Positions 1-32,785 of a stretch of 32,785 nucleotides of DNA are shown here, in pieces. How positions within the stretch are numbered: position 1 is the first letter of the stretch; the number at the start of each line of letters is the position of its first letter. The notes under the pieces are model-generated. The model did no database searches and had not been told where the DNA came from. It saw only the letters and a program-made list of their open reading frames with translations. Where the stretch lies: assembly GCA_001001285.1 (NCBI GenBank), contig LCKG01000005.1, positions 1 through 32,785 on the forward strand. The letters are read 5' to 3'. This DNA is from Parcubacteria group bacterium GW2011_GWC1_45_13. GTDB taxonomy: Bacteria > Patescibacteriota > Minisyncoccia > UBA11713 > 2-01-FULL-45-33. Position numbers and translations under genes: made by a program.

Positions 1-218
1 TCAGATTGAGGTCTGCAATTCGACCTCATGAAGTCGGAATCGCTAGTAATCGCAGGTCAGCTATACTGCGGTGAATACGTTCTCGAGTCTTGTACTCACC
101 GCCCGTCAACTCAAGGGAGCCGGGAGTAGATGAAGCCCGCGATTTTCGCGGATCAGTCTAAGCTCGGTGACAGGGAGTAAGTCGTAACAAGGCACGGCTA
201 GCGGAAGCTGGTCGTGGA
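1..218 (+). rRNA. 16S rRNA, 3' terminal part (5' end outside window)
   Basis: Contains conserved 16S blocks: GGAATCGCTAGTAATCGCAGGTCAGC, ACCGCCCGTCA, GTAAGTCGTAACAAGG, and helix 45 CTAGC-GGAA-GCTGG. Homology stops at GTGGA (218); the expected TCACCTCC is absent. Confidence 0.95.
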
Positions 219-449
219 GTTTAATTTTTAATTTTTGTGATAAACAAGAATTAATGTGTCGATTATAGAGTTTTTCTGTAGGGTGTTGGCCGATAACCCA
301 AAATGTCGGCTCGGGACAAAAGAAAAAGTGCTTTGCGCCTCATCGGCGCACTTGCCGAGGAGGCGAGAAATATCAAAAAATCCGAATATTGTTATATGTC
401 GGCTTTTTGTGTTATTCTTATAAGTAGATTAGAAGAGAAAGGAGAATTT

Positions 450-641
450 ATGCCACATAGAAAATGGTTGGAATGCGTGCTTTTAAAATTAAAGCAAGCA
501 AAGCTAGAAACTGGTGGCCTTTTCGAAGCTAACACCAGGGTGTCATTAAGCGGATATGAAATTACGCAGCTTATTGAAACCATCGAGCCTTTTGAGTCCT
601 TGCCGTTGTTCCGATGGCATGATTACAAAAAAACTCCATGA
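450..641 (+). CDS. small hypothetical protein (MPHRKWLECVLLKLKQAKLETGG...)
   Basis: The internal ATG at 450 of ORF 303..641 has a strong SD (GAAAGGAGAATTTATG) and an upstream extended -10 (TGTTATTCT, about 409-417). A terminator follows. Confidence 0.6.
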   Translation: MPHRKWLECVLLKLKQAKLETGGLFEANTRVSLSGYEITQLIETIEPFESLPLFRWHDYKKTP

Positions 642-642
642 T

Positions 643-672
643 ACGCTCGACAACCGGGCGTTTTTTTTATAG
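643..672 (+). terminator. rho-independent terminator
   Basis: CGCTCG-acaac-CGGGCG stem followed by TTTTTTTT. Confidence 0.75.
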
Positions 673-693
673 AATAAGTTAAATCAATTTTTC

Positions 694-765
694 GGGCGTG
701 TAGTTCAGTGGTAGAACGCTGTCCTGATAAGACAGAGGTCGATGGTTCGATTCCATCCACGCCCA
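694..765 (+). tRNA. tRNA-Ile (anticodon GAT)
   Basis: Cloverleaf: acceptor GGGCGTG/CACGCCC, anticodon arm CTGTC-CTGATAA-GACAG, T-loop GGTTCGATTCC. CCA is not encoded. Confidence 0.95.
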
Positions 766-889
766 CTTGACAGCGGCTTTTTGATTCTCTATCCTCTTTA
801 AGAGGGTTGCAAATTTATTCCAAGAAAGGGGATGAGGATTACTGGCGGATTGCGACCAAAACAACAACGTGTATTAAGTAACAAGGGGG

Positions 890-1519
890 ATGAAGATGAA
901 GAAAATACCGTTTTTACTCGTTCTTTTGATAACCATTGCTGTCTTGCCAATGGCGTTCGCCGCCGAGACCCTAGATTGGGGTCAAGCGCTCCATAGCGGT
1001 CCATCGGCGTGTCCGGATGGGGGAGTGTTGGTGGTCAACATTACCCAAAAAGTGATTAACTCTGTGGATTCGGGCACAACCCGCCCGGTATGGGCCTTTG
1101 AGGACTATGTTAGGCATATTAGAGTTATTGACACAGGTTCGGAGTTTTGTGCCACGGTGCAGTATGAAGGCAATTTTACCTCTATTGCTGGTGACAGCCC
1201 CGGGGCGGCGTACACCGGTGGTGAGATTAGCGACGGAGTAGTGGGCACGTTCCAAGGTGGGTATGTGTCCACGTTATTTACTGGCGACCTGAAGCCCGGT
1301 GTCCGCGGAAGGGGTAGTATCGGAACTTATGATTACAACTGCGATGATTTTGGTAACTGCCCCGGTTTCGTGTCTTGGCCGGATGTTTTTTTTGATAATC
1401 TTGCTGGCTTTGATATAGGTGCCTGGTGGGGATGGATCTACCACGCAGGCAATAACGGCAGCTGGCAGAATGCCTGCCCCAGCTGCGGCGGCAACTCCGG
1501 AGATATAACAGGGGATTAA
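890..1519 (+). CDS. secreted hypothetical protein with N-terminal signal peptide, Cys-containing
   Basis: MKMKKIPFLLVLLITIAVLPMAFAAE signal peptide; GGGGG SD-like stretch just upstream; terminator downstream. Confidence 0.7.
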   Translation: MKMKKIPFLLVLLITIAVLPMAFAAETLDWGQALHSGPSACPDGGVLVVNITQKVINSVDSGTTRPVWAFEDYVRHIRVIDTGSEFCATVQYEGNFTSIAGDSPGAAYTGGEISDGVVGTFQGGYVSTLFTGDLKPGVRGRGSIGTYDYNCDDFGNCPGFVSWPDVFFDNLAGFDIGAWWGWIYHAGNNGSWQNACPSCGGNSGDITGD

Positions 1520-1551
1520 TCTCAAAAACAACAAAAGAGAGATCTCAACAC

Positions 1552-1590
1552 AAAAGGGCGACGGAAGCTGTTCCACCGCCCCCTTTTTTA
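1552..1590 (+). terminator. rho-independent terminator
   Basis: GGGCG-ac-GGAA-gctg-TTCC-ac-CGCCC followed by CCTTTTTT. Confidence 0.7.
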
Positions 1591-1606
1591 TTGACTCGCG
1601 AAATTA

Positions 1607-2239
1607 TTATAATTCAATTTTATTGATTAATTTCTGAATTTTTTCGCGAATAATAGTTGTACCTTGTTCGGTTCGATCAGCGTTTAGTTTAAACGGCTTG
1701 TCTATTGAGATAATAATATGTCTCTTTTTGTTACGAATCGCGATTGGCAATATGCTTGCGTTCGATTCCATCGCAAGAACTGTTGTTCCGTGATAAAAAA
1801 TTCCAAGGGAATCATTTTTGACAAGTTGGCCTTCCGGAAACATTAATATTGTTCCGTTGTTTTGTAAAATTTCAAGCGGAATTTTCATCGCGTTTTCTAT
1901 GCCTTCGCCTCGTTTTGACGGGAAACCTCCCGTGAGACGATAAAAAAAATGCAGTAATCCGAATTTATTTAATAACCAGAGAACCGAACTGTTAAATTCA
2001 ATCTCCTCCGCCATATATCGGCCGGGTAAAATACCGGAAAACCACGGCAGCGAAATCATTACTAAAAATCCGTCAAGAAGAGTTTTGTGGTTTGAAGCAA
2101 TAATCAACGGCGATTTTGCGAGTTTTATGTTTTCGCGCCCTCTAATCTCAACGGTATAAAAAGTATGGACGAAAATCCACATAAACGGCCAAAGTATGTT
2201 TTGGATAAGCCAATAGAAATGCTTCATGCGTTTATCCAA
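1607..2239 (-). CDS. 1-acyl-sn-glycerol-3-phosphate acyltransferase family protein (PlsC-like)
   Basis: SNHKTLLD (HX4D motif), FPEGQL motif, PlsC-like architecture. The true start may be the ATG at 2227 (MKHFYW). Confidence 0.85.
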   Translation of the reverse strand: MDKRMKHFYWLIQNILWPFMWIFVHTFYTVEIRGRENIKLAKSPLIIASNHKTLLDGFLVMISLPWFSGILPGRYMAEEIEFNSSVLWLLNKFGLLHFFYRLTGGFPSKRGEGIENAMKIPLEILQNNGTILMFPEGQLVKNDSLGIFYHGTTVLAMESNASILPIAIRNKKRHIIISIDKPFKLNADRTEQGTTIIREKIQKLINKIEL

Positions 2240-2264
2240 TTATACCAAATGACGCCTTTTTAGG

Positions 2265-2286
2265 AAGAGATTTTTGTGGTATGATT
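2265..2286 (+). promoter_or_regulatory. extended -10 promoter, third copy of the AAGAGATTTTTGTGGTATGATT motif
   Basis: 22-bp exact match to 7023-7044; TGgTATGAT extended -10; 17-bp match to 4802-4818. Confidence 0.6.
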
Positions 2287-2295
2287 TAATGTTGT

Positions 2296-3072
2296 ATGGA
2301 AGCAAGAAGTCCCAAGGAGGTTTTACTTACTGGCGGAACTGGATTTATAGGTAGTCGTATCACGGCAGAATTAAAAACTATGAAAAAGTCAAATTCAATG
2401 ACGTACAAAAAACAAAGAACTAAAATAAAATTTATATTTGAATCTACAATACCACAAAAGAATTTTTATATCAGAAATGCTCATTCGAATATCCAGAAGT
2501 TAACTAGATTGTTTTCTGTTTCTCCCTCTTTTGTTGTAGTGCACGTTTTTCGAAATAGAGCATCATTTTTAAAGGCAATCCACAAAAAGAAGGTGCCTGA
2601 TTGGCTTGTTGCTCTCGTGCCTCCAAAAAACACCTCTCGTATTTATGTATTTGACAATAAAGAGAGGATTGCTTCAAAGAAGCTATTGGGTCAGGTAATA
2701 CTACATGAAATAACCCATCTCTATACAAATGCGTTAAATCCAAATCTGCCGGATTGGTTAAGCGAGGGGATAGCGGTATATGTTGCAGCCCAAATTTTTA
2801 AGCCCTCAATATCAACTGCGGATTGGAAAAAGATTACACAAGAAGGCGCGCCCTTCAAGCGAGTGTCTTGGAGAATTGCCGCAGAACATAACGGTTATAG
2901 TATTGCTGGGTTGCTAGTTATGTTTTTTGTAAGGCGATATGGCTGGGAAAAATTTATTGCCGCGATAAGCCACCGTCACTCAAGGCGTATTTCTATTAAA
3001 AGCATCCCATTATACTTCGATGAGAAATTCGAACGGTTTATAGCCGACTTCAAAAAACAGTTTGTAAAATAA
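2296..3072 (+). CDS. peptidase MA-like (gluzincin) protein with an epimerase-like N-terminal remnant
   Basis: HEITH (HEXXH) plus downstream LSEGIAVYVA (third ligand E). The N-terminus VLLTGGTGFIGSRI resembles a nucleotide-binding NAD-epimerase N-terminus. Confidence 0.7.
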   Translation: MEARSPKEVLLTGGTGFIGSRITAELKTMKKSNSMTYKKQRTKIKFIFESTIPQKNFYIRNAHSNIQKLTRLFSVSPSFVVVHVFRNRASFLKAIHKKKVPDWLVALVPPKNTSRIYVFDNKERIASKKLLGQVILHEITHLYTNALNPNLPDWLSEGIAVYVAAQIFKPSISTADWKKITQEGAPFKRVSWRIAAEHNGYSIAGLLVMFFVRRYGWEKFIAAISHRHSRRISIKSIPLYFDEKFERFIADFKKQFVK

Positions 3073-3074
3073 AA

Positions 3075-3103
3075 AAGGGGGAAGTGTGGTTAACTTCCCC
3101 CTT
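3075..3103 (-). terminator. terminator of the radical SAM/precursor operon
   Basis: Perfect 11-bp inverted repeat AAGGGGGAAGT/ACTTCCCCCTT with a T-run on the minus-strand 3' side (CCCCCTTTTTTATTTT). Confidence 0.75.
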
Positions 3104-3132
3104 GATGTTGCGGGAGACGCGCGTCTAACGGT

Positions 3133-3288
3133 TCACTTGACGCACGGATTTGAGTCGCAACTGAAGCAAGTGTTGCATTCAACGCTGACATCGCTACCGG
3201 CCATCTCTGCGCCGAACAGCGGGACTTCGGCGAACACTTCGTTCTGCTCGTTCTCAGCGGCTGTGTCGTTACGAATGTCTGCTTCCAT
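3133..3288 (-). CDS. putative Cys-rich RiPP precursor peptide (51 aa), absent from the supplied ORF track
   Basis: Minus-strand translation MEADIRNDTAAENEQNEVFAEVPLFGAEMAGSDVSVECNTCFSCDSNPCVK*. SD AAAGGAG. The start lies 2 nt after the radical SAM stop codon; a terminator follows. Confidence 0.8.
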   Translation of the reverse strand: MEADIRNDTAAENEQNEVFAEVPLFGAEMAGSDVSVECNTCFSCDSNPCVK

Positions 3289-3290
3289 TG

Positions 3291-4649
3291 CTATTTTCTC
3301 CTTTCTTGCTGATTTGCTGGTTTTATTAGGAAACCTTTCCGGATCAGCTTCTGATACAGACGTTCTACGTTTTTGCGCTCACTTTTGGTCCTTGCGCCAG
3401 AGCGTTTGAGGAAGGATAAAAAGTCAAATTTCTCTCCCTTTTCCGCTACAGTCTTGAGGAAAACCACAGCACTGTGATTTACTAGGACGATGGCTAAAGG
3501 GTCAGTTCTGTAAACTAACGCCCCAAACGGCTCGTTTCGAAACCCTACTTGTGGACACACCATAACCTTAGTCGGGATGTCGCTTATCTCCTCGGACAAG
3601 TGTGAGACCAAACGTTCCTGTGATAAACCGACCAAACGCCGTGTGTCAGCATAGCAATCCATGTTCTTCAAACCGGACGTGAGCGTGTTGACGCGACAAC
3701 CCCCTCTGCAGGCAGTTACGACCGGACAACCATGACACTCCTCGGGGATAAACTCGCCCTCACGCCAACCATCCATTTCCTGCCAGATATCGGCGAGCGG
3801 TTTGTGAAAGATATTCCCGTAGCTTGTTTCCAAGTGAGAACATGGTCTCACTTTCCCGTCGGCACCGATTGTAACTGTTGTATAGCCAGCCACACAGGTG
3901 CGGTGCGAGAAGCGTTGGTACGCAGGAGTGCCTGCAAGGAAACATTTGGGGTAGCAACCCAAGATGTCGACGGGAATATCAAGCAGTTCCTCAATCCGCA
4001 TGAGCTCGGCGAGAGACCAATGTACCTCCTCTGCTGACAGGAGAAATGCGCTGTCAGGTGCATGGGCATTAGGGAGTGCCTTTGTCGCACAGAATGTACG
4101 TACACCGAGATTCTTAGCAAGGCGCGCCGTAACCTCCATTGCGTGGAGGTTTTCTCGCATGAGAACCATGTTGAGACTCACCGGAATCCCATGCTGGATG
4201 GCCAAGGCTGCTATCTCAATCACTCGGACGTAGGAACCGCTTGGGGCACCAGCGAGATGTTCATGCTCTGCCGCGTCTGCTGAAAGAAGTGAGAAGAGGA
4301 TTGATACGTTACTGTGTTTGTTAGCGAGCTTCTCGATATCTTCTTTTTTCACGAGACTAAGGTTTGTGTTAATTGATGCGTGAATACCCGCTCTCTCAGC
4401 CGTTTCCAGTAGCATAAAAATTTCTCTGCGTTGTGAAAATGGCTCGCCGCCAGTGATCGTGATCGACGGAACTTGGTTTGTAACTAGTTCCTGCACGATG
4501 CGAAAAAGATTCTCGCAGGAAAGATGTCGACCGGGCTTGGTTGTTGTCCCAGCTGAACGCCAGTAGTTATAACAATGGCGGCATCGCCAGTTGCAAGCCT
4601 GTGTCAGCTCGATTTGCGCATCTACAGGAGCGTTGAGTTTAGCCGCCAT
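3291..4649 (-). CDS. radical SAM/SPASM peptide maturase with C-terminal PqqD/RRE-like region
   Basis: CNWRCRHC (CX3CX2C) motif, GGEPF, SPASM cysteines (GKVRPCSHL...ECHGCPVVTACRGGC). The C-terminal ~100 aa (FRNEPFGALVYRTDPLAIVLVNHSAVVFLKTV...LYQKLIRKGFLI) is PqqD-like. SD AAAAGGAGAATAAATCATG. Confidence 0.85.
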   Translation of the reverse strand: MAAKLNAPVDAQIELTQACNWRCRHCYNYWRSAGTTTKPGRHLSCENLFRIVQELVTNQVPSITITGGEPFSQRREIFMLLETAERAGIHASINTNLSLVKKEDIEKLANKHSNVSILFSLLSADAAEHEHLAGAPSGSYVRVIEIAALAIQHGIPVSLNMVLMRENLHAMEVTARLAKNLGVRTFCATKALPNAHAPDSAFLLSAEEVHWSLAELMRIEELLDIPVDILGCYPKCFLAGTPAYQRFSHRTCVAGYTTVTIGADGKVRPCSHLETSYGNIFHKPLADIWQEMDGWREGEFIPEECHGCPVVTACRGGCRVNTLTSGLKNMDCYADTRRLVGLSQERLVSHLSEEISDIPTKVMVCPQVGFRNEPFGALVYRTDPLAIVLVNHSAVVFLKTVAEKGEKFDFLSFLKRSGARTKSERKNVERLYQKLIRKGFLIKPANQQERRK

Positions 4650-4732
4650 GATTTATTCTCCTTTTTTCTGCTGATTTTGAACTATGTCAGGGTGCTATGC
4701 AGAACAAAGCTATTTTGCTCTATCTATTGGTA

Positions 4733-4760
4733 ATAATAAGCAATTGTTAGTTATTGTCAA
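4733..4760 (-). promoter_or_regulatory. sigma70-type promoter for the radical SAM operon
   Basis: Minus strand TTGACA-N16-TATTAT. Confidence 0.6.
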
Positions 4761-4872
4761 TAACTATGCTTATTTCTATATTAACTCCTCTTATTCCGTC
4801 CATTTTTGTGGTATGATTGGGGATATGAAAACTCGGCTATCTTTGTTTCTTTATGAATGGATTTAAACTTAT
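4757..4872. repeat. direct repeat copy A (promoter plus first codons of the 7078 gene)
   Basis: Aligns with 6981-7097 over about 116 bp with scattered substitutions; includes the exact stretch ATCTTTGTTTCTTTATGAATGGATTTAAACTTAT. Confidence 0.9.
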
Positions 4873-4904
4873 TAAAAAAAGGCTCCGGTGTAGTTTCAGA
4901 ACCT
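4873..4904 (-). terminator. terminator of the ATP-grasp gene
   Basis: Minus strand GGTTCT...GGAGCC stem followed by TTTTTTTAAT. Confidence 0.55.
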
Positions 4905-4909
4905 TATAA

Positions 4910-5905
4910 TTACGGCCTGTTCGAATACGCAGTAGGATCAACAAGCAAATCCGCTATCGCTTTGGAAATCGGCATGCCAGTAATAGCTTCAATCCATCCC
5001 CACTGGCCGCTCGGATTGACCTCGAGGAAGACATAATCACCTTTCGGTGTGAGGATCATATCGATAGCGCCAAACTGCAAATCCCAAATGCGCATAGCCT
5101 GCAGGAGTTTCTTTACAATTTCCGGAGGCAATTCACATGGCTCGTGTTTAACGTGACCAAAGTCATATCGGCGCCAATCATACATAGTCCGTTTGCTGTC
5201 CTGGGAGTGAATAGCACAGGAGAAGATCCTATGTCCAACAACTGTGATTCGCAGTTCAAGCTTCTTGGGAATGTAATTTTGAAATATTACCGGCGCATAG
5301 CGAAGCTCGTGGCCGAATTTTTCCAAGCCATCCCGAGTAATAGGAGTAGTAAATACACTTATCGGCCATCCGGAGTCGTTGCGGGTATGGCTTCCAAATG
5401 TCTTCGCCACTATTGCCCCATTCCAACAGTCAAAAAATTCTTTTACCGCATCAAGACAATTTGTAATAAGTGTTGCCGGAGTGGCAAGGCCGACCTGATC
5501 GGCTGTATGTAACTGAAGAGGTTTACTGTGTTCCAATTTGCGAAGAGCCGAAGGATGGTTAACCCAGACTATTTCGTTGGTATCCGCACTGTTCCACAAT
5601 GCCATTAGAAACCGCTGGTTTTCGTTTTCAGCGTATTTCCTGTGATTTTCAGTGAGCTTTTCAGTGATGATAGTCACATTTGACGGTCTTCGGTACCAGA
5701 CTGCCTTGATATTATTAGCCGAGATAGTCTGCATACCACAAGTCAACAAGAAATCTATTTCTCCTTTTTCTACTTGAAGAGTAAGACCATGCCCTACAAG
5801 CTGATCTGTATTCAATCGCAGCACTTGGCTAGATACCAAATGCTTTTGCACCTCTGGCACATTGAGCTCGTTGGAGTCAGTTACTATCAGAATCTTGTCT
5901 CTCAT
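4910..5905 (-). CDS. MvdC/MvdD-like ATP-grasp peptide ligase (graspetide-type)
   Basis: AVWYRRP, FQNYIPKKLELRITVVGHRIFSCAIHSQ, DLQFGAIDMILTPKGDYVFLEVNPSGQWGWIE motifs. Upstream SD AAAGGAAA. Confidence 0.85.
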   Translation of the reverse strand: MRDKILIVTDSNELNVPEVQKHLVSSQVLRLNTDQLVGHGLTLQVEKGEIDFLLTCGMQTISANNIKAVWYRRPSNVTIITEKLTENHRKYAENENQRFLMALWNSADTNEIVWVNHPSALRKLEHSKPLQLHTADQVGLATPATLITNCLDAVKEFFDCWNGAIVAKTFGSHTRNDSGWPISVFTTPITRDGLEKFGHELRYAPVIFQNYIPKKLELRITVVGHRIFSCAIHSQDSKRTMYDWRRYDFGHVKHEPCELPPEIVKKLLQAMRIWDLQFGAIDMILTPKGDYVFLEVNPSGQWGWIEAITGMPISKAIADLLVDPTAYSNRP

Positions 5906-5957
5906 CGGTTTTTCCTTTCTGCTTTATTTGTCAAAAAGCTCGAATTTGCTATACTAA

Positions 5958-5986
5958 AATATAATCTTATTATTACAATATGTCAA
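5958..5986 (-). promoter_or_regulatory. sigma70-type promoter for the ATP-grasp gene, overlapping the start of the divergent TPR gene
   Basis: Minus strand TTGACA-N17-TATATT. Confidence 0.6.
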
Positions 5987-6666
5987 GTAGAAAAAAAATG
6001 GCCATCGCGTCTCTCGAACAAGAAATATTGGACATTTTTGATCTATCCGCAAAAAATTATAGATATAAAGAAGGTATCAAGAAAATAGAAAAAATAGTAG
6101 AAATTCACCCGGAGTTAAAAAACGAGAGCGTTCTTAGCGAACTTGGATTTCTTTATGACCACCTTGCTCTTCAACAGAAGAATAAGTTATTAAGAAATAA
6201 ATACGAAGAAAAAGCGTTTAATCTCTATCGGGGAGCTCTTAAAAAAAATCGCGAATCTATTAATGCCATATGGGGTATTGGAAGAATTTGGTGGCACAGA
6301 AAGAACAGAAAAGCAGTAAAATACGCGATTAAAGCTGCGAATCTTATGAAAAAATTGCATGGCTCAGCTGGATTGATGTTGCAAAATGTAGGATTAGTTT
6401 ATGAGGCTCTCGGCGACATAAAACGAGCAGAGCAATGGTATTTAAGAGGGTTAAAGGAAGAGCCTAATAATTTCGGTGGTTACTATAATTTATTAAACTT
6501 TCATCACAAGCAGGAGCGGCGTGAGGAAGTTCAAAAACTATTGCCAGCTTTTAAAAAACTTTATCAAAAAGAAACAACGAAGTTTAAAAAAACTTCCTGG
6601 GGCAAGGATATTTTAAAAAAGATCAAAGAACTTGAGCAATTTGTTTTATTACACACGAAAAAATGA
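5980..6666 (+). CDS. TPR-repeat protein
   Basis: Helical repeat pattern, e.g. LMLQNVGLVYEALGDIKRAEQWYLRGLKEEPNNFGGYYNLLNFHHKQER. Confidence 0.75.
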   Translation: MSSRKKMAIASLEQEILDIFDLSAKNYRYKEGIKKIEKIVEIHPELKNESVLSELGFLYDHLALQQKNKLLRNKYEEKAFNLYRGALKKNRESINAIWGIGRIWWHRKNRKAVKYAIKAANLMKKLHGSAGLMLQNVGLVYEALGDIKRAEQWYLRGLKEEPNNFGGYYNLLNFHHKQERREEVQKLLPAFKKLYQKETTKFKKTSWGKDILKKIKELEQFVLLHTKK

Positions 6667-6702
6667 ACACGGGGAGGTCGAGTCAAACCAACCTCCCTGT
6701 GT
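6667..6702 (-). terminator. strong hairpin between the TPR gene and the graspetide precursor
   Basis: ACACGGGGAGGT / ACCTCCCTGTGT, 12-bp stem with one G-T. T-run (CATTTTTT) on the minus-strand side. Confidence 0.65.
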
Positions 6703-6717
6703 ATTAGATACCTCGCT

Positions 6718-6888
6718 TCAGTCCGGGTCGCTCTTTGAGTCCGCGCCATATTTGCCGGTGGCGTAAACGGTTGTTTGGACCGTTGCCATAAATATGCCTT
6801 TATCCAGAATTCCGCTGCTGATTTCTTCCTGCGACATCAGCGGTTCGGCGAACCGAAGAGCAAATGGCATTTCTTGTTGTTTCAACAT
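6718..6888 (-). CDS. putative microviridin-like graspetide precursor (56 aa), absent from the supplied ORF track
   Basis: MLKQQEMPFALRFAEPLMSQEEISSGILDKGIFMATVQTTVYATGKYGADSKSDPD*. Leader PFALRFAE (compare PFFARFLE), C-terminal TGKYGADSKSDPD (compare TxKYPSDxxE). SD AAAGGAGG and a sigma70 promoter upstream. Confidence 0.8.
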   Translation of the reverse strand: MLKQQEMPFALRFAEPLMSQEEISSGILDKGIFMATVQTTVYATGKYGADSKSDPD

Positions 6889-6940
6889 AGGTTTTTCCTC
6901 CTTTCTTTAAAGCTTTGATTAAACACGACTATCTACGACC

Positions 6941-6968
6941 ATTGTATTACTCTTAATCTTGCCGTCAA
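6941..6968 (-). promoter_or_regulatory. sigma70-type promoter for the graspetide precursor
   Basis: Minus strand TTGACG-N16-TACAAT, giving a 5' UTR of about 45 nt with SD AAAGGAGG. Confidence 0.65.
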
Positions 6969-6980
6969 GCGCTACACGAT

Positions 6981-7097
6981 TCAATAATTATGCTTATTTC
7001 TGTACTAATCCCTCTTATTCTAAAGAGATTTTTGTGGTATGATTGAGGTATGAAAATTTGGTTATCTTTGTTTCTTTATGAATGGATTTAAACTTAT
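6981..7097. repeat. direct repeat copy B
   Basis: Paired with 4757-4872; contains the promoter and start of the 7078 gene. Confidence 0.9.
7050..7091 (+). CDS. possible 13-aa upstream peptide MKIWLSLFLYEWI overlapping the start of the 7078 gene
   Basis: ATG lies 6 nt after the TATGAT -10; the TAA stop overlaps the downstream ATG region. The frame is also open in copy A (MKTRLSLFLYEWI). Confidence 0.35.
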   Translation: MKIWLSLFLYEWI

Positions 7098-8247
7098 CGT
7101 TGAAGCTATTCGCGATTTATTTTGGCCTCTATCGCCGCATTGGTTATTTCAAAAAAAATATAAATCTCCAGCTTTTGCTTTTATTGTGCATCCGCGCGAT
7201 GTCGTTGATGTTTATAAAAAGTACCCCCATTTTAGAATTTTGCATCCCAAAATCGTTGAATGGTTTTTGTATCATTTTTGGCCAGTTGTTATTTCTGAGG
7301 TAACAGGATTAAAATCTGTTGAAAGTGGGATGCCGATACGGGGTTGGGTCCTTAGCATTCCTCTTACTGCAAAACAAATGATGACCAACCGTACTAAAGC
7401 AGTCGCAATGATACGTCGATCAATAAAATTAGCACATTGTAAAGGCGCAACTATAGTTGGGTTAGGAGCCCTTACCGCCTCAATTACATATAGGGGCAAG
7501 GATGTAGAGGATTTAGTAAAGCGCCTTGATATGGGAATCACAAGCGGGGTGGGGTATACGGCTTTTAATATAACGGAAATTTCTCTGATTTTATTAAAAC
7601 GATTCAGACTAAATCCGGCAGATGAGGTTTTTGCTGTCGTAGGAGCCGCAGGCGCGATAGGAAGCGCTACAATACGTTTTTTATTGCATAAGGGGATAAG
7701 ACGTTTTGTTCTAATAGACTTAGATCGTAAGCATAGCAGAATAGAAGAAATAATAAATAAAAAATTATTCCCAAAAGCTTCTTTTTATATTACAGCTAAA
7801 CTTGCTGAGACAAAACGTTGCAGGTTTATAATTACTGCAACAAATGCTCCGGAAGCGCTGATTAAAAGCGAACATCTTAGCCCCGGCACTATCATAATTG
7901 ATGATGCACAGCCATCCGATATAGATCCAGGGGTTGTTATGAAACGAGACGATGTTTTGGTAATAGAAGGAGGAGTAACTGAAGTGAATGGTATTTCGCC
8001 AAATGTGAGTTTTGGCTTAAAGCATGATACAGATGTATTTTCTTGTCTTGCGGAAGTTATGGTTTTAGCTGCGTTCAATCGAGATCATGAGCGGAGCCTA
8101 GACTATGCTAATCCCGAAGATATAGAGGACATGGGAAAGAATGGTAATGTATTAGGTTTCAGTCGTGCGGAATTACAGAATTTTCAAAAAGTGTATTCTG
8201 AAAAAGATTTAGATAATTTTTATAAAAATTATTTGGAAAATAAATGA
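7078..8247 (+). CDS. Rossmann-fold protein resembling long-chain acyl-ACP reductase (AAR)
   Basis: ADEVFAVVGAAGAIGSATIRFLL NAD-binding motif. The architecture (GLGALTASI, ITSGVGYTAF, VIEGGVTE, FSCLAEVMVL) parallels cyanobacterial acyl-ACP reductase. Confidence 0.65.
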   Translation: MNGFKLIVEAIRDLFWPLSPHWLFQKKYKSPAFAFIVHPRDVVDVYKKYPHFRILHPKIVEWFLYHFWPVVISEVTGLKSVESGMPIRGWVLSIPLTAKQMMTNRTKAVAMIRRSIKLAHCKGATIVGLGALTASITYRGKDVEDLVKRLDMGITSGVGYTAFNITEISLILLKRFRLNPADEVFAVVGAAGAIGSATIRFLLHKGIRRFVLIDLDRKHSRIEEIINKKLFPKASFYITAKLAETKRCRFIITATNAPEALIKSEHLSPGTIIIDDAQPSDIDPGVVMKRDDVLVIEGGVTEVNGISPNVSFGLKHDTDVFSCLAEVMVLAAFNRDHERSLDYANPEDIEDMGKNGNVLGFSRAELQNFQKVYSEKDLDNFYKNYLENK

Positions 8248-9905
8248 TTTTTCCGGAGCTCGTCTTAGATATAAAAAATTTAATTATTATAAGCGTGACT
8301 ATTTTGCATGCCGCGCTCGGTATAGTCATCTCTCTTAGAGGCCCTAATAAAAAACAAAATATTACTTTTGCGCTTTTGGAATTAAGCCTCATTACTTGGT
8401 CGGTAAGTATGGTGTTTTATAGAAGCTCGACTGGTTTAGAGGCGATTTTTTGGGTCAAGATGCTTTATTTGTGGGCGCTTTTTATACCTTATACGTTTAT
8501 TTATTTTTTATTTACATTTCCTGAAAATAGACTTGGCGAGTTTCCTAAAATCTATCAGTTTTTTATGATAGTGCCAGTATTGTATTTTGTCTGGGAAATA
8601 TTTTTTGGCAAATTTATTCTCGGCGTTAAACCGGCTTTGCCAGAACCGGCTATAATTTTTAATCTTGCCGTGGAATATGCTTACGCAACGTATATTATAA
8701 TTTATTTTTCTTTTGGTTATTTGCGTTTATTTAAACTTTATCGACAATCTAGCGGAATTATTAAAACGCAAGCAAGATTTTTGTTACTTGGGACGCTTAT
8801 CCCTACGTTATTAGGAACGCCTGGCAATTTATTTTTACCATTAATTAACATTTTTTATTTAAATTGGTCAGGTCAGACGGTAATTGTATTGATGGCGGTT
8901 ACTATTGCGTATTCAATTATAAAATACAATCTACTTAATATAAAAGTTATCGCCACAGAAGTACTTACTATTTTAATTAATGTCTTTATCATAATCCGGT
9001 TTGTGGGGTCAAATACTATAGCTGATTTCTTCGTTAATGGCATATTTTTATTAGGAGTCGCCATATTCAGTATTTTATTAATTCGCAGTGTACAGCAAGA
9101 AGTCCGATCGAGGGAAAGAATTGAACAATTAGCCAAAGATCTTGAGCAGGCGAATGTGGATTTGGTCAAGCTCGATGAGGCCAAATCGGAATTCATATCG
9201 TTGGCAAGCCATCAGTTGCGGGCGCCGCTCACGGTGATTAAAGGTTATACTTCCATGTTGCTGGAGGGAACTTTCGGTGAAATAAATAAAAAAGCTGTCG
9301 CGGCGATAGATAGAGTATTTATATCCGCCAACAATCTGACAAAATTGGTATCGGATCTTCTGGATCTTTCCAGAATTGAATCCGGCAAGATGAAATACGA
9401 GTTTAAAGTGATTCATTTGGATGATGTTGTGGGAAAAGTTTTAAAAGAATTGGAAGCCGTGTCCAAAGAAAAGCGCATTGCCATAGAATTTAAAAATGAA
9501 AACAATAAAACCTTCAGCGTTTTTGGGGACGCCGATAAACTTTACGAAGTTGTTATGAATTTGCTGGATAACGCTCTTAAATATTCTAAAATCGGCCCAG
9601 TAATTGTAACCTTGACGCCGCGTTCCAAAAGGTTGGTGTTGTCGGTGGCAGATAGGGGCATGGGAATACCTCAAGAAGAAATTCCCAAGCTCTTTCAAAA
9701 ATTCGGCAGGACCGAAATCGCCAAAATAGAGCGGCCTGAAGGCATGGGGCTGGGGCTCTATTTCGTAAAAAGAATCGTGGATGACCACAAAGGCCGTATC
9801 TGGGCGGAGTCGGACGGTTTGGGCAAGGGGAGTACATTTTTTGTGGAGCTGTCTATCAGGTATGATTTTCAAGACGAAAATGAACAATTTCTTAGCGCGC
9901 TCTAG
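8244..9905 (+). CDS. membrane-bound sensor histidine kinase
   Basis: N-terminal multi-TM region; H-box ASHQLRAPLTVIKGY; N-box NLLDNALKYS; G-boxes DRGMGIP and GMGLGLYFVKRIV. ATGA overlap with the preceding gene. Confidence 0.93.
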   Translation: MIFPELVLDIKNLIIISVTILHAALGIVISLRGPNKKQNITFALLELSLITWSVSMVFYRSSTGLEAIFWVKMLYLWALFIPYTFIYFLFTFPENRLGEFPKIYQFFMIVPVLYFVWEIFFGKFILGVKPALPEPAIIFNLAVEYAYATYIIIYFSFGYLRLFKLYRQSSGIIKTQARFLLLGTLIPTLLGTPGNLFLPLINIFYLNWSGQTVIVLMAVTIAYSIIKYNLLNIKVIATEVLTILINVFIIIRFVGSNTIADFFVNGIFLLGVAIFSILLIRSVQQEVRSRERIEQLAKDLEQANVDLVKLDEAKSEFISLASHQLRAPLTVIKGYTSMLLEGTFGEINKKAVAAIDRVFISANNLTKLVSDLLDLSRIESGKMKYEFKVIHLDDVVGKVLKELEAVSKEKRIAIEFKNENNKTFSVFGDADKLYEVVMNLLDNALKYSKIGPVIVTLTPRSKRLVLSVADRGMGIPQEEIPKLFQKFGRTEIAKIERPEGMGLGLYFVKRIVDDHKGRIWAESDGLGKGSTFFVELSIRYDFQDENEQFLSAL

Positions 9906-9923
9906 TGTGCTATCTTGGAAAAT

Positions 9924-11321
9924 ATGCGCACTCTGACCAAAGACGCAATAAATAAAATCGGCGAGACCGTCTCATTAATGGGCTGGGTGAATGTCAGGCG
10001 CGACCATGGCAAGCTTATTTTTATTGATTTAAGGGATAGATGGGGGATTGTACAAATTGTTTTTAACCCCAAAAATAAAGAGCTTTTAGGCCTTGCTGAT
10101 AAATTGCGTCCCGAATGGGTTGTAAAAATTGAAGGCGTGGTGAAAGAGCGGCCAGAAGGCATGAAAAATGCAGACATAGCTACTGGAAATATTGAGATTG
10201 AGGCGATAAAACTGGAAATCTTAGCCGAAGCAAAAACTCCACTGTTTGATATCGCAAGCGATGGCTATGAGATAGGGGAGGAGAGCCGTCTGAAATACCG
10301 CTATTTGGATTTAAGGAGACCGCGGCTTTTAAAAAATTTAACAATGCGTGACAAAACCATTGCTTTCATTAGGGACTGGCTCCACAAAAAAGATTTTATT
10401 GAAATAGAAACGCCGATTTTGACGAAATCAACTCCGGAAGGCGCGCGCGATTACGTTGTGCCATCTCGGCTTCACGCCGGAAAATTTTACGCTCTTCCTC
10501 AAAGCCCGCAACAATATAAACAGCTTTTAATGGTGGCGGGAGTTGAGAGATATTTTCAGATTGCGAGGTGTTTTAGAGATGAGGACACAAGAGGCGACCG
10601 CCAGCCGGAGTTTACGCAACTGGACATTGAGATGAGTTTTGCAGAGGAAGAGGAGATTTTGAACTTAACCGAAAATTTATTTACGGATTTGGTGCGAAAC
10701 CTTTTTCCGGAAAAACGCATAACACAATCCCCATTTTCGAAGTTTACGTATAAAGAAACGATGGAAAAATACGACACGGACAAGCCTGATTTGCGGAAAG
10801 ACAAAAATAATCCCAACGAGCTTGCTTTCGCGTTCATAGTTGATTTCCCCATGTTTGAATGGAAAGCAACGGAGAAAAGGTGGGACGCGGTGCACCATCC
10901 GTTTACAAAGATAAAAAATTTTCAAGAAGAAATAAGCGAAAAAAACGCCGAAAAACTTTCCGCGCTGCAGTATGATTTTGTGTTAAACGGATACGAGATT
11001 GGCGGAGGGTCAATCCGCGAACACAATCCCGAAATTCTGGAGAAAGTTTTTGAAATTATGGGAAACGAAAAAGAAGATATCCGCCGCCAATTCGGCCATC
11101 TTCTGGAGGCCTTTAAATATGGGGTGCCGCCACATGGTGGGATTGCTCCGGGCATTGACCGCTTGCTTATGATTTTGCAGAACGAACCAAACATCCGCGA
11201 AGTAATCGCATTTCCAAAGACCGGCGACGGTAGGGATTTGATGATGGACTCACCATCCGAACTTTCAGTAGGTCAGCTTAAGGAACTGCGCATCAAAATT
11301 GAAAAGCAAAAAGAAAAATGA
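9924..11321 (+). CDS. aspS: aspartyl-tRNA synthetase, apparently lacking the GAD insertion domain
   Basis: GWVNVRRDHGKLIFIDLRDR, RYLDLRRP, ETPILTKSTPEGARDYVVPSR, ALPQSPQQYKQLLM, GIAPGIDRLLM. DKPDLR runs directly into FIVDFPMFEW. Confidence 0.95.
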   Translation: MRTLTKDAINKIGETVSLMGWVNVRRDHGKLIFIDLRDRWGIVQIVFNPKNKELLGLADKLRPEWVVKIEGVVKERPEGMKNADIATGNIEIEAIKLEILAEAKTPLFDIASDGYEIGEESRLKYRYLDLRRPRLLKNLTMRDKTIAFIRDWLHKKDFIEIETPILTKSTPEGARDYVVPSRLHAGKFYALPQSPQQYKQLLMVAGVERYFQIARCFRDEDTRGDRQPEFTQLDIEMSFAEEEEILNLTENLFTDLVRNLFPEKRITQSPFSKFTYKETMEKYDTDKPDLRKDKNNPNELAFAFIVDFPMFEWKATEKRWDAVHHPFTKIKNFQEEISEKNAEKLSALQYDFVLNGYEIGGGSIREHNPEILEKVFEIMGNEKEDIRRQFGHLLEAFKYGVPPHGGIAPGIDRLLMILQNEPNIREVIAFPKTGDGRDLMMDSPSELSVGQLKELRIKIEKQKEK

Positions 11322-12028
11322 CTTATCAGCTGACTTTGGAAAACTTTTCAGGGCCATTAGGATTGTTGCTCAATTTAGTTGAGGAGCAGAAGCTTTCCAT
11401 CAACGAAATCTCGCTCGCTGAAATCGCGGAAAAATATATTATTTATTTAAAATCACTGGAGGAGATGCCTAAGGATGAACTCGCGGCTTTTTTGGTGATT
11501 GCCTCAACCTTGATGCTGATAAAATCGCGTTCGTTGCTTCCTGGTGTACAACTTACCGAAGAGGAAGAGATGGACATAAAAGAGCTTGAAACAAGACTTA
11601 AAACTTTTCAATTTTTTAATAAACTGTCAGCTCATCTTAAGGAATTGGATAAAAAAGATCGGCACTTATTCGGCCGCGAAGCTTACGTCGGGATGCGGTC
11701 GGTGTTTTTTCCTCCGGAAGGGCTGACTTTGGCTATGCTTAAAAAAACATTAAGCGAAATTTTGGAAGCAATTCCGCAAAAAGAAATTCTGCCCGAGGAG
11801 TCAATTTTAAAGACCGTGTCTTTGGAAGATAAAATGGATGAATTAAAAAAACGCTTAGAAAAATTTATGCAGTTTAATTTTGACGAAATGAAACGCCAAG
11901 CTAAAGAAAAAATCGAGATTATCATGAGTTTTTTGGCGATGCTGGAGCTTATCAAGCAAGGCTTTATGATCTTTGAACAAAAAAAATTATTTGGTAATAT
12001 TGAGCTTAAAAAAAACGGCCATGAATGA
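11318..12028 (+). CDS. scpA: segregation and condensation protein A
   Basis: MTYQLTLENFSGPLGLLLNLVEEQKLSINEISLAEIAEKYI is a typical ScpA N-terminus. Confidence 0.93.
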   Translation: MTYQLTLENFSGPLGLLLNLVEEQKLSINEISLAEIAEKYIIYLKSLEEMPKDELAAFLVIASTLMLIKSRSLLPGVQLTEEEEMDIKELETRLKTFQFFNKLSAHLKELDKKDRHLFGREAYVGMRSVFFPPEGLTLAMLKKTLSEILEAIPQKEILPEESILKTVSLEDKMDELKKRLEKFMQFNFDEMKRQAKEKIEIIMSFLAMLELIKQGFMIFEQKKLFGNIELKKNGHE

Positions 12029-12581
12029 TTTAGCTAAAAAAATTGAGGCGCTACTTTTTGTTTCCGGCGAGGGGATGAGTATCCCTCGTTTGTCGGCACT
12101 TATCAAAAAAAGCGATAGCGAAATAAAATCGGCTATTGAAGAGCTAGAGTGCCACCTCGCGGATGAGCATTTTATTACGATTTTGCGCGACGGCGATAAA
12201 GTTTCCTTGGTAAGCGCCAAAGAGGTTTCCGAGCTGGTGGAAAATTTTGCCAAAGATGAATTCGCGGGCGAGCTTACCAGGGCGGCGCTGGAAGCGCTTA
12301 CCATCATTGCTTATAAAGGCCCCGTGAAGCGCGTGGATATTGATTATATCCGCGGAGTCAACTCGTCTTTTATGATAAGAAATCTTATGATGAGGGGGCT
12401 GATTGAGCGGATAAGGGACCAAAAGGATTCGCGGGCATACTTATACCGCGTCTCACCAGACTTTCTTAAGTTTTTTGGGCTTTCTTCGATCGCAGATCTC
12501 CCGGAATATGGTGTTTACGCTAGCCGGTTGGAAGAATTTATTAAAGAAGGGGAAAAAATCGCGGCCGGTGAAGAAAAATAA
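12021..12581 (+). CDS. scpB: segregation and condensation protein B
   Basis: Start taken at MNDLAKKIEALLF; EALTIIAYKGPVKRVDIDYIRGVNS motif; overlaps scpA. Confidence 0.93.
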   Translation: MNDLAKKIEALLFVSGEGMSIPRLSALIKKSDSEIKSAIEELECHLADEHFITILRDGDKVSLVSAKEVSELVENFAKDEFAGELTRAALEALTIIAYKGPVKRVDIDYIRGVNSSFMIRNLMMRGLIERIRDQKDSRAYLYRVSPDFLKFFGLSSIADLPEYGVYASRLEEFIKEGEKIAAGEEK

Positions 12582-13446
12582 TCTTTATATTTTATTCTCT
12601 TTGATTGCTCTGGCGCTTTTTTTATTTTTGCCGGCTCCAAAAAAAGAGATTGCACATAAGCCAAGCCAAATTAACAATCCTGCGCCGGATATTGAGGCAA
12701 AGGCGGCTTTGGCAGAAGATCTGCTTTTGGGAGAAGTTTTATTTTCTAAAAATTCCAGCGAGGTCTTGCCTTTAGCGAGCATTACAAAAATAATCACTCT
12801 GCTTGCGGTTTTTGATAAGGTTGCTTTTGGTGAAGAAGTGGCGGTCAGCCAAGCAGCTGTTTTGACTTCGGAGCCGAGCTCGCTTCGGGTAGGGGAGCAT
12901 TTTTCGGCGCGAGACTTAGCGGCCATGGCAATGGCCGAATCGTCAAACGATGCGACCTACGCGCTTTTTGAACACACTTACATAAAAAATCAAATAACAG
13001 ATGAGCTGGCAGAGGCGTGGTTTTTGGATTCAATGCGCCAAAAAGCCGAAGTGCTTGGGGCCAAATCAATGAATTTTTACAACATCACCGGGCTGGATGT
13101 TTCAAAGAGCGCCTCCGGCACTTACGGTTCGGTTGAAGATGTGATGAAAATCGCGCAGGCATCTCTGGATTCGCCAATCTGGCAGCTGGGCGCGGTTCAT
13201 GAAATTGTTTCCAAAGAAGGCATAAAGCATAAGTTGAAACCGACAAACAAACTCGGCCCGGAGCTGACTCCGCTCGTCGGCTCTAAAACAGGATACACTG
13301 ATTTAGCTGGCGGAAATTTGTTGGTTATCGTTGAATATCCTATCGGTCGTCCTTTAGGAATTGTGGTTTTGGGCTCATCCGAAGAAGGGAGGTTTGAGGA
13401 TGTTAAAAAGGTTTTGGAGTGGATAAAATCACAAAAACCCTTATAA
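12568..13446 (+). CDS. D-alanyl-D-alanine carboxypeptidase / penicillin-binding protein
   Basis: SITKI (SxxK), SSND (SxN), KTGYT (KTG) motifs. GTG start at 12568 followed by a hydrophobic N-terminus. Confidence 0.9.
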   Translation: MKKNNLYILFSLIALALFLFLPAPKKEIAHKPSQINNPAPDIEAKAALAEDLLLGEVLFSKNSSEVLPLASITKIITLLAVFDKVAFGEEVAVSQAAVLTSEPSSLRVGEHFSARDLAAMAMAESSNDATYALFEHTYIKNQITDELAEAWFLDSMRQKAEVLGAKSMNFYNITGLDVSKSASGTYGSVEDVMKIAQASLDSPIWQLGAVHEIVSKEGIKHKLKPTNKLGPELTPLVGSKTGYTDLAGGNLLVIVEYPIGRPLGIVVLGSSEEGRFEDVKKVLEWIKSQKPL

Positions 13447-13464
13447 AAATAAGGGGGTTTTGGT
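13435..13464 (+). terminator. rho-independent terminator
   Basis: AAAACCCTTATAAAAATAAGGGGGTTTT. Confidence 0.6.
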
Positions 13465-13553
13465 TATTTGACTTTTTAGTTTAATGGTGCTATAATAAGG
13501 CAAGATAGTTTTAGTGTTGAAATTATTGGCGAAGAAAAAGAAAGGGGGAAAGT

Positions 13554-13916
13554 ATGGAGCGGTATCAATTCAGTGTGTATCTTGGGGCTGTCGCTGTGAT
13601 GGTTTTGGTGGCTTATCTTGTGGTGGCTCCGAAAAGAGCCCTGCCAGTTATGACGTTTAATGAACAGCTCACCGAGGCTAATCGGCAAGCCAAAGTAGCC
13701 AGCCAGTTGCGTGCGGCGGAGAAAGGGTATTTAGTTGAGTGGAAAAACGGGCATTTTCAGAAAATTTGCGACGGCGGAAACGGTGGCATAATAATTTGTG
13801 AAGCGTTAGCGCTTGGGAGAAAGACAGCAGAATATTGGGCGCCGAAGATAGAGCGTGTTATCGGACCAACAGACAAAGACTGGGGAGAGATTGCGTTTCA
13901 ATATCTACGTCAGTAG
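13554..13916 (+). CDS. small membrane-anchored hypothetical protein
   Basis: N-terminal TM helix (LGAVAVMVLVAYLVVA), SD AGAAAGGGGGAAAGTATG, upstream TGCTATAAT, strong terminator downstream. Confidence 0.65.
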   Translation: MERYQFSVYLGAVAVMVLVAYLVVAPKRALPVMTFNEQLTEANRQAKVASQLRAAEKGYLVEWKNGHFQKICDGGNGGIIICEALALGRKTAEYWAPKIERVIGPTDKDWGEIAFQYLRQ

Positions 13917-13929
13917 CCAATTTGGTCAA

Positions 13930-13985
13930 AGCCGGTTTCTTGCGGAGATTCAAAAAGAGTCTCCGCAGGAACCGGCTGTTTTTTA
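13930..13985 (+). terminator. strong rho-independent terminator
   Basis: AGCCGGTT...TGCGGAGA loop TCTCCGCA...AACCGGCT followed by a TTTTTT tract. Confidence 0.85.
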
Positions 13986-14011
13986 TTCTAAAAAATGTTA
14001 AGATTAAGCCA

Positions 14012-15079
14012 ATGCAAGATACGATTTTAAACGTTTATAAGGTGCTGGGGCTGGGGGGATTCGCATTTTTTTTAGGCGTGGCGTTGACGCCGATTCTGAC
14101 GCATTATCTTTATAAATATAAATTATGGCGGAAAGACGCGCGGACAACCGCGCCTGACGGAAGCTCGACTCCGATTTTTAACCAGCTCCACAAAGAGCGC
14201 GAAACCAAAGCTCCCCGTATGGGCGGGATTTTGATCTGGGCAACGACCATAATTTTAGCTCTTATTTTTTGGGTTATTCCCAGAATTTTTCCGGAGGAAC
14301 TTTTTTTAAAATTAAATTTTCTCTCCCGTGAGCAAACATGGGTGCCATTGGGCATTTTATTTGCTGGCGCGATGGTCGGGCTTTTGGACGACTTCATGCT
14401 GGTTTTTCAAAAGGGGACTTACCGCGGGGGCGGGCTAACTTTTACCAGGCGCATTGTTTTAGTCACACTGATTGCCGCTCTGGGCGCCTATTGGTTTTAT
14501 TTTAAATTGGGCAAGGATTTTATTTTTATCCCCGGCTTGGGAGATTTTCATTTAGGAATTTATTTCATTCCGTTTTTTATTTTAGTAATGTGGGCGGTTT
14601 TTTCGGGCGGGGTGATAGATGGTTTGGATGGTCTTTCCGGCGGAGTGTTCGCGTCAATTTTTTCGGCTTACGCCAGCATAGCTTTTTTCCAAAATCAAAT
14701 AAATCTGGCAACGCTCGCTTCGGTCATCGTCGGCTCAATTCTGGCGTTTTTATGGTTCAACATCCCGCCCGCCCGTTTTTATATGTCGGAAACAGGCATC
14801 ATGGCACTAACTACGACGCTCACAGCGGTGGCGTTTTTAACCAACGCGGTTTTTGTTCTGCCAATCATCGCGCTTCCTTTGGTTTTGGAGTCGCTTTCTG
14901 TGATTATCCAGCTAGGGTCAAAACGATTTTTCGGTAGAAAAATTTTTTTGGTTGCCCCGATTCATCATCATTTTGAAGCTCTAGGCTGGCCTGCAGAAAA
15001 AGTCACTATGCGTTTTTGGATTTTAAGTGCGGTCGCGGCCGTTTTGGGCATGATTTTGCATTTAATGGGTCAAACATAA
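14012..15079 (+). CDS. mraY: phospho-N-acetylmuramoyl-pentapeptide transferase
   Basis: APRMGGILIW, GLLDDF, DGLDGLSGG, PIHHHFEALGWPAEKV motifs. Start MQDTILNVYK. Confidence 0.95.
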   Translation: MQDTILNVYKVLGLGGFAFFLGVALTPILTHYLYKYKLWRKDARTTAPDGSSTPIFNQLHKERETKAPRMGGILIWATTIILALIFWVIPRIFPEELFLKLNFLSREQTWVPLGILFAGAMVGLLDDFMLVFQKGTYRGGGLTFTRRIVLVTLIAALGAYWFYFKLGKDFIFIPGLGDFHLGIYFIPFFILVMWAVFSGGVIDGLDGLSGGVFASIFSAYASIAFFQNQINLATLASVIVGSILAFLWFNIPPARFYMSETGIMALTTTLTAVAFLTNAVFVLPIIALPLVLESLSVIIQLGSKRFFGRKIFLVAPIHHHFEALGWPAEKVTMRFWILSAVAAVLGMILHLMGQT

Positions 15080-15080
15080 T

Positions 15081-16628
15081 ATGGCTTTTTCAATCTTGAT
15101 AAAAAACGGAACTATTTTGGACGGCACTGGAGGCGAGCCCTACGTCGCTGATTTGGGGATTTCCGTCAATCGTGTGGAAAAAATAGGAAATTTATCTGAT
15201 GAGAACGCCGACCAAATTATTGACGCCACTAATCTTTACGTTACTCCCGGTTTTATAGATATTACGAACCACTCCGATGTTTACGGGACGCTTTTTTCCG
15301 TGCCTTCTCAAGAAAGCCTCTTAAGGCAGGGGGTAACGACTATCTTAGTCGGAAACTGCGGAGAATCTTTGGCGCCGGTTTCTCGGCGCGAATCTTTGAC
15401 AGAGCTTGAACGCTGGACTACCGGTTTTTCCGTGCCGATAAATTGGAATTCTGTCTCGGAATATTACGACAATATTGAAAATCTAGGCGCGGGACTGAAT
15501 GTAGCCACTTTAGTGGGACAGGAAACTTTAAAAAGAAACGCCCAAACTTTGGAAGAGAAGATCTTTTTGCTTGATGGCGCGATGCAAAACGGCGCTTGGG
15601 GGCTCTCCAGCAATTTTTCTTTTGCCGGGCGGAGCTCGGCCGCGGATGAGGAAATTTTAGCTTTACTCAAAGTTGTAAAAAAATACGGCGGGCTTTATAA
15701 ACTTCATTTGAAAGACGAAGGCAAAAATTTTTTGCCGTCAATCTCGGCGGCTGTTTCCTTGGCTAGAGCCAGCGGCGCGCGCACGGTTGTTTCGCACCTT
15801 AAAGCAATTGGCCGGGACGCTTGGAAAGATTTTGGAAACGCTTTAAAAATTTTAAAACAAGCCCAAAGCGACGGGATTGATATAACTTTTGACGTATTTC
15901 CGTATCTCCGGACCGGCTCCGTGCTGGTTTCGTTTTTGCCTTCATGGGCGAGAGTCGGAACGAACGAAGAAATTTTAAAGAGGATTTCGGATAAAGAGAT
16001 TTCCAAACAAATAGTCAGTGAATTAAAAAGCGCGACTTTGCACGCGGATAGAATTTTAATCGCTTCGGCTTTTAAAGATAAAGGTTTGGTGGGGAAAACT
16101 TTGGAAGAAATGTCGAAACGCGCCGGTATGCCGGCTGAAGAATTGATTTTGGAAATTTTAAGAATCAATGAACTCAATGTTTCCGTGTTCGGGAAAACTT
16201 TAAGCGGCCGGAATCTTTTAAGAGCTGTGGCCGAACCGAGTAGCATGATGTCCAGCGATGGCGCTGGTTACGATATTGATTTCAAGCGCTTTGGAGATTT
16301 GGTGCATCCGCGTTCTTTCGGCGCCTTCCCGCGATTTTTTAGCGTAATTTCGCAAAACGCAAAAATTTCCTTATCCCAAGCTATTGCCAAAATGACTTAT
16401 TTACCGGCTAAGGTTTTGGGCCTAAAAGACCGCGGAGCGCTTAAACCGAAAAATATTGCCGACATAGCCATTTTTCATCCGGAAGCATTTAAAGACCAAG
16501 CGACTTATGGCAATCCTTACCGCTACGCCTCGGGACTGCGTTTTTTAATTATCTCGGGGAATTTGGCGGTTTCTGAAAGCGAGCTTGCCGCAAAAAGATA
16601 CGGTTTAGTTTTAAAAAAAAGATATTGA
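15081..16628 (+). CDS. N-acyl-D-amino-acid deacylase family amidohydrolase
   Basis: LIKNGTILDGTGGEPYVADLGI, TPGFIDITNHSD, LVGNCG, HLKAIG, HPRSFGAFPRFF motifs. Confidence 0.85.
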   Translation: MAFSILIKNGTILDGTGGEPYVADLGISVNRVEKIGNLSDENADQIIDATNLYVTPGFIDITNHSDVYGTLFSVPSQESLLRQGVTTILVGNCGESLAPVSRRESLTELERWTTGFSVPINWNSVSEYYDNIENLGAGLNVATLVGQETLKRNAQTLEEKIFLLDGAMQNGAWGLSSNFSFAGRSSAADEEILALLKVVKKYGGLYKLHLKDEGKNFLPSISAAVSLARASGARTVVSHLKAIGRDAWKDFGNALKILKQAQSDGIDITFDVFPYLRTGSVLVSFLPSWARVGTNEEILKRISDKEISKQIVSELKSATLHADRILIASAFKDKGLVGKTLEEMSKRAGMPAEELILEILRINELNVSVFGKTLSGRNLLRAVAEPSSMMSSDGAGYDIDFKRFGDLVHPRSFGAFPRFFSVISQNAKISLSQAIAKMTYLPAKVLGLKDRGALKPKNIADIAIFHPEAFKDQATYGNPYRYASGLRFLIISGNLAVSESELAAKRYGLVLKKRY

Positions 16629-16629
16629 T

Positions 16630-17727
16630 ATGAGCAAAACCAGCAGTTATGACAGCGTTTTTTTTACTCTTTCTATACTGCTTTTGATTTTTGGCCTTTT
16701 TATACTTGCTTCGGCGTCTTTGGGGATTTCAGTTTCGCAATTTGGATACCCATATTATTATTTTCTGCATCAAATAATTTTCGGGATATTGCCCGGACTG
16801 ATTTTACTATACGTAACTTACCGCGTGCCTTATGTTTTATGGAGAACTTATGCTCTGCCTATTTTACTTCTCGCTCTTTTTTTAATGTTTTTGGTTCTTG
16901 TGCCGGGCATAGGCATTTATTATGGAGGCGCCAGACGTTGGATCGCGCTCGGGTCCGTTACTTTTCAACCGGCTGAATTTTTGAAGTTTGCTTACGTGGC
17001 GTATCTTTCAGCTTGGTTGGAATCTAAAGCAAAAGCTATTGGCTCTTTTAAATTCGGATTTTTGCCTTTTTTAATTATGAGCGCTTTTATCGCTTCTTTT
17101 TTAGTGTTGCAGCCTGACATCGGAACTCTAGGCGTGCTTTTGATTTCCGTCTTGGCGTTGTTTTTTTTAAGCGGAGGAAATTTTAAACAAATGGCTTTGC
17201 TTTCCGTAATCGGCTTAGTTATTATAAGTATACTCATAGCGATCGCGCCGTATAGACTGGATCGTTTGAAAGTTTTTTTAAATTCATCCCACGATCCGCA
17301 GGGCAAGGGCTACCAAATTAATCAAGCCCTGATCGCCGTGGGTTCAGGCGGTTTTTGGGGAAGAGGTTTCGGGTTGTCCCGCCAAAAATTCAGTTACTTG
17401 CCGGAGCCAATAGGGGATTCTATTTTTGCTGTGGCCGCTGAAGAAATTGGCTTTGTGGGCGGAATTTTATTGCTTGTTCTTTTCCTTTTATTTTTTTTGA
17501 GAGGAATTTGGGTAACGCGCCAAGCGCCAGATTTATTTGGGAAGCTCTTGGGCGCTGGAATTTTATTTTTAATTATGTTTCAAGCGTTAATCAATATTTC
17601 GGCCATAGTAGGGCTACTGCCGCTTACAGGGATTCCTTTACCTTTTGTAAGTTACGGAGGCACAGCTTCGGCTATTACCTTAGCTGAGGTGGGCATTATT
17701 CTTAATATTTCCAAAAAAAGACCATGA
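16630..17727 (+). CDS. FtsW/RodA/SpoVE family SEDS protein
   Basis: GARRWIALGSVTFQPAEFLK, GRGFGLSRQKFSYLPEPIGDSIFAVAAEEIGFVGG, LPLTGIPLPFVSYGGTA. Confidence 0.93.
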   Translation: MSKTSSYDSVFFTLSILLLIFGLFILASASLGISVSQFGYPYYYFLHQIIFGILPGLILLYVTYRVPYVLWRTYALPILLLALFLMFLVLVPGIGIYYGGARRWIALGSVTFQPAEFLKFAYVAYLSAWLESKAKAIGSFKFGFLPFLIMSAFIASFLVLQPDIGTLGVLLISVLALFFLSGGNFKQMALLSVIGLVIISILIAIAPYRLDRLKVFLNSSHDPQGKGYQINQALIAVGSGGFWGRGFGLSRQKFSYLPEPIGDSIFAVAAEEIGFVGGILLLVLFLLFFLRGIWVTRQAPDLFGKLLGAGILFLIMFQALINISAIVGLLPLTGIPLPFVSYGGTASAITLAEVGIILNISKKRP

Positions 17728-18845
17728 AAATTGTTCTTACGGGCGGAGGCACGGGTGGGCATTTTTATCCCTTGATCGCGGTCGCGAGGTCTCTTAAAAA
17801 AGAAGCCGAGGCGGCAAATATTGCGCGACTTGAACTTTTTTTTATTTCGGACGACCCTTTGGACAGAGAGCTTTTAATCCGTGAAAATATTAAGTTCATA
17901 AAAATTCCTGCTGGCAAAATGAGGAGGTATTTTTCTTTAAGATATTTGCCGGATACTTTAAAAACCATTTTTGGAATTATCCGGGCTTTTTGGTGGATTT
18001 ATCTTATGATGCCGGACATTATTTTTTCAAAAGGCGGCTATGCCAGTTTCCCGATACTGCTTGCGGCGCGCGTTTTGAAAATTCCGGTTATCATTCACGA
18101 ATCCGACATTGTGCCTGGGCTGGTTAATCAATGGGCCGGCAAGTGGGCTGACCGTATCGCGCTTTCCTTTGTCGAATCAGCGAATTATTTTAAAAACAAA
18201 AACAGCGCTGTTGTTGGAAACCCGATTCGCTTGCAGATTATTGGTGGAAATGTCAAAGAAGCCATAGAATATTTCAAATTGGAAGATAATTCGCCGGTCA
18301 TTTTGGTTTTGGGAGGCTCTCAAGGGTCGGAGCGCATCAATGAAACTATTTTAGCTATGCTGGACCAGGTCGTGAGACAATACCAAATTATCCATCAGGT
18401 TGGTAAAAATAATTTGGCAGATGTCTTGGGTAGAGCCAATGTTATTTTGGCAAAAAGCGAATTTAAAACCAGATATCATCCTTACGGATTTTTAGATGAA
18501 GGCGAGTTAAGGGACGCTTCGCGCGCCGCTTCTTTGATAGTCTCCCGCTCTTCCTCGGCGATTTTTGAAATAGCAGCCTGGGGGGTTCCTGCGATTTTAA
18601 TTCCACTACCAACCGCTGCGCAAAACCATCAGCGGGAAAACGCTTATGCTTATGCTAGGTTCGGCGCTTGCGCGATAATAGAAGAAACTAATCTTACGCC
18701 TCATCTCTTACTTGCGGAAATTGATAAAATTTTGAACGACCAGGTCAAGCTGGCGCGCATGAAGCTGGCCACGCAAGGATTTGCCCGTTTGGACGCCGCC
18801 GAAAAAATCGCCAAAGAAATTATTAAATTGGGCGTTCATGAATAG
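17724..18845 (+). CDS. murG: UDP-N-acetylglucosamine transferase MurG
   Basis: LTGGGTGGHFYPLIAVA, IHESDIVPGLVNQ, LGGSQGSERIN motifs. Confidence 0.95.
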   Translation: MKIVLTGGGTGGHFYPLIAVARSLKKEAEAANIARLELFFISDDPLDRELLIRENIKFIKIPAGKMRRYFSLRYLPDTLKTIFGIIRAFWWIYLMMPDIIFSKGGYASFPILLAARVLKIPVIIHESDIVPGLVNQWAGKWADRIALSFVESANYFKNKNSAVVGNPIRLQIIGGNVKEAIEYFKLEDNSPVILVLGGSQGSERINETILAMLDQVVRQYQIIHQVGKNNLADVLGRANVILAKSEFKTRYHPYGFLDEGELRDASRAASLIVSRSSSAIFEIAAWGVPAILIPLPTAAQNHQRENAYAYARFGACAIIEETNLTPHLLLAEIDKILNDQVKLARMKLATQGFARLDAAEKIAKEIIKLGVHE

Positions 18846-18964
18846 CAAATAGTATGGTGTATGAAAAAACCGATCGGTCAAAATATACACTATGATTTTT
18901 GCCATTGGGAAAATATAATGAAAGAGGTGGTAGCGGAGTTTAAAATTATTATATTGTTAAAAAA

Positions 18965-20266
18965 ATGTCAAATATACACATAAGAACCAGATTTGCGCCG
19001 AGCCCGACAGGTTTTTTGCATATTGGGGGGTTGCGCACCGCTTTGTATAACTATCTTTTTGCGAAGCAAAACGGGGGGCAGTTTATTTTGCGCATAGAGG
19101 ATACCGACCGCGCCCGTTTTATGGAAGGCGCCGAAGAAAATATTATTGAAACCTTGCGGACTTTCGGCTTGGATTTTGACGAGGGGCCGGTTCGGCAATC
19201 GGAACATTTGGAAAAATACAAAGAGCGCGCCGAGGAATTAATTCAAAAAAGAGCGGCTTATGAAGACGCCGGAGCAGTCCGTTTTAAAATGCCCAGAGAC
19301 GGCGTGACCCATTTTACAGATATTATCCACGGCGAGATTCAAATAGAAAATAAAACGCAGGAAGATTTTATTATTTTAAAATCGGACGGCTTCCCTACTT
19401 ATAATCTCGCCCATTTGGTTGACGACCATGACATGGCAATCACGCATGTTATCAGGGGTGACGAGTTTATCTCTTCAATGCCGAAATACGCCGCGTTGCA
19501 TAATGCGTTCGGCTGGGATCTACCCCAATATGCTCATCTTCCGCTTCTTTTAAATAAAAACCGGGCTAAGCTCTCTAAAAGAGAAGGGGAGATCGCAGTT
19601 TACGATTTTTTAGATAAGGGTTATCTCAAGGAGGCGGTTTTAAATTTTGTTGCGCTTTTGGGTTGGCATCCAAAAACCGATCAGGAAATTTTTTCATTGG
19701 AAGATTTAATTAAAGAATTTAAACTGGAGGACGTCCAAAAAGCCGGGGCGATTTTTGACGCGGCGAAATTGGATTGGGTGAACAGCGAATACATCCGCCA
19801 AAAATCGCCTCGGGAGATTTTGATGTATCTTATGGACGTCGGACGTCCACTTGGACGTCCGACGTCCAAGTCCGAGTATTTAGAAAAAATTATCGCATTA
19901 GAACAGCCGCGGCTAAAAAAACTTTCCGAATTGCCGGAGCGCGCCGATTATTTTTTTAAGGAGCCGGAATATAATGCCGTTTTATTGAAATGGAAAAAAA
20001 TGTCGGACGAAGAAATAAAAAAATCGCTAGAAACTTCAAAGCAAATTTTAGAACAAATAAACGGCAAAGATTTTAGTAAAGAAAATCTGGAAAAAATATT
20101 TTTAGACAAAGCCGAAGATTTTAAGGATAGGGGAGAACTATTGTGGCCGCTCCGCGTCGCGCTCACCGGTCGCAAAACCTCCCCGGGCCCGTTTGAGATT
20201 ATGGAGATTTTGGAAAAAGAAAAATCAATTTCGCGGGTTCAAAACGCGATAAATGTGATAAAATAA
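18965..20266 (+). CDS. gltX: glutamyl-tRNA synthetase (with in-frame palindromic insert)
   Basis: RFAPSPTGFLHIGGLRTALYNYLFA (HIGH-like), KLSKREG (KMSKS-like), RIEDTDRARF. Confidence 0.95.
   Translation: MSNIHIRTRFAPSPTGFLHIGGLRTALYNYLFAKQNGGQFILRIEDTDRARFMEGAEENIIETLRTFGLDFDEGPVRQSEHLEKYKERAEELIQKRAAYEDAGAVRFKMPRDGVTHFTDIIHGEIQIENKTQEDFIILKSDGFPTYNLAHLVDDHDMAITHVIRGDEFISSMPKYAALHNAFGWDLPQYAHLPLLLNKNRAKLSKREGEIAVYDFLDKGYLKEAVLNFVALLGWHPKTDQEIFSLEDLIKEFKLEDVQKAGAIFDAAKLDWVNSEYIRQKSPREILMYLMDVGRPLGRPTSKSEYLEKIIALEQPRLKKLSELPERADYFFKEPEYNAVLLKWKKMSDEEIKKSLETSKQILEQINGKDFSKENLEKIFLDKAEDFKDRGELLWPLRVALTGRKTSPGPFEIMEILEKEKSISRVQNAINVIK
19834..19867. repeat. perfect 15-bp inverted repeat with 4-nt spacer inside gltX
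   Basis: GGACGTCGGACGTCC-actt-GGACGTCCGACGTCC; encodes DVGRPLGRPTS in frame. Confidence 0.95.
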
Positions 20267-20270
20267 TGTT

Positions 20271-21533
20271 GTGAAGCCGATTTATAAAATCGCTTTAATG
20301 GTTACGCTTTTGGCGCTAATTTTCTATTTTCCCGCCTTGCTGTCGGGCAGGCCTGTTTTGGCGGACACGGGAGACCTTCAGCAACAAATAGACGCCAAAA
20401 ATCAGGAAATCCAGAAACTAGAAGCGGAAATCGGGCAATATCAGGCAAGCATTGACGAAGCCGAATCTATGGCTAAAACTTTAAGCGGCGAAATCAAGCG
20501 CCTGGATACGGAAGTAAAGAAGCTTAATGCCCAAATAATTTTAACCCAGAAGCGTATCGCCAAAAAAGAGCTGGAGATTAAGGAATTGGGAGTGGATATT
20601 TCAAATACGCAGGATTCCATAAAAAACAGGCAAGAAAATCTGGCAAAAATATTAGACGGGCTTCGAAAAACGGAAAACGAAGACATGCTTGAAACATTTT
20701 TGAAATACGACTCTTTGTCGGGTTTTTTTGACGAGCTTGAAAAAATAAGAAATCTGGATATGAGCGTCCGCCAAAATTATGAAGAATTAAAAATTCTGAA
20801 AGTTGATTTGGAAGACAGGAAAAAGAAAGCCGAAGCGGCGCGCAGAGATTTAAAAAATCTGCAAAATGACCTTATAAACCAGCGCGAAATCCAAAAAGAC
20901 GCCAAAGCGGAAAAAACCAGTCTGCTGTCGGCCACCAAAAATCAGGAAGCGCTTTACCAGAAATTGCTCAAAGAGCGCGAAAAACGCCGCGCGGAAATTT
21001 ATGATGAAATCCGGCTCATTGAAAACGATTTAAAAAAGCAGATAGATTTCGGCACCTTGCCATCCTTCGGAAGGGGAATCTTGCTTAACCCAATTGATGG
21101 GGGAGTGCTCACCCAGGGCTTCGGGCTGAACAGTTTTTCGCGCTTCACAGATGTTTACGGAGGCAACGGCCATAATGGAATTGACCTCCGCGCCCAAGTG
21201 GGGGCTCCGGTGCGTGCCGCCGAAGGAGGCATTGTAAAAGCCACAGGCAACACAGACTACATTTGTCCCAGGGGTTCCTACGGCAGATGGGTTTTAATTG
21301 AACACCCCAACAAATTGGCCACGCTTTACGCCCATCTTTCTTTGGTGCGCGTGAGCCCTCGCCAAGAAATTGCGCGCGGCGACGTAATAGGTTATAGTGG
21401 AAATACCGGTTATACCACTGGCCCGCACCTTCATTTTACGGTTTATGACTCTAGGACAGTGAAATTACGCCAAAGCCGTGTTTGCGGAATTTTGCCTTAC
21501 GGAGGGTATCTTAATCCGTTAAATTATTTATAA
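20271..21533 (+). CDS. coiled-coil M23 (LytM-type) peptidase, EnvC/NlpD-like
   Basis: Signal peptide, long coiled coil, C-terminal GHNGIDLRAQVGAPVRAAEGG...GPHLHFTVYD. Confidence 0.9.
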   Translation: MKPIYKIALMVTLLALIFYFPALLSGRPVLADTGDLQQQIDAKNQEIQKLEAEIGQYQASIDEAESMAKTLSGEIKRLDTEVKKLNAQIILTQKRIAKKELEIKELGVDISNTQDSIKNRQENLAKILDGLRKTENEDMLETFLKYDSLSGFFDELEKIRNLDMSVRQNYEELKILKVDLEDRKKKAEAARRDLKNLQNDLINQREIQKDAKAEKTSLLSATKNQEALYQKLLKEREKRRAEIYDEIRLIENDLKKQIDFGTLPSFGRGILLNPIDGGVLTQGFGLNSFSRFTDVYGGNGHNGIDLRAQVGAPVRAAEGGIVKATGNTDYICPRGSYGRWVLIEHPNKLATLYAHLSLVRVSPRQEIARGDVIGYSGNTGYTTGPHLHFTVYDSRTVKLRQSRVCGILPYGGYLNPLNYL

Positions 21534-21543
21534 ATAAAAAATA

Positions 21544-21825
21544 ATGCCGAAACAAAAACAAGGCTTTATCCAATTTATCATAATTTTGATACTTCTGGTG
21601 GTTATTTTAAGTCTTTTAGGGGTTTCTTTAAATTCGCTGTTTTCAAATCCTGTATTGGTAGGCAACTTCGGCTTTTTAGGGACATGGCTTGCGAACATTT
21701 GGCATAATTATTTTTCCACAGTTTTTAATTATTTTTGGGGCATCTGGGTTAATCTGTTTTGGCAGCAGTTCATAGACACCGTGAGGGGGTTTTGGAACGG
21801 GGTCATTTTTTTTAATCCCAGATAA
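21544..21825 (+). CDS. small hydrophobic hypothetical protein
   Basis: 93-aa ORF with a TM helix, following the M23 gene. Confidence 0.55.
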   Translation: MPKQKQGFIQFIIILILLVVILSLLGVSLNSLFSNPVLVGNFGFLGTWLANIWHNYFSTVFNYFWGIWVNLFWQQFIDTVRGFWNGVIFFNPR

Positions 21826-21902
21826 TATAAAACGTCGCAAAATATGCATTGTGCGTCAGTTATTATATTTGAATTTGCCACTTCCCTTGCTAAGCTAGGC
21901 TT

Positions 21903-23075
21903 ATGCGGACTTCATATTCCAATCTAAATACTTTTAAACAGTGCCCGCAAAAATTTAAGTTTCAAATAATTGATAAAATAAAGGCGCCGAGATCTCCAGA
22001 AGCTTTATTTGGAAGTTCGGTACATGAAACGATGAAATTCATGTTTTCGCATGATCCCCTTTTCCCGACTTTAGACGAGATTTTGGGACATTTTTCGGAA
22101 AATTGGAAAGCTGCATTAAATAGAACATCAGGTTTGGCTCAGGAGCTCACTCAAATCTATGAAGAAAGCGGTAGAGGCATGATAAAAAATTTCTATAAAA
22201 ATAATCCGCCGTGGAATTTTTCGGTTGTGGACACGGAATCGCATTTTGAGGTTTTATTGCCGGACGCAAATGGACAAACCCATATCTTGGCCGGCATAAT
22301 TGACCGTGTGGACAAAATCGGAGACGGCGAATATGAAATTATAGATTATAAAACCAGCCGCCGGCTCCCCTCGCAGGAGGCAGTGGACGTTGATTTTCAA
22401 ATGTCGCTTTACCATATGGCGCTCTTGCGACGCTGGCCGGGGACAGACCCCGCGAAAATAAAACTCTCGCTTTATTTTTTAAAGCATAACGAAAAAATTT
22501 CCTCCATGCGCTCAAATGCGGCGTTGGAGGCGACCCGAGAAGCAGTGCTTAAAACTATCCGGGACATTGAGCAAAAAACAATAAAAAACGATTTTCCGCC
22601 AATAGTCTCCAAACTTTGCGATTACTGCCCTTATAAGCGGATTTGCCCCGCTTGGAAGCATTTATACAAAAAAGAAGAGCAAAATTTTGATGAAGCAAAA
22701 TTGCAGGAAGCCCTTAAAGAATATTTTGAGATAAAAGGCGTCGCGTCAAAAAATGAGGCTCGCCTGTCGGAGCTTCAGGGCGTTATTAAATCTTATATGG
22801 AGGCAAATAAGCTAGAACGCGTTTTTGACGAACGCGGATATTATATTTCTAAAAAAATCCAGCAGCGCTTTAAATACGATTTTGATAAAGTGCGCGAAAT
22901 TTTAACTGCCGCGGGGCTTGAAAACGAATGGCAAAAAATACTTGAGGCAGATGAGAAAAAACTAAAACTGATTTTAAAAACCCTCTCCCCCGCCCTCCGC
23001 GCCCAGATTGAGTCGCATAGGGTTTTAGCAAAGGAATTTATCGTCTTGACTTCTTCCACGAAGCCTGTAAAATAA
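21903..23075 (+). CDS. PD-(D/E)XK (RecB-like) nuclease with probable Fe-S cysteines
   Basis: SYSNLNTFKQCPQKFKF, GIIDRVDKIGDGEYEIIDYKTS, LCDYCPYKRICPAW. Confidence 0.85.
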   Translation: MRTSYSNLNTFKQCPQKFKFQIIDKIKAPRSPEALFGSSVHETMKFMFSHDPLFPTLDEILGHFSENWKAALNRTSGLAQELTQIYEESGRGMIKNFYKNNPPWNFSVVDTESHFEVLLPDANGQTHILAGIIDRVDKIGDGEYEIIDYKTSRRLPSQEAVDVDFQMSLYHMALLRRWPGTDPAKIKLSLYFLKHNEKISSMRSNAALEATREAVLKTIRDIEQKTIKNDFPPIVSKLCDYCPYKRICPAWKHLYKKEEQNFDEAKLQEALKEYFEIKGVASKNEARLSELQGVIKSYMEANKLERVFDERGYYISKKIQQRFKYDFDKVREILTAAGLENEWQKILEADEKKLKLILKTLSPALRAQIESHRVLAKEFIVLTSSTKPVK

Positions 23076-23081
23076 CTTAAT

Positions 23082-23354
23082 ATGGCGCATACAAAAGCGG
23101 GAGGGTCGTCACAAAACGCAAGGGATTCGCAGGCTAAATACCTTGGGATTAAGCTTTACGCGGGCGAGAAAGCCAAGCCGGGCGCTATTTTGGTGCGCCA
23201 GCGTGGCACTAAGTTTATTCCCGGAAACGGCGTCAGAATTGGCAAAGACGACACGATTTATGCCATTAAAGAAGGTGTTGTGAAATATGAAACTAAACGG
23301 AAAACCAGATTTGACGGCTCAAAGAAATCGGTCAGCAAAGTTTCAGTGGTTTAG
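23082..23354 (+). CDS. rpmA: ribosomal protein L27
   Basis: MAHTKAGGSSQNARDSQAKYLGIKLYAGEKAKPGAILVRQRGTKFIPGNGV. Confidence 0.97.
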   Translation: MAHTKAGGSSQNARDSQAKYLGIKLYAGEKAKPGAILVRQRGTKFIPGNGVRIGKDDTIYAIKEGVVKYETKRKTRFDGSKKSVSKVSVV

Positions 23355-23355
23355 T

Positions 23356-23853
23356 TTATTCTTTTTCTACTTCAATTTTTATTGTGATACTTTCCCCTGC
23401 CTTGCCGGCAGGCAGGCCTTTTGGGCCCATGATGCGGGCTTCGTAGGCTCCAATGGTTTTTATTGGGGGATCAAAACGTATCATTTTGGGCTCAATATTT
23501 TGTGGGATGTGGAAGTTCAGCTGTTTTAGCGCTTCAATGATTTCTTCTCTGGAAACGGCGGCGTAGAGCCGGCCGTTTTTGTAGGCCTTTTTCTTAATCA
23601 CAATCCTCCCCTGCCCATCCGGCAGGCGGGGTTTAGCTAGGACCGCTTGAAGTGCGTGGAATCCCTCATATTCATGCTCCTTTTGGATTTTTTTACTCTT
23701 TAATTCTTCTTCCGTCCTTTTTATATTTTCCGGCGTGGCCGGGGCGGCTAAATTCCGCAAAATTAAAAAATTTCTGGCATAGCCGTCCGATGTTTCTTTA
23801 ATCTCACCCCTTCTGCCTAATTTAGCTACATCTTTTAATAAAATGATTTTCAT
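23356..23853 (-). CDS. rplI: ribosomal protein L9 (with two in-frame palindromic inserts)
   Basis: MKIILLKDVAKLGRRGEIKETSDGYARNFLI is a typical L9 N-terminus. Internal RLPDGQGR and GLPAGKAGE segments match repeat DNA. Confidence 0.95.
   Translation of the reverse strand: MKIILLKDVAKLGRRGEIKETSDGYARNFLILRNLAAPATPENIKRTEEELKSKKIQKEHEYEGFHALQAVLAKPRLPDGQGRIVIKKKAYKNGRLYAAVSREEIIEALKQLNFHIPQNIEPKMIRFDPPIKTIGAYEARIMGPKGLPAGKAGESITIKIEVEKE
23396..23416. repeat. palindromic repeat CCTGCCTTGCCGGCAGGCAGG inside rplI
   Basis: Matches 28787-28807 (rplU) at 19 of 21 positions; encodes LPAGKAG on the minus strand. Confidence 0.9.
23605..23631. repeat. related GC-rich palindromic repeat inside rplI
   Basis: CCTCCCCTGCCCATCCGGCAGGCGGGG; encodes RLPDGQGR on the minus strand. 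Confidence 0.8.
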
Positions 23854-25113
23854 TCATTGTGATTTTAGTATTTCAATCGCCTTTTCCATAACTGGATCTC
23901 GGCCGGACGCGATATCTTCTTTGGTCGGTTTTAATTCAATATCAGGCATAAGCCCGCCTTCGGAAATGGAATAACCATTCGGTGTAAGCCATTTGGCCAC
24001 TGTAATTTTTATGGAGGTATCCGCTGTAAGCGGCAGAAATTCCTGCACCGATCCCTTCCCAAAGGTTTTTTCGCCGATTAGTTTCGCTTTGCCGTGGTCT
24101 TTTAGGGCGCCTGCCAAAATTTCGGAAGCCGAAGCAGAACCCTGATTAACCAAAACAACCATAGGCAGGTTTTTAAAAACATTGTAGCCCTTACTGCGAT
24201 GCACTTTGTTTTCTTCTCTCCCGCCATAGTTTTCCGTGACCACAACGTTCCCTTGTGGCAAAAACCAGCTGGCTATATCCACGGCGGCTTCCAAGAATCC
24301 TCCGGGGTTGTTGCGGAGGTCAATTATCAATTTACTACGATTCTTTACAATCATTTCCCGGAGCGCACTTCTGAAGCTCTCCGGAGAATTTTCCGAAAAA
24401 TTATAAAGCCTAATCACAAAAATATCGCCCAAGTCTTCCTCCTTTTTCTCGCTACCTTTTTGGGTTACAACTTTTTTGGTTTCTGTATCGATGATGGGAA
24501 TTTTTATCACGTCGCGCTCCACCTCAATAACTCGGCTTTCCTCGTCCCCATTTCTGGCGATAGTCAGTTTAACTTTGGTCCCTTTTGGCCCCCGAATCAG
24601 TGTCACAGCTTCTTCCACGGTGAGGTCCGGCGTGATTTTGTCGTCTATTTTTAAAATTTTATCTCCAGCGCTGATTCCAGCGCGCTCGGCTGGAGAGCCC
24701 TTAAGCGGAGCAACCACGGTAAGAATTTCTTTTCTGATGCCGATTTCCATCCCCACTCCCTCAAACTCTCCTTGTATTGAGCTTTTAAAAATTTTTGATT
24801 CTTCCGGATTAAAAAACACGCTATAAGGGTCGCCCAAGGATTTTACCATCCCGGAAATCGCGCCGTAGACCATATCTTGTCTTGTAACCTTGTTTATGTT
24901 CACATATTTTCCTTCAGCGATGTTCCAGGCGCGCCAAAATTCCGAGAAGTCCACTTCTTCCCTGTCCGCGCTTATCTGTGGGGCTGTATTCAGTATTTTG
25001 GCTACTTGGCTTTCCGGGGATGTTTTTAGGCCTGAATAGAAGCCGATAGAAAACACCGCCGCCAAAATAATGGCGGCTATTGCCAACCAGCCAAATTTCT
25101 TCAGCCAATTCAT
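23854..25113 (-). CDS. S41 family C-terminal processing peptidase
   Basis: PDZ region plus LVNQGSASASEILAGALKDHGKAKLIGEKTFGKGSVQ catalytic motif. Confidence 0.95.
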   Translation of the reverse strand: MNWLKKFGWLAIAAIILAAVFSIGFYSGLKTSPESQVAKILNTAPQISADREEVDFSEFWRAWNIAEGKYVNINKVTRQDMVYGAISGMVKSLGDPYSVFFNPEESKIFKSSIQGEFEGVGMEIGIRKEILTVVAPLKGSPAERAGISAGDKILKIDDKITPDLTVEEAVTLIRGPKGTKVKLTIARNGDEESRVIEVERDVIKIPIIDTETKKVVTQKGSEKKEEDLGDIFVIRLYNFSENSPESFRSALREMIVKNRSKLIIDLRNNPGGFLEAAVDIASWFLPQGNVVVTENYGGREENKVHRSKGYNVFKNLPMVVLVNQGSASASEILAGALKDHGKAKLIGEKTFGKGSVQEFLPLTADTSIKITVAKWLTPNGYSISEGGLMPDIELKPTKEDIASGRDPVMEKAIEILKSQ

Positions 25114-25158
25114 CCCCCCATTATCTCAAAAAGAAATTTATAGTACAATAGTAAAATA

Positions 25159-26586
25159 GTGAATCTGAAAATTTATAATTTCTTGACCAGAAGAAAAGAA
25201 CCGTTTAAGCCCATAAAAAAGGGCTTGGTTGGATTTTACGCTTGCGGGCCAACGGTTTATAACTATGCCCATATTGGCAATTTTCGCACTTATATTTTTG
25301 AAGATGTTTTGAGGCGAACACTGGAATATGCTGGATACAAAGTTAAGCACGTGATGAATATTACGGATGTAGGGCATCTTACATCTGATGCGGATGCAGG
25401 CGAAGACAAGATTGAAAAAGAAGCCAGGAAAGAAAAAAAATCTGTTTGGAATATTGCTAAATTTTACGAAAAAGCATTCTTTGCAGATATAGATGCATTG
25501 CATATAAAACAGGCGGAATTAATAGTCCGCGCAACCGACTCAATCAAGACTCAAATAAAAATAATAAAAATCCTTATTAAAAAGAAGTATGCTTACGAAA
25601 CATCTACTGCGGTATATTTTCATGTTCCTAAATTTAAAAATTATTCCAGATATTCTAGACAACCGCTAAAAAATTTAATAATCGGCGCGCGCGCCGAAGT
25701 AGTCTCCGATAATGAGAAAAAACATCCTGCTGATTTTGTTCTTTGGTTTAAAGCTGTTGGCAGATTTCAAAACCATGTTATGCGATGGCCTTCTCCGTGG
25801 GGCGACGGGTTTCCCGGTTGGCATATAGAGTGTTCCGCAATATCTTCGGAAAATTTGGGGCAGCCTTTTGATATTCATGCAGGCGGCGTAGATCATATTT
25901 TCCCGCACCACACAAATGAAATAGCTCAATCAGAGGCAGCATATGGAAAAAAATTAGCGCATTTTTGGCTAGAAGGAGAACACTTGATAATTGACAGCAA
26001 GCGCATGGGTAAATCTTTGGGAAATTTTTATATTCTGCGAGATCTCGAAAAGAAAGAATTTTGGCCAGAATCTTTTCGTTATCTTGTTTTGAGTGCACAC
26101 TATCGCTCACAGCTTAATTTTACTCTGGAATCTCTACAGTCAGCGGAAAACGCCTTTCTTGGCTTAACTATATTCATTTCGAGATTAAAGGCAGATTTAG
26201 CTCAATCGGTTAAAAGAATAAGCGTGTTTCGTACATTAAATCGTTTTCAAGTCAACTTTCAAAAAGCTGTCTTCGATGATTTAAATACCCCAAAGGCGCT
26301 CGCAGTTATGTGGAATTTGGTGCATGAGTACAATAAAAATTCTAAAAAATTCAACCCCAAAGATATTTTGGCTCTCTTTTATGATTTTGATAAAGTTTTG
26401 GGGCTCGGATTCGCTAACATAGGACCAGAAGCCTTATCTACTGAGGCGCAAAAACTCTTAAAAGAACGTGAAAAGGCGCGTAAAGCCGGCGATTTTAAGA
26501 AAGCAGATGAAATTCGCCTACAAATAAAACATCTGGGTTGGCAGGTCAGCGATACCACGGGAGGTTCACAGCTTTTTCACCTATGA
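25159..26586 (+). CDS. cysS: cysteinyl-tRNA synthetase
   Basis: YACGPTVYNYAHIGNFRTYIFEDVLRR, GWHIECSAIS, HHTNEIAQSEA, RMGKSLGNF. Confidence 0.96.
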   Translation: MNLKIYNFLTRRKEPFKPIKKGLVGFYACGPTVYNYAHIGNFRTYIFEDVLRRTLEYAGYKVKHVMNITDVGHLTSDADAGEDKIEKEARKEKKSVWNIAKFYEKAFFADIDALHIKQAELIVRATDSIKTQIKIIKILIKKKYAYETSTAVYFHVPKFKNYSRYSRQPLKNLIIGARAEVVSDNEKKHPADFVLWFKAVGRFQNHVMRWPSPWGDGFPGWHIECSAISSENLGQPFDIHAGGVDHIFPHHTNEIAQSEAAYGKKLAHFWLEGEHLIIDSKRMGKSLGNFYILRDLEKKEFWPESFRYLVLSAHYRSQLNFTLESLQSAENAFLGLTIFISRLKADLAQSVKRISVFRTLNRFQVNFQKAVFDDLNTPKALAVMWNLVHEYNKNSKKFNPKDILALFYDFDKVLGLGFANIGPEALSTEAQKLLKEREKARKAGDFKKADEIRLQIKHLGWQVSDTTGGSQLFHL

Positions 26587-26635
26587 TTCACTTTTGGGCT
26601 ATTGCAATATTATTCTTTTCTTTTAAACTAAAATA

Positions 26636-27985
26636 ATGGCTCAAGTTTTTTCACCTTTCGGCGTCTCTCGGATGCCTCCTCAAAATATTGAGGCTGAAAT
26701 TTCGCTTCTGGGCTCTTTACTTTTAGATGGCGGCATAATTGACGAAGTAGCCGACATGCTCGGGCCGGAAGATTTTTATAAAAGAGAGCATCAAATCATA
26801 TACGAAGCTATAATTAATTTATTTAACAGGCAAAAAGCGATAGATGTTCTAACTGTTGGGGATACTTTGAAAGCGAATGGCAAATTGGAGGAGGCTGGAG
26901 GGAATTCCTGCCTTACTGCTTTGGTAAATTCCGTTCCCACCGCTTCCAACGCGGTTTACTATGCTGAAATAGTCCACAAAAAGAAAATTCTAAGGGATCT
27001 TATATCGGCTTCACATGAAATTTCCCAATTGGGATATAGAGAAGGCGAAGACGTGGAGATTTTAATGGACGAGGTTGAAAAAAAAATTTTTGCTATAGCC
27101 CAAAAATCGTTGGTTAGAGGTTTTGAGTCGGTGGCCGGCGCTTTGGGAGAAGCTTGGGAAAGAATTGACCGGCTTCACAAATCTGGAGGTGGCAATTTGC
27201 GCGGAGTACCTACGGGGTTTAAGGAATTAGACAATAAACTTTCCGGATTTCAAAAGTCGGATTTCATTGTACTAGCTGCGCGTCCTTCTTTGGGCAAAAC
27301 CGCTTTAGCCATGGACATCGCGAGACACGTGGCCTTAAACGAAAAAATTCCTGTGGGAATTTTTTCTCTAGAAATGTCCAGAGAACAACTGGTGGACAGA
27401 TTAATCGCGGCGGAGGCGCACGTGGATCTTTGGCATCTTCGCACTGGGAGGCTTTCTTCGGAAGATGATTTTGAAAGCATCAGGGACGCCATGGGCAGAT
27501 TAAACAGCGCGCCGCTTTTTATAGACGATGAGGTTTCCACAAACATTCTGCAAATGCGCGCCAAGGCCAGAAGGCTTCAAGCTGAAAAAAATCTGGGTTT
27601 AATTATTGTGGATTATTTGCAGCTAATGGTGCCCAGAATTCAGTCGGACAATATGGTCCAGCAGATTACAGAAATTTCCCGCTCCCTAAAAGCTTTAGCT
27701 AGAGAACTAAACGTCCCAGTACTCGCGCTTTCACAACTTAGCCGTGCGATTGAGTCCAGGCCCAATAAAAGGCCCCAACTTTCCGATCTCAGAGATTCTG
27801 GAGCGATTGAGCAGGACGCCGATGTGGTTATATTTATTCACAGGGAGGATTTGGTAAAAGAAAATTCCGACAGGCCGAACCAAGCAGATCTTTTGATAGA
27901 AAAACACAGAAACGGCCCCACCGGCAAGGCGACGCTTTATTTCAACAAAGAAAAAGCCAGTTTTTCGTCTCTGGAACCGAATTAA
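26636..27985 (+). CDS. dnaB: replicative DNA helicase
   Basis: PPQNIEAEISLLGSLL, AARPSLGKTALAMDIA, IIVDYLQLM, LSQLSRAIESR. Confidence 0.96.
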   Translation: MAQVFSPFGVSRMPPQNIEAEISLLGSLLLDGGIIDEVADMLGPEDFYKREHQIIYEAIINLFNRQKAIDVLTVGDTLKANGKLEEAGGNSCLTALVNSVPTASNAVYYAEIVHKKKILRDLISASHEISQLGYREGEDVEILMDEVEKKIFAIAQKSLVRGFESVAGALGEAWERIDRLHKSGGGNLRGVPTGFKELDNKLSGFQKSDFIVLAARPSLGKTALAMDIARHVALNEKIPVGIFSLEMSREQLVDRLIAAEAHVDLWHLRTGRLSSEDDFESIRDAMGRLNSAPLFIDDEVSTNILQMRAKARRLQAEKNLGLIIVDYLQLMVPRIQSDNMVQQITEISRSLKALARELNVPVLALSQLSRAIESRPNKRPQLSDLRDSGAIEQDADVVIFIHREDLVKENSDRPNQADLLIEKHRNGPTGKATLYFNKEKASFSSLEPN

Positions 27986-28608
27986 TGGAAACGAATTATT
28001 TTCTTGAGCTAAGAAATTTTCTGGAAAAACTTCCCGGCGTGGGCCCTAGGCAGGCCGCCAGATATGTCTGGGCGTTTTTGGATTTTAGCAAAAAAGACCG
28101 CGAAAAACTTGCAGATTTATTACAGAATCTGGATAAAAATTTAAGAAGATGCAGAGAATGTTTCCGGGCTTTCATGGGCGGAGGAGAAGTTTGCGGTTTT
28201 TGCTTGCCCACTTCACGCAGAGAACACCAAAAAATAATGGTTTTGGAGCGTGACAGCGATTTATTGAATATGGAGAAATCAGGGGTGTATAAGGGACTTT
28301 ACCATGTTTTGGGCGGCGTTATAGACCCAACGGATGAAAATGCCGTGGCGCGCGAAAGGATTAAAGCGCTTTATGAGCGTGTAAACTTGGACGTCGGACG
28401 TCCAACGTCCTTAGAAATTATTCTGGCGCTTCCTACTACAAAACTGGGCGAATTTACCGCGAGCTATGTTGAAAAAGTTTTGGAGCCGTTGGCTATTAAA
28501 TCCAAAAAAATAAAAATTTCCCGCCTGGCGCGGGGCCTTTCCACCGGAGTTGAACTGGAATATGCAGACGAGATGACTTTGAAACAGGCCATGCAGAATC
28601 GGAAGTAA
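27985..28608 (+). CDS. recR: recombination protein RecR (with in-frame palindromic insert)
   Basis: LPGVGPRQAARYVWAFL, zinc-finger-like cysteines, YHVLGGVIDP, SRLARGLSTGVELEYAD. Confidence 0.93.
   Translation: METNYFLELRNFLEKLPGVGPRQAARYVWAFLDFSKKDREKLADLLQNLDKNLRRCRECFRAFMGGGEVCGFCLPTSRREHQKIMVLERDSDLLNMEKSGVYKGLYHVLGGVIDPTDENAVARERIKALYERVNLDVGRPTSLEIILALPTTKLGEFTASYVEKVLEPLAIKSKKIKISRLARGLSTGVELEYADEMTLKQAMQNRK
28387..28410. repeat. palindromic repeat TTGGACGTCGGACGTCCAACGTCC inside recR
   Basis: Shares GGACGTCGGACGTCC with gltX 19834-19848; encodes LDVGRPTS. Confidence 0.92.
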
Positions 28609-28938
28609 TTAAAATTTAAGGATTTTTACGATATTTACCTGCTGGCGGTGGCCTTTTTTTCTGCGATAGCGTGTTTTGGAGTGGTATTTAAAAATCGTGA
28701 CTTTGGGAAGCCGTTTTTCTTCCAGAAGCTCCGCGGATACTTTTTTGCCTTCCAAATACGGCTTCCCTGCTTCGATTTTGTTATCTCCTGCCTTGTCGGC
28801 AGACAGGTCAACCAAAAGCAAAACTTTATCAAAATCAAATTTAGCCCCCGCCTTCTGCGGGAGTTTTTCCACTTGTATTTTTTGTCCTTCGGAAACCAAA
28901 TACTGTTTCCCTCCGGTTTCAATTACCGCGATTTTCAT
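28609..28938 (-). CDS. rplU: ribosomal protein L21 (with in-frame palindromic insert)
   Basis: MKIAVIETGGKQYLVSEGQKIQVEKL...KYHSKTRYRRKKGHRQ. Confidence 0.95.
   Translation of the reverse strand: MKIAVIETGGKQYLVSEGQKIQVEKLPQKAGAKFDFDKVLLLVDLSADKAGDNKIEAGKPYLEGKKVSAELLEEKRLPKVTIFKYHSKTRYRRKKGHRQQVNIVKILKF
28787..28807. repeat. palindromic repeat CCTGCCTTGTCGGCAGACAGG inside rplU
   Basis: Related to 23396-23416; encodes LSADKAG on the minus strand. Confidence 0.9.
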
Positions 28939-28951
28939 AATGGTTTCTATT

Positions 28952-29992
28952 TTACTCCATTTCGTCCGGTTTGTCCAGAAGCGCTAGCTCGTATTCGCCG
29001 CCCCTGCCTGCTATCCGTAAAACGTCTTTGTCTATTTTTTTAAATTCTTTTTGGGCGCTGTTGTAGGCTCCGACCGTCTGCGAAAGACCCTTGCCTATTT
29101 TGTTAACAAAATCGTCATAACTCAAAAGATGCTTGTGCAGATTTTCCACTTGTTTTATGATATCCTGTGTTTGTTCAGAAATTTTTTGATTTTTGAGACC
29201 CTGTAAAACCGTTTGTAAATACGCAAGAAATGAAGTTGGAGACACCACAATAACGCGTTTTTGGCCAGCGTAATTTATGAGGTTTCTGGTGTCGTCAGCG
29301 ACAGCTCCGACTTTATTTATAAGAAGGTCGTAATACACGGCCTCGGAAGGAATAAACATAAACGCGAAATCCATTGTATTTTCTTCCGGCTTCACATATT
29401 TCGATGTTTCGTCAATGCGGATTTTAAGGTCAGCGACAAATGCCTGCTCGTATCTTTTTTTATCCATGGCGTCCCGCGCCTCCAAAATTCTATTATAATT
29501 TTCCAGACTGAATTTGGAGTCAATTGGAATTATGCGCTTATCCACAAAAACAACCGCATCCACGATAACCCCGTCAGAAAAAGCATATTGCATTTGGTAG
29601 CTACCGGGAGGAAGCACGTTTTTAAGCACGGTTTCCAGATAATACTCGCCTAAAATCCCCCGTTGCTTGGGATTTTTTAAAATATCCTGAAGATTTTTAA
29701 GCTGGTCGGCGAAATTTACCACTTGCCGGTTGGTTTCATCTAATTTAGTCAATCGTTCTGTAACATTTCTTATAATCTTTGCCGATTCGCCGAATTGGCT
29801 CTGCATTATCTTGGTGGACTCCCCCATTTGTTGCCCCACCACGCGGGAAAGCTCTTGTATTTGGTTTTGGAGCATTAAAAACGATTCGCCGCCATCTTTC
29901 AGTCCGCTTCCTTTTTTACCTAAAAAATAAAAAACCACCGCCCCCGCCACGGCTCCCAATATAATAAACAATGCTATTAAACCTCCGCTCAT
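28952..29992 (-). CDS. rmuC: DNA recombination protein RmuC
   Basis: N-terminal TM and coiled coil; GILGEYYLETVLKNVLPPGSYQMQYAFSDGVIVDAVV; FMFIPSEAVYYDLL; VVSPTSFLAYLQTV. Confidence 0.93.
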   Translation of the reverse strand: MSGGLIALFIILGAVAGAVVFYFLGKKGSGLKDGGESFLMLQNQIQELSRVVGQQMGESTKIMQSQFGESAKIIRNVTERLTKLDETNRQVVNFADQLKNLQDILKNPKQRGILGEYYLETVLKNVLPPGSYQMQYAFSDGVIVDAVVFVDKRIIPIDSKFSLENYNRILEARDAMDKKRYEQAFVADLKIRIDETSKYVKPEENTMDFAFMFIPSEAVYYDLLINKVGAVADDTRNLINYAGQKRVIVVSPTSFLAYLQTVLQGLKNQKISEQTQDIIKQVENLHKHLLSYDDFVNKIGKGLSQTVGAYNSAQKEFKKIDKDVLRIAGRGGEYELALLDKPDEME

Positions 29993-30024
29993 TCCCTTAT
30001 TTAAGCACTTTTTCTAACGCAGGT

Positions 30025-30678
30025 CTATGTTTTAGACTCAAGCCCCGATTCAAATATTTTTTTATCTTTCGGGAAGAAAACGCAGGCGATGTGGTAAATC
30101 GTAAAAGTGATAAAAAACGCCGCCAGAACGTCTATGGAATAATGCAAATGCCCCATCAGTACGACTGCGCCGAAAAGCAGAGAGGACGCTATAAAAAACA
30201 CGCGAAGGCGAAAATTTTCCCAAAAAAGCAGGGCGAGCAAAAACGGAAGCCCGGTGTGCGCTGAAAAAAATAAATCGCCCCCCGGAGTAAAATAATTAAC
30301 TACATTTGCCGGAGAAATTACCAATTGCGACGGAAAAGGCCCGATATGGGTTAAACTGATGAAAATAGAACGTATCAAGATAAACAAGCTAATACTTTTC
30401 AACGTGAAGGGAATCAGATGAAGCCGCATTATCAAAATATAAGCAACAAATAGATAAAAAAATACAGGCCCATAAATAAATATCCCGTCCACATCATACA
30501 CGCGGATATTGTCCAGAATTAAATCAGTTACAGCATTACTTGCCTTTTCCGTAGCATATACGCCAGCATAAAAATTGATGACAAGAGAGGCCAAAAGAAT
30601 TAAAAAGGAAAGCATGAGAGAAACGAGAAATTCCTTATTATTTACATACACCGCGTATTTTCGTTTTATTTTATTCAT
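30025..30678 (-). CDS. PAP2-like / sphingomyelin synthase-related (PAP2_C-like) membrane protein
   Basis: Multi-TM; GDLFFSAHT and GHLHYSIDVLAA phosphatase-like motifs. Confidence 0.7.
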   Translation of the reverse strand: MNKIKRKYAVYVNNKEFLVSLMLSFLILLASLVINFYAGVYATEKASNAVTDLILDNIRVYDVDGIFIYGPVFFYLFVAYILIMRLHLIPFTLKSISLFILIRSIFISLTHIGPFPSQLVISPANVVNYFTPGGDLFFSAHTGLPFLLALLFWENFRLRVFFIASSLLFGAVVLMGHLHYSIDVLAAFFITFTIYHIACVFFPKDKKIFESGLESKT

Positions 30679-30682
30679 GTTG

Positions 30683-31402
30683 TTAGCGGATGTCTTTGTA
30701 ATCTGTTGTCACACTTTTTTTTGTAAACACAATTGAAAGAAAATTAATAATATAATGCGTGCCGGCAGTTGCCAGTCCTTCGCCTCTAAATCGCCTCGCG
30801 GAAGTGTACATATAAAGATTTTGTCTGAACTTTACCTTTCCGATTTTATGCAGTCGGCGCGCGATGTCAGTATCTTCGCCGTAAAAACTTATATTCGGGT
30901 CAAATCCTCCTGCGGCCTCCAGCGCGTTTTTTTTGGCGGCAAAATTTCCTCCCACCACCATATATCTTGTGAACAAATAAGCCGTCCGCGCCAAAAATAG
31001 CCAATATGCCCACACGAAAGCTCGCTCTAAAAAAGACATATCGTAATAAATATAAGGTCCACTTACGCAGACGGTTTTCGCATCTTTTTCAAAAAGATAT
31101 TTTATTTTATTTATCCATTGTTCCGGCATTTTAGTATCCGCGTCAATGTAAGCTACGATATCGCCGCCGGCTTCCACAAGGCCTCTCTGGCGCGCTTTAG
31201 TGAGGCCTTTTTGGGGTTCGTCCACCACGCGCACTCCCGGAAAGTTTTTCGCGACCGCCGCTGTTTTATCGGTGCTGGCGTTGTTTATGACGATAATTTC
31301 GCAGAAATCGGCTGCGTTTTTTCGCGCGCTTTCAAGGCACGCTCCTATGTATTTTTCTTCGTTATGCGCTGGGATAACCAAACTGATTTTAAGATTTTGC
31401 AT
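30683..31402 (-). CDS. family 2 glycosyltransferase
   Basis: ISLVIPAHNEEKYIGACLESA...IIVINNASTDKTA...YIDADTKMP. Start chosen at MQNLKIS; the ORF extends to 31435. Confidence 0.92.
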   Translation of the reverse strand: MQNLKISLVIPAHNEEKYIGACLESARKNAADFCEIIVINNASTDKTAAVAKNFPGVRVVDEPQKGLTKARQRGLVEAGGDIVAYIDADTKMPEQWINKIKYLFEKDAKTVCVSGPYIYYDMSFLERAFVWAYWLFLARTAYLFTRYMVVGGNFAAKKNALEAAGGFDPNISFYGEDTDIARRLHKIGKVKFRQNLYMYTSARRFRGEGLATAGTHYIINFLSIVFTKKSVTTDYKDIR

Positions 31403-32531
31403 ATCTTTTGACGGCTTCATTATAAACCTTTTCAAATCTTTTTACTATGTTCTCCGGCAGGAACGAAAAAACGCTGCGCATGGCCGCCTCGCCGAATTTT
31501 TCAGCGAGAGCGGCATTTTTTAATAATTCAACAACTTTTTCGGTAAAAACGCGCTTGTCGGTTGGCGGAACAGTAAAACCGGTTGTATTTTCCAAAATAT
31601 ATTCCGGCAGGCCTCCGGCGTGCGCGCCAACTACGGGCAGCCCACAAGCCATCGCTTGCAATGTGGTCATTGACTGCGTATCCGATGTGCTTGTAATCAA
31701 ATAGAGGTCAGCGGAGTTAATAACTTCAACAAGTCTCTCCCCCCGCAGGACGCCAAAAAAATGAACAGCTTTCTCCAGTCCCATTTTCCGCGTTTTTTCT
31801 TCCAAGGCGCTTCGGTATGGGCCGTCGCCAACAATAACCAGTTCTGCATCTATTTTTTTAAGCGTTTCTGCGAAAATATCAAGCGCGAAATCAAGATTTT
31901 TTTCAACAGCGATCCTTCCGAACATCAGGATAGTTTTTTTATGAAGATTGTATTTAGTTTTTAACTCCGCGCGGTTATCCAATTGCCGGAAAATATTTAG
32001 CGGAATAGGGTTGGAAATTACTTCAATCGGCGTTCGCAAGCCGTAAGTTTTAAGCTCATCAAGCATGTTGCGACTGGGCGCTGTCACATAAGAACAGTGG
32101 TTGTAATACCAGGTTGCGAATTTTCGCGCGATAAAACGGAAAAAAGCATAATCAAGTTTTATGTAATGCAGATAATCGGCGGGAAAAGTATGGTCGGTAC
32201 CGACAAGCGGCACGTCCAGTTTCCAACTTGCGTATAGCGCCAAAAATCCAAGTGTGGAAAAAGTATGAGTGTGTATTATATCCGGCCGGAAGCGCTTCAT
32301 ATCTTTCAACGCGCCTACAGGCAGCACTAATACCAATCCGTCTTTGGAACCCGGGACAGAATACGAAAGCAGGCGGAACACATCGGGCTCATTGAGAGAG
32401 TTTCTAATTCTTGGAGCGTAAATGCGCACGGCGTGCCCGCGTTTTTTTAATTGGCTTGAAAGCAGCTGGATGGAATCGGCCACACCGCTTAGTTGCGGAA
32501 GATAAATATCAGTGCAAAACGCGATTCTCAT
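31389..32531 (-). CDS. family 4 glycosyltransferase
   Basis: CTDIYLPQLSGVADSIQLLSSQL, IIHTHTFSTLG, ILMFGRIAVEKNLD, EKTRKMGLEKAVHFFGVL, MACGLPVVG. Confidence 0.93.
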   Translation of the reverse strand: MRIAFCTDIYLPQLSGVADSIQLLSSQLKKRGHAVRIYAPRIRNSLNEPDVFRLLSYSVPGSKDGLVLVLPVGALKDMKRFRPDIIHTHTFSTLGFLALYASWKLDVPLVGTDHTFPADYLHYIKLDYAFFRFIARKFATWYYNHCSYVTAPSRNMLDELKTYGLRTPIEVISNPIPLNIFRQLDNRAELKTKYNLHKKTILMFGRIAVEKNLDFALDIFAETLKKIDAELVIVGDGPYRSALEEKTRKMGLEKAVHFFGVLRGERLVEVINSADLYLITSTSDTQSMTTLQAMACGLPVVGAHAGGLPEYILENTTGFTVPPTDKRVFTEKVVELLKNAALAEKFGEAAMRSVFSFLPENIVKRFEKVYNEAVKRYAKS

Positions 32532-32785
32532 ATGATGTTATTTTCCTTTTTATTCGCGAGTATTCTAGTTTTTAGATAATATGCGAAAATATAATATCCG
32601 ATTAGCAGTATAATAAACGCGGCGGCTATTATTAATTGCGCGTTCTCTATGTATTTAGTGATAAGCACATATGAGTTTCCGAAATAAAATCCAAGCGCCA
32701 TTAAAATGGCGTATTGGATAATTGTGACCGGTAAGACGTATTCATAAAATTTTCTTGCCGTGATCCCGGCAAATCCTGCGGCCAC
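32528..32785 (-). CDS. C-terminal part of an integral membrane protein, possibly DedA/SNARE-associated (truncated by window edge)
   Basis: Open at the window edge; TM helices; pattern GITARKFYEYVLPVTIIQYAILMALGFYFG. Confidence 0.5.
   Translation of the reverse strand: MAAGFAGITARKFYEYVLPVTIIQYAILMALGFYFGNSYVLITKYIENAQLIIAAAFIILLIGYYIFAYYLKTRILANKKENNII

Follow-up and report, generated by a model that had tools for sequence, protein, structure and literature searches.

A probable horizontally mobile RiPP cassette, mainly of Patescibacteria, with an RRE-fused radical SAM/SPASM enzyme, a cysteine-rich precursor and a gluzincin peptidase

The window analysed here is the whole stretch of 32,785 nucleotides. 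Near its left end, a gene for a radical SAM/SPASM enzyme is followed by a 51-aa open reading frame (ORF), and a gene for a gluzincin (HExxH) peptidase converges on this pair from the opposite strand (table 1). The TAG stop of the enzyme gene (3293..3291) and the ATG of the small ORF (3288..3286) are separated by two nucleotides ('ca'), and the Shine–Dalgarno sequence AAAGGAG (3304..3298), 9 nt ahead of this ATG, lies within the last codons of the enzyme gene. The ORF ends in VECNTCFSCDSNPCVK, with cysteines spaced C38-x2-C41-x2-C44-x4-C49. The coupled pair, its cysteine pattern and the place of the Shine–Dalgarno sequence, reported in the first-pass annotation, were verified in the sequence, as were the promoter ahead of the pair (4760..4733) and a stem with T-run after it (3103..3075). 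The promoter scores 11 of 12 matches, in a scan that returned 11 promoter-like sites against 6.8 expected; taken alone, the promoter and terminator scans are weak evidence. A copy of the locus with 86% identity, in Candidatus Kerfeldbacteria (L055), keeps both hexamers with their N16 spacing, the Shine–Dalgarno sequence as AAGGAG and an almost identical terminator stem, while the DNA upstream of the −35 box is unrelated. The sequence shows a single promoter for the SPASM enzyme, with its C-terminal RRE, and a Cys-rich precursor whose translation is coupled to that of the enzyme. The extent first assigned to the pair was correct but too narrow, since the unit includes the convergent peptidase gene at 2398–3072 (+); the fused RRE, the HExxH peptidase, horizontal transfer and a neighbouring graspetide cassette had been overlooked.

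Table 1. Features of the cassette and its surroundings (positions in the window).
Feature	Position	Strand	Basis
Putative radical SAM/SPASM maturase, 452 aa	3291..4649	-	PF04055, SPASM PF13186, AlphaFold2 model, Foldseek
CX3CX2C radical SAM cluster motif (C19, C23, C26)	4572..4595	-	Invariant in 20 aligned relatives
SPASM auxiliary-cluster cysteines C252, C270, C305, C308, C314, C318	3696..3896	-	Invariant in 20 aligned relatives
Predicted C-terminal RRE, MftB/PqqD-like, residues about 362–437, strands then helices	3339..3566	-	hhalign, model
Precursor peptide (putative), 51 aa	3133..3288	-	Shine–Dalgarno overlap, 2-nt gap, dN/dS against L055, recurrence in relatives
Cys cluster of presumed core, CX2CX2CX4C (C38–C49)	3142..3177	-	Sequence; CXCX2CX4C in L055
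Shine–Dalgarno AAAGGAG of precursor, within radical SAM gene	3298..3304	-	Sequence; AAGGAG in L055
Promoter TTGACA-N16-TATTAT	4733..4760	-	Scan; hexamers and spacing kept in L055
Terminator stem between convergent precursor and peptidase genes	3075..3103	-	11-pair stem and T-run; stem near-identical in L055
HExxH metallopeptidase (putative), 224 aa	2398..3072	+	Peptidase_MA_2, invariant HExxH and E, Foldseek, 26/29 loci
HEITH zinc motif	2704..2718	+	H, E, H invariant in the two divergent subtypes
Extent of putatively transferred cassette	2419..4760	.	BLASTN, 86% nt identity to L055, nothing beyond
17-bp direct repeat ATTTTTGTGGTATGATT, left of cassette	2270..2286	+	
17-bp direct repeat, right of cassette	4802..4818	+	Identical to copy at 2270..2286
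Graspetide ATP-grasp, TIGR04187/MvdC-like	5905..4910	-	TIGR04187 2e-71, below 350-bit cut-off
TPR gene in graspetide cassette	5980–6666		
Graspetide precursor, PFALRFAE leader, TxxxTx9Dx3D core	6888..6718	-	Read from ORF

The enzyme matches Pfam families PF04055 (1.9e-25) and PF13186 (SPASM, 9.6e-9), and its AlphaFold2 model (pLDDT 87, pTM 0.88) comprises a radical SAM barrel, a SPASM part and a final βββ-ααα domain. The profile of this C-terminal part aligns end to end with PqqD/MftB in hhalign (82% probability, E 1e-5, 76 collinear columns), most clearly with MftB (RxEPFGALxY), against at most 0.1% probability for decoys with shuffled columns. The Pfam PqqD model has no match on the enzymes, so the homology to RREs rests on the profile–profile comparison and the structural model. 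C-terminal RRE fusion as such is already known, from proteusins (PMC7470986). The solved proteins nearest by sequence are SkfB, PqqE and SuiB, and those nearest by fold (Foldseek) are SuiB, SkfB and CteB, with PqqE also matched; these are peptide maturases, mostly thioether-forming or C–C-linking, which speaks against grouping the enzyme with the non-peptide SPASM families. The enzyme stays far below the cut-off of every NCBIfam maturase model: NirJ2 scores highest (98.9 of 500 bits), and the scores fall short for the sactipeptide maturases AlbA (73 of 850), SkfB (59.7 of 300) and StsB (73.6 of 625) as well as for the equivalogs MftC (73.4 of 265) and PqqE (87 of 381), while the ranthipeptide models SCIFF and PapB do not appear in the enzyme's top 25 matches. 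Taken together, the fold and sequence neighbours, the RRE profile match and the lack of an NCBIfam fit make the enzyme a SPASM protein of the peptide type, carrying an RRE at its C-terminus and belonging to a family without a name. A defence role suggested by PADLOC was rejected, as the similarity is only the generic one to the radical SAM domain of viperin.

A profile built from three sequences served to collect relatives of the enzyme from GTDB genomes and from Patescibacteria. A precursor was defined as an ORF of 25–95 aa, starting −100 to +130 nt from the stop and having at least four Cys in its last 40 residues, a rule run alike on enzymes and control genes. Such an ORF abuts the enzyme in 24 of the 29 related loci, against 17 of 319 control genes (Fisher p about 2e-21), and at least three of these 17 look like real or annotated Cys peptides (for example, second precursors in L021 and L030). 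Precursors were found by inspection in four of the other five loci, one with three Cys (L022), one 452 nt downstream (L023) and two beside the peptidase (L031 and L037). L081 has neither a separate precursor nor a peptidase; its enzyme (1495–2820) carries a terminal Cys-rich stretch, DCDSCALHNVCYSVHNCR, a possible precursor fusion. Ten new genomes of the window's class served as an independent sample: seven have precursor and peptidase, L092 has the peptidase only, and both are absent from L096 and L097.

Compared with L055, the precursor has 10 codons with replacements and 9 silent changes (dN 0.12, dS 0.62, dN/dS 0.20), and all three genes of the cassette are under purifying selection (dN/dS 0.18–0.24). 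Given this constraint and the excess over control genes, the pairing of enzyme and Cys-rich ORF is not due to chance. The initial proposal of a SPASM radical SAM peptide maturase acting with a Cys-rich precursor is thus supported by the related loci and the nearest solved proteins, and the conservation of the precursor, which had been put forward as a check, bears it out. Neither Pfam nor NCBIfam has a match for the 51-aa ORF, as might be expected of a spurious ORF or of a small Cys protein unrelated to the enzyme (zinc-ribbon or metallothionein-like), but its position, its Shine–Dalgarno overlap, its selective constraint and the finding of such an ORF next to the enzyme in most related loci make this the most improbable of the explanations considered.

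Across the loci, Cys accounts for 25% and Asp for 18% of the presumed cores, whose spacing is hypervariable, Cys being the dominant and most constant residue; one clade keeps CYDCDxNCEEC in different families. An FxSLL-like leader motif occurs in 14 of 37 precursors against 2.9 expected, although it was picked after looking, and it is absent from the window's own leader. A likeness of the window and L055 cores to the SCQCVNCQSCDNKCNK group was set aside, since 16 of 1000 Cys-fixed shuffles of the L055 core and 217 of 1000 of the window core did as well; it is suggestive for the L055 core but not for that of the window.

The features of a RiPP maturase are found together here: the CX3CX2C motif and SPASM Cys set, a fused RRE and an adjacent precursor, conserved across loci, with a variable core. 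The chemistry is less clear-cut. The HMM models closest to the enzyme include NirJ2, AhbD and PqqE, enzymes that do not form thioethers, and also MftC and WgkB. It could therefore be that the enzyme makes C–C or C–O bonds in the core, or epimerises or decarboxylates it, as PqqE, MftC, WgkB or the proteusin epimerases do, with the cysteines serving for disulfides or metal. The MftB-like character of the fused RRE and the precedent of the proteusin C-terminal fusion (PMC7470986) fit this possibility; against it, Cys dominates the cores, and SkfB, SuiB and CteB rank top in sequence or fold, and we judge it unlikely but deserving of serious consideration. The parts also resemble those of a pathway for a peptide-derived redox cofactor of the PQQ or mycofactocin type (a PqqE/MftC-like radical SAM enzyme, an MftB-like RRE and a peptidase), in place of an antimicrobial or signalling peptide. 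The PqqA and MftA cores are conserved, however, whereas those studied here are hypervariable between loci, and no linked dehydrogenase or cofactor-dependent partner is present, making a cofactor very improbable.

The third gene encodes a protein with a weak match to Peptidase_MA_2 (1.2e-4, and 3.2e-9 for the best family member), and Foldseek returned collagenase T, M1 peptidases and EryP, a lanthipeptide metallopeptidase, at modest scores. HExxH proteins in related loci have 141–315 aa, one copy lying near a contig end, and form two divergent subtypes, over both of which the three motif residues (H, E, H) and one additional E are invariant. Of the 29 related enzymes, 26 have a HExxH gene no more than 1.3 kb away, against none of 17 sister-clade enzymes; L038 has none nearby. 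The enzyme–precursor–peptidase unit is repeated in tandem in L045 (261–5777), with one decayed enzyme and one truncated peptidase copy, and further radical SAM genes with a Cys-rich ORF and a HExxH gene occur in L030 (4290–6711, PapB-like) and L021 (7665–9437). The specificity of the HExxH gene for the precursor-bearing clade, on either strand, and its duplication along with the precursor in L045 would also suit a protein for self-protection, a chaperone or an effector carried with each precursor. Invariant zinc ligands over two divergent subtypes and the fold match to EryP argue instead for a peptidase, as does leader cleavage by zincins in CPR graspetide loci, independently suggested by Makarova et al. 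2022 (PMC8939145), and a non-peptidase role seems rather unlikely. By analogy, we lean towards a zinc peptidase that removes the leader.

BLASTN aligned 2419–4760 with L055 at 86% nucleotide identity between unrelated flanks, the homology stopping at the −35 box at one end and close to where the peptidase gene starts at the other end. DnaB, by comparison, is only 56% identical between the two genomes, and the enzyme is absent from two genomes of the window's genus (DnaB 97% and 95% identical). The cassette interrupts a gene for an NAD-dependent epimerase: an in-frame remnant (2296–2373) lies upstream of the peptidase gene, whose reading frame begins with it at 2296, and the first 26 residues of that ORF are 62% identical to an epimerase of a same-family genome, where the epimerase gene lies immediately ahead of the same histidine kinase gene. 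Three perfect 17-bp repeats (at 2270, 4802 and 7028, the third spanning 7028–7044) bracket the three-gene cassette and the graspetide cassette. The 86% block, unrelated flanks, divergent DnaB, absence from same-genus genomes, broken epimerase gene and repeats all support a mobile unit of enzyme, precursor and peptidase, apparently exchanged horizontally with distant relatives. Searches for its vehicle gave only weak partial radical SAM matches in viral contigs and only PqqE/MftC-like relatives of less than 30% identity on plasmids, so no vehicle was found.

The adjacent genes at 4910–6888 form a graspetide cassette of a known kind. CPR graspetides have a Phhx(1,2)h leader and a TxxxTx(6-10)Dx(1-4)D core (PMC8939145); the ORF at 6888..6718 has such a leader, and its core reads T-VQT-T-x9-D-SKS-D, which fits branch 1 of that study. 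The genome of L055 has no ATP-grasp match. A 118-bp direct repeat (86%; 4757–4872 and 6981–7097) flanks this cassette, the beginning of the reductase gene at 7078 constituting the second copy.

The three-gene family is best read as mainly patescibacterial, with further members on contigs attributed to other groups, among them DPANN archaea and Omnitrophota; the host names Crenarchaeota (L029), Deltaproteobacteria (L045, L050) and Pacearchaeota (L031, L037) come from metagenomic binning, in some cases of short contigs, and binning errors may have occurred. The tree does not show one three-gene clade: the label needs five changes, several of them at truncated or contig-end loci.

We consider it probable that the locus is a horizontally mobile three-gene RiPP cassette of a SPASM maturase with fused RRE, a Cys-rich precursor and a gluzincin peptidase. 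In the mechanism that we propose, the RRE would bind a short hydrophobic leader of about 35 aa, and the radical SAM/SPASM domain would take hydrogen from the Cys/Asp-rich core and crosslink it. Since Cys makes up a quarter of core residues and thioether-forming enzymes are found among the nearest structures, Cys-to-carbon thioethers are the likeliest crosslinks, and we moderately favour them. Our guess, held with somewhat less than even confidence, is that the product plays a part in dealings among microbes, through competition or through association with a host; next to the cassette, neither an exporter gene nor an immunity gene was seen.

Sactipeptide and ranthipeptide systems (SkfB, AlbA, CteB/SCIFF and PapB) share with this cassette a SPASM maturase, an adjacent short Cys-rich precursor and an RRE, but their RRE is N-terminal, their maturase models do not fit, and the cassette described here occurs mainly in Patescibacteria and has a gluzincin peptidase in place of the usual protease/exporter set. 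The mycofactocin (MftB–MftC) and PQQ (PqqD–PqqE) systems are alike in the radical SAM/SPASM core and RRE, whereas here the RRE is fused to the enzyme, the precursor is Cys-rich and hypervariable, and the cofactor pathway genes are absent. Proteusin radical SAM epimerases have the C-terminal RRE fusion in common (PMC7470986) but act with long nitrile-hydratase-like leaders, in contrast to the short Cys-rich precursors and SPASM domain here. Branches 1 and 2 of the CPR graspetides (PMC8939145) are patescibacterial RiPP loci with zincin peptidases and sometimes SPASM enzymes; ATP-grasp is central there, while radical SAM enzyme, Cys-rich precursor and peptidase stand alone here. In the literature searched, with many subscription papers outside its coverage, we found no description of this cassette. 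It is best regarded as a new family within radical SAM RiPP cassettes, a kind already known. We put the odds at about even that its traits (fusion of the RRE to the C-terminus of the enzyme, Cys/Asp-rich cores that are hypervariable, a dedicated gluzincin peptidase for the leader, and exchange in compact cassettes among ultra-small symbionts and DPANN archaea) mark a RiPP class of its own.

In Patescibacteria, whose small genomes encode little biosynthesis, interactions with hosts and rivals are mostly obscure. The genome studied here, probably that of a tiny symbiotic bacterium, has 0.76 Mb and only three radical SAM genes. A peptide cassette of three genes that reached it recently by transfer is a compact candidate for such interaction, open to direct testing. 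The precursor–enzyme–peptidase triplets also offer a large set on which novel radical SAM peptide chemistry, and the way leaders are removed, can be studied.

Elsewhere in the window, 1–766 holds the 3′ end of a 16S rRNA gene and tRNA-Ile; 23S rRNA is absent from the 32.8 kb, and the rRNA genes seem to be unlinked. Positions 890–1519 encode a protein of 209 aa that is without a match in Pfam or NCBIfam and looks secreted, with a signal peptide and a CPSCGG end.

Follow-up and report, generated by a model that had tools for sequence, protein, structure and literature searches.

Microviridin leaders carry the motif PFFARFLE and microviridin cores the motif TxKYPSDx(E/D)(E/D), which is cyclized by ATP-grasp enzymes through omega-ester or amide bonds. 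Two ligases are employed, one ester-forming and the other amide-forming. Then, could a related peptide system be encoded by a CPR bacterium? The initial annotation of the DNA analysed here took such a system to be new for CPR lineages, but graspetide loci in CPR bacteria had already been reported (Makarova et al., 2022; PMC8939145). In that survey, branch 1 is characterized by TPR genes, by precursors with a Phhx(1,2)h motif and, in most of them, by the core TxxxTx(6-10)Dx(1-4)D, while the loci of branch 2 often encode SPASM enzymes and many of them lack an identifiable precursor.

Here, we analyse one contig of a Parcubacteria-type CPR bacterium, whose genome comprises 756 kb in an assembly estimated to be 95% complete. 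The whole contig (32.8 kb) is referred to as the window. Positions 4873-6980 are highly likely to constitute a compact graspetide (RiPP) module, probably gained by horizontal transfer, which consists of a precursor, an ATP-grasp ligase and a TPR protein. The central claim of the initial annotation, a graspetide ligase with its cognate precursor in a CPR genome, is borne out by the ligase models and by the recurrence of leader and layout in related loci, and the coordinates, strand and translation that it gave for both genes are exact. Its inventory stopped at these two genes, and the TPR gene, the direct repeats that bracket the module and a neighbouring RiPP-like system were missed.

The ATP-grasp ligase and its distribution

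The ligase gene (4910-5905, minus strand) has 331 codons, and its translation opens with MRDKILIVTDSNE. Among the NCBIfam models, TIGR04187 scores best (240.7 bits, E = 2e-71), followed by MvdC (237.9 bits, E = 1.5e-70) and MvdD (229.5 bits, E = 5.5e-68), while the RimK model reaches only 46.2 bits, about 200 bits under these three. It should be noted that every NCBIfam graspetide model scores the ligase under its curated cut-off, which is 350 bits for TIGR04187 and 230 bits for the grasp-with-spasm model TIGR04192 (115.7 bits for the ligase). The Pfam model of the MvdD pre-ATP-grasp domain (PF21068) is matched with 45.9 bits, which exceeds its cut-off of 27. The nearest solved structures are the microviridin ligases 5ig8, 5ig9 and 7m4s together with CdnC 7mgv (E down to 2.5e-48). 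In an alignment of 18 ligases from the class, 18 positions are invariant, including K128, K168, E217, R219, D243, R245, D282, E295 and N297. In view of the model scores, the Pfam domain, the solved relatives and the invariant residues, the gene product is, as judged from its sequence, a graspetide synthetase and a divergent member of the MvdC/MvdD/TIGR04187 family. A grouping with non-RiPP ligases, which the initial annotation had named as an argument against this reading, was not seen in the profile, structure-match or tree comparisons. A hairpin followed by a T run at 4876-4905 (minus strand; -10.4 kcal/mol, z -2.1) is the probable terminator of the ligase gene.

This ligase is the only graspetide-ligase match in the entire genome. 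In the ligase tree, it is sister to the ligase of Candidatus Wolfebacteria S40-20 (locus L037/L062; support 100/99, 48% identity) and is not grouped with MdnC. The ligase domain is present in 22 of the 384 genomes sampled from the class of the host, and is absent from the two other members of the genus and the seven other members of the family that were searched. With their tiny genomes, CPR bacteria live mostly on other cells. That such a bacterium keeps a dedicated peptide-modifying system which its sampled relatives in the genus and family lack suggests that the system serves in encounters with hosts or rivals, and the peptide would probably act in an interaction with the host or with competitors.

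The precursor peptide and its predicted rings

The 56-aa ORF (6718-6888) lies on the same strand as the ligase gene, from which it is separated by 812 bp, in line with the spacing of about 0.8 kb given initially. Its leader motif PFALRF (residues 8-13) matches the Phhx(1,2)h type, and the predicted core region TTVYATGKYGADSKSDPD (residues 39-56) contains Thr and Lys as donors and Asp as acceptors, spelled T40-VYA-T44-GKYGADSKS-D54-P-D56 from T40 onwards; Cys is absent from the peptide. A Shine-Dalgarno (SD) sequence, AAAGGAGG, is located 8 nt upstream of the ATG, and a hairpin downstream of the ORF (6672-6697) folds at -21.7 kcal/mol (z -2.96), both as described before. Because the TPR and precursor genes converge at this hairpin, it can terminate both of them and is probably a bidirectional terminator. 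The promoter-like site TTGACG-N16-TACAAT (6941-6968, minus strand), previously presented as the ORF's own promoter, is indeed present as a consensus match, but it lends little weight, since 15 such matches were observed in the region against 10.2 +/- 3.2 expected by chance. The precursor matches no family model in NCBIfam or Pfam, and no close relative of it was found in the collections searched.

Its leader and position do recur in homologous CPR loci. We scanned 23 loci with a pattern (SD, 35-90 aa, leader motif and acidic tail) that had been devised after some examples were known. Within 1.5 kb of the ATP-grasp gene, 17 precursor-like ORFs were found, that is, the present one and those of 16 other loci, and all 17 are on the ligase strand; the identical pattern yielded one ORF in 172 kb further from the ligases and a mean of 0.7 in shuffled flanks. 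The Wolfebacteria locus has the same layout as the window, with the ligase and TPR genes diverging and the TPR and precursor genes converging, and its small ORF on the ligase strand carries the leader PFPVRFAE and a matching tail, PTTVDTTGQYEDVRTDE. In L036, the same gene order includes an ORF with PFLTRFAK...DYANDDQ, and the precursor ORF of L041 reads MGNNVPFPLQFAEPLA...TGTGGHGDTDTDTDTD. Named CPR and cyanobacterial public records repeat the pattern, the cyanobacterial leaders being of the form PFAMxFAVEP. That the 56-aa ORF arose by chance, the ligase being real and its true substrate encoded elsewhere, is very improbable: the ORF is not conserved over its whole length among relatives, and CPR loci without a nameable precursor have been published (PMC8939145), but the count near the ligases, the shared strand, the position and tail kept in the closest relative, and the presence of an SD and a promoter-like site all speak against it. 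The ORF is thus very probably the precursor of the adjacent ligase, and the 17 candidates provide a usable motif for finding precursors that the 2022 survey left unnamed.

Which rings would be formed? In an alignment of nine precursors, P8, G45 and D50 are found in 9/9 rows and F9/F13 in most, the tail TT..TG..D...D is common to most of the nine, and the nearest relatives share the core TT-V-x-x-TG-x-Y-x-D-x-x-x-D. The initial annotation had instead read the core as that of a microviridin with PSD replaced by GAD. A true microviridin-type precursor, with a TxKYxxD cage closed by a Thr ester and a Lys amide, would agree with the segment T-G-K-Y-G-A-D, in which T, K, Y and D are spaced as in microviridins, and with the resemblance of PFALRF to PFFARF. 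It is nevertheless unlikely, given that PSD is missing, that the Lys of this segment gives way to Gln in the closest relative (TTVDTTGQYEDVRTDE) and, across most relatives, to Gln, Gly or some other residue, that the genome holds a single ligase where microviridins use two, and that this ligase is away from MdnC in the tree. The description "microviridin-like" therefore holds for the kinship of the ligase and for the PFxxRF leader, and fails for the core and for the number of ligases. Since the relatives share the TT/TG/D/D pattern while the core Lys varies, esters from Thr to Asp are the better-supported prediction.

For such esters, the ligase would bind the precursor through the PFALRF leader and, at the cost of ATP, phosphorylate the C-terminal Asp residues (candidates D50, D54 and D56) on their side-chain carboxylates. 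The Thr hydroxyls (T39/T40 and T44) would attack the acyl phosphates to give a predicted two or three macrolactones, whose connectivity is likewise predicted, and Lys (K46/K52) is a less likely donor, as an amide. Leader removal and export would be carried out by proteins encoded elsewhere. The module has no exporter or leader peptidase linked to it, and no C39 peptidase was found anywhere in the genome.

The TPR-repeat protein (5980-6666, plus strand; 228 aa, Pfam TPR_14 E = 2.7e-6) is encoded in the 812-bp gap, its gene lying head-to-head with the ligase gene and tail-to-tail with the precursor gene. Homologues occupy the same position in L037 (46% identical) and L036 (28%), and one lies downstream in L041 (24%); the modules of L039 and L043 likewise hold TPR genes. 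A requirement for a partner protein has been demonstrated for other graspetides, such as rosaritide, whose ligase needs a co-encoded partner (PMC13097080). On this precedent, the conserved TPR gene is a good candidate for the partner, and its product would probably stabilise the ligase or the precursor, although the partner in rosaritide is a PpiC-type isomerase and not a TPR protein.

Direct repeats bracketing the module

Two direct repeats, both on the plus strand, enclose exactly the ligase, TPR and precursor genes. A reductase gene (7078-8247) has its promoter region and first codons within the right copy (6981-7097). The left copy (4757-4872), recognized by sequence identity, is a truncated duplicate of that promoter and 5' end, which breaks off about 20 bp into the reductase gene. 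The two copies are 86% identical over 118 columns and form the only pair of such size in the window. No near relative of the reductase gene was detected in the 11 other genomes of the group searched. A 13-codon ORF is kept in both copies (7050-7091 and 4825-4866, plus strand; MKIWLSLFLYEWI and MKTRLSLFLYEWI, respectively); it overlaps the start of the reductase gene and is possibly a coupled leader peptide.

Among the Parcubacteria loci, 8 of 21 ligases are bracketed in this way, compared with no bracketed case when, as a control, a 1-kb gene was placed at 7206 positions in other DNA (about 380 kb) of genomes in the set. The bracketed loci are the window, L036 (94 bp), L041 (119 bp, 99% identical), L039, L042, L043, L049 and L035, where L049 (73% identical) and L035 (copies of one promoter) are the weaker cases. 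In further records, bracketing was found in 1 of 13 CPR loci and 3 of 28 others. Each locus has its own repeat sequence, which originates in the adjoining DNA, either a gene or its promoter or terminator; the repeat of L041, for example, corresponds to the 3'-terminal part of a histidine kinase gene. No shared site motif was seen by eye at the repeat edges.

Because the repeats bracket 8/21 ligases and 0/7206 controls, mobility of the modules is suggested, and we propose with moderate confidence that the repeats may mark mobile cassettes, inserted with duplication of the flanking DNA. A serious, if doubtful, possibility is that they are just promoter or terminator sequences that recur at genes under common control and say nothing about mobility. 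Such a reading would suit L035, where one promoter sequence recurs five times, as well as the terminator-like hairpins within the repeats of L036, L039 and L042. However, it does not fit the histidine kinase 3' end duplicated at 99% identity in L041, the start of the reductase gene that is included in the window repeat and truncated after about 20 bp, or the absence of bracketing among the control placements. Should the repeats reflect a cassette mechanism, the gain and loss of such peptides in streamlined bacteria could be mapped with their help.

Several further observations concern repeats and flanking genes. The five promoter copies of L035 (TTGACT-TATAAT; 703-843, 1884-2029, 4391-4483, 5809-5918 and 8420-8544) are spread over 8 kb around the ligase, and an integron-like array was considered for them and rejected, since they are copies of one promoter. 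The module of L066 is likewise bracketed by direct repeats; those of the window, L036, L039, L041, L042, L043, L049 and L066 measure about 75-145 bp. In L037, repeats of a histidine kinase 3' end (5292-5354 and 6033-6095) stand on both sides of a Nudix-like gene that adjoins the module. The window also encodes a histidine kinase whose N-terminal region is of the 7TM type (8244-9905, plus strand), and such kinases occur near four ligases (window, L037, L041 and L050); an association of kinase and ligase was not retained, because genomes with any such kinase carry 2 to 7 matches and the proximity may be due to chance.

The neighbouring radical SAM system and comparison with known systems

Beyond the left repeat lies a second gene group. 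The gene at 3291-4649 (minus strand) encodes a SPASM radical SAM protein (Radical_SAM 1.9e-25, SPASM 9.6e-9) with a C-terminal MftB-like peptide-recognition domain, which the MftB model TIGR03967 matches at E = 1.2e-7 with 31.9 bits, slightly below its cut-off of 33. Two nucleotides past its stop codon begins a Cys-rich 51-aa ORF (3133-3288, minus strand; SD AGGAG; C-terminal end VECNTCFSCDSNPCVK), the probable substrate of the enzyme. A zincin-type metallopeptidase gene with the motif HEITH (2296-3072, plus strand; Peptidase_MA_2 E = 1.7e-4, below cut-off) is convergent with it. A third short match to the promoter core of the repeat (2265-2286, plus strand) precedes the zincin gene, whose first approximately 25 codons (2296-2385, plus strand) resemble the start of an SDR/epimerase.

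In 384 sampled genomes of the class, this radical SAM family is represented by 15 loci, one of which is the window. A Cys-rich ORF (small, SD-preceded, with at least four Cys near the end) adjoins the radical SAM gene in 9 of the 15, compared with 2 such ORFs in 259 kb of background DNA. Several of these ORFs share CYDCDxNCEECD or a near variant, and most of the homologous radical SAM genes have an HExxH ORF as a neighbour, as in the window. The trio of radical SAM enzyme, Cys-rich peptide and zincin recurs in Parcubacteria (L146, L147, L148, L150, L151 and L156). None of the three Cys-rich peptides tested has a match in NCBIfam, and literature searches returned no description of the trio, which is apparently a RiPP system undescribed so far.

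Does the radical SAM enzyme tailor the graspetide instead, so that 2296-6888 is one doubly modifying cluster of the grasp-with-SPASM type? The genes are adjacent, SPASM genes are frequent in the published CPR loci of branch 2 (PMC8939145), and four genomes (G000, G014, G027 and G170) occur in both the 22 with a ligase and the 15 with a radical SAM gene (384-genome samples). Even so, we regard this as quite improbable, given that the radical SAM gene has a Cys-rich ORF of its own, which recurs beside the family, that the graspetide precursor lacks Cys, that the direct repeat 4757-4872 lies between the two gene groups, and that the radical SAM protein scores far below the NCBIfam cut-offs, with TIGR04193 not among its 25 best matches. 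The more fitting reading is that the radical SAM genes form a RiPP system of their own. For the overall picture we see about an even chance: that the Parcubacteria modules move as cassettes some 2 kb long, comprising a precursor, a ligase and a TPR or similar gene, which would insert at gene ends, duplicate 55-145 bp of flank and be losable by recombination between the repeats, and that the adjoining radical SAM, Cys-rich peptide and zincin genes form an undescribed RiPP system recurring in the class.

Compared with mycofactocin MftB/MftC and other SPASM RiPP maturases, the radical SAM system has the SPASM domain and the MftB-like recognition domain in common, and differs in the fusion of the latter, the Cys-rich substrate candidate and the zincin neighbour. 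The graspetide module shares with the microviridins (MdnB/MdnC and MvdC/MvdD) the ligase family, the PFxxRF leader, the Thr/Lys donors and the acidic acceptors. However, neither the TxKYPSDx(E/D)(E/D) core nor the pair of ligases that defines microviridins is found in the window: one ligase is accompanied by a TPR gene, GAD stands for PSD, no acidic pair occurs at the expected place and the Lys is not conserved. With the actinobacterial GRASP_SAV_5884 / GRASP_targ system (TIGR04187 / TIGR04186) it shares the best-scoring ligase model, below the 350-bit cut-off.

The closest counterparts are the CPR loci of Makarova et al. (2022; PMC8939145), with which the window has the CPR host, the single ligase, the TPR gene, the leader and the core in common. 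Its precursor (T-VYA-T-(9)-D-P-D) and TPR gene fit branch 1, a fit judged on the precursor core and the TPR gene, as the ligase tree gave the Wolfebacteria sister only. Unlike the related loci L035, L049 and L115, the window module has no DUF6624-like gene; DUF6624 may be cluster 23 of that survey. A word search of the survey found no mention of bracketing repeats. Graspetide systems of CPR bacteria are already known, and what is new here is the peptide, the bracketing repeats and the neighbouring second peptide system.
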